A DNA stretch of 64,000 nt, taken from assembly GCA_025201375.1 (NCBI GenBank), contig JAIWZP010000048.1:1-64000 (forward strand). Direction: 5' to 3'. Source of the stretch: Gongronella butleri (Eukaryota > Mucoromycota > Mucoromycetes > Mucorales > Cunninghamellaceae). The notes beneath the pieces are model-generated. The model did not search any database. It was not told where the DNA came from and saw only the letters and a program-made list of their open reading frames with translations. Made by a program: the position numbers and the translations under genes. Each line of letters begins with the position of its first letter. Position 1 is the stretch's first letter. Of the stretch, positions 1-64,000 are shown in pieces.

Positions 1-2214
1 AGCGTCACCGCAACGAGCGCACGGGCGTGGCGATCCAGCATATTTTTTCGGATGTTTTCCGTGCGCCCCGATGGAAGGCCACTGATCGCATTGGTGTCTT
101 TTCTAAGCATGCCATTGCCGAAGGCGACCAATGGCATGCCTGCCGGCGTCGTTTGCATGCCACTCCAGTGGGCCTTGACTGGGCGGCGCTCGCTTTAAAA
201 AAAAAATTAGGCTTGCGGATCGAACAAGTACCAGCGTTTTGATCTTACTTTAGAGGTGGCGGTCGTGCAAGCCACATCTCACGGCCAGCCACGTGTTCAG
301 CCTGTTGTTGTTGGAGGTGCGTGACGATTGCTGTCAGATTCTGGCGTTGTGCATCATGCTGAGCGGCCAGCGCGGCCCAAAAGCCAGCGTCGGCAAGCGA
401 CACGTTTTTTTGCCACTCACGGCGCTCGCGTTTGACAGCCTGGTCCAGCTCGGCAAGCGAGCGCTGCGCAGCCTCAAGTGCATTGTCGATTTGCTGCTGT
501 TTTTTGATGAATCTCGCCAAGCGACGGCGCGGTGCAGCCATGCGCCGAAGACGGCGATTTGTCCATCGGCGCACTTGACGACGGCGGATTTCTACGGGCG
601 TTTGCTGGCGATCAGGCTGTTGGCCATATTTGTCGGAGCCGGTGATCATGCGGTTGATAGACTTGGCGATGGCTCGCTGTCGTCCTCGGTAAGCAGCAAA
701 GCGTGCTTCCGAGTGGTCATCTCCGTAAAATTGGCGCAATTGCTGCTCATGCTGCAGCAAGTATGCCACGCGGCATCGATATTCTGCTGCATTGGCGGTC
801 CTGCCCGAGGGCAACAGAGTCTCTATTTCAGATATGGTCGTGCCAGGTCCTGGTGGGTCGTGCAGCGGCTCGGTTTTTCGCGACTCAAGCGCGATGCGCC
901 GCTTTGTTTCGCCAGATACGGCCTGGTATTCGTCCATGCTCGTACGTCGGATGGCACAAGGCAATCCCAGGAGCTCAGCCACTGGCGCATGTGCGCCCGT
1001 CATCACCACCTTTCTGCCAGGGTCAATTCCAACAATGGCATTGCTTAGGCCAACACCGGCAAGGTCCTTGTCCTTCAGCTGAGGGCGTCGTGAGCTGGGT
1101 GCAAATCGCACGAAATGAACGTGTAATTCAGTGCCGTTGGTCATCATTGTGCCCGCGAAGGCCTTGCCATACAACACTGAAGATTGCATTTCCTCGAATC
1201 TACATCAAACAAAAAAAAAAAAAAAGAAGCAAAATGTTAGCCATGTTCCCTTTTTTTTTTTTCTCGGGGCACGGCGCGATACGACGCGACGTGCTCCCTT
1301 TTTTTTCTTCTTACGATGCCCAACCAAAGCGATCCATCCGGAAGACATCCCAGAACCACTGGAGCGTCCGCGCGAACGGAGCGTTTTCAAGGGGATTGGC
1401 GCGTTCGTCGTTGGCTTGGTCATCGTCGTCGTCATCGTCATTGTCATCGTCATCGTCATCGTCGTTGGCTTCCGCAACGGGGTCCACCGACATTGCGTCT
1501 GTGAGCCGCGAATCGATTGACATCGCATCACTGTTGGACTGGGCGGGCTCGTGCATAATGCGGTGCGATGGCAGCAATTGCTGCGCAGTCTCGGCGGAAA
1601 TGGTTACGAAGCGCTTGTGGAAACTTGGTTGCGGTAGAAGATTGAATGTTGGGACGTCGCGCAGCTGGTTGCCTTGCAAGGTGGATTGCTTCTTGCAATC
1701 ATCGTAGCTGCGCATGATGTTGACAAGCGGCTCGATCAGATTTTCAGGCTGTCTAGCAATGGTCACCGGTGTTAATTGGCGCATTGTTATTGGCTTGATG
1801 TCCGCCACCTTCTGCAGCACCTGCAGGACACGATCGCGCCATTCTGCCGGAATGGTTTCCGGCAAGTCGGCCACCGTGATTGCTCGCATTGCCGGGCCAT
1901 TGGCGGCTTGTTGGTCGTCGCCGACTTGATCGTTGCCAACGCCCTGTTGCGCACCCTCAGGCGGCTCCGTGGGAACATCAGCGCCTTGGTCTTCTGCAGC
2001 GCCAGCAGCTTGATTGGCAGCACCTGCGCCACCTCGGCGGGCTCCGCCAGCACCGCGTCGGCGACCACGCGTACGATTTGCAGCGCCTTGCGCCGGTGGG
2101 TTTTGCACAACCTCGATTTCGAGCACAGGATGCATGCAAAAACGTTCATAAACGTAGTCTTGGATGGCTGTGCTGACCTTGGCCTTGGGCGGCTATAGTA
2201 ATAAAAAGAGAATC

Positions 2215-2252
<38 letters not shown>

Positions 2253-3280
2253 TTCTCATCTGCGTGCAACAATTGCGCCAGGTGGAATTTTGTGAAATCT
2301 TTCACGCGCTTGTCAAAGAGGGTTGACACGTGCTCCTTGTTATTCGCTGCCTGTGTTTTGCAAGCAATGGAGAGTTGAGATGCAAAGCCTGGGTGGAAAT
2401 GAGCCATGGGCGGCGAGATGACGGCCAGCGCGTCGAAATGGCGCTGTAGTGCCTCCACGGGTACATTTGGATTTTGACGGCGTCGAGGGGGAGCACCGCG
2501 TCGTCGCTGCTGATTCTGGGGCCGCGGTATCGTACCGCGCACAATGCGGGTCAGGGTGTAATAGCCATTTTGAGAAAACAAATTCTTGCAATTGGCGGTC
2601 GGGTTCATCAAGAGGAAATCCGTCAAAACAAGTTGGCATCGAGCAAGCACATCACTGACGAAACGCGAGTCTCGATGGATGCTTGTTTGTAAATGGGCAA
2701 CAGCTTGCTGAGGGAGGTCGGGTCGCAATGTCTCGCGCAAATCAACCACGCGCGTGTATTTCTCTGAGCCGGGCATGAACTTGGAGAAGAATTCCTTGTT
2801 GTTTGTTGGGTGGTTTGGGCATTGCAGACTGCTGGCAGTCGCATGGCCAGGGCGACGACAGCTTGCGCAGCGTTCTGGCACAAGAGGATTTCGCACATCT
2901 TGCAAAAACAGCTCGTGGCCTTGTTGTCGTTGCTGACCTGTAAAAAAAAAAATAAGCTTGACGGCAAGAGAAGAGGCTGCCAAACTCGCGCTTACGTTCT
3001 TGGTGTTGTGGATTGTGGGGACAATTTGCGTTTCGGGGCGTCCGGTGGTAGCGGCTGCCGCAAGCGGTGCAAGGATTGCCGAGATCTGGATAAATACAAG
3101 ATTGTGAGCTCACCCATTCCCCTTTGCATTATCCGTCATGCTGCTTGGTCTTACCATCGCGGGCTCGGGCCGCTTCCGCCACCACCAATCGGGCCACGTC
3201 CTCGGTCAGAGCGTAATTGATGCCAAAAATCGCAATATTGGCCGTATCAGCCTCAAATCGCGATTCTGCTAGCTCCAAGA
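1..3280 (-). CDS. Fanzor-like RuvC nuclease, C-terminus cut off by the window edge
   Basis: Multi-exon gene read right to left; exons I can place are 3155-~3280, 2996-3085, 2252-2937, 1315-2192, 249-1199 and 1-192, all joined in phase across GT-AG introns. Two zinc-knuckle-like motifs lie near the N-terminus (CTACGSRYHRTPRNANCPH and CASCRRPGHATASSLQCPNH). A run of Asp residues lies near 1430-1460. The motif NAIVGIDPGRK at about 1011-1045 matches RuvC-I of TnpB/Fanzor proteins. The exon at 1-192 continues with PLVAFGNGML, the usual position of the second RuvC block; RuvC-III must lie left of position 1. Fanzors are eukaryotic RNA-guided nucleases related to TnpB (family knowledge); activity here is inference. 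I could not fix the start codon, because a stop lies just upstream of 3290 in the frame used. A highly diverged transposase with zinc knuckles is the alternative. Confidence 0.72.
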
Positions 3281-3289
3281 GTAGCTCAT

Positions 3290-4416
3290 GCACACATTAT
3301 AAATGGCTCTTTCTGTGGGATAGCTCTTGTACAGACATGTAAAACGCAATGTGACAAGATAAGAAAAAGAACCAAAAACAAAGGAAAAGACAAAGAGAAA
3401 AAGGAATCAATTGTGGCCGTGTCGCTTTTCCATTGTATGCATTTCCAATTCCGCCAATGCATCTCCATTTCAAGGGCTCGACGCATATCAGGGCGTACAG
3501 CACGTTGTTTTGGCACACTTTCGCAGCATGCCACGCTTTCCAATCATTAAAAAGCATTCTCGTCATAAATTTTCGCAGACTACATACTCGTGGCAATCAG
3601 CTCATGCTGTACATTCGAGTATTTAAGCGCTTGCAGGGCTGCAAAACAATTGGACGCGTCAAAAACGTGGCCAACGCGCGTTGTCGCGCTCTTTCTGCTT
3701 TTTTTTTTCCAATGACACAGTCTTGGATGCTGCTGGAAAGCTCCTTTCCTTTCTTTACGACAAGCTACACATGCTGAGATTCGCATCATGAATGACTGTG
3801 GCATCGCATAAAACGTTGGACAATGCAATTGACGTTTCAAATTCGGCAATCACGATTAAAAAGAGCGTCACGACACCACTTTGGGCGTCAAAATGCAGCT
3901 TTGATGGCCTAAAAACGGCTTCTTTTTCTCTAATAAACGCATCCGTACAAGGTTTTGCTGTGATTTCTGTTCTAATGAGCCAAACAAGAGTCATTACATG
4001 GTCGCCCTTGATCAAATTCCCAATCAATATCAGACGCGGCTACATGGAGGGTTGAAAAGGAGTCGATAAAATACCTGGCCTCTCTTGTCCAGCAATTGGA
4101 GGGATGTCTAACACTCATCTCTCTCGTACATCCGCCTTTTCAATCCCTTTGTCTTGTTGTTTCCCTCATTGCCCATTGCCAACCCAAAATGCAATGCATT
4201 TGATCCATTGTTCTTAAGATCAGACACTGTGCATCAGACGCTTCACAGTCGATTGCTTTAAAAAGACGTTTGATAAACCTGTCGCCCTTTACAATTAGAT
4301 GAAAACGACTGGCATGCCTCGCGCTTTGATTAGCACTGACTATCTCAACTATAAAGTGGATGAAAGCCAGAAAAAGCGCAATTTTTTTTCTCTCGTTCTC
4401 TTCCTCTCTCTCAAGC
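3290..4416. other. Intergenic, no convincing gene
   Basis: Short overlapping ORFs occur on both strands, but none carries a recognisable motif or a consistent splice model. The first exon of the Fanzor-like gene may lie at its left end. The last 40 bases are a pyrimidine-rich tract leading into the ATG at 4417. Confidence 0.5.
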
Positions 4417-4812
4417 ATGTCTCAGCAGCCGCAGGCTCCCACGACAAACACAGGTCCCCAGGTGGAAATGTCACCGCTTTCCGAGCGTGCCCGCCCGATT
4501 TCTTACATCATCAGACAGCTGCCCTCCTTGAAACGTAGCCAGCAACGCATGCATCTAGCGAATTACCTCCAGATCTATCCCGAGGACCCAAAGTTGTGGG
4601 CTCTGCGCGCCAAGTTGGAAGTCGACGAGGACAAGAAGGATGTTGCCCGCGCGGTGGTTGAAGAAGGCTTGCAACGAGTGCCAGATGATCCGTACCTTGT
4701 GGCTCTTCAAGGTAAAACAAGAGTCGTTGGATATACTTGGCCAGCTTACATCATCCATCATCAATTCCATAGAGCATCTTCAGCGAAGCAATTGAGGAAA
4801 CACATTTCTTAG
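4417..4812 (+). CDS. Small TPR-like hypothetical protein
   Basis: The start at 4417 was chosen because it follows a strong CT-rich leader, as in many genes here. The product is about 110-131 aa. After a Pro/Gln-rich N-terminus it has a helical region (residues about 30-95) with PEDPKLWALRAKLEVDEDKK and VPDDPYLVAL, which resembles paired TPR helices. A donor-like GTAAAA follows codon 97, and AG acceptors at about 4773 and 4788 would give slightly different short C-termini. Without splicing it still ends at 4812. An AATAAA-like signal follows at about 4820. Too short for a complete TPR protein; function unknown. Confidence 0.55.
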   Translation: MSQQPQAPTTNTGPQVEMSPLSERARPISYIIRQLPSLKRSQQRMHLANYLQIYPEDPKLWALRAKLEVDEDKKDVARAVVEEGLQRVPDDPYLVALQGKTRVVGYTWPAYIIHHQFHRASSAKQLRKHIS

Positions 4813-4839
4813 CATTGAAATAAAAAGAATTGACGCGTA

Positions 4840-5277
4840 TCAGCCTGATCGCCGGCAAAGATTGATATCAATTACTTTCATCCAAAGCTGAGAGATCTTA
4901 AAGTGGCGGGTGGGGTGCATAGATTGAAGCGAAGCGGGGGGCGCTTTGAACACCTTGTCGCTGCAGCCTGGGGGTACGCGGCGCGGCCGATCCCAGGATT
5001 TAATCGACACAGTGACGTGCGAACGGCCTTTTTCTGACATCATGACGGCCATGCGTCTTTGCTTTGCAGAAACATTCAGCTCAGACGCAATACCACCCGC
5101 CAAAACAAGCATCGACATCAACAGGCCGGGTTTTCGCGACGCACCTGCCGACGCCATCGCCACATTCACGTCTCCATCATCACCACCAGCCGAAAAATCG
5201 GCTGCAAAAGGGCCCAAAACCACCACCTTGATGCGCACACGACTGCGCTCACCCAACTGAAAATCCAAGCCCTTCAT
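4840..5277 (-). CDS. Hypothetical ORF, doubtful
   Basis: Open for 145 codons from an ATG at 5277, starting MKGLDFQLGERSRVRIKVVV. The N-terminal 60 residues are hydrophobic/Gly-Ala-rich; the end is low in complexity. An ORF of 104 codons on the opposite strand (4946-5260) is equally open, so strand assignment is not secure. No family recognised and no promoter-like leader seen. It may be a remnant of a mobile element, since AATTC-rich repeats and an hAT relic follow. Confidence 0.2.
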   Translation of the reverse strand: MKGLDFQLGERSRVRIKVVVLGPFAADFSAGGDDGDVNVAMASAGASRKPGLLMSMLVLAGGIASELNVSAKQRRMAVMMSEKGRSHVTVSIKSWDRPRRVPPGCSDKVFKAPPASLQSMHPTRHFKISQLWMKVIDINLCRRSG

Positions 5278-5399
5278 TATGTGAAGACAGCCGCCCAGTG
5301 CAAGAAAGAACGCATTGAACGGCCCTTTGTAAAAAATATTCTAGACGCACTATCGTACCATATGCCATTCATGATAGACAAAAATATCCACTTATAATA

Positions 5400-5581
5400 A
5401 TTGTAGGGTTTCTCAATGGGCGAAATGTATTGAATTTTTCCTCGGCTCAATTCAATTCACTTGTGCTGGCCATAATTCAATTCATTGCTCAGTTCATTTG
5501 AAGTGAATCGCGGTCGCTCAATGGGCCTGATCACATGATGAATTGAATTGAATTGAATTGAATTGAATTGCTTGGCCCTAC
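5400..5581. repeat. AATTC/GAATT-rich repeat tract
   Basis: The stretch holds several AATTC-containing segments and ends in a pure AATTG array (5541-5570) before CTTGGCCCTAC. A phrase CTCAATGGGC occurs twice, near 5413 and 5518. A similar short AATTG array lies at 6263-6282, so the interval 5541-6300 is bracketed by the same simple repeat. Confidence 0.7.
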
Positions 5582-5812
5582 TTATTTTTTTGCTATCATA
5601 CTGACGCGTAGCTCAGTGCTCGCCGGCTGCTGTTGCTCTTGAGCGTGAGGGGCCTGGACGATGGGCGTCGTCGAATGGGTCGAAAGAATGAGGCGACGCG
5701 CGTCCTTGTCGGCGGGAACACCACGGCCAACACGCTGGGTTCGACGGACGGTGGCTTCCCGGACACGGAGGCGACGACCTGTTGGGCAGTATGAATCCCG
5801 GCGATGCGACAT
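5582..5812 (-). CDS. Short basic ORF behind a long pyrimidine leader
   Basis: The minus strand from about 6190 to 5830 is strongly C/T-rich, like the leaders of expressed genes here, and is followed by an ATG at 5812 and 76 codons beginning MSHRRDSYCPTGRR. The product is Arg-rich, without cysteine pairs or membrane segments. The arrangement (long CT leader, then a short basic ORF) is the same as inside the inserted element at 11956-12600, though the proteins are not obviously homologous. It may be a decayed or captured promoter plus first exon. Low confidence that it makes a protein. Confidence 0.25.
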   Translation of the reverse strand: MSHRRDSYCPTGRRLRVREATVRRTQRVGRGVPADKDARRLILSTHSTTPIVQAPHAQEQQQPASTELRVSMIAKK

Positions 5813-6737
5813 TGTTGGACAAGCACACGGTTTATTGGGAGAAAAAGAGAGATGGCAACACAACACAGCGAGGGCTAAGGGGAAGAACGAGCTGGTGTTG
5901 GAAGAGTAAAGAGAAAAAAAAAAAGAAGAGAAAGGGGAAAAGGAAAGAAGCGTGGCAATGCCAAAATTGGCCTGCGGCCTTGACGCACAGACAGGTCGGG
6001 GTTCCAATCTGACGCGCAGAAAAGAAAAGGCTGGGCAAAGGCGGGAGAGTCGAAGAATGGCCATTGCTCGGCAATGAGAGCAGCTAAAGACATGGGGAAA
6101 GAAACATTGGAAAGCCACGGGCAATGGAAAGATGGTGGTGGTGAAATTGGGTGACGGCCAAAGGGGGAAAAGGATTGGAGACAAAAAGGAGAGAAAAAAA
6201 GGTATTGGGCATTTCACGAATTGGATCGTGACACATACTGTACTTGCAGGGCTTTCATGTGAGTTGAATTGAATTGAATTGAAGTGCAATTCAATTCATT
6301 TGGGTCCGAATTTTATCGACCTTGATTTTTTAGTGAAGCGTCCACACTTTCAAATCGAAAATGCCCAGATTTGGCTCTCATGCTTATTTTTTCAATTCAT
6401 TAGTTGGGCTTTGAAAAATTGGGTTGTTTTGACTCGTTTGTGATCATCAAAAATGCGGCCCGGGCGGATGGTCATGGTGGCATGTGGAGCGAGTGGATTG
6501 TGGCGAGCGAGGAGCGACACACGCAGAAAAAAATGGGGAAAATGATCAAAAGGCGCAGACTATTAAGTCTGGAAACGGCGGTGCGGATCCTGACACGAGC
6601 CGACAAAAAAGGGCTCACACACGACGTACGCCACAGCGCCAACTTGGCCGTCATCAGAACCATCTTAAGCCCTGTTTTTGTTTTTTTTGTTTTTTTTTTC
6701 TTTACCTATCTTACCTTTTTTACTTTTCTATCGCGAT
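5813..6737. other. Pyrimidine-rich leader, AATTG repeat and AT-rich DNA
   Basis: Holds the C/T-rich (minus strand) leader at 5830-6190, a short AATTG array near 6263-6282 and AT-rich DNA up to the T-rich lead-in of the hAT relic. No further gene recognised. Confidence 0.5.
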
Positions 6738-8894
6738 ATGAGCAACAACGCTAACAACAAACGTGGCTCAAACGAAGCGCAAGAAATTATCCAGTCGCCG
6801 GCAGCAGCCACCGGGGTTTCGTCCGTTATTGAGCCTCCTGGAACAGTAAGAATTAAAAATAGAAAAAAAAATCTGTTTGGTTCCTGGTGCAAGTTGCTCA
6901 AACGACGCGCTTTTTTGCTTCTAGGCTGGCATTGAGGAAACAGGGCCCACAAAAGGTCTTCGGTCGTGGGTTTTCAGAAAATCATGGGCTGAGCGTTCCG
7001 ACAGCAAGGAAGAAGGCTATGTTTTCCGTTGTTTGGTCACTGGCTGTGGCAAAACCTACAGGGCGCGCACGGCAAGCACATCGACCATTGTCAAGCATCT
7101 GCAAGACGTGCATCATGCCACAGAAGACCATGCAGAGTACACTGGCGGAAGGATTTTGCCCTTGAAACGCAGCTCTATGGACGCTTTTGTCACCAATGAC
7201 GGATCGCCGAGTAGCTCCACATCGTTTGACCGCGAGGTGTATGTTGACAAGATAATGTCATCTAGTGGTCAAAAAGAAGCTCGCGTTTAATTTGTCCAAC
7301 GATGCTCAATTTCAACAACTTTTGACGTACGCTTCATATGCTACTCTCCCTTCCCAAGTGAAAGTCCCTTCGAATGACACGGTTGTGCGACACGTAAGTG
7401 TATTTTATCACGCAAATCATGGATTATTGACAATCCCTCACCTTTTTGCATGCTACAGATTGAACACATGTTCAATAAAATGTTCTGCAAAGTCGCGGCC
7501 AAGCTTGGCAGTATGAACAAATTGTCATTCACTTTGGATGCCTGGACCAGTCCATTCGAAGAAGCCTTTTTAGGCGTCACGGCGCATTGGATTCCCGAGA
7601 TTTGGAGACAAAAGGAATGCCTGGTCGGGTTTGAAAACCTTATTGGACGTCACACCGCGCAAAACCAAATGCAAGCTTTTTTGGATGTCGTCGATTTGTT
7701 TGGCATTCGTGACAAGGTCTTGGCCATAACAACGGACAATGCAAGCACAATGGTGCAAATGATGGAACAATTCGCCACGAAAGAAGGGTAATTTTTTATT
7801 GGCAGAAGGGCTTGTGCTTAGATCGCAGGCTGATGTTTTTTTTTTTTTTTTTTTTTGCACTGTAGATGTTCAATCGGCCCTCAAAGTCACATTCGATGCT
7901 TGGGGCATGTGATTAATCTCGCGGTGCAGGAAATGCTAAAAAAGGGCATCAAAAGTCAGGCACCAACGGAGGAAGAAAACGGCCGTCGTAATGGCGACGA
8001 TGATTCATCAGGGGTTACTACGACGGATGAAGACCAAGCACCAGCCGCCAATGCATTGCAAAGATTGCGCAACGGCGTGAAATGGATCACGTATGTCATT
8101 TTTCAATAATTGCTCCTTGGTGTTGATGGCTTTGAACTCAAAATTTCTTTATTTTTAATAGTGCATCATCGCAGAGGATTCAACGATTTGAATATTGGGT
8201 CACAAATAAGGAATTGGACAATCTCTCTCTTATCAAGGATGTCCGAACAAGATGGAACTCAACGAGAGCCATGGTGATGCGGGCGATACGAATGCGAGCA
8301 GCCTATGACGCCCTGTGCCAGTGCGAACCTGAGCTGTGGTCGTGCGCCTCTCTTGATGTTGGCCAATGGGATTACCTTGAAATATTGGCTGACGTGCTCA
8401 AACCCTTTGACAAAATCACCAACGAAATGCCCGCCTCGACATCATACCCAACAATCAATATGGTGATCTAAAAGTACAATTTAATGATTGATGATCTCGA
8501 GGATATGAAGGACAATGACGCGATCTACAGCGAATTCAAGCCCGCAATCGAAATTGCATTGGACAAATTGTTGACCTACTATCAAATCACAGACACTACT
8601 CCAATCTATTCAATTGCCACATCATTGGATCCATCCATGAAATACGTTTGGTGGTCGAAAAAACGACTTGGCGAATATGAGGCTATTTGCAAGCGAATGG
8701 TGCAAGATGCATGGAACAATGGATACGAGCGTCAGCTCCAAGAGAGCTCTGAATTGGACCGAGAAAAGAAGCAGCTGTATGACGACTATGGATACTCTGA
8801 AAGCGAGCGCCTCAATTCCGAATTGGAAGAATACATTGCAGAAGCTCGAATTCCGCCACAACGATACGAAAAAGGAGTATACTCCGGATCATAA
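6738..8894 (+). pseudogene. hAT-family transposase, decayed
   Basis: Exons 6738-6845, 6925-7393, 7459-7786, 7866-8090 and 8162-8894, with good GT-AG borders. Exon 2 holds a BED-type zinc finger (C-x4-C spacing, then two His in KHLQDVHH). Exon 3 has the hAT hallmarks LDAWTSPFEEAFLGVTAHW and AITTDNASTM; exon 5 has the downstream helical region. Two lesions are visible. Near 7262-7268 the frame shifts by one base, between MSS and VVKKKLAF. An in-frame TAA at 8469-8471 interrupts the conserved TINMVI..YN stretch. The C-terminal dimerisation (hATC) block expected after DILxWW is missing. The gene is therefore inactive. I could not locate terminal inverted repeats or an 8-bp target duplication. Confidence 0.85.
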
Positions 8895-9115
8895 GGATAT
8901 TTTACATGCAAAAAACCTTGCGATGTTCATATAGAAATCATTACACTAATATGCGCATTTCATACGGATACATATTTGCATTTTTTTACACGGACAAAGA
9001 CAATAAAATAAGACACGTTTTAAAGCATTTCATACATTTACAAATCCCCATACTCCTAAATGAATAAAATAATAAAACGAGGGGGTAGAATAAGGAGGAT
9101 ATCGAAGAAGAAGCA

Positions 9116-10400
9116 ATGCTTGCACCCGAAATAATCAGCGAGTTCCAAAAAATAATGCGCGATCATTGGGGTTTCGTTGGGGAAAGTTGGCCGGTCATTG
9201 AAAAAACAAAGTATCATCGCACAGAAATCAAGGAAATTGGCGAAATCAATGTTGTAAAAAATTTTGTGTTCGAAAAATTGGGTGTGCTTCCGGTTTTCTT
9301 TTTTCTTGTTGTGCTGTTCAGCACAGTCGAGTATGCCGGACCATACAACAATGACGAGAAAGGACTTTTAGTTCTGTATCACATGCTATCTGGTTGCTCT
9401 GTGTCGGAGATGTCGCGTTTCATTCCACGTAGTAGCTATTACGCGTTGTACAAGGATTTTTTCATCAAAAATTGCGATTCATTGGATGCCGTTTTAAACG
9501 ATTGTTAGTCAAACATGTTCTCGAATATCAAGCTTAGATTGATGTGCGCAAAAAACAATAATCCAGAAAGTTTAAACATGTTACAATGATGATTCTGTTG
9601 ACGGACACGACACGCGTGCGTCGTATTCAACAAGAGGGCATGATCATTCATCGAGGTATTCATACAAGCTAAAGAAATCCGGGTTTCGCACGCAAGTTGG
9701 AATTGATATCAATGGCATGGTCGTATTTGTTTCGAATTCAGCGCATTGCGCCGAAAATAATGATGGATCAATGCTACAAAAAATGGATTTATCCACGATT
9801 GTCAGCTCGTACGATGCAATTGCTCTTGATGGCGGCTATACACTGTTTGTCAAACTGATTTTGAACAAGAACCTGCATCTTACAAGGAATAATTTTGTTC
9901 ATCCAATTCGCAAAAAGAAAGGTACTGAGTTTTCAACTAACGAAATGGCGTACAATAATGAATTAGGTAGTTTTCGATCAATGATTGAATCCACTTTTGG
10001 AGATCTGGGTCATCTTTTCCATCGATTCAACAACAAAATTGCTATCCGAGTATCTGAAATGAAGGTCTTTACAGTTCAATTGAAATTGGCATGCGTCTTG
10101 ATGAACATAAAAAAGTTTGTCAATATTGGATCTGTTTCTCATGAATCACATCATGCATACTGGATGCAACGTGGCTTTGATTTTAATTTTCAGGGTTCAG
10201 ATAGTAATACCATGTCCGTTGTAGACGAATGTGTGTCGCTTGAGGTCATCACGGAGCAAGTGAGCGCCATGAAATTGCTACAAGACCGATTTTTTTCTTT
10301 GAATTTATCGTCTGACGCGGCGCAAGTTAATGTTTACGAGATCGAATCTATTCTTGATCACCGTGTCGGTGAAGATGGCGATGAATTCTTGGTGAAATGA
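9116..10400 (+). pseudogene. Harbinger/PIF-like DDE transposase, copy 1, broken
   Basis: Two open parts. 9116-9508 encodes the N-terminal part, starting MLAPEIISEFQKIMRDHWG, with a helical segment around LPVFFFLVVLF. It runs into a TAG at about 9506. 9717-10400, extended upstream in frame to about 9612 by DGHDTRASY, encodes the catalytic part, with ALDGGYTLF, FVHPIRKKKG and SMIESTFGDLGHLF, the pattern of DDE_Tnp_4 enzymes. Against copy 2 the junction carries a stop (9506) and an extra CTGTT before the DGHD block, shifting the frame just ahead of the first catalytic Asp. The exact family within the Harbinger/ISL2EU group is uncertain. Confidence 0.7.
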
Positions 10401-10577
10401 GTTGGGTTTCCTATGTCAAAGGCAACGTGGCAGCTCCGAGACACATTCAATGAGACAGATTGCAATGATGAGTACATGTCCACGCGGATGCAGCAGTGAC
10501 TTTAAAAATATTTTTGGAGGACTCTGTCCAGAATCTGCATTTTATTCTTTTGTATCATAGCGCCACGTGATACACGT

Positions 10578-10667
10578 CAATTGGCATACATTCCCCATTA
10601 GACACGTTTATTAATCGGCATACATTCCCCATTAGACACGTTTAATCGGCACACATTCCACATAAGG
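10578..10667. repeat. 33-bp tandem repeat, about 2.7 copies
   Basis: The unit AATCGGCATACATTCCCC followed by ATTAGACACGTTT is repeated with few changes; the third copy is partial and diverged. It lies 180 bases after the end of the copy 1 transposase and may be subterminal to that element. Confidence 0.85.
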
Positions 10668-10758
10668 TAGATTTGCATAGGAGGCATGGAGGCATAATCA
10701 TATCATAGAGCATATTGGGCGCATATATATTTTTTCTTTTGTATTTTCATTCTTTTTT

Positions 10759-11205
10759 TTACCATTTGATGGTCCAGTTGCTGGTGATGTTATATTTTTT
10801 CTTCATCTTGGCGTACTCAGACAACCAAAGGTCATTGTCATCAGATGTCTCCTTGGGGACCTCGCCAATCTCGATCGCGTTCAAGAGACGACCTTTGATG
10901 AACATATGGTTCCAATACGCACCTTCTTCGTCGTCGCCATTCATATCGTTCGTTTCAACGACGACTGTTGATTTATTCTCGATGGGCGATGATACAGGTG
11001 GAAGCAAATCAAGATCAGCAGATGCCGCAGCGGGAACGGGAGAAACAGGACGAGCAACAGGGGGTGTCGAGACGGGAAAGGGAACAAGACCAGGACGACG
11101 GAAGGGGACAGAAGCAACGGGGACAGAAGCAGCAGAAACCGGACCGGGAGCGGCAGCACGAACAGAGATACATTGATTTTTGTGTTGGAAACAATGTGTT
11201 CCCAC
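10759..11205 (-). CDS. Pro/Ala-rich ORF between the two Harbinger-like copies
   Basis: Open for 148 codons. The N-terminal half is Pro/Val/Ala-rich and low in complexity. The C-terminal 60 residues look folded and charged (GAYWNHMFIKGRLLNAIEIG, then DNDLWLSEYAKMKKKYNI). Possible upstream coding sequence exists at 11208-11400 on the same strand with donor- and acceptor-like sites, so this may be the last exon of a longer gene. Harbinger elements usually carry a second, Myb-like gene in opposite orientation (family knowledge); position and orientation fit, but I see no clear Myb tryptophan pattern. Confidence 0.35.
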   Translation of the reverse strand: MGTHCFQHKNQCISVRAAAPGPVSAASVPVASVPFRRPGLVPFPVSTPPVARPVSPVPAAASADLDLLPPVSSPIENKSTVVVETNDMNGDDEEGAYWNHMFIKGRLLNAIEIGEVPKETSDDNDLWLSEYAKMKKKYNITSNWTIKW

Positions 11206-11948
11206 CTTTACTTTACGCGAACACTGTTTGCCATTCTTATTTGTTCCCTGGCAATTGGGCGGATAGGATCATGGCGCTTGGAGGTTGGTCCAAATTTGTT
11301 GTACATACCCTGTACCTGGGGTGAATGGAAAAACACGGGGTTTTGAAAAGACTGTAGGCGGGACGGGGGCTGAAACTGTCCAATAGCCCGAATCGTTCGC
11401 ATTTTCCCGATTTTTACACAGCCCCCCTGGACCACGGGGTGTCTGTAGATTTGCTTAAAATCAATGGAACGCGTCTTGATCAGGGGTAATGGACCGACCT
11501 CCTAGATAAAACCGAATTTTTTGCGACTGATGTGTTGCCCATTTATTTGAAGAGACATTTAAAAGATCCAAAGAGATGATGAATAGTGAGACATTAGCAC
11601 TTTTTCAAGATCTTGTGAGAAATCATTGGGAATTCCTTCAGAAAGATTGGCCTACCATTGAAAACAAGAAGAATCATCGTTCAGAAATTAAGAATATACC
11701 CAACATTGAAGTGGCAAGAAATTATGTACTTGAACATTTGGGTTTTATTCCTGTGTTCTTCTTTTTGACAGTCTTGTTTAGTAGAAAGGATTTTCCAGGG
11801 CCTTATCGAGGTGTTGAGAAAGGCATTTTGATATTATACCACTTGCTCACCGGTCAGACCACTGTACAGATGGCTCAATTCATACCAAAGACCACTTTCA
11901 GTAGCTTATACGTTGCATTTTATTGGAAACAACGAGAATGGCTCGAGG

Positions 11949-12607
11949 AGCAGCTGTCATGATCCCATCTGGACAAATTCTTTTTTTTTCTTCTCACTTT
12001 TCTTCTCGCCCGACCACCAAACCACCTCCATCACACGCCCAAGTCGCCAGCTTCTCAACGCTCTTTTCCCCATCTCGCTGACACTTCTGGATCGTGCGCA
12101 ATCGCTGTTTTCCTTTTTCCTTCTTTACGCGTCGGGGCGCGACGCGACGCGCCCAATCCCGCCTAATTCCGCTCGGCATTGTTGTGCGACCTCGGTGGCA
12201 GACCCCCGTCCGTTGGTCGCCAACGCTGTGGCTCTTCTCCCCCTGTTTCCCCTTTTTTTTCCCTTCCTTTTTTTTTCCTTACCTTTCCTGCCTGTTTCCT
12301 TTTTTTTCCTTTCTTTTTCTTACCGTTCTCAACACCAGCATCGTTCGTTCCCTTCTCTCTCTTGTGTTGACAACAATAAAAGAGGCTATTCACCCCCACG
12401 ACATGACTGACCCGTCTTACACGCCAACAAGCTCGCTGCCACCCGCACCACGCCGCATACGCGGCTACGCGGCTCGACAAGAGCGTCGTGCGGCTCGCCA
12501 GGCCGAGCCCGTGCCAAGCGTCGCCGCCCAACAAGGTCGGACGCGTCGACGCCGAAGACAACATCATGGACACAGGGATGAGAGCGGGCCGGACCATGAC
12601 AGCAGCT
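11949..12607. mobile_element. 645-bp inserted element with TIRs and 7-bp target duplication
   Basis: Direct repeats AGCAGCT at 11949-11955 and 12601-12607 flank an insert at 11956-12600. Its ends are inverted: GTCATGATCC at the left, and GTCATGGTCC reading inward from the right (9 of 10 bases). It sits inside a transposase reading frame. The interior holds no transposase: the left 400 bases are a C/T-rich leader and the right end is a short ORF. It is therefore a non-autonomous DNA element. A 7-bp duplication is unusual; superfamily not assigned. Confidence 0.85.
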
Positions 12608-12609
12608 AG
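12403..12609 (+). CDS. Short basic ORF carried by the inserted element
   Basis: ATG at 12403 follows about 400 bases of C/T-rich leader. The 68 codons start MTDPSYTPTSSLPPAP and become Arg-rich (RRIRGYAARQERRAARQ, then GRTRRRRRQ). The stop TAG uses bases of the right-hand target duplication, so the C-terminus is set by the insertion site. Could be the first exon of a host gene captured with its promoter; no homologue recognised. Confidence 0.3.
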   Translation: MTDPSYTPTSSLPPAPRRIRGYAARQERRAARQAEPVPSVAAQQGRTRRRRRQHHGHRDESGPDHDSS

Positions 12610-12869
12610 ATAAATGCCTTTCAGAGATGTTTTCAGACGTTAAAATACGGGTCATGTGTGCTAGAAACTGTAATCCTATTGATTTTAAACATGTTACTAT
12701 GATGATTGATGGTCATGACTCGCGAGCAGTATATATTTTAACACACTATGTGAAATTCGTCCCTGCGCAATATATCTCATTTTTGATTGAATTGCGCCAA
12801 AATTGGGGCCTGGAGTCGCCTGTTTTCAATTTGACCTTGCGGTCATTGTACGTAGCAATTTTTAAATAG

Positions 12870-14102
12870 AATTGAGCACCCTTTAAAGGAAACAGACCCT
12901 CTTAGCCCAATCAGATGGCCAGGATTTCTTGCTTTTTTTTTTTTTGTTCGATTTTGACATGTACTCATTTCCTGATTGCAAGGCATTGAGTCATTCAATC
13001 ACTTTCATATTTTAACACAACATAAATAGCATATACCCGCACCTTCCATATTATTTTTAAACGGATAGACACAAATTCAAGAGCATAGCGCGTCAAGGTG
13101 TAGAATTTTCTCATTTTTTTTCCCAGTTCAAAATCTCTTCCTCACAACCTTTACCTTTTCTCATCCTCTAGAATTGCTATCGATATCATATTTTCAGAGA
13201 ACATGTCAAAGACTCACTTAAATATCTAACGTTTTCCTTGAAAATTCAGCTCTCTAGACGCAAATCCTTAATTTGAGCTTGCTGTCATTATAGGGGAACC
13301 GATTGCTGGTCCCAAGCGCCACTCAACGCCATCTGAGCCCTCGTGTGTCGTAGGCGACGCATCGAACAGCTTTTTTCTTGTATAATGCGAAAAAAGAGAG
13401 AGTCGCGCCACGTGCCCTTTTTCTTCGCATTTTACAAGAACAAAACTGCTCGATGCGCTGCCCAATGACACCGGATGGCAAGGGTGGGCGTCGATATTCA
13501 TCGACGTGGAGGCGGCACCAGCTTCGATGATACGGACATCTTCTCGTTCTCTTGCAGCAGATTGATTAAGTTGGTCAATTTGGGTTATAGGAACCTCGTT
13601 TCGATCGCCATTTTTCTTGGAAGTGAGCTGTCGTCCTTGGACAGGACTACTTTGTGGCTACACCTATCTCGCGCCAGAGCAAGCTTGCTTGGATGGACCC
13701 TCCCAATCCATGTGAGTTTGGATAAGAACTGTCCTTTCCTTTTTGTAGAAAAATTCACTCATAAAGGTGCAAGTAGTGAGAAAAAAGAATAGCATATCAA
13801 AAAGAATGAGGAAGAGGAGTGTCATCCCACCCCCAAAACCGTGTGAAATACTAGATTTGTACATTCATACGCACCGCAATTTTTTTTTTTTTTTGCAAGG
13901 ACCTAACTAAACTACGCAAAAAAAGTGTTGAAAAATATTAAAAGAGCTGACGAATTTAATTTGGATCCTTTCACCTTCAACGCAAAAGCAAAAAGAATTC
14001 AAAACTATCAATCACACGCGTTTTGCTGTTCTCTGGCTCAAATTCCAGCGCTTGGCTCAATTCTGAGCAATGTGGCTCAATTTCCGAGAGAGCGACCCAA
14101 TA
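12870..14102. other. AT-rich gap, no convincing gene
   Basis: Contains short ORFs such as 13475-13792 (+) and 13268-13501 (-) with no family signature, and homopolymer runs. The sequence CGACCCAA at 14093-14100 precedes the TA target of the mariner-like element. Confidence 0.5.
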
Positions 14103-14312
14103 CTGGATTTGTCCAATCAGATCGCGCGAAACACTTTTTTTTATACGTGCAAATTAAAAAAGTTTGCGTGCAAATCAGATTGAGCACGCGCAAAGTGGAA
14201 TTGAGGTGCGCGCGGATTGCTGGTTAGAGACGCGCAAAGTGGAATTGAGGTGCGCGCAGGTTGCTGGTTAGAGACGCGCAAAGTGGAATTGAGGTGCGCG
14301 CATATTGCTAGT
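14103..14312 (+). repeat. Left terminal inverted repeat, with 44-bp direct repeats
   Basis: Matches the reverse complement of 19197-19406 nearly base for base over 210 bp. Its inner half is three direct repeats of 44 bp, with the segment CAAAGTGGAATTGAGGTGCG starting at 14191, 14235 and 14279. Such repeated subterminal motifs are often transposase binding sites. Confidence 0.92.
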
Positions 14313-14403
14313 TAGAAACGCGCATATTTCTTGGGTAATTCAAATCTCAATGGTCTGATCTATTTCCACATAAAACATGTCTCTGTTGATGGCTCGTGCG
14401 TGG

Positions 14404-15030
14404 TTATAATTCAGGGTCTCGGACGCGCTTCACCATTGACAAATGATATGTCAGAGTCAAGCAATTGCATAAATTTGGCATTAGCTCAGCATAATTGAGC
14501 CGTTCCTCCGTGATAAACTGTAGATTAACCAAAGTTGTCAATTCCGTGACATGACAGCATGTGGACGCGTCAAGACCGCGTATGGCCAAGTAGGACATTG
14601 TATGAACGCACGCAAATGAGATTTTCTCATTTTATTTTTTTTCTCAGGCTTGCACGTGCCCAGATCCTGGTCAATGCAATCTCTGTTCATACATGACAAA
14701 TGATGCATCTTAGCAGGGTGCGTACGATAGGGCGCATATCGGAAAGGAAGCGCTATACTTTTATGAATGATAGAATCGCGATTAAAAAGTGATGAACCTG
14801 CAGTAGCAGCCATTGCGTGAGTTGAGCTTGATTAGCCGGACTATGCAAGAGCAACTGTTCACCTTGTTTTCAATCCATTGAAGCGGCAATGAGAAAAGCG
14901 CGACGCGATTGCATCGTTTTTCCTTTTTTACCCCCTTCTAATGCAACTACATGTGCAGACACGGACAGCGCGTACGTCTTGGGTAATCGTGCATTCTCTT
15001 TTACATGGTTATACAGCATTTGACACGACA
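14404..15030. repeat. Dispersed repeat family A, copy 1
   Basis: Shares long near-identical stretches, in the same orientation, with 30720-31310. Examples are TATGGCCAAGT, CTCAGGCTTGCACGTGCCCA, ATTAGCCGGACTA and ATTCTCTTTTACATGG. The second copy lies outside the mariner-like element and lacks the adjacent transposase relative. No long ORF. Confidence 0.75.
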
Positions 15031-15052
15031 TCAACCAGTTTTATTTTTATTT

Positions 15053-16027
15053 TTACATAGTGTTAAATTTAGTGAAGTGTTGTCTATAATTGTTCTCGCA
15101 ATTTGTGATAATGTCTACGAAGTATTTTGGGTCAATCAAGCTCAACGCGTTGTGAAATCGCGCTGTGGTTGTGGCGTCACTTGCTTTTTGGCTAAACTTC
15201 ATGACCATTTCCTTCCAAAACTGCTGACATGGATCTAATTCGCAATCGATGTGAGGAATTCTCAAGTACTTGAAACCATTACTAATCGCATGTTGTTGAA
15301 CAACAACGTTCTTATCCAAGGACAAGCCGTTTACTATGATGAAACAGCCTTGGTAACCTTGCTTCAGCTGATCCAACGAATCACACAGGAATTTGCAATA
15401 CTGATCGTCATGGACATTGGTATGGTGTGGGACTTGCAATCTAAAATTGGCGACACCAATAGAACAAAGTGCGACCATGGCCCTTCGCGTCTGTTGAGGG
15501 GCTTTTGGACGGGTTGCGGCTGACGAGTAAGGAATATGCGAATTGAACAAGTCGAACGTGGTTTCGCCGAAAAAAATGCAGTTTTGCAAGTAATTCATGG
15601 TCGGCTCTGACCATCCAATAAGAAACTCGTCCCGTTCAGCGGCTACATCATAATGAACAGGTAGAGAAACTGGACGCAATGACAAGGAGATAGAAAAATC
15701 GTTCTTAATCCAAGTGCTAATGGCGGATTTGGTGATATCGAGATCCATGAATTGGTCACAGAGATCTTTGTGGATGTCAACGATCGTCAAATTTGCGTTG
15801 TTGTCGCCAATGCGTGCTTTGATGTATGCCTTGTGTTCATCACTAATCTGGTTCTTTGCGGCCGCCTTCTTGCGTCTCTTAAGGCTGGAGAATTCCTTGT
15901 ACCATCGATTAACACTACTCGGTGGCATTCCAAATTTCTTTGCTGCAGCACGGCCACTGGCACGAGTTTCCAGCATGTAATTGATCACCTCGTTCTTTTT
16001 TTCTTCAGATAAATGAGACTTCGGCAT
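15053..16027 (-). CDS. Full-length Tc1/mariner transposase relative without catalytic residues
   Basis: Uninterrupted 324-codon ORF, start ATG at 16027. Residues 5-45 and about 75-110 look like the paired helix-turn-helix DNA-binding domain (RASGRAAAKKFGMPPSSVNRW). The DDE fold is recognisable, but aligned with the intact transposase at 17608-19077 the first Asp is Gly154 (CIFFGETTF against CVFLDEAGF), the second is Asn233 (IVNGLSLDK against VMDNAPIHK) and the Glu is Gln268 (DPCQQFW against NPIEEFW). The 34-residue spacing between the last two positions is kept. A preserved frame with all three acids lost suggests a DNA-binding regulator or domesticated protein; a young dead copy is the alternative. 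Confidence 0.8.
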   Translation of the reverse strand: MPKSHLSEEKKNEVINYMLETRASGRAAAKKFGMPPSSVNRWYKEFSSLKRRKKAAAKNQISDEHKAYIKARIGDNNANLTIVDIHKDLCDQFMDLDITKSAISTWIKNDFSISLSLRPVSLPVHYDVAAERDEFLIGWSEPTMNYLQNCIFFGETTFDLFNSHIPYSSAATRPKAPQQTRRAMVALCSIGVANFRLQVPHHTNVHDDQYCKFLCDSLDQLKQGYQGCFIIVNGLSLDKNVVVQQHAISNGFKYLRIPHIDCELDPCQQFWKEMVMKFSQKASDATTTARFHNALSLIDPKYFVDIITNCENNYRQHFTKFNTM

Positions 16028-16159
16028 TGAAACGTAAAAAGATCAAAAAAAGGGCCTGCGCAAAGACTACAACAACACAAACATCACCTTTGAAATACTG
16101 TGCCCTCAACGTGCCGCGCGTCAATTGCGCCGACATTTTAGAAAAGTCGTGCAACAGTC

Positions 16160-16505
16160 AACAGCCATTGTGCGACAAAAAAAAAAAAAAGTGGGACATT
16201 TTCAACTGCCATTGCCATTGAGCGACAAAAAAAAAAAAAAAATGCGCCATTTCAACCGCCACCGCCATTGTGCGACAAAAAAAAAAAAAAAGTGGGACAT
16301 TTTCAACTGCCATTGCCATTGAGCGACAAAAAAAAAAAAAAAGTGTGCCATTTTCAACCACCACCGCCATTGTGCGACAAAAAAAAAAAAAAAGTGGGAC
16401 ACTTTCAACTGCCATTGCCATTGAGCGACAAAAAAAAAAAAAAGTGTGCCATTTTCAACCACCACCGCCATTGTGCGACAAAAAAAAAAAAAAGTGGGAC
16501 ATTTC
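16160..16505. repeat. Tandem array of about seven 50-bp units of two alternating types
   Basis: Each unit ends in GCGAC plus 13-16 A. GCGAC starts at about 16172, 16222, 16272, 16323, 16374, 16425 and 16475, so the period is 50-51 bp. Type A units read GTGGGACATTTTCAACTGCC with the spacer ending GAGCGAC. Type B units read GTGTGCCATTTTCAACCACC (one is ATGCGCC...) with the spacer ending TGTGCGAC. A and B alternate, so the higher-order period is about 101 bp. Confidence 0.92.
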
Positions 16506-16570
16506 ATCTGCAAAATGGAAACGGTAAAAAAAAATGGCCGAGTGCGACATTTCAAATGCACTTTGAACTT

Positions 16571-16880
16571 AATAAAACAATCAAAAACAATCAAAAACAA
16601 TCAAAAACGATCAAAAACGATCAAAAACGATCAAAAACGATCAAAAACGATCAAAAACGATCAAATCATGGCAAACAGGTTTTTCTGTGGTCCCTGATTA
16701 GCAAACCCGGCGAAAAAAAAAACGTTTAAAAACAATCAAAAACAATCAAAAACAATCAAAAACGTTCAAAAACGTTCAAAAACAATCAAAAGCAATCAAA
16801 TCATGGCAAACAGGTTTTTTCGACGGTCCCTGAATCACGGCAAACAGGGTTTTTTCAGCGGCCCCTGATTGCCAAACCCG
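16571..16880. repeat. 10-bp AATCAAAAAC arrays with duplicated flanks
   Basis: Ten-base units (AATCAAAAAC, GATCAAAAAC, GTTCAAAAAC) fill 16571-16665 and again 16729-16803. Each array is followed by TCATGGCAAACAGG, a T run, and GGTCCCTGA; a further partial copy lies at 16834-16880. The whole block is therefore a two- to three-fold duplication. Confidence 0.85.
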
Positions 16881-16900
16881 GCCAAAAAAAGAATAAGTTA

Positions 16901-17401
16901 TCAAGCACGTACTTTTATTGGAATCTGGATTCTGGGGCCAAGCAGGGCGTAAATTTCAGGTTCCTGCTCGTAGAGTTGCACCCAGCCACGAGCGGCGTCT
17001 TTGCGGTACTTTTTGACGTATTTGTTCACCGTCGCCTGACAGACTTTCAGGCGTGCAGCCAATTCTCGTTCAGTTGGCGTCGCATCGCCTTTTGCCAAAA
17101 CAAGTCCTTCGATGATGGCAAGTTTTACTTGCAGGCAAATCGGCCGCCTGCCGCGTCTTCTGGGATCTAAAATCATAATCGGCTCGTCGACCACGGGCGC
17201 ATTCACCGTTGGTGCTTCCATTGAAGCGTTGCCCACAGGCAGTCCCGTGCCAGGTGTCGTTTTAAACGTCTGCATTAGGAAATTGATGCTTTGTGGAGTT
17301 TCTTCCAACTGCGCTTGCATATCCATGAAGTCAATGTTGTTCCGATCCAGGTGGTGATGAGCTGGTCGTCTCCTTTGCACAAAGTTGCCGAGATAGTTCA
17401 T
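16901..17401 (-). CDS. Helix-turn-helix protein of the mariner-like element
   Basis: 166 codons from the ATG at 17401 (MNYLGNFVQRRRP). Upstream in-frame codons to 17434 are possible, but the shorter start faces the shared promoter. Residues about 90-150 form a transposase-type HTH: RRRGRRPICLQVKLAIIEG, then TERELAARLKVCQATVNKY and KYRKD. There is no DDE domain. The neighbouring transposase has its own HTH (AKDAGLAVGINIRTAQSYVKRY), so this is a second, separate DNA-binding protein. Transcribed divergently from the transposase; a regulator or end-binding accessory role is inferred. A truncated transposase is the alternative. Confidence 0.6.
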   Translation of the reverse strand: MNYLGNFVQRRRPAHHHLDRNNIDFMDMQAQLEETPQSINFLMQTFKTTPGTGLPVGNASMEAPTVNAPVVDEPIMILDPRRRGRRPICLQVKLAIIEGLVLAKGDATPTERELAARLKVCQATVNKYVKKYRKDAARGWVQLYEQEPEIYALLGPRIQIPIKVRA

Positions 17402-17607
17402 TTTCACAGTTGACGTTATCAATAAAACAAGCACAATAATAAACAGAGAAGAAAAACGCCATTTGGGCGTCGCAAGACGAGAGACAAACAGGGAGACGCG
17501 ACCGTAAGTGACACGAAAATTAGTTCAAGACGCCACACAGCGTATAAATACGCTTGTTTTTTTTTTTTTTGTATTCTTGACAAATCATTATTATCACGAC
17601 TTCAAGC
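17402..17607. promoter_or_regulatory. Divergent promoter between HTH gene and transposase
   Basis: 206 bases separate the two start codons. A TATA-like CGTATAAATACG lies at 17541-17552, about 55 bases before the transposase ATG, followed by a T-rich tract. Repeat-free, unlike the arrays on its left. Confidence 0.5.
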
Positions 17608-19077
17608 ATGTCCATTGACAATACTACCTGGGTCTATAGAGTGCCGAATGATGATGGGAACTCCTCCTCCTCTGTGGCAGATGCAGAAGACATGGTTTCG
17701 GCGTTCATTGATGAAATGGTGTTTCAAGAAGACGTGGACATGGAGATTGAGGCGGCTCCGGCCGTTGAAATCAATCAATTCAGCCAATTCAATGTGGTAG
17801 AACGAGATTGGAAGAAGCAAGATGATGGGACAATCATGACGCTCGATGACTACGAAGAGGCATACATCAAGCGCCCTATGCCTGTGGACAACAATAAGGC
17901 AGCCCCTGGACAAGATGAAGAGATGACCCTGCCTCTTACTCCCAAGCGCGGTCAATATCGCAAGTACACCACGGAGCAGGTCCAATCGCTCATCCACAAG
18001 GTCATTGAGCTAGGTACACAGAGAAAATGCACAAAAAAAGAGAACAAAGACTCATGCGATTATTAATTGTCAGGAATGACAGCCAAGGACGCCGGCTTGG
18101 CTGTTGGAATCAATATTCGGACGGCACAGTCGTACGTGAAGCGATACAGGGACGATGCTGAGGGGCGTTTGCCGATTTCTCGCGCTGGCCATGGGCGTGG
18201 TGGCAATCGCAAGCTTTTTGAACAACATACCGCGTTCCTTGTCGATCTTTGGGACAACAACGCGGCCATCACGCTCGCTGAGGCACGCGACGAGCTCAAG
18301 AGCCAATTCGACATCACGATCACATTGTCTGGTCTTCGCAAGCATGTCGTCAAGCATTGTCGCGTGACTTTAAAGAAGCTCGAGAAGCTGCCGGCCGCGC
18401 GAAACTCCGAGCGCATCATCGAGCTGCGTTACGAGAAGGTGATGGCATGGCGCAACCAGCCCGACCTCGATTACCTCGCCAATTGCGTCTTCCTTGACGA
18501 GGCGGGCTTTAATCTGCACCTTCGCCGAGGATTTGGGTGGTCCAAAGTCGGCACGCCGGCGAAAGCGGTCGTCCCCACGCAAAAAGGGGTCAACATCACG
18601 ATCATGGGCGCCATGTGCGAACTGGGAGTGGTTGCACTGCAGCTGCGGAAGCCAACCGTGTGCACGCGCGTCAAGGATGGCAAGAAGGTGAAAGGCGTCG
18701 TAGGCACACGGACAGAGGATTATATGGCCTTCATCAACAGGGTGATGGACGTCCTCGACTCCCGCCAAATGAAGGGTCGCTACCTGGTGATGGACAACGC
18801 GCCCATTCACAAGTCACCCGTGATCGCCGAATTGGTGGGATCCCGTGGATACAGGACGTTGTACTTGCCTCCCTGGTCCCCGTTCCTCAACCCAATTGAG
18901 GAATTTTGGTCGAAGGTCAAGGCTGGCGTCCGTCGGTCACAGCTGACGGACAGCGATTCGCTGACGCCTCGTATTTTGGAGTCGACGAGGCGTGTCACAC
19001 CTGAGGATTGCTGTGGGTGGATCCGCCATTCAATCTCGTTTTTTGACCGTTGCATCAAACGAGAAAAAAATCTTTAA
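17608..19077 (+). CDS. Tc1/mariner DD34E transposase, intact
   Basis: Two exons, 17608-18013 and 18074-19077, joined across a 60-nt GT-AG intron; 469 aa. The first 110 residues are acidic and poorly conserved. Then follow an HTH (residues about 125-165), a second helical DNA-binding region, and the catalytic domain with VFLDEAGF, VMDNAPIH and NPIEEFW. There are 34 residues between the second Asp and the Glu, as in Tc1-type enzymes. All three catalytic acids and the frame are intact, the element ends match and the TA duplications are present, so recent activity is plausible (inference). The enzyme cuts and pastes the element at TA sites. Confidence 0.92.
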
Positions 19078-19196
19078 AAATAAAAATAAAAAAATGGGTG
19101 GTTGGGTGGGCACAAAAATTATGTATTGTGCAGTATGCACTGTGGGATGAATGGACCAACTAGACTACAACAGCGGGATTTTTTTTTGCGCCCCAC

Positions 19197-19406
19197 ACCA
19201 GCAATCTGCGCGCACCTCAATTCCACTTTGCGCGTCTCTAACCAGCAACCTGCGCGCACCTCAATTCCACTTTGCGCGTCTCTAACCAGCAATCCGCGCG
19301 CACCTCAATTCCACTTTGCGCGTGCTCAATCTGATTTGCACGCAAACTTTTTTAATTTGCACGTATAAAAAAAAGTGTTTCGCGCGATCTGATTGGACAA
19401 ATCCAG
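19197..19406 (-). repeat. Right terminal inverted repeat
   Basis: Inverted copy of 14103-14312, including the three 44-bp subterminal repeats. The outermost base is at 19406, followed by TA. It ends 175 bases before the PEX5 start codon. Confidence 0.92.
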
Positions 19407-19581
19407 TAAAGCTGAGATTTCTGTAATCTTGGAGCGGAGCGTGAACGGGACAGGGCAAAAAATTGGCGGGTCCATTTACCCCACCATTTTCCTTCACCTT
19501 CGTTTTCTTTCCTTTTTCTTTTTCCTTGTCAACCCGCTTTGTCTCCTCCATTCCAGTCTCTCCTTGTATCTCACACCGTCC

Positions 19582-21514
19582 ATGGCATCCCAAGTCATTC
19601 AGCCCACGTACTGTGGGACCATGGCCAACCCGTTCCGCAAGCTCGCTGGCCACGTTGACGCCCACACTCTCCATACAGGCGCTACGGCAAGGTACCACCC
19701 GCACGCCACCCCGTCCAGCTCGACTCAGGTACACACGCACAGACCGCAGCGTCTGAATGTTGGCTCACCTTGCTTGATTTTACATTTTTTCAGGCCTCTT
19801 TTCGCAGCAAAAAGGCGTCGGCGAGGCACGACGCCCGGCCATTCAAGGTAAATAAGCAAAATAGCATTGGGCATGCTGGGCCCCGCCCTTTTGTGTGACA
19901 CAAACACGCCCATTTTCACATGCTTTCACTTGCTCATGCGTATTATTTTACGCAGGATGTGTCCAACGATACGATGGATATGAATTTCATCCTGTCGCAC
20001 ACATCGTGGCTCGACATGCCGCCCTCACCGCCTTTGCTCACGTCGCCTACTCTCACACAGCACCATTCGGTGTCAATGGGTACTGTCTTTTGAGAGGTAC
20101 GAGGAAATGCGGTCCATGGACTTATTTTTTTCTCTTTTTTCGTCTTTTTTAGACGAATCATCGTCCTGGGCGCGTGAATTTGACACGGCGGTACCAAAAA
20201 CACACAACGGCACGACCGATGCACGCCGCGATTCGCCTCAGCGCGCGCATGACGCGTCACAAGGCGCTGTGTCCGCGCGATACCCATGCTCAACGTGGCG
20301 TATGCCTGTGGCCGCGCCTGTGGCTCCTTTGGCACATCTGCAACAAGCGCCTGTCACGTCGTACCCGTCGCAGCAGGAGTGGGACCACCTGTTTGACCAG
20401 GTGGAGCAAGGCCAGGCGCGCGATGTGCCGCAAAAACACGGATTCAAGGAGAAACATGTGTCATCGGGCATGAACACCGCCGAGAGCACGCGCAGCAGCA
20501 CGAGCATCACTAGAATGGACGCGTCCACGGCCGACGCTGCGCCGCAGCAGCCATTGGACCGGATGGCGCGCGATGAAACGGCGAAAAATGACGAAAACGC
20601 GGGTTTGGACGCGCAGGCGTGGACGACGATAGCGTACGCGCTGCAAGAATCTGACCAGGAAGATGCGGCGGTGGAGGCATTTAAGTGTGCGCTGGATTTG
20701 GACTGCACGGTGCTCGATGCGTGGCTGGGGATGGCTTTTAGCCTGACGAATCAGAGGGAGCGGCGCAAAGTGTACGAGTGTTTGGAGAATTGGCTGCTCC
20801 AGCACGGGCAATACCGACATCTTCTTGTTGCTTCCACGCACAATCATGAAAACGTCGATGACGACGCGGGTCGGCACGCGCACCTGGTGTCGCAGTATTT
20901 GGCGGCGGCTCGATTGGGCCACATGGATTCGGTGCTGGACATTGACGTGCAATTGATCCTCGGCCTGCTTTTCTACCTGGACAATGACCTCATTAAAGCG
21001 CGCGATTGCTTCCAAACAGCCGTTTTACATCGACCCGAGGATCATCGGCTGTGGAATCATCTGGGCGCTATTCACGCCGCGCTTCATCCATCAACAGATG
21101 CCGTCGATCTGTACAAAAACGCGCTGCACCTGCACCCAACCTTTGTGCGCGCTCATTACAATCTCGCCATCGCCTACATGAACGACGCAAAATACAAACA
21201 CGCTGCACACCATCTCGTCACAGCTCTCGCGTGCCAGCAACAACAGCTCCGCCGCATCAATGCCGCCAATGCACCACGAAGTGCGATTTACGCGTCACCG
21301 CCAACCTCCACGTCCCTCTGGTCGAGCCTGCGTCTCGTCATGTACCTGTAAGTTCTGAAAAAAAAATCAAAACAGCAAAATGGGACGCCTCTGATTCGTT
21401 ATTCTTTTTATACACGCCAGACTCAATGAAGATGACCTTGCACGGAGTTGCAACCAAGAAGATTTAACGCCGTTTCACGCGTTTTTACGCGACCCAGGCA
21501 CCGCGGCGCCATGA
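19582..21514 (+). CDS. PEX5: Peroxisomal targeting signal 1 receptor PEX5
   Basis: Exons 19582-19728, 19794-19847, 19956-20079, 20153-21347 and 21421-21514; 537 aa. The N-terminus has CGTMANPFRKL, the conserved block holding the cysteine that is monoubiquitinated for receptor recycling. WxxxF/Y-type PEX14/PEX13-binding motifs include SWAREF and EWDHLF. The C-terminal half is TPR repeats (about residues 215-500), with ALHLHPTFVRAHYNLAIAYM and LWSSLRLVMYLL as in known PEX5. It binds PTS1 cargo in the cytosol and docks at the peroxisome membrane. The linker is shorter and more diverged than usual. The start was chosen after a CT-rich leader. The mariner-like element ends just upstream and could affect its promoter. 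Confidence 0.9.
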
Positions 21515-21842
21515 AATGCTTCTTTTTGTCGTTTGAACCCCCTTCTTTTTCCTCCATGATACCATTAAAAAGTTCCCTAGACTGCCATTGATCACTTTTA
21601 ACATGTTCTGGGGGCGACCAGGGCCTACTGATCCGGGCCTTTTACTTCCCACGGCGCAGAAGAAAAAGAAAGAAAAAAAAAAAGGTCCCGTCCGCGGATC
21701 TTGCTTTGCCGTGACACACAAAAAAAAAAGAGAACAAGAGGTGTGTGGCACGTGGACACACGCATCACATGAAGGCTGATCTAGGAACAGGTGGGCGAGA
21801 AAAATAAAATGGCTCAATCACAATTTTATAGGAAAAAAAAAA
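21515..21842. other. Short intergenic gap between convergent genes
   Basis: Downstream of PEX5 and of the minus-strand gene at 21843. Holds A runs and AATAAA-like signals on the plus strand; no gene seen. Confidence 0.5.
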
Positions 21843-22595
21843 TCAAAAGTATTCTAATGACTCGTCGTACGACATGTTGGCGGAATGCTTTGACGGCTCA
21901 AAGAGGTGATGTTCGCATAGGCGGAAGCGTTTGGATGGGTTGATGTTGTTGACAGTGAGATCCTCGGCGGTGTCTGGGGCGGGGCGCTTGTTGACCATGA
22001 CCATGGACAATCGGCGGCTTTGCGTGTTTTCCGAGCCGCTGGCATTCTGCTGTTGCTGTTGCTGTTGCTGTTGCTTTTGCAAGGCCTCGAGGCGTGCGGC
22101 GGCGGCAGCACGCTTGCGGCAGGAGCAATTGGCGTTCCAATAGGTGTACAAATACGGATCATCTTCGCCAAAGAGCAAATACGAGCGCGGATGCTGCGCA
22201 GGCTGATCGGTGGCGGCGCTGCCCTCGAAGAAATCGTATTCGCTGCTTGGGTACAAGTCGTCCTGCGTGTAATAACCTGAAAACGGGCTAAAGGGGCGGT
22301 CGCGCAAAGGCATTGAAGGCAGACTGCGGCTTGTAGTGCCTTGCTCGGCCATGGGATGGTCTTCCCCATTTCTATGCTTGATCAGATCAATGCATGGTGA
22401 CCGGTTGAGCATGCTCGCCTTGTGAAGCGGTGGCTGCACGACGTCGTCGGCGTCGTCTTCAGAGTGAGACGCCGACGACGACCCCGCGCCATTTGATGTC
22501 GACCATAACAGATCAAAATGATGACCCACACGGTCACTAGAAGACCATGATGATGATATTGTTGTCGACGGATAAGAAGAACGCCACATTGGCAT
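21843..22595 (-). CDS. Gln-rich hypothetical protein
   Basis: Single exon; start taken at the ATG at 22595 (MPMWRSSYPS), just after a T/C-rich leader. The ORF stays open to 22661, but that part is leader-like. About 250 aa: a Ser-rich N-terminus, a middle block with YLLFGEDDPYLYTYWNANCSCRKR, a Q9 run at about 22050-22077, and a C-terminus with NINPSKRFRLCEHHLF. Basic clusters suggest a nuclear protein. No family recognised. Confidence 0.6.
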   Translation of the reverse strand: MPMWRSSYPSTTISSSWSSSDRVGHHFDLLWSTSNGAGSSSASHSEDDADDVVQPPLHKASMLNRSPCIDLIKHRNGEDHPMAEQGTTSRSLPSMPLRDRPFSPFSGYYTQDDLYPSSEYDFFEGSAATDQPAQHPRSYLLFGEDDPYLYTYWNANCSCRKRAAAAARLEALQKQQQQQQQQQNASGSENTQSRRLSMVMVNKRPAPDTAEDLTVNNINPSKRFRLCEHHLFEPSKHSANMSYDESLEYF

Positions 22596-22889
22596 TGATA
22601 GCGGGTAAGAGGTATATTTTGAAAATGAAAAAGAAAGAAAAAAGGGGGGGAAATGGCGCAAACAATGGGTGGGTGGAAAAAAATGGGAATCATCTTGATT
22701 TCAAATCACGACCAAAGTCCGCCGTGATTGGTCCGGTTTGGCTTGGCTCCCTTGCCCTCTTGCCACACAGGTTCGGCACGCTCCGTGCCCCATGCTTGCC
22801 GATGCCTCGGCAAAGCGAGAAAAATGCAGAAAACGCGTCTTTTTTTTTTATATTGCTATGGCTATTTTTTTTATTTACAGATGTTCAAT

Positions 22890-23521
22890 CTAATAGTCAT
22901 CATCATCTTCATCATCGTCGTCGTCCGGTAGACTGGTAGCAGCAGGTGCAGGATTTTCGTCGCCATCGTCGCGATTGCTCGCGCGCGACTGCTTCTTTGC
23001 CTTGTTCACCTCCTCGCACGCATCGATCCATGCCGAGTACACGTCGACGGGCTCGTCCAGGTCTATAGAAAATCGCAAAACAATAAAAAAAACCAGTAAA
23101 AAAAAAGTCAATTGGCGCGCCTAATTTGCATAAAAAGGGAAAAATGGGCAACTTACAAGTGATGGAGCACTGCCACGAGATATCGCACACTTTGCAAGAA
23201 AGGTGGCCCACCTTGTTGGATTGGTCACTAGGCAAAAAAAAGAAGCAAAACAGAGTGAGTGACGCGCCCAATTTTGCAAAAATTCGCCTTCACTTTGCAT
23301 GAAATGCGACAAGGCTTACAGGCGGCACTCGATACTCTTCTCGTGATTGCAGAACAAGCAGTTGAACTGTGTGTCCAGCGTCTCCTTAAGCTTTTTCATG
23401 GGCTTTCTTTTGGACTTTCGTTTACCCTATTATAAAACATGGTGAGAAATGGGTGAAAACGCACGAAAACGCACACAAGGCACATAAAATGATAAAAAAA
23501 AAAATCGACGCATCTTACCAT
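22890..23521 (-). CDS. ELF1: Transcription elongation factor 1 homologue (ELOF1/Elf1)
   Basis: Exons 23519-23521 (the ATG alone), 23320-23426, 23157-23227 and 22890-23062; 117 aa. It reads [20 protein letters not shown], the zinc ribbon [16 protein letters not shown] ... [13 protein letters not shown] with its CxxC pairs, and [18 protein letters not shown], all typical of Elf1. The C-terminal tail (residues about 85-117) is acidic and ends in a D/E run, as in fungal homologues. It binds elongating RNA polymerase II and chromatin. The first coding exon is only the start codon. Transcribed head-to-head with the snurportin gene. Confidence 0.95.
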
Positions 23522-23664
23522 CTTGAGTTGCTAAAAGAAAAATAAGTGAAAGGAAAGCACAAAAAAAAAAAAAAGAAGAAAAAAAAAAGAAAGGAGCGCT
23601 CTTTTGAATTCGTCCTTTTTCTTTCTTTTTTTTTCGCGCCCCACCCCCCTAACGCAACACGACG
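23522..23664. promoter_or_regulatory. Bidirectional promoter, ELF1 / snurportin
   Basis: Only 143 bases separate the two ATGs. An A-rich half (23561-23600) and a T/C-rich half (23601-23650) give each gene a pyrimidine-rich leader on its own strand. No TATA box evident. Confidence 0.55.
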
Positions 23665-25062
23665 ATGCCCAAGGATGCGTCACCTGTTGTGGAGCTATGT
23701 GAAGCGTCGGTCAAGCAGGCATTGTCGATGAAAGAGCTCTCGGCGCAGCTTTCTGAGTGTGCTTTGCCGTCGTCGTCGTCGCCGTCGCCGCAGGAAAGGC
23801 AAGAAAAGCGACACGCCGTGCTCAACCGTCTTTTGCCGCCCGCCGCGCCCTCGCAAGCCGAGCGTATCAAGCAGGCACTTGAATGGCAGCGCGACGTAAG
23901 CCATTGGGGTGTAGCATTGAGAGGATCATTGGGCGCACTTTGCTCATTTTTCCATTTTTTTTCTTCAATGGTAGCATCGCAATCGTCTGACGAACCAGGC
24001 GCGCAAATTAGCGCGTGGCGACCTTTCGTCGTCGGACGAGGACGACCAGGAGCCGGCGTTCCAGCCGTTTGCAATCCAAGGTGTCAAGAGGCGGCGCGAC
24101 CCAGATGATGACGATGATGACGCCGACGATGCGCCCGATACGCGCAAATATATCTGCCTGGACAGGCCACGTGATCCGCAGACGTCCACACGCCCACCCT
24201 ACGCCAAGTATGCGTAAGTTTGTGTCCATTGAAATGACAAAAGACAACGCATTGACATGCTTTTTGCCCTCTCTAGGAACCAAGTCATGTTTGCCGAGGC
24301 AATGACGTCGCTGCCAGACGACTTTTCCACCGATTGGGTGCTCATGGTCTGTCCCGTCGGCAAGCGCTGCCTCGTCACCGCGACAAATGGACAGACCGTC
24401 GCGCGCGCAAAGAGTGGTAACAAACAAAAGAGAAAAAAAAAGTGTCGTCGTCTTGCAACTTGCTCAATTGCTTTGCGTTTGCTGTTAAATCCTCCCTCCA
24501 GGGCGGATCATTAGTCGGTTCCAATCGCAGCTGCCCAATGGGTCCATTGGGCGCGGCCGCGGGTCGTCCTCCGACTATAGTATCCTGGACTGTGTATATG
24601 ACGCGGCAAACAGCACGTTTTACGTGCTGGACATCATGTGCTGGAAGGGATACGCCATCTACGACTGTGACACCGACTTTAGGTAAGACAAATCGACGCG
24701 TCGTCGCGCTTTTTTTGCCCAATGGATGGCTTTTTTTTAATTTTTTTTTTTTATCTTTTTAAAAAAGACATTTTTGGTTGCAGACCAAGATCCATCAGCT
24801 AGAAGACGTGCCAGCAACGGCACACAATACGCGATACACGTTCCAGGCGCTTGTGCCCGTGCCCACGGAGCAATTGGCGCTGCTGATGCGCCAATTGCCG
24901 CATTACCCGTATAATGTCGATGGCCTACTGCTGTACCACCGCCGCGCGCAATACACGACAGGATCAACACCCCTTGTCGGCTGGGTGCCGCGTGAGCAGA
25001 TCGACACGGTGTTTGGTTCGTCCGAGATCCCAAAGGACGCGACAGACACCACAAACGCGTGA
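23665..25062 (+). CDS. SNUPN: Snurportin-1, snRNP nuclear import adaptor
   Basis: Exons 23665-23895, 23975-24213, 24277-24416, 24502-24682 and 24768-25062; 361 aa. Residues about 45-105 form an importin-beta-binding-type basic helix (ERIKQALEWQRDHRNRLTNQARKLA, across two exons). The cap-binding domain follows with DWVLMVCPVGKRCLVTATNG, GRGSSSDYSILDC and DIMCWKGYAIYDCDTDFR, then HFWLQTK after the last splice. Snurportin carries trimethylguanosine-capped snRNPs into the nucleus. Asp-rich linker at about 24104-24140. Shares a promoter with ELF1. Confidence 0.92.
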
Positions 25063-25346
25063 AACGCTCTTCATTCCTCCCTATTTTCTATTGAAGCATT
25101 AATAAAATTCTGATTCCCCTGCTCCCGCCCTCTTCTGGTCAGCTGGCAAGATGGAATTGGGATCCTGGGAGTGGCCTGAGATTGGATGATTTTCAGCTGG
25201 AGCCCGCAAAATTTTTTTTCTGAAAAAGCATCGGCACAGGCGGGTTCCGAAAAAGGCAAGCCCTTTGGGTGGCTTTGGCAGCTAGAAAAGCTTTTCGGAC
25301 TCGTCCTCTTATTTTTCTTCTTCTTCCTCTTGTTTTCTCTCTCGCC

Positions 25347-26275
25347 ATGTCCACTTTTGAAAAGGTATGTTGAAAAAAAAAGACCAAGAACTCTTTTGTT
25401 TCTCGACACCGCACGACGTCTACTATGTTTGCGCCTAGTCTTTTGTCTTTGGACACATTCGACAGTGGTTGGAACGTTTGAGTTTACACTTTTGTCGAGG
25501 ACGTTTTGCCTTGTTTGCCCCTTTTTCCTTTTTTTTTTTTTTTAATTGTATTTTGCGCTTTTGAGCTACCGAGGACTGACGAACCTTGTCTCTTTTTTTT
25601 AGGTTGTTGTCATTGACGGTAAGGGCCATCTCCTTGGTCGTCTTGCCTCCATTGTTGCCAAGGAAGCCCTGAACGGCCAAAAGGTCGTTGTGGTTCGCTG
25701 CGAAGCCCTCAACGTCTCTGGCGAATTCTTCCGCAACAAGCGTAAGCCAAAACAATTTGCCAATTGATCTTTTTTTTTGATCCATTTGCTCACGCTTTTT
25801 ACTTTTTGATGGATGATTTCTAGTCAAGTACCACGCCTACTTGAACAAGCGTTGCATTGTCAACCCCAACCGTGGTGCTTTCCACTTCCGCGCCCCCTCG
25901 CGCATCTTGTACAAGGCCATCCGTGGTATGGTCCCCCACAAGACTGCCCGTGGTGCCGCTGCCTTGGACCGCATCAAGTTGTTCGAGGGCGTGCCCCCTC
26001 CCTACGACCGCGTCAAGCGTGTCGTCATCCCCGCCGCCCTTCGCGTCTTGAAGCTCAAGCCCGGCCGCAAGTACACCACCATTGGCCGCATCTCGCACGA
26101 GGTCGGCTGGAAGTACCAGGATGTCGTTGCCAAGCTCGAGGACAAGCGCAAGGCCAAGTCTGCCGCTTACTACGAGCGCAAGCAGGCCTTGATCGCCCTC
26201 CAAAAGAAGGCCGTCGCCGCCAAGGCCGATGCCGTCAAGGACGTCAACGCTTCCCTCGCCACTTTGGGTTACTAG
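25347..26275 (+). CDS. RPL16: 60S ribosomal protein L16 (uL13, L13a)
   Basis: Exons 25347-25364, 25603-25741 and 25824-26275; 202 aa. Contains [36 protein letters not shown], and [20 protein letters not shown], all diagnostic of uL13. The first exon has six codons and the first intron is 238 nt, a common layout in ribosomal protein genes. Codon use is strongly biased to C-ending codons, unlike its neighbours, as expected for a highly expressed gene. AATAAA at about 26330. Confidence 0.97.
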
Positions 26276-26486
26276 ATGCTGAAAAGGAGGTCAACCATCC
26301 TTGTCATTTGCAAATTGCCGCCTTTTTGAAATAAAAAATCTAAAAATCATTACACCAGTGGACCGCATTTTCATCATTTTTATTGTTTCATCTGTTTAAA
26401 GGGGGGAACGGGCTTGGGGAGGGGTATATCAATGGCGAGAAGAAGGAGAGGGGGGCAAAAATTAATCCATTCTTTTGTTGTTGTTT

Positions 26487-28491
26487 TTAGTTGCTTTTTG
26501 TCTTTTTGATCTGTTGTCGCACGCTGCTGATGCGCGAATCCACATTGTCCAGCTTGTCTTCCAAATCCTCCAGGCGCTGCCGTGACATGGGTCCGCCACC
26601 GGACAAGGGAATCTTGCCGTAATCCGATTGGAGCTAGGAAAATATGGAAAAATGAGCAAACCACGCGTTTTGTTGTTCTTTAATGGTCTTTTACCTCTTC
26701 CTTTTCCTGCAGGAGAGCCTTAAGCTGCGTATCGAGCGTTTGCACGCGTGAAGGGATGCGTGACGGGCGGCTTGTTGGGACGGGCGATTTTTGTGGGTCA
26801 TTTTGATGCGGATCATGCACAGGGTCCAATCGTGGTGACGCGTTGGGCGTCTCGATGGTGGACGCGACATGTTGCATGTTCACGACGGCGGGCGACGCTG
26901 CCTTTTCCTGAGTTTCGTGTTCCAATTGCGCCTCCAGGCGCGCAATGTCGTCCATTGCCATGGCAAGATCGTCTTGGCTCTGCTGGTACGCGTCCTCTTT
27001 TTCCTGGAGCGCGCGCGTGTGTGCGGCCTTGTCCTTTTTGGCCTGCTTGCGCAGCACATCCACTTGTGCCTGCAAATCATCAATCGTTGCTTGCTGCTCA
27101 CGGACCTGCGCCTGCAACGCGTCTGTCTTGTCGCGCTCCGTGTCCAAATCAAGCCGCAGCTGCTCAGCCTCCGTGCATCGGTCGCGTGCGCTGTCCGTGC
27201 TGCTCTTCAGCTTCTCAAGCAGCAAATTCAGATCCTCCTCCTTGGACTGCACCATCATCTAACCATCCATTATGCGTGTCAGCGAGAGATTCTCTCTTTT
27301 TTTTCTTATTGTCATTACCTTTTCCTTCTCGTATTCTTGAACGATGGCCTCTTTCTCATCCATCAACTCATCCACAGTCAAACTCAAATAATCTAGATCC
27401 TTGGAAATGGCTATTTTCAAAAAAAAAAAAAAAAGGGAGTGACATCCGCGATTGAGTGTTTGATGTCAAGGGGGAGGGAACCGCAAAGGGGAGGGGGGTT
27501 GCGTGCTTTTTTTTTTTTCTTGAAAGGTTGTCCTACCTTCTTTTTGGCCCTGGAGCACGCGGACAACCGAGCGCTCTGTTTGCAAAGCCTCCTGCAACTC
27601 GCGGATCAGCCTATCCTTGTCATTTTCGTCTGTAGGCAGCGGCGTGGTCATCAATGGAGGCGAGGATGTTGCCGTCATGGGCGGTGTCGCTGGCATGTCA
27701 TCATTGCTGCTGGACTGAGCGCGCGCGGGCGCGTCAAAATCGGCCAATGGGCCGATTTTCTCCATTTTCGGCACAGATGTGGTCGTTTTGGTTGGTGTAG
27801 TGGGCTCTGGCGATGGGGCTGCAGCGGCAGGTGCTGCGGTCACCACAATTGGAGCGTCCGCGTGGCCAATGGTGGCAGCAGGCGCCGGCGATGCATGATC
27901 GCTGGGCGGCGGCGATGGGATGGCCAATGTGGACGATGGCGCGGTCTCGTGGCCTAATAAAAGGAAATGAGAATTGGGGTAAAAAATAAAAAAATCAATA
28001 AACGAAGGGGCGGAGGCGGATTCGATTTGGCAAGTTACCCAGTCCAGGCGGCGAGATGATGTCAGACGCGGGTTGCACGTGGTCCTTGGCCCACCTTTTG
28101 CTCGAGAGGGCGGCCATGGACGTCGACCGCTTCGCCGTCGCATCCTTTCTTTCGTCCTTGGTCGCCGGCACCGCCACCTTGCTAACGTTGGGCCTGTCAT
28201 TCGGGGGAAAAAAAAGGGTGTATCAGCGCAAAAAGCCACCGTGTCAAGGGTTCACTCGCTCTTGAGACCTACATGGACCCGCGCAGAACGTCGTCGTCAA
28301 GAGCCGTTGTCGTGGTAGTGGTCGCGCGCGACAAAATGGAAGATGGCCGCGAGCCTTTATGAAAAAAAAAAGGTAAGCAAGCAAAAAAAAAAGGGGGAAT
28401 GGCGCGAGAATAATGTCGCGGCGCGCTTACCTTTTGCCTTTTTGCCAAGGCCGAGCTTTTTCCAAAACTTGGACGACGACTTTGAGGACAT
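26487..28491 (-). CDS. Coiled-coil protein, unknown function
   Basis: Seven exons: 28431-28491, 28273-28354, 28039-28193, 27537-27953, 27319-27410, 26695-27258 and 26487-26633; 505 aa in one frame. The N-terminus is basic (MSSKSSSKFWKKLGLGKKAK). Residues about 105-235 are Pro/Ala/Thr-rich and disordered. A long coiled coil spans about 235-400, with heptads such as EEDLNLLLEKLKSS and LEAQLEHETQ, and a conserved C-terminal block has RLEDLEDKLDNVDSRISSVR. Might be a cytoskeletal or membrane-tether protein, but nothing specific identifies it. Confidence 0.75.
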
Positions 28492-29204
28492 GGAAAGACG
28501 AGGGGGGGACAAGAAAACAAGAAAGTGGAAAAAAAAAAAGACAAAGAAAAAAGAAAAAAAGGAGCAACCGGGAAGGGAGAACGGGTCAAAAATAGCGAGC
28601 TCGGGTTTTGTTTCCACGCTTTTCTCCTCCGCCCTGCTGATGGCGCAGGAACACAAAAGAAAAATAAAAATAAAAAATAGGAGCCTAGGCAGCCCTGGCA
28701 CTATTTTTTTTTTAACTCTCAACAATCCACATGCCAATCGGTCCCCCTTGATCATTTGGCCTCCTGCCGCTTGCCCCCTTCCCCTGAGTCACTTTTGGTT
28801 TCATTTGCTCGCGCCTTGCGCCGCCACCATTGGTCAGCGACGCGACACCAAAACGCGCTCGCGGCCTGACAATGTTCCACTCGCACCCATCCATAAGTGA
28901 AAGAAAGAAAAAAAAACGGGCTTGATACAAAAAAAAAAAAAAAAGGGAGAGGCGAGAACGTCTTAGTTTACGAGCTGATCGAGTGGTAAACCAATTCGGG
29001 CCAGCCAATGCCGGTCAAATTCAAAGTGGGCCAATTTAAGCATTTCGCCTGCCATCCAAGTAATGGATCGGCTTAAAAAGCGACTGCAGCAAATAAAGCC
29101 ACAAATTTATGACACTTTGGTCGCTTGCAGAAAAGAGCAGCGATGTTGTGGTGGCTCTCAACCAGGGAAGAAATGTTGTCGGCTCGTTGTTGCTTGTACG
29201 TTGT
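28492..29204. other. Intergenic gap, no convincing gene
   Basis: Homopolymer-rich. A minus-strand ORF at 28712-29008 is open, but it spans two A/T homopolymer runs and has no recognisable domain. Confidence 0.5.
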
Positions 29205-29840
29205 TTGTACCTCCAGAAAAACATTTACAGCCTATTGTCATACCTGCCCGCCAATGAAAGACGTGCCTCGCGGCGAACTGCAGCCTGTGCGCGCAATGGG
29301 TCCGCCCGATTTTTTTGACCACGCCAAAAAAAAATACGTACATCCATACAGTATTGCTGTTTTTGCTCGGCGACGCAGATTTTGTGATCCTATCATACGG
29401 CCCCAATCAAATATATTTGGTTGGGGTGTTTACTCAAGTGTGAACCGTGTTTCCATGTGTCATCTCTCTTCAAAAAGGTACAGCAATCGCCTAGCGACTG
29501 AGAAAAAAAAACACAAAAAACGCGATGATTTTTACAGTGCGGTACAACATACCGGTAATACGATTTTAGGATTTCATCATATCATACATGCTTGATGGTC
29601 CGTGCATTTTTAATCACAATGGCGGATACAGTACCTACTGAGCTACTGTAAAAGTACACACTTGCTTGCCTTTAGAAAATGAAGAATGAAAGCGTGTTTT
29701 TAGAACTTTGATGACCTGTTGTGCCTCCAGAAATTTTTTTACAGCCTACTCGCCCGCCAATGAAAAATGCACCACGGCATAAAGTACGGCCCAGTGCTCA
29801 AGACGGACCCGCCCGATTTTTTTTGCACTCGAAAATGCCA
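29205..29840. repeat. Direct duplication of about 120 bp
   Basis: 29208-29330 and 29718-29835 share ACCTCCAG..., TTTACAGCCTA, GCCCGCCAATGAAA and GGTCCGCCCGATTTTTTT-like segments in the same order, with about 510 bases between copies. No ORF is conserved between them. Confidence 0.65.
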
Positions 29841-29899
29841 AAAACTTCCTATTTGTACTATTTTGCATTCATCTGTCCACCTACGTGATCGACCCCGCT

Positions 29900-30270
29900 C
29901 AAAAATACCTGCATCGAATTCGGCGCTAATTTTGCAACAAAAAAGCTTAAACCCCCAAAGCGCCACGACCACTTTTACTGTAAAAATTCAGGGGTCGCTC
30001 AGGGGTCACACATTTCAATCTCAGAAAATGCCAAATTTGCAAAAATTCGAACTCCGAGTGATCAATGCATCCCAAACAGGTAACCCCGCCGACAATTTGC
30101 TATTGCTGATAAAATGGCAGCTCGCGCCAACTTAGAATGAAAATCCCCCCAAAGAATGACGCATGAACGGCGATCGACCGAGAAAATTGCTTACTTTGGG
30201 CAAGATTTTTTGCAAAAATTAAAGGATTGACACTTCCAAATTAAGGTGCGTAAATTGCATGTAATGTACT
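29900..30270. repeat. Dispersed repeat family B, copy 1
   Basis: Matches 63635-63980 in the same orientation over about 350 bp. Shared pieces include AACAAAAAAGCTTAAA, TTCGAACTCCGAGTGATCAA, TGCATCCCAAACAGGTAAC, GAAAATTGCTTACTTTGG and GACACTTCCAAATTAAGGTG. Both copies carry stops in all frames, so it is probably non-coding. Confidence 0.85.
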
Positions 30271-30719
30271 ATTCCAATGTTTATTTTTGCATATTTTTTT
30301 TACAAGATATTTTATCATACTGTATTTTGCATGTTTTTTTGTGTGCTGGTGCGTGGTGGGTGGTGGTGGTGGCTGCTGGGCTGCTGGCTGCTGCTGCATC
30401 CTGGTGAAATGATCGTGGACGCAAAATTTTCAAACCCAAGCTGGCGCTCTGAAAGTCATTCCATTACTGTAGATGCTTTGCCCCTCGCCCCCCTCCTCTT
30501 CTGTTTGTTAGTAATAAAACTTCAATAAAAATCGGAAGTCGAATACAGTAGACTGTTGTCGGCCAAATTTTAGCGATTTATACAGTATGATAAAGATTTT
30601 ATTTTACAGTACGAAAAGTGAGTTTGTAAAAACTAGGGACGTTATTTGTTTGGGGTGTAAGATGCAAAAAAGAAATGCTTCAATGAGTGGCTGTCAAGCA
30701 TATGATACAAGCGTTCCGA
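30271..30719. other. GT-rich and AT-rich spacer
   Basis: A G/T-rich stretch (GGTGCGTGGTGGGTGGTGG, about 30347-30400) and AT-rich DNA with several TACTGTA-like words. No gene recognised. Confidence 0.4.
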
Positions 30720-31310
30720 GGCATGAATTGGATGTGAGCCGCGCTCAATCAGCGATTGTTTGAGCTGTTCCTCGGATAGGCAAATGATCCAGAGATGATG
30801 GTTCCGTGGCATGAATGCACATGGGCGCGTAAAGACGCGTATGGCCAAGTGGGGCATTGTGTGATCGCAAGCAAATGAGATTTTTTTTCTCATTTTTTTT
30901 CTCAGGCTTGCACGTGCCCAGATCCCGGTCCATGCAATCTCTGATCATACATAGAACTGTACAGTAGCAAATGATGCATCTTGGCAAGGGTGCGTACGTA
31001 CAAGAGAGCAAATGAGGGAAAAGATGCGCTACCCTCCTTTCATGAATGGTAAAATCGCGATTAATATGATACATAAAGACTTGGCGACAGCGGCCATTGT
31101 GTGAGCGGGGTTTGATTAGCCGGACTAGGCAAGTGCCTGGCCATCTGGATTTGTATGGCTGAGAATGCACGTTGCGATCTGCATCGCGTTTGCTTCTTTT
31201 CCTTTTTTTTTTTTTTTTCTTTTTATCAAAGCTTGTGAAATACAAGTCCAGACACGGCCAGCGCGTCTGACTTGGGGTAATCGCAAATTCTCTTTTACAT
31301 GGACGTGTCC
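30720..31310. repeat. Dispersed repeat family A, copy 2
   Basis: Diverged copy of 14404-15030 in the same orientation, sharing TATGGCCAAGT, CTCAGGCTTGCACGTGCCCA, CAAATGATGCATCTT, ATTAGCCGGACTA and AATTCTCTTTTACATGG. Short indels throughout; no conserved ORF. Confidence 0.75.
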
Positions 31311-31638
31311 ATTGTGATTTTTACATAATGAGAGCACGCTCTGCAAGCAGCAAATACAACATCCGTCGTCATCTGGTTGGCAGCCAGCTGGTTGATCATG
31401 CTCTTTTTTTGACATTTTGTGTCGTTTCTCGTTACGCGGCGTTTGCCCGCAGCGTCGTGGGCAGTTTGGCGCTATTATGGAGAATATTTTTTGTTTCAGC
31501 GCGCGCACTGCAGCCCATTTTATGATATTTTTAAATAAAGCTTTTTATTGAGAAATGCTTTTGACTGCGGAATTTTCAACTTCCAAGTGACATGGATGAC
31601 GATTGGGGGGCATCACTTGCTTGCCGCTGTGGATCATA

Positions 31639-33456
31639 TCAGCGGCGAGCTTTGTCAGATTGTGGTGCATTGGCTTGTTGCTGCTGGTGCTGTTGTTGTT
31701 GCGCATGAGCAATATTTTGTGTTCTGGGTGGGGTTGCCTTGTCCTTTCCCGGGAAGACGATGCCGGCGGTGTTGATGGGCGGTTGGAGCGGCTGCAAAAG
31801 AAACAGGGAGGAGGCTGGATCGAGCGAGGCAGCGGGGATCATGAGCAAATTCGTGCTGGGCTTGGGTGAATGGGCAACGTGAGGCGATGGCATAGCCAAT
31901 TGAGCATGCTGCTGCGGTGCGGATGTGCTCTCGACGCCTGGATCTTCATCATCGGTGGTGTCAAAGGCAATGTTGTCGACTTGAGTCATCATGTAGGGCT
32001 CAATTGGCTCGATTTGCGTGACTTTTTTTTGCGTATCCTCGCGTGCCTTTTGAGCATCGCGTTTCGCTTTCACGGCGCGCTTGTGCTCCAGCTCTTCAAA
32101 GGTCATCAAAGCGGGGCGGCAGGTACGGCCACGGTGCCGGTGCAGGACGATCCGGGGGCTGTCTAGCGGCAGATTGAAGTAGCGGGGAACCACATCATCC
32201 TCATTGATGATCCCTGCACAGTTGAATCCACTCGATTCAGGTGACTGGCGCGTCGTAGAGGTGAATGGCGGCCACACAATTGTTTTCTGCGGCTGCTGTG
32301 GCGCACCAACAGGTGGCACGTGACCCACCTTGTCATTGGCGGCAGCCATCGGGGGCGCGTGCTGTTGTGGCTCGTCTGTCGTCAAAGATGTCGGCAGCGT
32401 CTTTTCCCTAACAGGCGTGGTCTCGCGCATGGCAGCAACGAGCTTGGTTGTCAACTCGCGTTGGTCCACTGCGGAATGAAGCACCGGCTCGCGCGATCGT
32501 TTGTCAGACGTGTGTTTCTTATCGTATTCCGCCTCATTTTGGTCTTTGTCGGCAGCCGTTTGCGAGGGCGTGGAAGAGGTTGATTCATTCTCGGTGTTGA
32601 GCTTGCTACGCATATCCAACGAGCCAATGATCTCAAAAGAATGAGGAGCAGATGAGCCTTTGGATTTTTTTTTCGTGGTTCATTGTTCATGATTGTACGT
32701 TGTCCAGCGCCCCCCCTTTTTTTTTTTTTTTTTTTTTTGCTTGCTTACCCAAACTGGCAGCTGGACCCCTATCCATTGAAAAATGATATGCAGAGGTGTC
32801 ATGATCGCAAAGAAAAGAAGCCAAAAAAGCCATCGGTGCAGCTGTAAGACCAGCATCATGCCAGTTTCAATGTGATCCGCTGTCACCTTGGCATCGTCCA
32901 CCATTCGTTTCATGTCATCCCAAACGTGCGACACCTCGGAAGCCATCCATTGCTTGGTCTTGCTTGCCGCCCACTTGGTCATGAATTTTGCAGTCAAAGG
33001 CACAGTCCAGACCGGTGTTGCTGCCGTCTCCATCACGCGAATGTCGTTTTTGTCCAACATGTTGGTGGTTGCAATGAATGCTGGGCGGTTCAGATCTTCC
33101 ATGGAAATGTTACGCGTGTGTTTGGCGATAATTAGGCGCTTTGTTGTCGCCATTAGCCATTTGGCAACCTCAAATGTAGGCCGTGCCATGAAAAGCACCA
33201 CCAGAACAACATACACGCGCCACGCAAGCAAGCACGAGCTCCAGACATTGCCATTGTCTTGCAGATTGGGCGTTTCAACGCTCAAAAGTACCTGCTCGTC
33301 AAGGATGATGACTGGAGGCTCGGTGACGGCGGGCGCAGCCTGTAAGAGTTTAGGAAACCAGCGAGCTGCAATGGCTGGATCCTCGTAAATGACAAGAACC
33401 AATCGTATGACGGCTGCCGTGACAAACATGGCCGCGGAAATCGCGACAACAATCAT
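31639..33456 (-). CDS. Multi-pass membrane protein with a disordered C-terminal tail
   Basis: Exons 32749-33456 and 31639-32631, joined in phase; 566 aa. The first exon has hydrophobic segments near residues 1-25 (MIVVAISAAMFVTAAVIRLV), about 75-97 (CLLAWRVYVVLVVLFMA) and 205-232 (LHRWLFWLLFFAIMTPLHII). The second exon is hydrophilic, Gln/Pro-rich, with a charged helix (EELEHKRAVKAKRDAQKARE) and QQQQ near the end. The intron acceptor was chosen because it is the only one that keeps frame with the tail; it contains a poly-A run. Could sit in the nuclear envelope or ER; no family recognised. Confidence 0.6.
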
Positions 33457-33637
33457 GGCAAAGAAGAAAAAAAAGGCTAAAAAACAGCAAGAAGCGAAAG
33501 AAAAGCGACAAAAAAGGTGAAAGAGGTGACTTCAAACATGTTCTAATCAAGCGGCTTTGCTCATCCGTTGCGTGTGGCCAATGTCGCCCAATCAGCGGCT
33601 CGACGCCCCACGCCTGATGCCCCAGTGACAACTTTTA

Positions 33638-34104
33638 TCACATCTTTTTGATGAATTGCATCCCACAGACGAAAAAGTAGCGTTGGAAGCGAGTGCCCTC
33701 ACCCCCCTTTGCTCCGCAGCCAGTCAAAAACGGCGCGTCGCGAAACACGTATTGCGTGGTGGCGCAATCAAACCCGACTTTTTTTTTGCATGTGAATTGG
33801 ACCTCTCTCAAATTGGCATCATGCTTGCTCCGAGGGTTGCCTTCCAGTGCTCTCTCGCAAGGCACTCCTCCACGCTGGAAATAAAGAGAAAAATACGTCA
33901 ATTGACAAAAAAAAAAAAAAAGGCGATTTGAGTGATTTTTTTTCTTATTGACGTTGTTGGCCACGCGCCAAAATACACAACGAGGATGCTGAGGGCCTGA
34001 GGAAAAGCAAGTGGTGTGCGTCAAGCGCGGCCAAGCAATGATAGTCAATAATTTACCTCTAAAATGACCAAATAAAAAAAAAAAGGCACAGATAGCCGGC
34101 GCAT
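33638..34104 (-). CDS. Small predicted secreted cysteine-containing protein
   Basis: Proposed exons 34057-34104, about 33979-33996 and 33638-33874; about 100 aa. Exon 1 (MRRLSVPFFFYLVILE) plus exon 2 looks like a signal peptide. The last exon has five cysteines (VPCER, FTCKKK, FDCATT, TGCGAK, FVCGM), and the fold-like stretch RFQRYFFVCGMQF near the end. The middle donor is uncertain: GTGTAT keeps the frame, a later GTCAAT does not. The C-terminal exon is well supported, the start less so. Role unknown. Confidence 0.45.
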
Positions 34105-35692
34105 GAGAGGTTGCTCGCGCGAGTCACTGAGTCTCTGTTTTGTCTCATCCTGCCTTCGGCCACTCGATCGGAGTTTGCGGGTAGAAAAAGAGGCACCTGC
34201 CAGCTTCCTGGGCTTTGGATGGGCGTCATTTTAGTGCAGGGTCGCGCTCTTTTTTTTTTTTTTTTTTTACTTTCTTTTACATTTTTTATCATGACGGAGC
34301 CCCGTTGCATATCCAGGTGATTGGCATCGTGCGCGCTGCATGGACCGAGAGAACGTATAAACGTGCCCCCAAGATTCAGTGCCCGGATGGACCATGGATC
34401 GATGAAACGGCCGAAAATCGGTTCGTGCCGCGAAAGGCGCGTCGGCGACACCGCTTGCTGCATGCTCATCGATACAGAGTGCGGCCCAAGGCATTGGGTG
34501 TGGGCAAAAACACATTACAAATCATTGAGACATGGCATAAATACGCAAAATACTGTATGCGTGTGAGAAAAGCCATTGAGCGTCGAAAACGAGAAACTGC
34601 AGGATTTATGCGAGGAAATTGGGCATGCACTCCTTGTATTGTGCGTCATGCTTGTCACAGCCCTCGATCAAACGCGGAGGAAACGTCTACAAGTTCCCCC
34701 TTTTGCGGGCCAATAGCCCTAAAACTGCAGATCAAATGACTCCGTGCGAATTGTGGCCCTATCTGTCGTGCTTTTGACACCTTGTCTGAGCGCACCAAAC
34801 CCCCCTTTTTACCCAATAATGCATCTCTTGACCCAGTCGCCTGGCTGTTGGTCTTGCGCGCTTACAAAACATTGTCCAGTATTTAAAAACATTCAAAAAC
34901 AAAATGAAGCAGCAGGCACCGCTCGCGGAATTGGCGTGCGTTTCATTTGTTCCGTTTGTTCCGTTGTTTTCGGTTCAGTGGCAGCGATCATTGCCAAATC
35001 GGTCGTGCATGTTACCCAAGAAAAGCTTAAAAAGACCAATTTATGCAAAATAAAATCAATAAAAGATCTCGCTGGTCCCTGTGCCCCCCTCTGCTACTTT
35101 GTGCCGCGTATCAATAGTACGTAATCCTGGTGGCCCTTCGCTTCCCTTGCGTTCCCCCACAACCAGCGGAAATGACACGTCAAACCTAAAGATATCAGTT
35201 TTTCGTCCGCACAAAAGAATGCGTTATCCATTTTTACTTTTTGAGAGAGAAGATATTAATGTATAAAAGACAAAAGATCAAGGAGAGGAAGGGGAGCGGG
35301 TTAATAGGAATATGTGTGAGTGTGTGAACAGAAAACAAGGGAAACAAGGGACAATAATAACAACAATGACAAATGCACGACGCGTGATAAAGAAAAAAAG
35401 CGAAGAGGAGGCAGGTAAGGAGGGCAAGAGAGGCAAAGAGAGAGGCGACAAGGAGGCATGATGCGGATGCGGCGGAGCCTGTGTGTATGCAGTGTGAATT
35501 TGTGTGATGTGTGGTGTGTACAATCGCGTAAAGGGCTTGATGTGTAAATAAAAAGCTAATTTTCTATACATGTCACGATGAGAGAGAGGAGGACAGAACC
35601 GAGTACAAGAACGTGAGTGGTGGGAGGCAGGAGAAACAGATGATATACGGGAAAACGAGAGAAATTGGCAAAAAGACACCGACGAGGCGCGG
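34105..35692. other. Intergenic gap with weak ORFs
   Basis: A plus-strand frame from about 34290 to 34739 is open and Arg-rich, but no in-frame ATG follows the T-rich leader and no domain is visible. 35280-35690 is the probable 3' region of the velvet gene and is purine-rich on the plus strand. Confidence 0.4.
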
Positions 35693-37484
35693 TTATGGTT
35701 CGTCATGCTCATCATCCATGTCTTTCCGTTGTTTGGACTCAGATTCCTTGCGCACTGGGATCTTGACCCCTTGCTTGGCAAACCATTTTGACAATTCGGT
35801 CGAACCTGGATCGAAAAAGCGTGTCAATGACCCGTAAAATCCCATTTTTCGCATCCCACATTGCAACACTCACGAACAACACCAGGGAATTTCTTGGCAG
35901 TATATACAGTGAAGGTATTGGAGAAGACCTGGGTGAGGATGGGACTCGTGGAGCTGGCATTGACATAGTGGCCATGTGGACTTAGGAAAAATAAGGGGGG
36001 AGAGGAGAGCGGGAAAGGGGAGCGTGAATCCCTTGCATTCTTTGTTTTTGGGAGAACATGTGTTTCTTACGATTGTAAGTTGGTCAATGAGAAGCAGAGT
36101 TTGAAATTTCCCTCCATGCGAAAGCTAATGTCATGAAAAACAAAGAAAATGCCAAGCTGGCCATCAATGCCATAGAGCTTGGTGGCGGACGCGACGGTGG
36201 TGCCGACGAGATTGCGCATTTGGACGTGTTTGATTTCGCCGACGGCCGATGCCGATGCTGTGGGCGGAGCATGTGCAATCAAATTGGCCTCGGTGCGGCC
36301 GTCTTCGTGCCAATTATCGCAAATGGCCACAAAGAATGACGTGTCAATTGCACTAATGACGAGTTTTGGAAAGTGAGACAGAGGATGCGGCGCGCGACTT
36401 TTGCCTTCAGGGGCGGCGCAACCCGACAATGTTTTTTGTTTGTTTTTTTTTTGCTTGTTTTGCATTTTGTAATGGATTTTGCTTACGTCGGTGGGACCAA
36501 TTGGCCGTCTTTTGTGCGTGTGATCATCTGCAGGATAGGGGGAGGCGAGACGGGTCGTCGATCCTTATCACCATAGCCGCACATGCGGGCGCGCAGGGGT
36601 TGCTGGATGATGACGAGCTCGTATTGGCGATCAAATGTGTTTGCAGGATGGCCAAAGGTGGTTGTGTTGCTGCTGATGCTTGTTCTCGATGGCACGGTGG
36701 TGGTGCTTGTGGAGCTGGTGCTGCCAGTGCTGACCATGCCAGATGCTGCAGCAGCAGCGGCGGCAGCAGCGGCCACTTGAGTGGCGGACGTGGCCGAGGG
36801 AGGATTCATGCCACCACCAGAACGCGCACGGTCTTTTGCGAGGGATATCAATTGGTTGAACACGTCGGATTCCTGTCTGTATGTGTTGATGGGCGGGGTT
36901 GTGGGCAACGACGCGGATGACACGTAAAGGTGCGCATTGGACGACGACGCGTGCGGATGTGGGGTATGGCTTGGCGACGGGGCGGACGTATGGCTCATGG
37001 ATGCGAGCGAGTAAGGTGCGTCTGAGGCATGTGGATGGTGATGATGCGTTTGCGGGTGTTGCTGTTGTTGTTGCTGTTGTTGTTGCTGATGAGGATGTGG
37101 ATGCATTGAACCCGACGCGTCGCTCAATGCAGAGGTCATGACTCTGCCATGCAAGAGCGGATTGTTATACGTAAACTCAGGAAAGGTTGGCTCATCAAGC
37201 ATCGCAAACGAATGCTGCATCAAATTGGACGATTGCGCAGGCGGAAATCCTCGATCATCATATGCTTCGTCCAGTGGATGATGCTGGTGATGATGATGGT
37301 GTGTCTGTGTAGGCGCGGATCCATGTGCATGCGCTTGTTGTTGATTCTGTGGATGGCTATGGTGCGCGGATCCAGGTTGTGGCGGACCTTGTGGATGCTG
37401 CTGCTGCTGTTGTTGTTGTTGTTGTTGTTGCTGTTGCTGCTGCTCTTGGGGGGTGTCGCTTGAAGGATAATAATACGGATACAT
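35693..37484 (-). CDS. Velvet-family regulatory protein
   Basis: Exons 36487-37484, 36071-36397, 35874-35980 and 35693-35805; 514 aa. Residues 1-300 are low in complexity: poly-Gln runs, His-rich and Ala-rich tracts. The velvet domain starts at YELVIIQQPLRARMCGYGDK and continues with DTSFFVAICDNWHEDGR, IFFVFHDISFRMEGNFKLCF, TVYTAKKFPGVVRST and GVKIPVRKE. Velvet proteins (VosA/VelB/VeA) are fungal DNA-binding regulators of development and secondary metabolism. I cannot say which subfamily; the long Gln/His-rich N-terminus is unusual. Confidence 0.93.
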
Positions 37485-38061
37485 TGGAAAAAAAAAGAGG
37501 GGAAATCAAGCGTCAAGAAAATGCTAAAAATAAGAAAAAAAAAAGGAGAAAAAGAAAAAAAAGAGAGAATGGGTGTAAATAAGCGTATGTTAGGACGACA
37601 ATAAGGGGACGAGATCATTTTGTCGCGAAACATATCAAATCTCAGGTGATTTTTTAGTAAACGTCAAACCACTTGTGAATGGTCCAATTGGCCAAAATGA
37701 CGCAGCGACATCATTCAATGAATTGACAGGGCACAAGACCTTACCAATGGGCCTTTTCTTTTTGACGTCGAGGGCAAAAAAAGGCAGGAAAAAAAATGCA
37801 CAAAAAAAAAAAGTCTACAAGGTACACGCACGCAACACCTGTACAAAAAGCACGGGAGAGAGCGGGTTGCAGACTTTATGCGAGCGGGCGGAAAGGAATG
37901 GAGGCGTCGTTTACGTAACAGACGGCTGGGGATGGCGACAACGGAGCAAAAAACGCAAAAAAAAAAAAGAGGCGTGAAGTGGATGAAATAAGTGGAAAAG
38001 GCGACTGTGCGTTGAGAAGAAGAAGAAAGGAGAGGCAAGGCAGAAGACTGGAAGCCCAAGT

Positions 38062-38101
<40 letters not shown>

Positions 38102-39454
38102 CCCTGGGCCCAAAAAAACAAAAGGATGTGTGATCGGAGCTCCACCCCAAGGTATTCTGCAAGACCAAAGGCTCCCCCAGGCAAGCGTCCCGTTGTTTTG
38201 GTTACCAATCGCATCCATTGAATTGTCCAGCACACTCGCAATCATCAATCTCGAACAGAAAGCCCCAATTTGGCCATTGAAACTTCGACGCCTTTTTAGA
38301 TTTGTTCAAACAAGATGCTTGTAAATACGGTCAAACACGAAATGGGCCCCTTTGGACGCGAAAGCGCGTCGTTTTCTATTTTTTCGGGCAAAACGGATTG
38401 TGGATGCGCAATGATAATTGCTCACATGGCTTTGGGGGACAAGAAAGGCAGCTGGCCATGCCTTGCTCACCCTCTACAGCTATTTTTTTCGCCACAGGAT
38501 TTGCTACAAAAGGCAAAATCGGAGACTGATTGAGAAGCTTGAAACCAGCCCATGGCCAGTTTGGAACATGTCAAATGCCAGGACGCGGTATTGCAAAAAT
38601 ATGAAATGCATCTCAATTAGATTCCTTTTTGCGTCTGTGCCCCACTCCAAATCGATCGCTTGTCTAATTGCGCCGATCAAGTTCGTTTTTTGCCCCGCTT
38701 TTTTAAAGTTTTCTCCCGCCCCCATTATTTTTTCCGTTTCGCACGACTTCTAGATCATCCATTTCAAAGGAACAACGAGAGGGAAGGGAGGGAGAGAGGA
38801 TGGGAATCTCTCAGCATTTCTTGGGCGTGCTCCATGATTAAAATAAAAAAAATCGAAAGAGCGATGAACCAACATAAAGGAATGGCCACCTTTTTTTAGC
38901 CCTGACCTCATGCAATAAGGGTATAGTCTGTTACACAATTTGCACTTGTTTGCAAACAAAAAAAATCGAAGAGTGAATGAAAAAAAAAGAAAAAAGAAAA
39001 CAATAAAGATAGCGCGATGCGCCATTGTTCGCAAATCAATGGCCAAAAACGCGGTCCAGGGCGGTTCAGGGCGAGATGAAAATCTTGGAATTAAGGTGCC
39101 GGAGACGGGAGTGTGCACGATTTTTCTCCCCTTTGGTCGCATGGCCTGACTAAACAATGGTTCGCTTTAAAAAGGGAAATGTGCGCTTGTTATGGAGCAC
39201 GCTGGCACGCTCTGTGAGACCCAATTGGGTGTGCACTTGGCCAAAATAGGTACTCATCGTGCGAGGCACACATCACACAAGGCTTTTCCACGCGTCGCTG
39301 ACTCTAAAATCGACGAGACCCCGCCCGCGTCCCAGTACTCTGGTGCCGCGCGCCCCTCTCACTCCCTCTGTGTGTCATTGTACGCGTGATCGCCCCCCTG
39401 GCTTGGCTCGCTCTCCAATGCCGTCCACACGGAATTGACAAGCACCCAGTCTGC
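37485..39454. other. Long gap upstream of the velvet gene
   Basis: Purine-rich leader of the velvet gene at the left, then a 38-base T run at 38064-38101. Short ORFs at 38302-38529 and 38940-39149 lack support. 38660-38760 is pyrimidine-rich without a following gene that I can identify. Confidence 0.45.
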
Positions 39455-39737
39455 ATGGCGACACGTCACCAAGTGCACCCATGCGCGATACGCATGAGAT
39501 ACGCCATGGCTTCGTGGCGTTTCAACGCGCTGGTCCCCGAATCTCATGCTCCTCACCAACGCATGACGTAAGTTTGTTGCCTGGAACGTGCTCAGATCGG
39601 CGATTGGCTCTGTTTTGTTATTTTTTTTATTTTTTTATTTTGAAAAAATTAGACTCGGTGCTTGGCTGCAATGCGTTTTTCCCCCTCTTTTATCTCATCG
39701 TCGACGTTTTATTCACTTGCGTGGCAATCCTAAATGA
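39455..39737 (+). CDS. Possible two-exon short protein
   Basis: ATG at 39455 (or 39494); exon 1 ends at 39567 on GTAAGT, intron to 39652 ending TTAG, exon 2 39653-39737. The join is in phase and gives 52-65 aa ending TLGAWLQCVFPPLLSHRRRF. No domain recognised; supported only by good splice signals and frame. Confidence 0.3.
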
Positions 39738-39744
39738 GAAAAGC

Positions 39745-40170
39745 CGGTGAAAAATCCAACTTGGGGTGAAATAAAAAGAGAAAAAGAGAAAAACATGCCA
39801 AGTTGCGATTTCTCCGTCATTGGGTGACATTCCAAACCTTGGACATTTTAGTGACAAGGTTCTTTTCTTCTGCAGGGCTGATCAAATGCGAAAAAAGAGG
39901 AGTAAAATTCAATTGACAGGGTGAATTAAAACGAGAAAAGAAAAAAAAATATACCAATTGCGATTTCCCAGTTCATTGGGAGCCATCCATTCCTTGGATG
40001 CCTCCTTAACGAGGTTCAATTCACTAGCAGGGGGTATCATAAATAAACAAACGTGACTATTTCAATGGAGGGAGATTTTAAATGGAAACACGAAAAATTG
40101 CACGCGATATTGTGATTTTCCCAGTCATTGGGTGGCGTTTCAATCCTTGAATGGCGACAGAATCATAAGA
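39745..40170. repeat. Degenerate tandem repeat, about three units
   Basis: Units near 39745, 39910 and 40070 share an A-rich GAAAAA lead, then TTGCGATTTCYC-like and CATTGGG words, then TTCCAAACCTTGGA, CCATTCCTTGGATG or TTTCAATCCTTGAATG, then a GAGGTTC/AAGGTTC-like end. Period about 160 bp, identity modest. Confidence 0.65.
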
Positions 40171-40581
40171 TTGATATCAGCAAGGGGAAAAAACAAAGGG
40201 TTCAATTCCCAGAGATGCACATGCGCTGTGAGACGATAGAAAACAAAGGAAAAAAGGGCATTGATGGACGCGGAGAACACCTATTTTGGATCTGATAAGG
40301 ACGTGCGCGGGGTTTGCCGGGCTGTGTTGTTGGATTGCGTTGCTTGATTGCTGCACAAGAGAGTGCCGCAGGTCCAGATGCGGCCGCAAATCAACAAAAT
40401 CTGATAAAAATCGTCATTCGGCCATGGGCTCTGATTGATTGCCAATTGAACATCCGAGCCAATGGTTGCTGAGCTGAGAGATGATGAGATTTTTCGATTT
40501 GTTTATCTGATCGTTTCTTGATCACAGCTCTCTTTTTCTTTCTTTTTTTTTTTTTTTTTTTTACTTTTTTACATTCATATC
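40171..40581. promoter_or_regulatory. Upstream region of the phytochelatin-synthase-like gene
   Basis: No ORF of note. The last 60 bases are an almost pure pyrimidine tract (CTCTCTTTTTCTTTC then a long T run) ending 22 bases before the ATG, as in other genes here. Confidence 0.45.
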
Positions 40582-41593
40582 ATGCTGAACCGCCTACCTA
40601 TCAACCGTATGACTCGTTCCATGACGACCGTCATTGAGCGCAGTGCGTGGCCAAATATGGCACCCATGGCGGCCGCGGGGCCAATGGCTCCCTCTACACG
40701 CCAGTCCACTCTCATTGACTATGCATCCCCAGAGGGCAAGTCTCTCTTTTCAAACGCCATGAAGCAGGGCCATGCCGAGTCCTTTTTCACATTGATGGGC
40801 AACTTTAGCGCACAATCTGTGCCGCATCTCTCTGGCCTCAGCGCACGTAAGGCACTTTTCCCCCCTTTTTTGTCCCCTTTTTTTTTTTTTCTGGAGGTGG
40901 GGTGGTCAACGGCATCCAATTAGATGCACTGACTCCAAATTCCATTTCATAGTGTCCATGGCATTGAATGCGCTTGAAATCGACCCAAAGTCGACCTGGA
41001 AAGGCGTCTGGCGATGGGTAAATGCGAGAAAATAGAAAAAAAGAGGCCGATTTGCTAATTTCTCGTCTTTTTGTTCATCTCTCCACATCTGAAAATACCA
41101 GTTCTCAAGCGATTTGCTCAAGCCATGCTCACCTAATGACCAGCTCGCGCAGCGGGGCGTGTCGTTTGAAGAATTTGCGTGTTTGGCACAAACTTATTGC
41201 AATGTACAAGCGACACGCGCTCAAGGCGATGGCTATGCGTTGTTTCTCAGGTCTTTGGAACGCGTGACGGCGAATCCGTCTGCACAAATGATTGTGCATT
41301 ACTCGCGGCATGCATTGGGCCAGCACGCACCACAGGATGCGCATTTCAGCCCCATTGGCGGCTTTGACAAGGTCCAACAGCGAGTTTTGATCATGGATGT
41401 TGACCGTGTGCGCCATCCAAGCGTCTGGGTGCACGCCCACGACCTCTACCAAGCCATGGCACGCCGCGAGAAATGGCATGCGCAACCACGCGGATTCTTT
41501 GTCTTGCAAGCCGGCGAAAACGACACGCGAATCCGCTGCCAAGGATGCCATTCCAAGGCCTGTCATCTTCCTACTTCTTTAAATACCCAATAA
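40582..41593 (+). CDS. Phytochelatin synthase-like protein, nucleophile Cys replaced by Ser
   Basis: Exons 40582-40846, 40953-41017 and 41102-41593; 273 aa. The PCS N-terminal papain-like domain is clear: SPEGKSLFSNAM, LSALSMALNALEIDP, TWKGVWRW, HFSPIGGFDK and LIMDVDRVRHPSVWV, then GFFVLQ. Family enzymes use a Cys-His-Asp triad to make phytochelatins from glutathione for metal detoxification. Here the block that normally reads YCGLASLSM is LSGLSALSM, so the nucleophile is Ser84; His191 and Asp209 are kept. The change lies within exon 1 and is not a splice artefact. The protein ends in a Cys-rich tail (RCQGCHSKACH). Classical transpeptidase activity is doubtful. Confidence 0.88.
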
Positions 41594-42135
41594 CTTGCAT
41601 TTTTTTCTTGTCTCTTTTTGCATTGTAACATCATACACTTTCCATATTCCCCTCCCTCTTTGATCTCTCTCCCCTCTCTAATTTTTGAATAAAATGCACG
41701 CCAATGGCTGGCGACCCGCTTTTGTCTCTTTTTTTTTGCGTTGAATTGGACAGAATTGGTCCGGACGAAATCTCAGCCTCCAAATCCGCCCGGACTCTTT
41801 TTTCAAGAGTCCGACAATGTATATCAGCTGGAGCGACCACCGCCTCCCCAGCGTCCTTTCCTTCTCTTTCGACGTCGTATTTTTTGTAAAGGTAAGGTTG
41901 GCCCCTCCTTGTATTCGCAGCAACACGACGTATACGATGACGATTTGTTTCCAATCCATCGCACGATGCATGCCGTGCGCCATTGTACCATGTTTGGGCC
42001 GATGGATGCATGGATGCATGAGGCAGATGGATGGATGGATGAGTTGTATTCGTCTTGCAGCAATTCAAAAAAGACGAATTGGTTCCCACAAACACCAGGG
42101 ACTCACCCAATTCTATTTATTCTATAGACTTCACC
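41594..42135. promoter_or_regulatory. RPL17 upstream region, probable 5'-UTR intron
   Basis: Contains an intron-like interval from GTAAGGTT (about 41892) to TTGCAG (about 42060), just before the RPL17 start. Tandem GGATGGATGGATG at about 42027-42040. No conserved ORF. Confidence 0.4.
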
Positions 42136-42962
42136 ATGGTCAGATACGCCGCTACTCCCGCCAACCCCTCCAAGGGTAAGCACGGCCCACGACGTATACG
42201 AGGACGAGGCCTGACATTTTTCTTCTTTTTTTCCTTTTTGTTTTTGTGATTAGCTGCCAAGGCTCGTGGTGCCTACCTCCGTGTTCACGTACGTCGCAGA
42301 CTCTACCATTTGCTTCTTTTTAGTGAAAAAAAGAGCTCAATGGCATCGGATGGAACAAAAAAAAGCTCACTCTACTTTTTTCTTTTTCTCCATTTTGATT
42401 AGTTCAAGAACACCCACGAGGTTGCCGTCGCTGTTCAAGGTTTGAAGCTGTCCAAGGCTTACACCTACTTGAACAACGTCTCCGAGCACAAGCAATGCAT
42501 TCCTTTCCGCCGTTTCAACGGTGGCATTGGCCGCACTGCCCAAGCCAAGGAGTTCGGCACCACCCAAGGTCGCTGGCCCGCCAAGTCTGTCAAGTTCATC
42601 ACTGAATTGTTGAAGAACGCTGAGAGCAACGCCGAGGTAAGACGCAAATGGCTCCCATTTTATTTGCCATCGCAGCCATCAATGGCTCATTTTTCGTTTT
42701 TTTTTTCGTTCTTTTTTTGCAGGCCAAGGGTTTGGATGTTGAGCAATTGTACATTTCCAGCGTCATTGTCAACCAAGCCCCCAAGCACCGCCGCCGCACG
42801 TACCGTGCCCACGGTCGCATCAACCCCTACATGACCTCGCCCTCCCACATCGAGGTCATCTTGACTGAGAAGAACTCGGATGTCCCCAAGGCCACCGACA
42901 AGAAGGTTGCCCGCCTCAATGCTCGCCAATTGGCCCGCAACGCCCGTGCTGCCCGCGCCTAA
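42136..42962 (+). CDS. RPL17: 60S ribosomal protein L17 (uL22)
   Basis: Exons 42136-42175, 42254-42288, 42403-42636 and 42723-42962; 182 aa. [50 protein letters not shown] and [16 protein letters not shown] are diagnostic of eukaryotic uL22. Exon 2 is only 35 nt. Codon bias is strong, as in RPL16. Poly-A signal near 43040. Confidence 0.97.
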
Positions 42963-45256
42963 ATCCAACTTTTCACAAAGACGTCGACCCCCCTCTATAC
43001 ATCCCGCCTTTTATTTCCCCTTATTTCGTCTCATTGCTGAAATAAAGAAACGAAGGATCCTATTTCATGTTAAAACATCCATATTTTGCTCGGGATGACA
43101 ATGCGTTAAATCACACAAATCCCTTTTATTAGGTCAATGCACGCGATGAATATGCTCGTGATCCATGGCGAAAGAGGCTCATACGTGATTCATTCACACC
43201 GCCACGTCAATGAAGCACCACGCTTGTGTGCTGTCGGTTGCATTTTCGTCGAAAAACAGCCAAAACACGACAGCAAAAGCTTAAATCGGGATTTTCTCGG
43301 TATCCACTTAATGGTTCGCCATTTTATAGCACGGCTCGCCACTGCCAAGATGTCCAAGTCACTATTATAAGTTTCGAGCGCATCAGCTTGTATACAAAAT
43401 CTGGGCAATGTATTAAAAACAGAAGGAAAAAACAAGGCTTCAATCGCGATGATACTCGCCAACGACTCGCGTGGCCGCCATTTTTACAGCGAAGTCTGTA
43501 GCTGATGATAGAGGCTCGAACTCTTTGCAGAAAGTTTGACGCGCATCATCTCCGGGAAAAGTGGCGCAATGCATCAAAAAATAAAAAATGGAGCCAATTC
43601 GTGATTGCTGGCGTTACAGCGATTCTTTTTATGTAAAGTTCGGACCAGTAGTCCGCAGTGAGCATTGAATATTTTTTGCAAAATTTGGAATTCTTCGGGC
43701 CATACAATCTAACAGGATATAGGAAGCTGTCTATTTTACCAGTAAATCAATTATAGATGGATGAATCAATCGCTGTAGCCGCTCAAAATGCGTCGCAAAA
43801 GAACGTGGCGTGCTAGAAACCTTGATGGAACTCAACTTGCGGCTGTAGAAGATCATCAGAGTGCGCCACCAGCAAATAAAAATTTGACCACGGACGAGCT
43901 CCCAGACGAAAATGGAAAACCCAAGTCTTCAGAATGCCGTGAAACTTGCACACAAGAATGCACGGCACAGAGAAACGGGGAACACGACAAAAACGGGTCT
44001 TGATCCATCAAGTCATTGGTGAGCAATGTGCGATTTTCGTTTAAAATTCAACGACGATTCGCAGGGAAGAACGCATCCATAGAGCCGCGCTGACGCGTCC
44101 ACTAGCAAGAGACGGTCCAGATGCATGAATTTGATTAAAAACTGGCGCGTGCAAATCGACGATTGACGCGCTTTATCACGCGTCGAAAAATGCCTATGAT
44201 ATTATAACCGCGTCAAAAACGCCAAAAATTTGCTTTTTTCATTGATCACCCATGTCCACGTACGCAGCCAGTTATCCTCTTTCTGTTGGTGTGTTCTTCG
44301 CGAGGATATATGCATTTTTCGCTGAGATGACCTTGGGACGAAATTAGGACGTGAAAATCATTTTGCGCTTCCACCAGCCAATGGACCTCCGATTTTTATT
44401 CGATTTCCATCGGTGAATGGTAGCCATTTACCATATAGTTGAATAGCGGGGCGATTGAAGGTCCTTGGTTTTGCATTTTTCAAATCCTCGACCGTACCCC
44501 CAGGAAAAATCGCCTTTTTTGAAAATGGTGCTTATACGCCATCCAGCGGTTTAATCTTACTAAAAACCAGCTCATTTGAACGAGCAAGCTGGGAGCATTC
44601 GATCTAAAGCACTTTTTATCCTTTTAGGTTGCTAACTCATCGAAAAACAACCAAAATAAATCAAAATGGCAAAATATGCGACTAGATCAATGGGTTTCTA
44701 ATCGATCTTTTGCTTTTTTTGCGATCATCGGTACCTGCAGATGCGCACGCGCAATATCCATCCATATTGAGGTGCTAAAAAAAGTCACTTTTACAATGAT
44801 TGTCGCTTCAGAACCGCCTATTTTGAGCGTTTCTAATTTTTCTGCAGCCTGAAGCACGCCTCCGCCGCCCACTCTATAGCATGAAATACGGTGCTCGCCT
44901 GGGGCGTGTCGCTCTCAAAATTTTCGTGATGGCATGAGTGCTGGGTTGTGAATGGAACTCATGAAAATGGCGCTCACGCGCGCGCTTTACGTCATTGTGC
45001 CGGCATTGCCTCATGATTTTGGCCTTAATTGTCACTAACGCATCTTGTCAGAGCTTTTTAGAGCATGACGGTTGGCCAGTTAAAGAAGGTGACACGGACA
45101 TCATCCAAGCAAAAAAGCAAAAAGAATTGACAGGCGTCAAAAATTGGGCCAGCTGCGGAGTTTTGGCCAATCAAAAGCGCGAATGGATTGCGTGATGCGG
45201 GCCGCTACCTTTTCTTTTTCACTTTTTTTTTTTTGTCTGTTGACTCCATTCAAGTC
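42963..45256. other. Long repeat-bearing gap
   Basis: Includes dispersed repeat family C at about 43770-44320, which matches 51880-52390. The rest holds scattered short ORFs such as 43788-44003 (inside the repeat) and no recognisable gene. Confidence 0.5.
43770..44320. repeat. Dispersed repeat family C, copy 1
   Basis: Aligns in the same orientation with 51880-52390. Shared pieces include CCAGCAAAT, TCCTCAGAATG/TCTTCAGAATG, TTGATCCAT, ATTTTCGTTTAA, GACGCGTCCACTAGCAAGAG, GGCGCGTG, and CACGTACGC. Diverged, with indels, and no shared ORF. Confidence 0.7.
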
Positions 45257-46217
45257 ATGGCCAGCAAACCACGTGTGTCCATTGAAGTAAATGCAAGAAA
45301 TAGGGTGCAATGGGCTTATTCACACCTGTTTGATGGTATTTTTAGTATTGTCCTCGGTGTCGGTGGATGCTTCGCGCTGGTAAGAATAGAAAAAGGAGAA
45401 TTGGGAAAAGGTGCATAAGGAGAGGACCGAGAGAGGGGAGGCAAAAGGGGCGCGCGCGAGGGGGAGGGGCTCGAGGAGAGTGAGACAAGGAGGCATGGAA
45501 GCGCGAGGACAAAAAGTAAAAGAGGAGACGTGTCCTCCCCCCCCCGGATGAGGGAAAAAGGCGGGCAGCTCGTATGCGCGTCATTTTTCTTTGCAATGGG
45601 TTGTTGAATTTGGTGGGAAAAAAAAAAAAAAAAGTCGGATGCACGAGGCCAAATTGCTTTGACTGGACGACAATTGCGCAAAAATGATGCACGACGTGGG
45701 TCGTGTGATTGTGTGTCTCATGCATGAACAACCACTCATCGTGATTCTTTCCTTTTGCAGCATGGTTGGCACAAGAATTGCTGACGACGTTTGAAAACGA
45801 TGTTGGCGAGGTCGCCTTGATCCCTGGCGACACGGGCGTGTTTTTGATCAAGGTGGATGATGGTAAGGCTAGAAAGATGCATCAAAAAGGGAGGAAAGTG
45901 GGGTGTGAGGGGAGGGGAGGGGCAATTTGATCCGGACATCTCACTTTTTATTTTTTTGTTTAAAAAAAAGCAACGGTGTGGGACCGCAAGGTGGATGGAG
46001 GCTTCCCAGAAGCCAAGGTGCTGGTAAGGAGCCATCACGTGTTATTTTTTTTTTTTTTGATGAACAAGGTCTATTTTGATCTTGCATGCTTAAATTTTTT
46101 TTATTCTTGGTGCCCCAGAAACAACGTGTGAGAGACATCATTGCGCCTGCCAAATCGCTTGGACACTCGGATGTCAAGCCTCAAGATGAGACATGCAAGA
46201 CGTGTCCTCCATCGTAG
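45257..46217 (+). CDS. Rdx (SelW/SelT/SelH) family thioredoxin-like protein, Cys form
   Basis: Exons 45257-45286, 45346-45379, 45761-45862, 45971-46023 and 46119-46217; 105 aa. Joined exons give PRVSIE|YCPRCRWMLRA|AWLAQELLTTFENDVGEV, then GDTGVFLIKVDD and VWDRKVDGGFPEAKVLKQRVRD. The CPRC motif is the redox CxxC; selenoprotein W has Cys-x-x-Sec there, and this fungus uses Cys. Five very short exons make it invisible to a plain ORF scan; the second exon is 34 nt. The third-exon acceptor follows a 381-nt intron, long for this genome. Role: thiol redox, exact partner unknown. Confidence 0.9.
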
Positions 46218-46503
46218 AAAGCCAAAAAAATAAAATAAATAAAATAAAAAAATGCTTGGTGGGAAGCTTGGAACACGACTAGATAGATACATCTCTCACT
46301 TGACATCCCCTAAAATTTAAACCCCGTATTTTCTTTCGCACACTCCCGCATGTCATCGCTTTATATTTCTACCATCTCTCCTCATTTTCCTTTTTTTTTT
46401 TTCTTTTCTTTTCTCTCTCTTTCTCTCTCTCTTTTTTTAAAGTTAATACTTTTTTTCTCTCTTTTCTTCTTCTTCTTTCTTCTTTCTTTTACACGTTTGT
46501 AAC

Positions 46504-47946
46504 ATGTCTGACCAACAAGCTGCTGCTGTGAACGCGACGGCCACGGAGCCCCAGCCCATTACAGAGCCCGTTGATGCGGCGCCTGCAGCTGATGCGGCAC
46601 CCGCGGCTGCTGCCGAGGAAACGACGCCTGCGCCTGCGACATCCAGCCCACCAAAGCATGGCAATGTGCTTTCCAATCTTCTCAAAAAGTTTGACAAGAA
46701 GGAGGCCGCCGAGCCTGCGGCGCCTGCGGCCACTTCCGAGGAACCCGCGGTGGCGACCGATGCCACGGATGCCGCGCCTGCCGCTACCGAGGAACCACAA
46801 CCCTCGGCGCTCGATAAGGCCGAGAAGCGCCTGTCGCGCACGCTGCTCAACCTTTACCACAAGGTAAAAAAAGTGAAACCAGGAGAAAATGTGGCGAATT
46901 GGAGAAGACGACACGGCACCAATGGCTAAATCACGCGTCTCTTAATCCTTGTTATCTTTTTTTTTTTTTGATAGACTGTTGGCAAATCAGATGATGCGAA
47001 AAAGGACGAGACCGCTGCAGGCACCAAGGAACCTGGTAAGAAAAAAAAAATAAAAGAGGAAAAGAGGCCGCTTTTTGTTTGCATTTTGTGCGACGGCAAG
47101 GGCGGCAGGAAGGGCAACAATGTGGCGTGTCAACAAATCATTTCTCATTTCTTGCATCATTTTTTAGAAGCCGAGGGTGCCGCGACGACGGCGACGACCG
47201 AGCCCGTGGCCACGGAAGAGGCTGCTGTCACGCAAGAAGAGCCTGCCGCGGCTGCGACGGAGGAGGAGCAGCACGCCAAGGAAAGCAAGGAGCCCTTTTT
47301 TGATCAATTGCGCAAGATCAAGCTATTTGGCAAAAAGGCCCCGGCGGAAGGTGAAACAACGACGCACCACGATGATCAGGTGACACCTGAATCCGATGTG
47401 GCCGCTGCTGCCGAAGACCAAGAAGCGCCAGCGACAGCTGAACAGCCCCATGAAGGTAAACAAAAGAAAAAAAAATGCCATCTGCGGGGACCAGGTCAAG
47501 GGGATGAGGAGCAATAGAGGGGTTTTGAGTCATTACAATTGGAGGAAGTGAAATGAGATGCTGATAAACGATTACCGAGGCAACACAAAAAAAGGGGAAT
47601 AAGATCAAGAGTTGGCTTTAAGGAGCAATCCAAAGGAAAAAAAAAAAAATGGGGGAACTCATCGTTTTTTTTATTATTTTTTGGAAACCTTGTAGAGAAA
47701 AAGATCGCGCAATTGTCGCGCCGTCTGAGCCGCATGGCGCAGAATCTTGCGAGCAAGGCTGGCACGGGCAAGAAGAAGACGACCGAGCACACTGAGCCCG
47801 AGGCCGAGGCGTCGAATGGCACGGAACAAGAATTGCCTGCTGTGGCCACTGATGCGCATGTCGAGGACGCGGCTGTTGCCGACGCGCAAGAAGAGGCCCA
47901 GGTGCTTGCTACCCAGCATGCTCCTCCCGTTCAAGCTTCCGCATAA
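46504..47946 (+). CDS. Ala/Glu-rich disordered protein
   Basis: Exons 46504-46863, 46975-47035, 47168-47455 and 47696-47946; 319 aa. Long Ala/Glu/Thr-rich linkers separate three short amphipathic, basic blocks: NVLSNLLKKFDKKE with RLSRTLLNLYHK; FFDQLRKIKLFGKK; and KKIAQLSRRLSRMAQNLASK. The blocks resemble each other, so the protein may be a chain of repeated helical motifs. Preceded by a 100-base CT-rich leader, suggesting strong expression. No family recognised. Confidence 0.7.
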
Positions 47947-49837
47947 GCTTTTCCCCTTTTTTTTCACTCCCAATTCTATGGCACCTTGTTCCTTTTTTTT
48001 TTGCCTAATCCCTTTTTCAACTATCCCCTATCCATTTTTTTTTTTTTTGTCTACGACTTCATGCAATGCTTTACGTCATTAGTCTATTTTTTTTCTTCCT
48101 TTCCTAACCTTGTTTCGATGTTTAATGCCAGTACTTTTAACCCTTTCTCCATCTCGAACTATTGATTAAAGCCTTTTTTACGTCTTTTTCAAATGTGCAG
48201 GATGAATTTCACACCCACCAATTCCTCTGTGCATGACTGCAGGCAGGGGAGAGGAGTTGAGATGCGCATCGGCAACTCGACCGCAGACAAGTGTCACAAA
48301 AAAAATTAAGGAGACAATATAAAAGGGGACATTAGATGCGATTTGGCAAAAGTGGATGTGCTTTGATCTATCCCCATTGCACGGCACAATGACGGCCTGG
48401 GCTCCCAATTGTACGCGACAATAAAAAGTTTAGGCCAGGGCTTGCATCGAGTGATGTACATGGATTTGACGCGTGATCTCGTGAATCCGCCGTGGATCCC
48501 ACGCCGACCACGTGAATTGGAATTGCTACTTGCCATGCAATTGGGTCCTTGCGGCAGCTTTGTTCATGCATGGTGAATCGGTCACACGCCCGCAATGGTA
48601 CAAAAAAAGAAAAGAAGGGCTTCCAGGTTTGCCATTGAGCGTCATTGACGCGATACGATCATGGTATCGATAGAAGAGAGCCATACTATAAACATATTAA
48701 ATCACAATATCATAAAAAAAAGACTGGTCTGGTGACAAAGAAAATGACGGATGCTCGGATGAAAATGCCCTCATGGCATCCATTTGTGGGCGAATTGGCC
48801 CTGTTTCTTCTTGTTTCACCTCATCTCTTCAAGTGACCAAAAAGCAAGCCAGGGAACGCCCTTCCCATTGAGGCATCTCAGGTAAAAAGCACGGCTCCAG
48901 ATGCGGAATGAGCATTTTTTCAAATTTAGTCTGGATTTCAAGCTGTTTTAACGCGCTCACGCGCAATGGCCGCGACAAGGCGCGTGGCACGGCCAGTGCC
49001 TTGACAACCGCACCGCACCCGCACTGCTGTGCATGGAAAAAGCCGAAATTGGCAGGTGATGCCAGACGGCGGAGAGACAGAAGAGATCAGCCCCGCTTTT
49101 GACAAAAAAAAAAAAAAGGGGGGCCTGTCGGGCCAAATCTGGGTGACACATCCCCGATGGCGCCTTGTTGCTATGCGTTCTACATGGCACGCGACGCAAA
49201 GACGGCTATTGTCAATGCATCCCAGCCATGAAGAGTATCAAATTCACCCTTTTCACGACCAATTGTACAAAAACAAGAAAAAACAAACGAGTTAGGGGGC
49301 TCAATTGACATCAGAAGGCCACGTGCACGACGCGGCAAGCGCGCTGGCGGGAGGGCGGCAATCAACGCCTTTTTGACACTATCAACGTGCATTTTCAACG
49401 ATAAACCCAGAAAAAAGCTGTAAAAATCCACAATGGATAGTCGTTGATGATCATCAACGTGACTGGCACTGGATCATGATTGCCCTTGCCATGAAAAACA
49501 AAAAAAAATTAAAAAAGGTGGACCCCCTCCCAAAAAAAAAGCCCCGACAAAGAAATTTTTTTCAGCGGGGCAGGGTCATGAGCTTGAGCGCGTGTGATTG
49601 GCCAGTCTGGCTGCATTTTCCTAGGAAACCAAAAGGGCAAACCTTTTTGCTGCTCCATTTACAACCTTTCTTTTTCTTGTTTTTATTGCTTCCACCTCGT
49701 CTATTTGCTTGCTTTATTGCCATCTCGCTCATTAGTCACTGTTTGTTCTTGCTCTTTCTAATCCACTTGCTCCTCCTGCACCTCGTTTACGCTTTTCCCC
49801 CTTTCCCTTTGTTGCTCTCGTTGCTCTTGTCCCAACA
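47947..49837. other. Gap between Ala-rich and sirtuin genes
   Basis: T-rich 3' region to about 48190, then low-support ORFs on both strands. A purine-free CT-rich stretch at 49660-49830 is the leader of the sirtuin gene. Confidence 0.45.
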
Positions 49838-51123
49838 ATGCGCGTGCGCTTCTCGCTCAACGACCCTCAAGAGCTTATTGATCCGTATCTAGCCGACGTC
49901 GCCGCCTCGATCGCCCGTAGCAAGCGTGTGATGGTCATTACAGGTGCTGGCATCTCTTGCAACAGCGGCATTCCCGTAAGTCGGCGCCAAACAGGCAAAA
50001 ACAACGGTGGTTTTTGCGAATTGGAGGAGAAATTGGGGGGGGGCGTTGGGTAGCACCAAAGTAGGGTGGGAGAGGGGGGCAAAAAAAATGAAAGCAGGGA
50101 GCCTTTTGTAAAAATGAGGGGATTCTCCTTTGATTAGGCCATTTGGCCACTGACACCATTTTTTTTCCCATTTCTTTTTTTTTTTTTCCCTCTCTCTAGG
50201 ATTTCAGGTCGTCCGACGGCCTTTACAACCTTGTCAAGGCCAAGCACCCAGGGACGGTGCTGCGCGGCAAGGAATTGTTCGATGCGATGCTTTTCAAGGA
50301 CGAAAAGACGACGCGATGCTTTTATACGTTTATGGCGGAGCTCAAGACGCTGATTGAGCGCGCACAGCCGACGGCCACGCACGGGTTCATCAGGGACATG
50401 CAGGATCGCGGCCAATTGATGCGCTGTTATACGCAAAACATCGATTGTCTTGAAAATGGGTTTCCTGTGGTTCAATTGCACGGGACGATGGCGCAGGTGC
50501 GGTGCACTTTGTGCCCTGCGACGTACGACTTCTCCAGCACGCTCCAGGACGAATTCCGCTCGGGCGACGCGCCCCCCTGCCCGCAATGCACATCCAATGA
50601 CGAGGCGCGCCAGCGACTGGGCAAGCGATCCCTGGCAACGGGCACACTGCGGCCATCGATTGTGCTGTACAACGAGGCACACCCAAACGGCGAGCAGATT
50701 GGCGCCATGCAAGCCACCGACCTGCGCAAACGCCCGGATCTGCTGATTGTCATGGGCACGTCGCTCAAGATCCCCGCGCTGAAAAAGTACATCAAGCAGG
50801 TGGCCAAGTCCATCCATACCAACCACCCACGCACAGGCCGCGTCATCTTTGTCAACAAGACCAAATCCACAAAGGAATGGGACCCCGTCTTTGATTATGA
50901 AGTCCTCGGCGATGCCGACACCTGGGTCAACCTGACCTCCACCAAACTCGATGATACCAAGGCCATTGCCGCCGCAAAGTTGCGCCTCCGCGAAACCATC
51001 AAGCGCGAAGAAGAACAAGACGCACTCTCGCAACGCGACGACGCAGACAAGGAGAACCGCCCCGTCATTACCATCCGTAATTCCTTCCGCAAGCAAAAGC
51101 AGAAGAATCGAAAGCTGTTGTAA
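49838..51123 (+). CDS. Sirtuin, NAD-dependent deacetylase of the Hst type
   Basis: Exons 49838-49975 and 50200-51123; 353 aa. Sir2 motifs: VITGAGISCNSGIP|DFRSSDGLY across the splice, YTQNIDCLE, the general-base His in VVQLHGTMA, zinc cysteines CTLC and CPQC, and MGTSLKIPALK. The early DFRSSDGLYNLVK and the zinc-loop spacing point to the fungal HST3/HST4 group (histone H3 K56 deacetylases), which I regard as likely but not certain. The basic C-terminus (FRKQKQKNRKLL) may be a nuclear localisation signal. Confidence 0.9.
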
Positions 51124-53249
51124 AAAACGAGAAATCTACCAAATAAAATACGGATGAAGTGAATCACGCCCCCCAGTCTTCCAATGAGCAATCCATAAAC
51201 ATGGTGCCTCTGACGACGTTTTTGCGTGCGGATCAACGTAAAATGCGCGGATGGAAGCCCTCGAATCGCATCATGCGCACGAGCGAGATCAGTCACGATG
51301 CAATATGACAAGCACGGCAAACGGTCATGTAGAATCGTGAGGTTGAACCAGTTGTTGCAAGCGAATGAGGCTTTTGGTCCCCTTTTTTTTTATTAACACA
51401 ATGTCCATCTTATTTAGTCTTTTTTGTCTTCTTTTTCTAATGGCAAAGTTGCATGCTACTGAGATTTCTGTGCTGAAAGAAGGTTTCGTACAGATCGGCT
51501 CGTCCAATCTCGAGTAAAAGGGCGTAAAATTGATTTTTTGCAAGAAAATCCGCAAATGCTCGCCGCAAGCGCGTCCCTCTGGTGTGAAAATAGAGCTACT
51601 GGGAAGGTCAGCGTCCCATTGAAAAATACGATGCTATTGCTCCGTCTGTTGCAATATGCCTAGTCCATGTTGTAAAGGTTGCTTCTGTAAATTCGCTGTT
51701 TGCATGGGGCAATCCACTAGACTTTATGATGCTACAGTTGTAAAATTGGCTTTGATGACATTTTCCATGTCATTTTCTGTCACGTGTAACTAGTTGAGCG
51801 CATTGGCGCGCAGCTGTGGCGAGACATCGCGTCAAAAGGCGCATTTTGTCTACTTTGCACCATTCTCTGTTGTTGGCTGAAGGGTTGCTGCGAAACGCGA
51901 TCCACCGTGACAGGGCGACCAAGAAACCCCAAGTGGAGTGCTTGATAGAGTTGTTGCAACTCATTGAGACGTGCTACCAGCAAATCAAAATTTCGTCGTG
52001 TCGAGCCTCCAAAACCAAAATCGAAAAATGAGGTCCTCAGAATGACGCCAAACTTGTACACAAGATGTGCCGCACGGAGAAACGGCGAACAAGCCAAAAA
52101 AGCATCTTGATCCATTTGTTGAGTCACGAGCAATGGGTAATTTTCGTTTAATTTCAAAAGTCGAATTGCATGAGAAAAATGTGTTCTTAAAGCCGCACCG
52201 ACGCGTCCACTAGCAAGAGAGACACAGGTGCATGGAATTGATTAGGAACAGGCGCGTGTAACACGAGGTGTGACGCGGTTTCTCGCGCGTCCAAGTTGCC
52301 CCGCAAACTATCTGTTCGCACCAATTCTGCCTGGAACTCGCTTTTTGCATAGTTCATCAATAGTCACGTACGCTGCAGGCCGTGCTCTTACTGGTGATCT
52401 CTGTTTCGCGGCTCTGCGGCCAATTTTCGTCGACTTTTCCTTGAGGCGAAAAAAAGAGGCAACTTGCATTTTTCACGACAACCAGTCGATGCATCCCTTT
52501 TTTTTATTGCATTTCTATCAGTTATTGGAATGGCATGACGGTTTGACTGAATGGCGTGGCGATTTGAGGAGTTAAATTTCACGATTTTCCGCGGGCCCAC
52601 TGTTGTCCTTGCAAAATCCGTGATTTTGAAAATCGTTCATTGCGCGGCAGCCAGTCACGCCAGCGACCCAGGGTTGGGCTCATTCGAAGAAGAAACCACG
52701 AGTTAATTGATTCAAAAGTGAAAGCACCCTGTAGGATAAGATTTTCTCGGCGAGAGGCTCGAAAACATCAAAAAGACGCCATTTGTGATTTTCTCGGCAA
52801 ACCCCTTTTTGACCTCCGTTTTTATTGCACAACACGCGACGAACAGGAGCTCAAAACATATATGATTACTGCAAGGTTGATGCGCATTGGCTCAATCAAG
52901 ATGGAACCTCAAATACATGATGAACATTTCAATTTTCGCCGATTCGAAGATCATTGACATTATAGCAGTTCGATCCACTGGTCCGAATTGGACGAGCTGC
53001 TCCTCACGGCAATAAAACGTCATTGCACACGCCGGTAGGTGCGTGATGAGGGCGACGTGACGCGTTGGCACGCCGTTGTTCGAAGCGTTATCGGCCTGTG
53101 AGACGTAAAACTGCATTGTTGCGCCGCAACCTTTTGCACTGATATATGATATCTTGCGCACTAGGTAGAGAGCCAAAGCTGGGTTATGGCGACATCAATC
53201 GGGTGTCTCAAACAGCGAAAACATGGTAAATGCCACTCTTTTGGCTTTT
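51124..53249. other. Long repeat-bearing gap
   Basis: Holds dispersed repeat family C copy 2 (about 51880-52390) and degenerate short ORFs. No gene recognised; stops in all frames are frequent. Confidence 0.5.
51880..52390. repeat. Dispersed repeat family C, copy 2
   Basis: Diverged direct copy of 43770-44320, with the same ordered motifs, ending near a CACGTACGCTGCAG word that matches CACGTACGCAGCCAG in copy 1. Confidence 0.7.
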
Positions 53250-55676
53250 TTATTTCAAAAATGACCACGATCTGTACATGCGCAAGATGGTTTCTTTCTT
53301 TTGGATTTTGTTGAGCTGTCTGGCTTCCAAGTCGCGCACATCCTCCAAAAAGGACTCGCGGATGCCTTGGCGTCGAGGCAGGTAGCGTGCCTCATTACGC
53401 AGCAGCAGCAGCTCGCATAACAATTGTCCCTGCGATTCACAATTGAGCTCCACATCGTGTTGGTCCAGCGTCAGCAGGCGATCAATGCGTCTAAAGAACG
53501 AAAAAGAAATATGCATCAGTGACGCCTCGTATGAATTTTTCTTTTTTCTTTTGCTTTTCTACCTAAGCGCGTCTCTGAGCGTCGTGATGCGTGGAGCAGC
53601 ACGCTTGCCGGTGCGTGTCTCGTACCAGCTGCGCAAGTAGGAGACGGCGCCGTACGTCAGGAGCATGGACGGTGCCACGGCCAAAAAGGCAAAATTGAGC
53701 TCATTGGACTTTAGCAGCTTGTCCAATGCTTGCATTGCCAATTCCACATCCACCTTGGTCTTTTGCACTTGGATCAGCAATGTTTGGATCAAGTCGCCTT
53801 GGGGAGGAAAAAGGGTCAAAATAATCAAAAAATTAGAAAATTAGAAAAACCCAGTGAAAACGCGCCGATTTTCGCGCTTGTCAGGACCCATCTCCTTACC
53901 ACGAATAGCATTGCGCAGCGGATTTTTGATCTCGTGTTCATAGGCGCGCAAAACAACCGAGACATCGCCGTCGCGCACTTTGGTGACAAGTGCGGCCAAG
54001 TCGGCATCTGGCAATTTCTGATTGTTTTTAGCAAATTCGAGCACCATGCGTTCCAATGACTAGGAAAATAAGAGAGCCCATGTTAACTCGGTAATGTCGC
54101 GTCGTTTGGCCGCCATCTCTTTTGCGCGAAATTGGTGCGATTTCCTCATAAATTGGCAAATTCTTTCAGTTTGTTTGGCTTACGTCCATGTCTGTCTTTA
54201 GGCCCTCTTTGCTGGAAAGGCCGATGCGGCGGTCCTGGAAGCGGATGGTGTCGAGGACCTGGAGCGTCGGTTCCCAGACCCAGTGCACTAGGAATTGGCG
54301 GATGGTTTCGCCGGCATCGCGTGTCCATTGGATAATCTCGTCCTTGTGATGCATCACGTACGACAATGCGGCTCTGCCGCCGACAAAGCACACGAGACCA
54401 GGCAACCAGTACCGCTCCAGACGCGTCGGCGTGCCATATAGCTGCTGCCACTCGTCATCCGTATTACCAAGCTGTTGCTGCACAACGGCGTCCAATTGCT
54501 GCGCAAACGCCACTGGCGTCATGGTCGTCATGGTGTTCACACCACCCGTGATCGACTGCGCAATGGCATCTATAAAAAAAGGAGTAAGCGCGCGTTCATT
54601 TTTCTATTTTTTCTATTTTTCGCTTTTTTTTCGCTTTTTTCAATTTTTTTTTTTTTTACCTATGCCAATCTCGTTGATGCTTGTGCTTGTGAGGTGCGAG
54701 GCTTGCTCGGAGGAGATGGTGAGTGCCTGGAGGCAGCGATGGGAAGCCGCAATGGCCTGATCGATGGATTGCAGGGTGGCTGTGCCACTGTTGCAGCCCG
54801 TGGGGGCGACCTTGATGAGCAGGCCGAGCAGGCTGGCCTGGTGCTTGCGCAAGGAGCGCACGTGTGCGCGTTTTTGCTGGATTTCGTCGCGCAGGAGTGC
54901 CAAAGGGAGGGGCATATGGTACAAGTGGCGAAACACGTGGAAAAGAGCAGCCGATGGCTTTTTGAGGGCGACCGCGGAACGCGACGACGATGCGTGTGGT
55001 GATGACAACGCGCGCGGAGACGATGAGGGCGACGCGTGACCCAACAATGGGAACATGGCGCCCACATAATGGGCCATTGAGAGCGATTCTTGTTTTTGGA
55101 TGGCCTGTTTGGTGTGATGCGCCAGCGACACCAATCGCCGAGGCAGCGCTAATTGCAAGGAAGAAGAACAATCAAAAATAAAAAAAAAGAAAAAAAGAAA
55201 AAAAAAAAAAGACGCGTCAGAGAATTGCGTCCTTTTTCTAAAATTGAAGCACTTGAGTCGCCTTTCTTACACTGTAATCCATAGTAAATTTCAAGCCACG
55301 CGTTGCCATAGCTATTGTTCCAGTAGGATAATGCTTGGGACAAGGGCAACGAGCCTTGGAGCAAGATATCCATGCGTTGGGCATAGACGGCGAGGGTGCA
55401 TTTTGTGAGAAAGAGCCACCCAAGGTCGCTCGGGCCTTCCGCGGGGAGATCAGCATACCACGCGAGGTATTGGGCAATGTCCACGAGCCGGGGTGGACGC
55501 GTACTGTCCAGGGCCTGCAAACACGCAAGCAAAAATGGCGTCACTTGGCGCTTTTCCCACGCGTCTTTGGGCGTTGTGGGCGCGAGAGACGCAATGGACG
55601 TCTGACACAGCACGTCTTGCTGCAATGGCAGCAACGTGGCGTGCCACGCTTGGCTATGCTCGTCAGTGTAGGGCAT
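53250..55676 (-). CDS. NCA2: NCA2-like mitochondrial protein
   Basis: Exons 55271-55676, 54660-55148, 54184-54569, 53900-54059, 53563-53797 and 53250-53490; 638 aa in one frame. The C-terminal half has the NCA2 signature: [84 protein letters not shown] and [18 protein letters not shown]. Yeast Nca2 is a mitochondrial inner-membrane protein needed for proper expression of ATP synthase subunits 6 and 8. The N-terminal 290 residues are less conserved. Transcribed head-to-head with the phosphoacetylglucosamine mutase gene. Confidence 0.88.
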
Positions 55677-55887
55677 TTTTATCCGCGGAGAGAGAAGCAA
55701 ACGTCGAAAAGGTCAAAACGGAGCAGCAAAAAACGCAAAATAGGGGCGGGGATTAAAAAAGCGGGCCATGAAATTCTAAATTTAGGAACGCGAGCGAGAA
55801 ACACAAAAAAAAAAAAAACAAAAAAGCACGCCCTGACTCCATTTCTCGGCTGTTTCTACTTTGTTTCTCTCTTCACACGTCAGTGCC
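55677..55887. promoter_or_regulatory. Bidirectional promoter, NCA2 / phosphoacetylglucosamine mutase
   Basis: 211 bases between divergent ATGs, with an A-rich run at 55802-55825 and a CT-rich leader just before 55888. Confidence 0.5.
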
Positions 55888-58253
55888 ATGTCATCTTTCT
55901 CACTGCAAGCTATCAAGGACAACATTGTGCCCTTTAAAAAGGAAGACTTTGTCTATGCCTACGGCACTGCAGGCTTCCGTTCCATGTAAGTCGCGCTTTT
56001 TTTTTTACTGCTTTTTCTCTTCCCCCCTCCCTTTTTGTTCGTCATCTTATTGCCATGGCAACCAATTGCTCCTTGCTTGTGCCGGTCCCCCCCTTTTTTT
56101 TTCTTTCTTTGCGCACGTGTTCCTTTGGCTGATTTTGCTGATTTTTTTTATTTTGCCAGTGCTGATGTTTTGGACTCGGTCATGTACAAGGTTGGCATTC
56201 TCGCGACACTGCGCTCCAAGAAGCTGGGCGGTGCCACGATTGGCGTCATGATCACCGCGTCGCACAATCCTGAGCAGGTAAAAAAGGCATTGGAGAGGGA
56301 AAAGGGACCATTGGGCTGATTTTTTGGCCGTTTTTTTCTCTTTTTCTTAGGACAATGGCGTCAAATTGGTGGATCCCCGTGGTGAAATGCTGGAGCAATC
56401 GTGGGAGAGCTATGCGACCAAGATGGCCAATGCAAAGGATGGCGACAGCCTTGTCGCGGCCGTCGAGGAAATCATCGCCAGTCAAAAGATCAACGTGGAT
56501 CAGGCTGCGCATGTGATTTATGGATTTGATACCAGGTAAAAAGAGTGAAAAGAGCACTGACGTTTTTTCCTCGGCGTGCTTTTTTTTCCACGTGTTTGAC
56601 CCCCCTTTTTCATTTTATATTTATTTTGGGCTTGCAGACCAAGCTGCCCTGAGCTTGTCAAGCACTTGGAGAGCGGTCTCAAGGCGGCTGGCGCCGATGC
56701 CAAGAACTATGGTCTCTTGACCACGCCCATGTTGCACTATCTCGTGCGCTGCATCAACACGGCCGGCACCAGCGACGAGTATGGCGAGCCCACCGCCGAG
56801 GGCTACTATCAAAAGCTGTCTGAAGCATTCAAAACCGCTGTTGTAAGTCCCCAATGCCTTTTTTCATCGTGTCAAACGCGCTCACACCGCGTGCTTTTTT
56901 TTCGTGTCAACAGAAGGGCTTCACGCGCCTGTCGCCCCTCCACGTCGACTGCGCCAATGGCGTCGGTGCGCCCAAACTTCGCGAGTTTTTAAAATATTTG
57001 CCCGAGGACGTCCTTTCCATCCAAATCTCCAATGATCAGATCACTACCCAAGGCGCCCTGAACAAGAACGTACGTGGAATGGACCCACTGTCAGCCATCA
57101 AAATCGCGTGCTCATCGTGTTTTTATTTTATTTTTAGTGCGGTGCCGACTATGTCAAGACGAACCAGCGCGCGCCTCCCAATGTCAAGATCCAACCTGGC
57201 GACCGCTTCTGCTCGTTTGACGGCGACGCTGATCGCATTGTGTATTACTACATGGACAATGGTGAGTTCTCGCTTTTTTTCTGCTTTTGGGCCCCATTTC
57301 TGATCGTTTCTTTTTATAGATCAAACATTCCGCCTCTTGGATGGTGACAAGATTGCCGGCTTAGCCGCCATGTTCATCATGGAATTGGTCAATGATGCGG
57401 GCATTGACTCGCTCAACGTGGGTGTTGTGCAGACCGCCTATGCCAATGGCAGCTCGACGCACTACCTGGAGAAGGTTTTGGTATGTTTTTGCTTTTTTTT
57501 TTTTTTTGAACATGTGCTGACCTGTTTTTCTTTTTTTTTAATCTGCAGAAAATCCCTGTGTCGTGTGTTTCCACGGGTGTCAAGCATTTGCACCATGAGG
57601 CCGAAAAGTACGATGTTGGCGTGTACTTTGAGGCCAATGGCCACGGCACCGTGCTCTTCAACCCCTCTGCATTGAATACGATCAAGACCACTGAAGCGTA
57701 AGACCCCCGTCGCGCGCGCAATGGAGGAAAACATGTACTGATTACGCCTTTTCTTCTATTTTTCTTCCCCATTTTCCCTCCTTTCCCCTTTTTTCCTGAG
57801 CACAGCAAAACACCTGCGCAGCATCGCGCACTGCAGCAACTTGCCGCGCTGACGGAATTGATCAACCAGACCGTCGGTGACGCCATCTCGGACATGTTGT
57901 TGGTCGAAACGATCCTGACGCATCGTCAATGGTCGTGCGAGGCCTGGGATCAGGCGTACACGGATCTGCCCAACCGCCTAGCCAAGGTGATTGTCGCGGA
58001 CCGCTCCATCTTCAAGACGACCAATGCCGAGCGCCAATTGGTCGCGCCCGCAACGCTGCAGGCCGAAATCGACGCCATTGTCGCAAAATACAACCATGGC
58101 CGCTCGTTTGTGCGCGCTTCCGGCACCGAGGACGCCGTCCGCGTCTACGCTGAGGCGGCCACACGCGCAGAGACCGACGAGCTGTGCTATAAGGTTGCAC
58201 AGGCCGTCTATGACCGCGGTGGTGGCGTCGGTGCCCGCCCATTGATGCCTTGA
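55888..58253 (+). CDS. PCM1: Phosphoacetylglucosamine mutase
   Basis: Nine exons: 55888-55985, 56160-56277, 56351-56535, 56638-56842, 56914-57069, 57138-57261, 57320-57480, 57549-57697 and 57806-58253; 547 aa. Interconverts GlcNAc-6-phosphate and GlcNAc-1-phosphate, feeding UDP-GlcNAc for chitin and glycans. Seen: YGTAGFRS, phosphoserine loop [16 protein letters not shown], metal-binding [13 protein letters not shown], sugar-binding [14 protein letters not shown] and phosphate-binding [15 protein letters not shown]. All active-site motifs of the AGM1 group are intact and the length is typical. Confidence 0.96.
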
Positions 58254-58706
58254 GCCATCTTTCCACTCTTTTTTTTTTTTTGTGCAAATCAAACCATCGC
58301 AATAAAAAAAAAAAAAGACATGCTAGTCTTTTTCATGCATTCATCTCCAATCTTTTGCGATCATTTCGCCCGTTAAAATTTTGGCAATTCCCAATGATGC
58401 AGGGCTGAAATGATGGTGCAGTAAAAAAAAAAAAAGCAAAAGTTGCCTTGAGATGTTATGCACGCAGCTGATTTTTTTCTCATTCATTGACCCTTAGGGA
58501 AACGCCCGCCTACCCCTGAAAATGATAAAATCATATCGCATATCATGTTGTATGAGTATGCACATGAGATGCGCAAGAAAGGAGCGTAGAAACCGGTGAA
58601 GCAGCAAAATGGCGCAAAGAGGGGAAAAGCACAGGGGGGAAGAAGCACCATGTGCTTATAAAAAGAGGCCATTTTTTCATATTTATTGACGAAACTCGAC
58701 AAAATT
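58254..58706. other. Short gap
   Basis: AATAAAAAA poly-A signal near 58301; AT-rich; no gene. A TATA-like CTTATAAAAAG at 58655-58665 precedes the next gene by about 45 bases. Confidence 0.5.
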
Positions 58707-59099
58707 ATGATTCGCACGCAATTCCTTCTTCTGGCCATTGCAGTCCTGTTCTTTCTGGTCAAAGCCGCGCCCACTTTAGGTGAGGGGGCGACCGGTGGGC
58801 AAGGGTCTTGGACCTTTTGCCGATGAGGCACCGGATGAAAATTCGACAGGTGGGCAAGGGAGTCCTGGACCTTCTGGCGAAGAGACGACCGGTGGGCAAG
58901 GGGGTCTTGGGCCTTCTGGCGATGAGGCGACAGACGACCCCGCAGATCACCTATCCAATCTTATCTTAGGTAAATATTAATTTTGCAGACTGCATCAGAG
59001 GCTAATGACGCGGATTTTTTTACTGTAGAACTTTTGGACGTGGTGACTCTGGGTCTCTTGAATCTGTCCGGAGCGGACAGCGCAGGGGAGTATGCGTAG
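58707..59099 (+). CDS. Small secreted Gly/Pro-repeat protein
   Basis: Exons 58707-58779, 58850-58969 and 59029-59099; 87 aa. A clear signal peptide (MIRTQFLLLAIAVLFFLVKA), then two imperfect repeats GGQGSPGPSGEETT and GGQGGLGPSGDEAT, then a hydrophobic helix LLDVVTLGLLNLSG. The first intron (58780-58849) is itself a third, frame-shifted copy of the coding repeat. A TATA-like element lies about 45 bases upstream. A lineage-specific secreted protein; function unknown. Confidence 0.65.
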
Positions 59100-59576
59100 C
59101 CCATGGATCATAGCGCGTGGTGATGAAAAATGATTTGTTTGTAGCTTTCTTGTGTCAGTGGCAAGTTGAATACAAAAAAAATGGATCATTGTGGTTCGTC
59201 ATTGTTCATCTTTTTCATCTTTGTTCATCCTTCTCACTGAGACGTGAAAACCCCATGTGTTCTGTTTAACACGTATGATTGTTGCTATTTTTTTTTTATT
59301 TTTGCCACTGTCATCGCCTTATCATAAATGCATCCTTATGTTTTGCCCCATTCTCGACAAAGAGACACCCATGGTGCATCTCTTTTATTGTTGCCATTGC
59401 AACTCTGGTTCGATCGTCGCCACAAGCCCGCTCTTTTTCGTTTGTTTTTCCACCTTTTGTCGCATTGTCCCAGCGCGACGTGGTGCAAAGAAACAAATGT
59501 TGGTGTTTTTTTATTAAGGAAATATCAGAGAAAAATCAAGGTGTGGAGTGTACAAGAGGAATCTACATTGTTATTT
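59100..59576. other. Gap between convergent genes
   Basis: Low-complexity TTGTTCATC repeats near 59197-59230; no gene seen. Confidence 0.45.
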
Positions 59577-60800
59577 TCAATGGGAATGGCCCATGTTTAG
59601 GATGACGGGGAGGAACATGCCAAGGAAGATACAGAGAACATGTGATCTGTCGAGGGAAGGGGCGGGCCTGTGTTTTGCGGATGGATGATGGTGATGATGA
59701 TGATTTGCGTGTGCGTGTGGCATCAATTCCTGCAATGCATGCATGGCAACGAACAAAAAGGTGCCTCCAGAGAAAACGAGGAGGAAGCCTGTCCATGTTT
59801 CGAGGGGGACATTTTCTGGGGAGGTGAGGTTGAGCAGGATGTAGGTGGTGATGGCGCCAGTTGGAGCAGCGAGGGAGAAGAGGAGCAGATGTTTGCGTAC
59901 GAGTGTGCGTGAAAAGCCCTCGGAGAGCAAGACGGTGGTCAATGCAAAGGCGGAGGGTCCCTTGTGCAGCATGATGGCCAGAAAGACGACCATGGACAGC
60001 GATGGATGGCTTGCGGACGCGCCCAAGGCAATGCCGTCGGCGGCTGCGTGCACAATCAAGCCGATGGTGGGTGTCATGCTCTTTGTGCTATTTCCATGGC
60101 CATGGCCATTGACCAAAGGGCTCGTTCCGCCCGTATTGACCGCATTGCTCGGCATGGACGTCGATGTCGTTGTCGTTGTCATCGTGGACACGGGTGATGG
60201 CGCGGATGACGCGTCTGGTTGAGCGTGATGGCTGGTGGACGCGTCTCCTTGTGTGTTTTGCAAATTGGCCATGCGCATGTTGTCATCGCCCATCTCGACC
60301 TCCATGTCATCGTCCATGGGCAAAGGCGTGTGTGTCGACGACGAAAGGCTTGGTTTAAACAGGGTGTTGAATTGATCAATGACAAACATGACGGCAAAGC
60401 CGAGAATCAGGGCCCAGCCGATAATCACGTGCTTTGCCACGCCCGAGGACGTGTGCGCCAGCGCGTCGTCGTCCGCGAGCGTCGCTGCAAGAGGCCGGTC
60501 GATAGTGAATGGTTGCGCGGGAAGCCGCTCGGGTTGCCACGACGATGCAAGCGGGTCGCCTGCCGCCGCGGAAGGGTATCGGTGGTACGCGGCTTCGTCA
60601 CTCTGGCTATAGAGCGTCTCGATGCCCTCTGGAATAATAACAACAAGAGATGTCCCAATAAGCAGACCAACGCCAATGGCCGTCAAATGCCGTAATTTGG
60701 CCTCGGACAGCTTCGTCGACAGCGGGATGCTGCCAAATAAGAAGCTGCCCACAAGCATGGTCACACTGAGCAGCAGTAACCATAAAAATGGGTGCAGCAT
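59577..60800 (-). CDS. ZIP-family zinc transporter, SLC39A9/Atx2 type
   Basis: Single exon, 407 aa, start taken at the ATG at 60800 because the open frame upstream is T-rich leader. Membrane segments at residues about 5-22, 38-58, 115-135, 230-250, 262-282 and 295-400. ZIP core motifs: IGLIVHAAADGIALGAS (TM4, metal-binding His and Asp) and MLHKGPSAFALTTVL (TM5, HKxP). The loop between TM3 and TM4 is acidic and His-containing; another His run (HANHHHHHH) lies near the C-terminus. ZIP9/Atx2 proteins move zinc or manganese out of the Golgi (family knowledge). Confidence 0.9.
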   Translation of the reverse strand: MLHPFLWLLLLSVTMLVGSFLFGSIPLSTKLSEAKLRHLTAIGVGLLIGTSLVVIIPEGIETLYSQSDEAAYHRYPSAAAGDPLASSWQPERLPAQPFTIDRPLAATLADDDALAHTSSGVAKHVIIGWALILGFAVMFVIDQFNTLFKPSLSSSTHTPLPMDDDMEVEMGDDNMRMANLQNTQGDASTSHHAQPDASSAPSPVSTMTTTTTSTSMPSNAVNTGGTSPLVNGHGHGNSTKSMTPTIGLIVHAAADGIALGASASHPSLSMVVFLAIMLHKGPSAFALTTVLLSEGFSRTLVRKHLLLFSLAAPTGAITTYILLNLTSPENVPLETWTGFLLVFSGGTFLFVAMHALQELMPHAHANHHHHHHPSAKHRPAPSLDRSHVLCIFLGMFLPVILNMGHSH

Positions 60801-61023
60801 AACTATATTATAAACAAGAAAAAAACCACAAAAAGGAAGAAAAAAAGAGGCAACAAAGATACAAAAGGGGGGGAAAGGGGTCGAGGGGAATGAAAAAGAA
60901 GCTCCCTCTTTTATGACAAAAAAAAAAAAAAATGAAATTGAAAGAGCGGAGATCGCGCAAAAAAAAAACAAAAGCAGCCTAGACTGGGATGGCCCAATTT
61001 CATTAAAAAGTCAGGGAGTCTTT
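60801..61023. promoter_or_regulatory. Upstream leader of the ZIP gene
   Basis: C/T-rich on the minus strand over 60830-60910, as in other gene leaders; A runs on the plus strand. No gene. Confidence 0.4.
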
Positions 61024-63038
61024 TTATGAATTGGTACGAGAAACCACTCCCTTGACAACAAAAGAACCTGGATTCGTCATTTCATACTTCCATCCTCCTC
61101 GTTTCAGCAGCGCCTCGATTGCAGGCTGCAGTCTTGCCGCACCGCGATGCGAATGGTTGCCAGCACCTGTCACAATTTGCATGGGCAACAATGGCCGCCG
61201 TGCTACAATTCAAAAAAAAGGGTCAATGGTCTTCCTTGCGACGCGTCTCTTTTGGCATGAATTACATTGTTGGATATGGCTACGTGACCACCATTGCGTG
61301 AGCGCTTCTTCCACCAACTTTTGTGCCTCGCTGACCATCAATCCGTGTAGATCAATCAAATGGTCATCATTGCGCGCTAGCCTGTTCATTAACAAAAAAA
61401 AAAAAAAAAAAAAAGGAAGTCATGAGGCTGCCGTTTCCTTTGTCGCTTTCCTCTTTTTTTCTTCTCTTTTTTTTTTTTCTTGCCTTTTCTCGCGCACAAG
61501 CGCCTTTGCAGCGCGCAAGTTCCAATTGTTTGCCTGGGTCTCGATTTCGCGGGCTTCGTTCGAGTAGAAAAACGCAATGCCCGACTCGCCCGAGTTTTTA
61601 TGGCGGTGCAAGCGATGGGCCTCTGCTGCTTTTTGGTACAATTCGTTACGGCGGGCCATGAGTTCCATAGCCATGATGCGGCACAGATGCGGATCGTCAT
61701 TGGTGTATGTGTCGCGATTGCTGAGCATCAGGTAGTCGGGTAGGATCGGCTGGTCGCCGCCATTGGTGGCGGCCTGTTGCGGTGCACGACGCAGAACATC
61801 CAGCCTCTCTTGCAGGTCACGCTGCTGTCTTTCGTAATTGAGGCAGAAATCGACGCCCAGACGGCCCATCTGGTCGATGGATGCATTGTGGCTCGACTGG
61901 ATGAGGACGCCAATGGCGACACGGCGCAGGTCGTCGCGCGTGCGGTCGCTGTTGGCGCCCAATTGCTTGGCCATGTCGTCGACGAGCGTGTCGATGTTTT
62001 CGGCGAGTGGCCACGACGCCATGGGCTGTGCATTGGTGTGCTTTTGCATCAGCAGCACGACGGAGGCGATGAGATTGCCGTGGCATTTGCGCACGTCGTT
62101 TAAAATGGCCACGGGCGTCGATACGCCCGGAAACACCTGGCGAATCGCCGTCACCGTGTCGTCGTATTGGTGCCAGTAATTGAACGCGATCTGTGGCGCG
62201 TACGGTGACGACGGCGACGACGAAAACGACGTGTCCGAGCCATCGTCATAGGCATTGGCCCCATAGGCGGCGGACCCTGGCGCAGCCGCGGCCGTCGACA
62301 GGAGAACACGTGCTTTGCCGTTGTTTCCGGCGCTGCCGCTGGCTGGATCGGTTGCAGCACGACGCTTTGTCTTTTTTTTACGCTGTTTGCCTGTAGGCCT
62401 CGTGCCATACAGAAGAATGTCGTCATTGTCGGGCTGCAATGACGCGTTATCGTCCAAAAACACAGTGTTGAGCAACACATCGGTTGCCTGCTCAACGTCA
62501 TCATTATATGCCTGCAGCACAGCAAGCAGCTTTTCCTTGGGAATCGTCGGGAAGCACACAGCCAGGAACGCCACGTCGTCCTGCTGGTCTTGCTGGTCAT
62601 AAATCGACGACGGCGTGGTATGCGACGTTGTCGCGCTTGTCATGGACGATGACGTCGCCGTCGTCGGCTCATCCGTGGTGGCGCCATCATCATTGACGGC
62701 GGCGCAGTCGCCTGCACCGCCACCTGGTATGCTCAGCTGCTCGTACTCGGCAGCAAGCGTCTCTTCTTGCACCGACAGCGCCAAGTTTGCCTCTTGTGCA
62801 AGCTCGTGCAGCACCTCGCGCGCAGAAGCATAAGACAGTGTGTCGAGCCAAATAGCTTCAACCAAGGCAGAGTCTAGAGGCGGGCAAAATTCGTTCTGTG
62901 CCGTGACAGAGCGTGAGTCAGAGTAGCGCCACCTGTTTTACTAATGCTTACCAACAGCCTGTTTTTTTGTTCATCTTTAGTCTGCTGTTGCAAGGTGGTG
63001 TGAGTCTTGTGATAGTGCTGATCTTGTAAGCGTCCCAT
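61024..63038 (-). CDS. CUE / DUF1771 / Smr domain protein
   Basis: Exons 62952-63038, 61484-62895, 61284-61381 and 61024-61202; 591 aa in one frame. CUE-like helices at FLAVCFPTIPKEKLLAVLQA and VTAIRQVFPGVSTPVAIL. DUF1771 at AMELMARRNELYQKAAEAHR. The Smr domain runs from DDHLIDLHGLMVSEA through MQIVTGAGNHSH to NPGSFVV. Smr domains nick or bind nucleic acids, and such proteins act in mRNA surveillance, as yeast Cue2 does (family knowledge). Exon 2 ends on AG|GCAAGA: a GC-AG intron is the only join that links DUF1771 to the Smr domain in frame. Confidence 0.9.
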
Positions 63039-63634
63039 AGTCTCAAATGCATGGCAAGGGGAGGGGGGGAAAGAAGAGGCAAAAAATAAAAAACAATGGC
63101 AAAAAGGGTCTGCAAACTGACCTCCAAGAAGAAAGTTTGTGTAAAAAAGGGGGCGCAAAAAGCGCTCCGCGCCAGCTTTTTTTTTTTTTTTTTTTTTTTG
63201 TGCTGCCTTGCTGCGCGTTCTTTGCCCCGCTGATCCACAAACAGCAATACCTGGCCATAACTTTCACAGTCATTTCTCCATCAATTCTTGTCCAACAAAG
63301 ACAAGAGTAGGCGCTTTCGAAAGCTGAAGAGCAGGGCACTCTTCTGATCTTGCCGGAAAGTAATTTTTATGGTAAAATATTAGGCCTAAATTCAACACGT
63401 TTTTTGAAATCAGTAAATTCCCAATTTTTTGATCTGCCATCCTACCAACCTGTCACTGTAGTTGCTGCATCATAGATTATTAATGGCTTGCGCAAAGCGC
63501 AATGGACGATCTGCGTTCATACCGGATTTGAAGCAAATTGGGCTTGACACGAACCGAGAAATCGCCAAAAAAATCAAAATTGACGCGTTTTGCATTTTTT
63601 GCGCTAACTACTTCGCCAATTGCACTCAAAAACA
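63039..63634. other. Terminal gap, left part
   Basis: A T run at 63178-63199, AT-rich DNA and low-support ORFs on both strands; no gene recognised. Confidence 0.4.
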
Positions 63635-63980
63635 GCTGCATCGAATTCAGCGCAAAATTCGCAACAAAAAAGCTTAAATCTCCAAAGCGCTACGACCACT
63701 TTTGAAAAAACGTCAGGGCTCATCAGGGGTCGCCCATCTCACCCTCAGGAATTGCCAAATTTGAGAAATTTCGAACTCCGAGTGATCAATGCATCCCAAA
63801 CAGGTAACTCCGACGAGTTTTTATTGGCAGACAAAATGGCAAGCCGCCACAGCTTAAGAAAAAAGCCCAAAGAGTGACGCATGAACGCCGATCGACGGAG
63901 AAAATTGCTTACTTTGGCCAAGATTTTTTGCAAAAATTTAAGGTTTGACACTTCCAAATTAAGGTGGTGGATTGCATGGA
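63635..63980. repeat. Dispersed repeat family B, copy 2
   Basis: Direct, diverged copy of 29900-30270 with the same ordered word set. It runs almost to the window end, so its right border may lie beyond. Confidence 0.85.
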
Positions 63981-64000
63981 ATTTTTATTTTTTATTTATT

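Follow-up and report, generated by a model that had tools for sequence, protein, structure and literature searches.

The window analysed here is a stretch of 64,000 nucleotides that forms part of contig C54 in the 33.0 Mb genome (110 contigs) of Gongronella butleri, a mould of the family Cunninghamellaceae (Mucorales). Positions 14103-19406 of the window hold a complete IS630-Tc1-mariner element with three genes, A, B and C. These coordinates coincide with those of the original prediction, and the TA duplications and 210-bp inverted ends on which it relied are present. Inspection of the sequence places the TA target duplications at 14101-14102 on the left and 19407-19408 on the right. The terminal inverted repeats (left, 14103-14312, plus strand; right, 19197-19406, minus strand) are identical at 208 of 210 positions. 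TA duplication, inverted repeats and a DDE transposase with DD34E spacing are together the distinguishing features of the superfamily, and all are found in the element and gene C.

Within each end, a repeat search located three direct repeats spaced by 44 bp, at 14186-14324 (plus strand, family D4) and 19183-19323 (minus strand, family D5). The 44-bp subterminal repeats of the original prediction are thus head-to-tail triplets in the subfamily of the window; in the three diverged copies, the core motif of the repeat occurs once or twice per end. A repeat-rich spacer with 50-bp and 10-bp repeats (16142-16900, families D1-D3, D6 and D7) lies between A and B, and a second spacer of 206 bp (17402-17607) separates the start codons of the divergent genes B and C. 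The repeat search of the element detected no inverted ends belonging to A or B themselves. Inside the element, 11-12-mers of the inverted repeat match only an A-rich spacer, with none near the B-C promoter. A gene for a TPR-repeat protein (window positions 19393-21351) follows directly downstream; we take its product to resemble the peroxisomal receptor PEX5, and the element may sit in the promoter of this gene.

Products of genes C, A and B

Gene C lies on the plus strand and comprises exon 1 (17608-18013), a GT..AG intron of 60 bp predicted from the sequence (18014-18073) and exon 2 (18074-19077), which encodes the DD34E catalytic domain with catalytic codons at 18496, 18793 and 18898. The product, spliced at the predicted intron, has 469 aa. 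It matches the Pfam model DDE_3 (E 3.7e-26) and, in a sequence comparison with solved structures, Sleeping Beauty (E 8.5e-7). An intact DD34E transposase gene had been predicted and this proved accurate: the frame is open, with 98 residues from D1 to D2 and 34 from D2 to E. We infer that C is a cut-and-paste transposase acting at TA sites via the 210-bp ends.

Gene A (15053-16027, minus strand, start at 16027) encodes a full-length transposase paralogue of 324 aa, whose homology to C is evident from an hhalign E-value of 7e-30 over 301 columns. Alignment with C places G154, N233 and Q268 at the positions of the catalytic triad. Across the A proteins these positions read GNQ, DNK, DSK or DNQ, none of which is a DDE/D triad, and both D2 and E are gone wherever an A row extends across them. 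The claim of a second full-length transposase relative stripped of its catalytic acids is thus upheld, the loss being conserved among copies. The protein is basic (pI 8.7) and contains two predicted HTH modules, and its predicted model, built on an alignment that included C relatives, has a Mos1/SETMAR-like transposase fold.

The substitution pattern of A is that of a maintained protein. Over 324 codons, the window and locus L018 differ at 80 first, 57 second and 158 third positions, with a median NG86 bootstrap dN/dS of 0.17 (0.09-0.25). The window-L019 and L018-L019 comparisons give 0.18 (0.09-0.27) and 0.17 (0.11-0.27), ratios against the window being rough given synonymous distances to it above 1. 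In L020, where A is broken, the second part of the gene gives 0.11-0.12 and the first part 0.42 (0.23-0.69) against L018, the latter as expected from weaker constraint or from decay at a later stage. The NG86 ratio against L012 is 0.69; this piece comes from a broken copy with its tail out of frame. By domain, three comparisons yield 0.13-0.15 for the RNase-H-like part and 0.22-0.25 for the DNA-binding part, with overlapping intervals. The proportion of residues invariant among four A proteins is 28% in HTH1, 39% in HTH2, 39% in the linker and 36% in the RNase-H-like domain, an order that, unlike dN/dS, puts HTH2 above the RNase-H-like domain. Since constraint reaches the RNase-H-like part as well as the HTH modules, the whole fold of A is kept, and not the DNA-binding helices alone. 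Judged from these codon comparisons, A is under purifying selection, its dead RNase-H-like domain included.

Gene B (16901-17401, minus strand) encodes a basic protein of 166 aa (pI 9.6) with weak HTH-like character. It had been described as an HTH-only protein divergent from the active gene. The divergent orientation stands; the HTH assignment is tentative, the best Pfam match being GntR at E 0.0026, below the model cut-off. No Pfam model scored above its cut-off, and there was no zinc-finger or kinase match. A single-sequence structure model is uninformative (pLDDT 39), and hhalign relates B to C only weakly (E 0.012, probability 4%). Counted from the ATG, the frame in the window has 166 aa; the stop-to-stop frames have 200 codons in L020 and 303 in L018. 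With window B as query, the L020 copy is recovered at E 7.7e-16 and the L018 copy at E 1.4e-4, and conservation lies mostly in the last ~75 residues. B is a positional gene of the element family, and its HTH label is a lead only. In a public gene model from contig C23, the contig of L020, part of B is fused to part of A in the same direction (P0003), either as a prediction artefact or as a hint of joint splicing.

Copies, relatives and a sister lineage

Pieces of 378-2009 bp that are 99.8-100% identical to the element occur on eight contigs, each ending inside the element: left-half pieces on C81, C16 and C12 and right-half pieces on C104, C86, C15, C6 and C5. The outer flank is different in each and all end in TA; TA flanks are also found in L018, L019 and L020. 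Near identity combined with different TA flanks points to recent transposition. Since these pieces stop at contig ends, the assembly broke on the element and such copies are unreadable from end to end.

Complete reading is possible for four copies: the window, L018 and L019 (both on C44) and L020 (C23). In aligned DNA, L018 and L019 are 69-72% and L020 66-80% identical to the window. The three genes are arranged identically in all four, both in order and in orientation, though some of them are broken. In the window and L018, A, B and C exon 2 all have open frames; in L019, B is in pieces, interrupted by ~0.57 kb of inserted DNA; in L020, A is split between frames and C has one stop. The original prediction had treated the locus as one unit and not as nested insertions, and the four readable copies in the G. 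butleri genome agree: independent copies keep the three genes at the same positions, and none of the four has the C gene alone.

Eleven C-like loci are at least 76% identical to C over nearly all of exon 2 (the one on C6 from residue 25). Five of these are at contig ends and cannot be followed as far as A, which is present in four of the remaining six. At C78:324980 and C67:274141 the fetched stretch contains no A and no inverted end; these loci look like relics rather than intact A-less elements. The genome search, which scored best candidates only and may have missed relics, found A at seven places: C54, C81, twice on C44, C23, C34 (a left half-element with a broken A frame) and C32 (an A fragment beside a B fragment). 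All are in elements or element pieces, and host domestication of A is unsupported. The left part on C34 (L012) and a right part on C78 (L029) belong to one subfamily, each 96% identical to the window; they are possibly one element split by rearrangement. Similar ends also mark eight short loci (L021-L028) without A, B or C inside. Five of these loci hold six elements (two in L022) with both TA-flanked tips, 0.8-1.4 kb apart, and such gene-less elements are probably non-autonomous riders.

A sister lineage is represented by L031-L036, whose transposases are ~55-57% identical to C (49-57% for the best pieces in L035 and L036). The fetched stretches gave C-like matches only, and no A proper. L032 and L033 are 97% alike over 4.75 kb, and the lineage has thus moved recently without A. 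A divergent HTH-like gene, F, is present at L031:7576-8166, L035:8802-9386, L032:6463-6993 and L033:1094-1624, and is broken at L034:2534-3042. Partial F-like stretches also occur in tandem in L031 and L035. Homology of B to F finds no support (hhalign E 0.53), and the similarity of the A N terminus to F is suggestive only (E 0.0017, probability 15%). Behind C, on the minus strand, L031 (3630-4679) and L035 (3762-5021) carry a second transposase-like ORF in which D2 is replaced by N; L036 holds a near-identical partial copy. This ORF is sister to the C of L031 (support 100/98) on a long branch, and its dN/dS of 0.63 does not indicate strong constraint. The ORF may mark a second beginning of the trend seen in A, or it may simply be decaying.

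The two halves of the element have different histories. Between L018 and L019, identity is 91% for the A half and 98.6% for the C half. The A half of L020 is 79% identical to L018 and 70% to the window; for the C half the values are 70% to L018 and 78.6% to the window. The C tree is ((window, L020), (P0004, (L018, L019))), with 93/42 at the P0004 fork, and the A tree is (P0002, (window, (L019, (L018, L020)))). As kinship between copies differs from one half to the other, an exchange of halves seems to have taken place; despite this reassortment, a single A and a single C are present in every complete element. The tree contains 43 rows, with 27 of the 120 listed C relatives, P0004 among those; the broken A of L012, the C genes of L033, L035 and L036 and the outgroups L048 and L050 were left out. 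Alignment A2 includes 19 database proteins, and A4 includes 39 such proteins besides P0004's group. The deep placement of A is uncertain owing to the long branches that join at that point.

Outside the genome, the best 120 of 525 database matches to C include relatives named in Mucor, Rhizopus, Circinella and Parasitella. Among the matches listed, the closest outside the window is P0004 (68%), which is nested in the clade formed by the C genes of A-bearing G. butleri elements (99/96). With A as query against 5.8 billion proteins, the search returned two G. butleri proteins and P0002 (332 aa, 44% identity), and a profile search added two further G. butleri pieces and nothing else. P0002 comes from a JGI contig of 5,095 bp. 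P0004 is found on two contigs, also from JGI, the longest being 5,095 bp. Because of this common length, the A relative and the C relative probably share one metagenome contig. Viral contigs scanned with the A and C alignments gave no confirmed relative.

Possible roles of A

Taken together, these observations would fit a recently active three-gene Tc1/mariner element in which C cuts and pastes at TA. A would be an ancient paralogue of C that has lost catalysis and that selection maintains as a component of the element. With its two HTH modules and RNase-H-like fold, it could join C on the element ends without cutting and in this way mould or adjust the paired-end complex, as the PgmL proteins, which have no catalytic site, do with PiggyMac in Paramecium. 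B would be a small, basic, possibly DNA-binding protein. We therefore propose for A, tentatively and at a little under an even chance, the role of a maintained, non-catalytic partner to C: an architectural or modulating subunit. This proposal draws on the retention of A, B and C in all four complete copies, the P0002/P0004 pair, the loss of the triad together with a dN/dS of 0.17 and the domain ratios, the predicted fold, the pairing of one A with one C despite reassortment and the precedent of PgmL. The movement of C relatives without A in L032 and L033 counts against it, as do the broken A genes of L020 and L012 and the domain figures, whose dN/dS intervals overlap and whose invariant share is no higher in the RNase-H-like part than in HTH2, and the free reassortment of A and C argues against tight specificity between the two. 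It is rather doubtful that the family represents a two-transposase Tc1/mariner machine in which a dead subunit of the same element is needed, perhaps having arisen twice, in A and in the second ORF of L031 and L035.

The main rival to a partner role, close to the self-regulating system of the original prediction, casts A as a dominant-negative repressor that would limit copy number by occupying the ends or forming dead mixed complexes with C. This is possible, if on the whole improbable: A has lost its triad yet has predicted HTH modules and the fold, and near-identical full copies are few in the window subfamily (the window and eight contig-end pieces). However, A is retained in 4/4 complete copies, and an element should experience little selection to restrain itself. 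The dead RNase-H-like domain of A is constrained at least as much as the DNA-binding part, within overlapping intervals, a pattern that suits a protein-contact role as well as competition for DNA sites. It seems quite unlikely that either A or B, or the two together, regulate transcription of element or host genes, with the catalytic fold of A as a mere scaffold. The basic character of both proteins and the 206 bp separating the start codons of the divergent pair B and C would suit such a function, whereas constraint on A through the RNase-H-like domain and the absence of inverted-repeat 11-12-mers near the B-C promoter would not. Nested insertions or a passenger duplicate, with A and B as unrelated leftovers riding in one copy, might be suspected from the breakage of A or B in some copies and from the typical coding of transposase only by Tc1/mariner elements (parts of PMC12242761). 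This explanation, a very improbable one, is rejected in view of the layout shared by 4/4 end-to-end copies, the lack of separate inverted ends around A and B in the repeat search and the purifying selection on A.

Comparison with known systems

Mariner-type transposons are textbook one-gene movers, and the present family keeps a dead transposase under selection. The modelled fold of A matches that of SETMAR/Metnase, a mariner transposase fold with altered function; SETMAR is a host fusion gene and not part of an element. PIF/Harbinger, En/Spm, the P element with its KP product and others combine a transposase with a second DNA-binding or inhibitory product. To our knowledge, no system of this type has as its second product a dead, full-length transposase paralogue encoded separately within a Tc1/mariner element. 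Literature searched by title and opening abstract, a range outside which the survey PMC5751038 falls, yielded no such element in fungi, and the parts of PMC7325037 and PMC4188875 that were covered describe none.

The IS630-Tc1-mariner DD34E elements of Mucorales, of which part of PMC7928374 reports >200 Tc1/mariner copies per genome, share the TA target, inverted ends and DD34E transposase of the present element. They usually have one gene (PMC12242761, in part), in contrast to the 5.3 kb, conserved dead paralogue and third gene found here. Sections of the same source present the TBE elements of Oxytricha as a surprising exception to the transposase-only rule: these are Tc1/mariner elements with three ORFs, likewise encoding a transposase and two further proteins, which in TBE are under purifying selection. 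One additional TBE product is a zinc-finger/kinase protein and the other, of 22 kDa, has no known domain, whereas one of the extra genes here encodes a dead transposase paralogue. The PgmL proteins of Paramecium, which according to parts of PMC6143343 bind PiggyMac and are essential, resemble A in being related to an active transposase while having no catalytic site. They belong to the piggyBac family and are host genes for DNA elimination, whereas A is Tc1/mariner-like and still inside a mobile element. The family is a natural setting in which to study whether a transpososome is built or held back by its non-catalytic subunits, and how ciliate-like teams of active and dead transposases could first form while their genes still reside in a mobile element.
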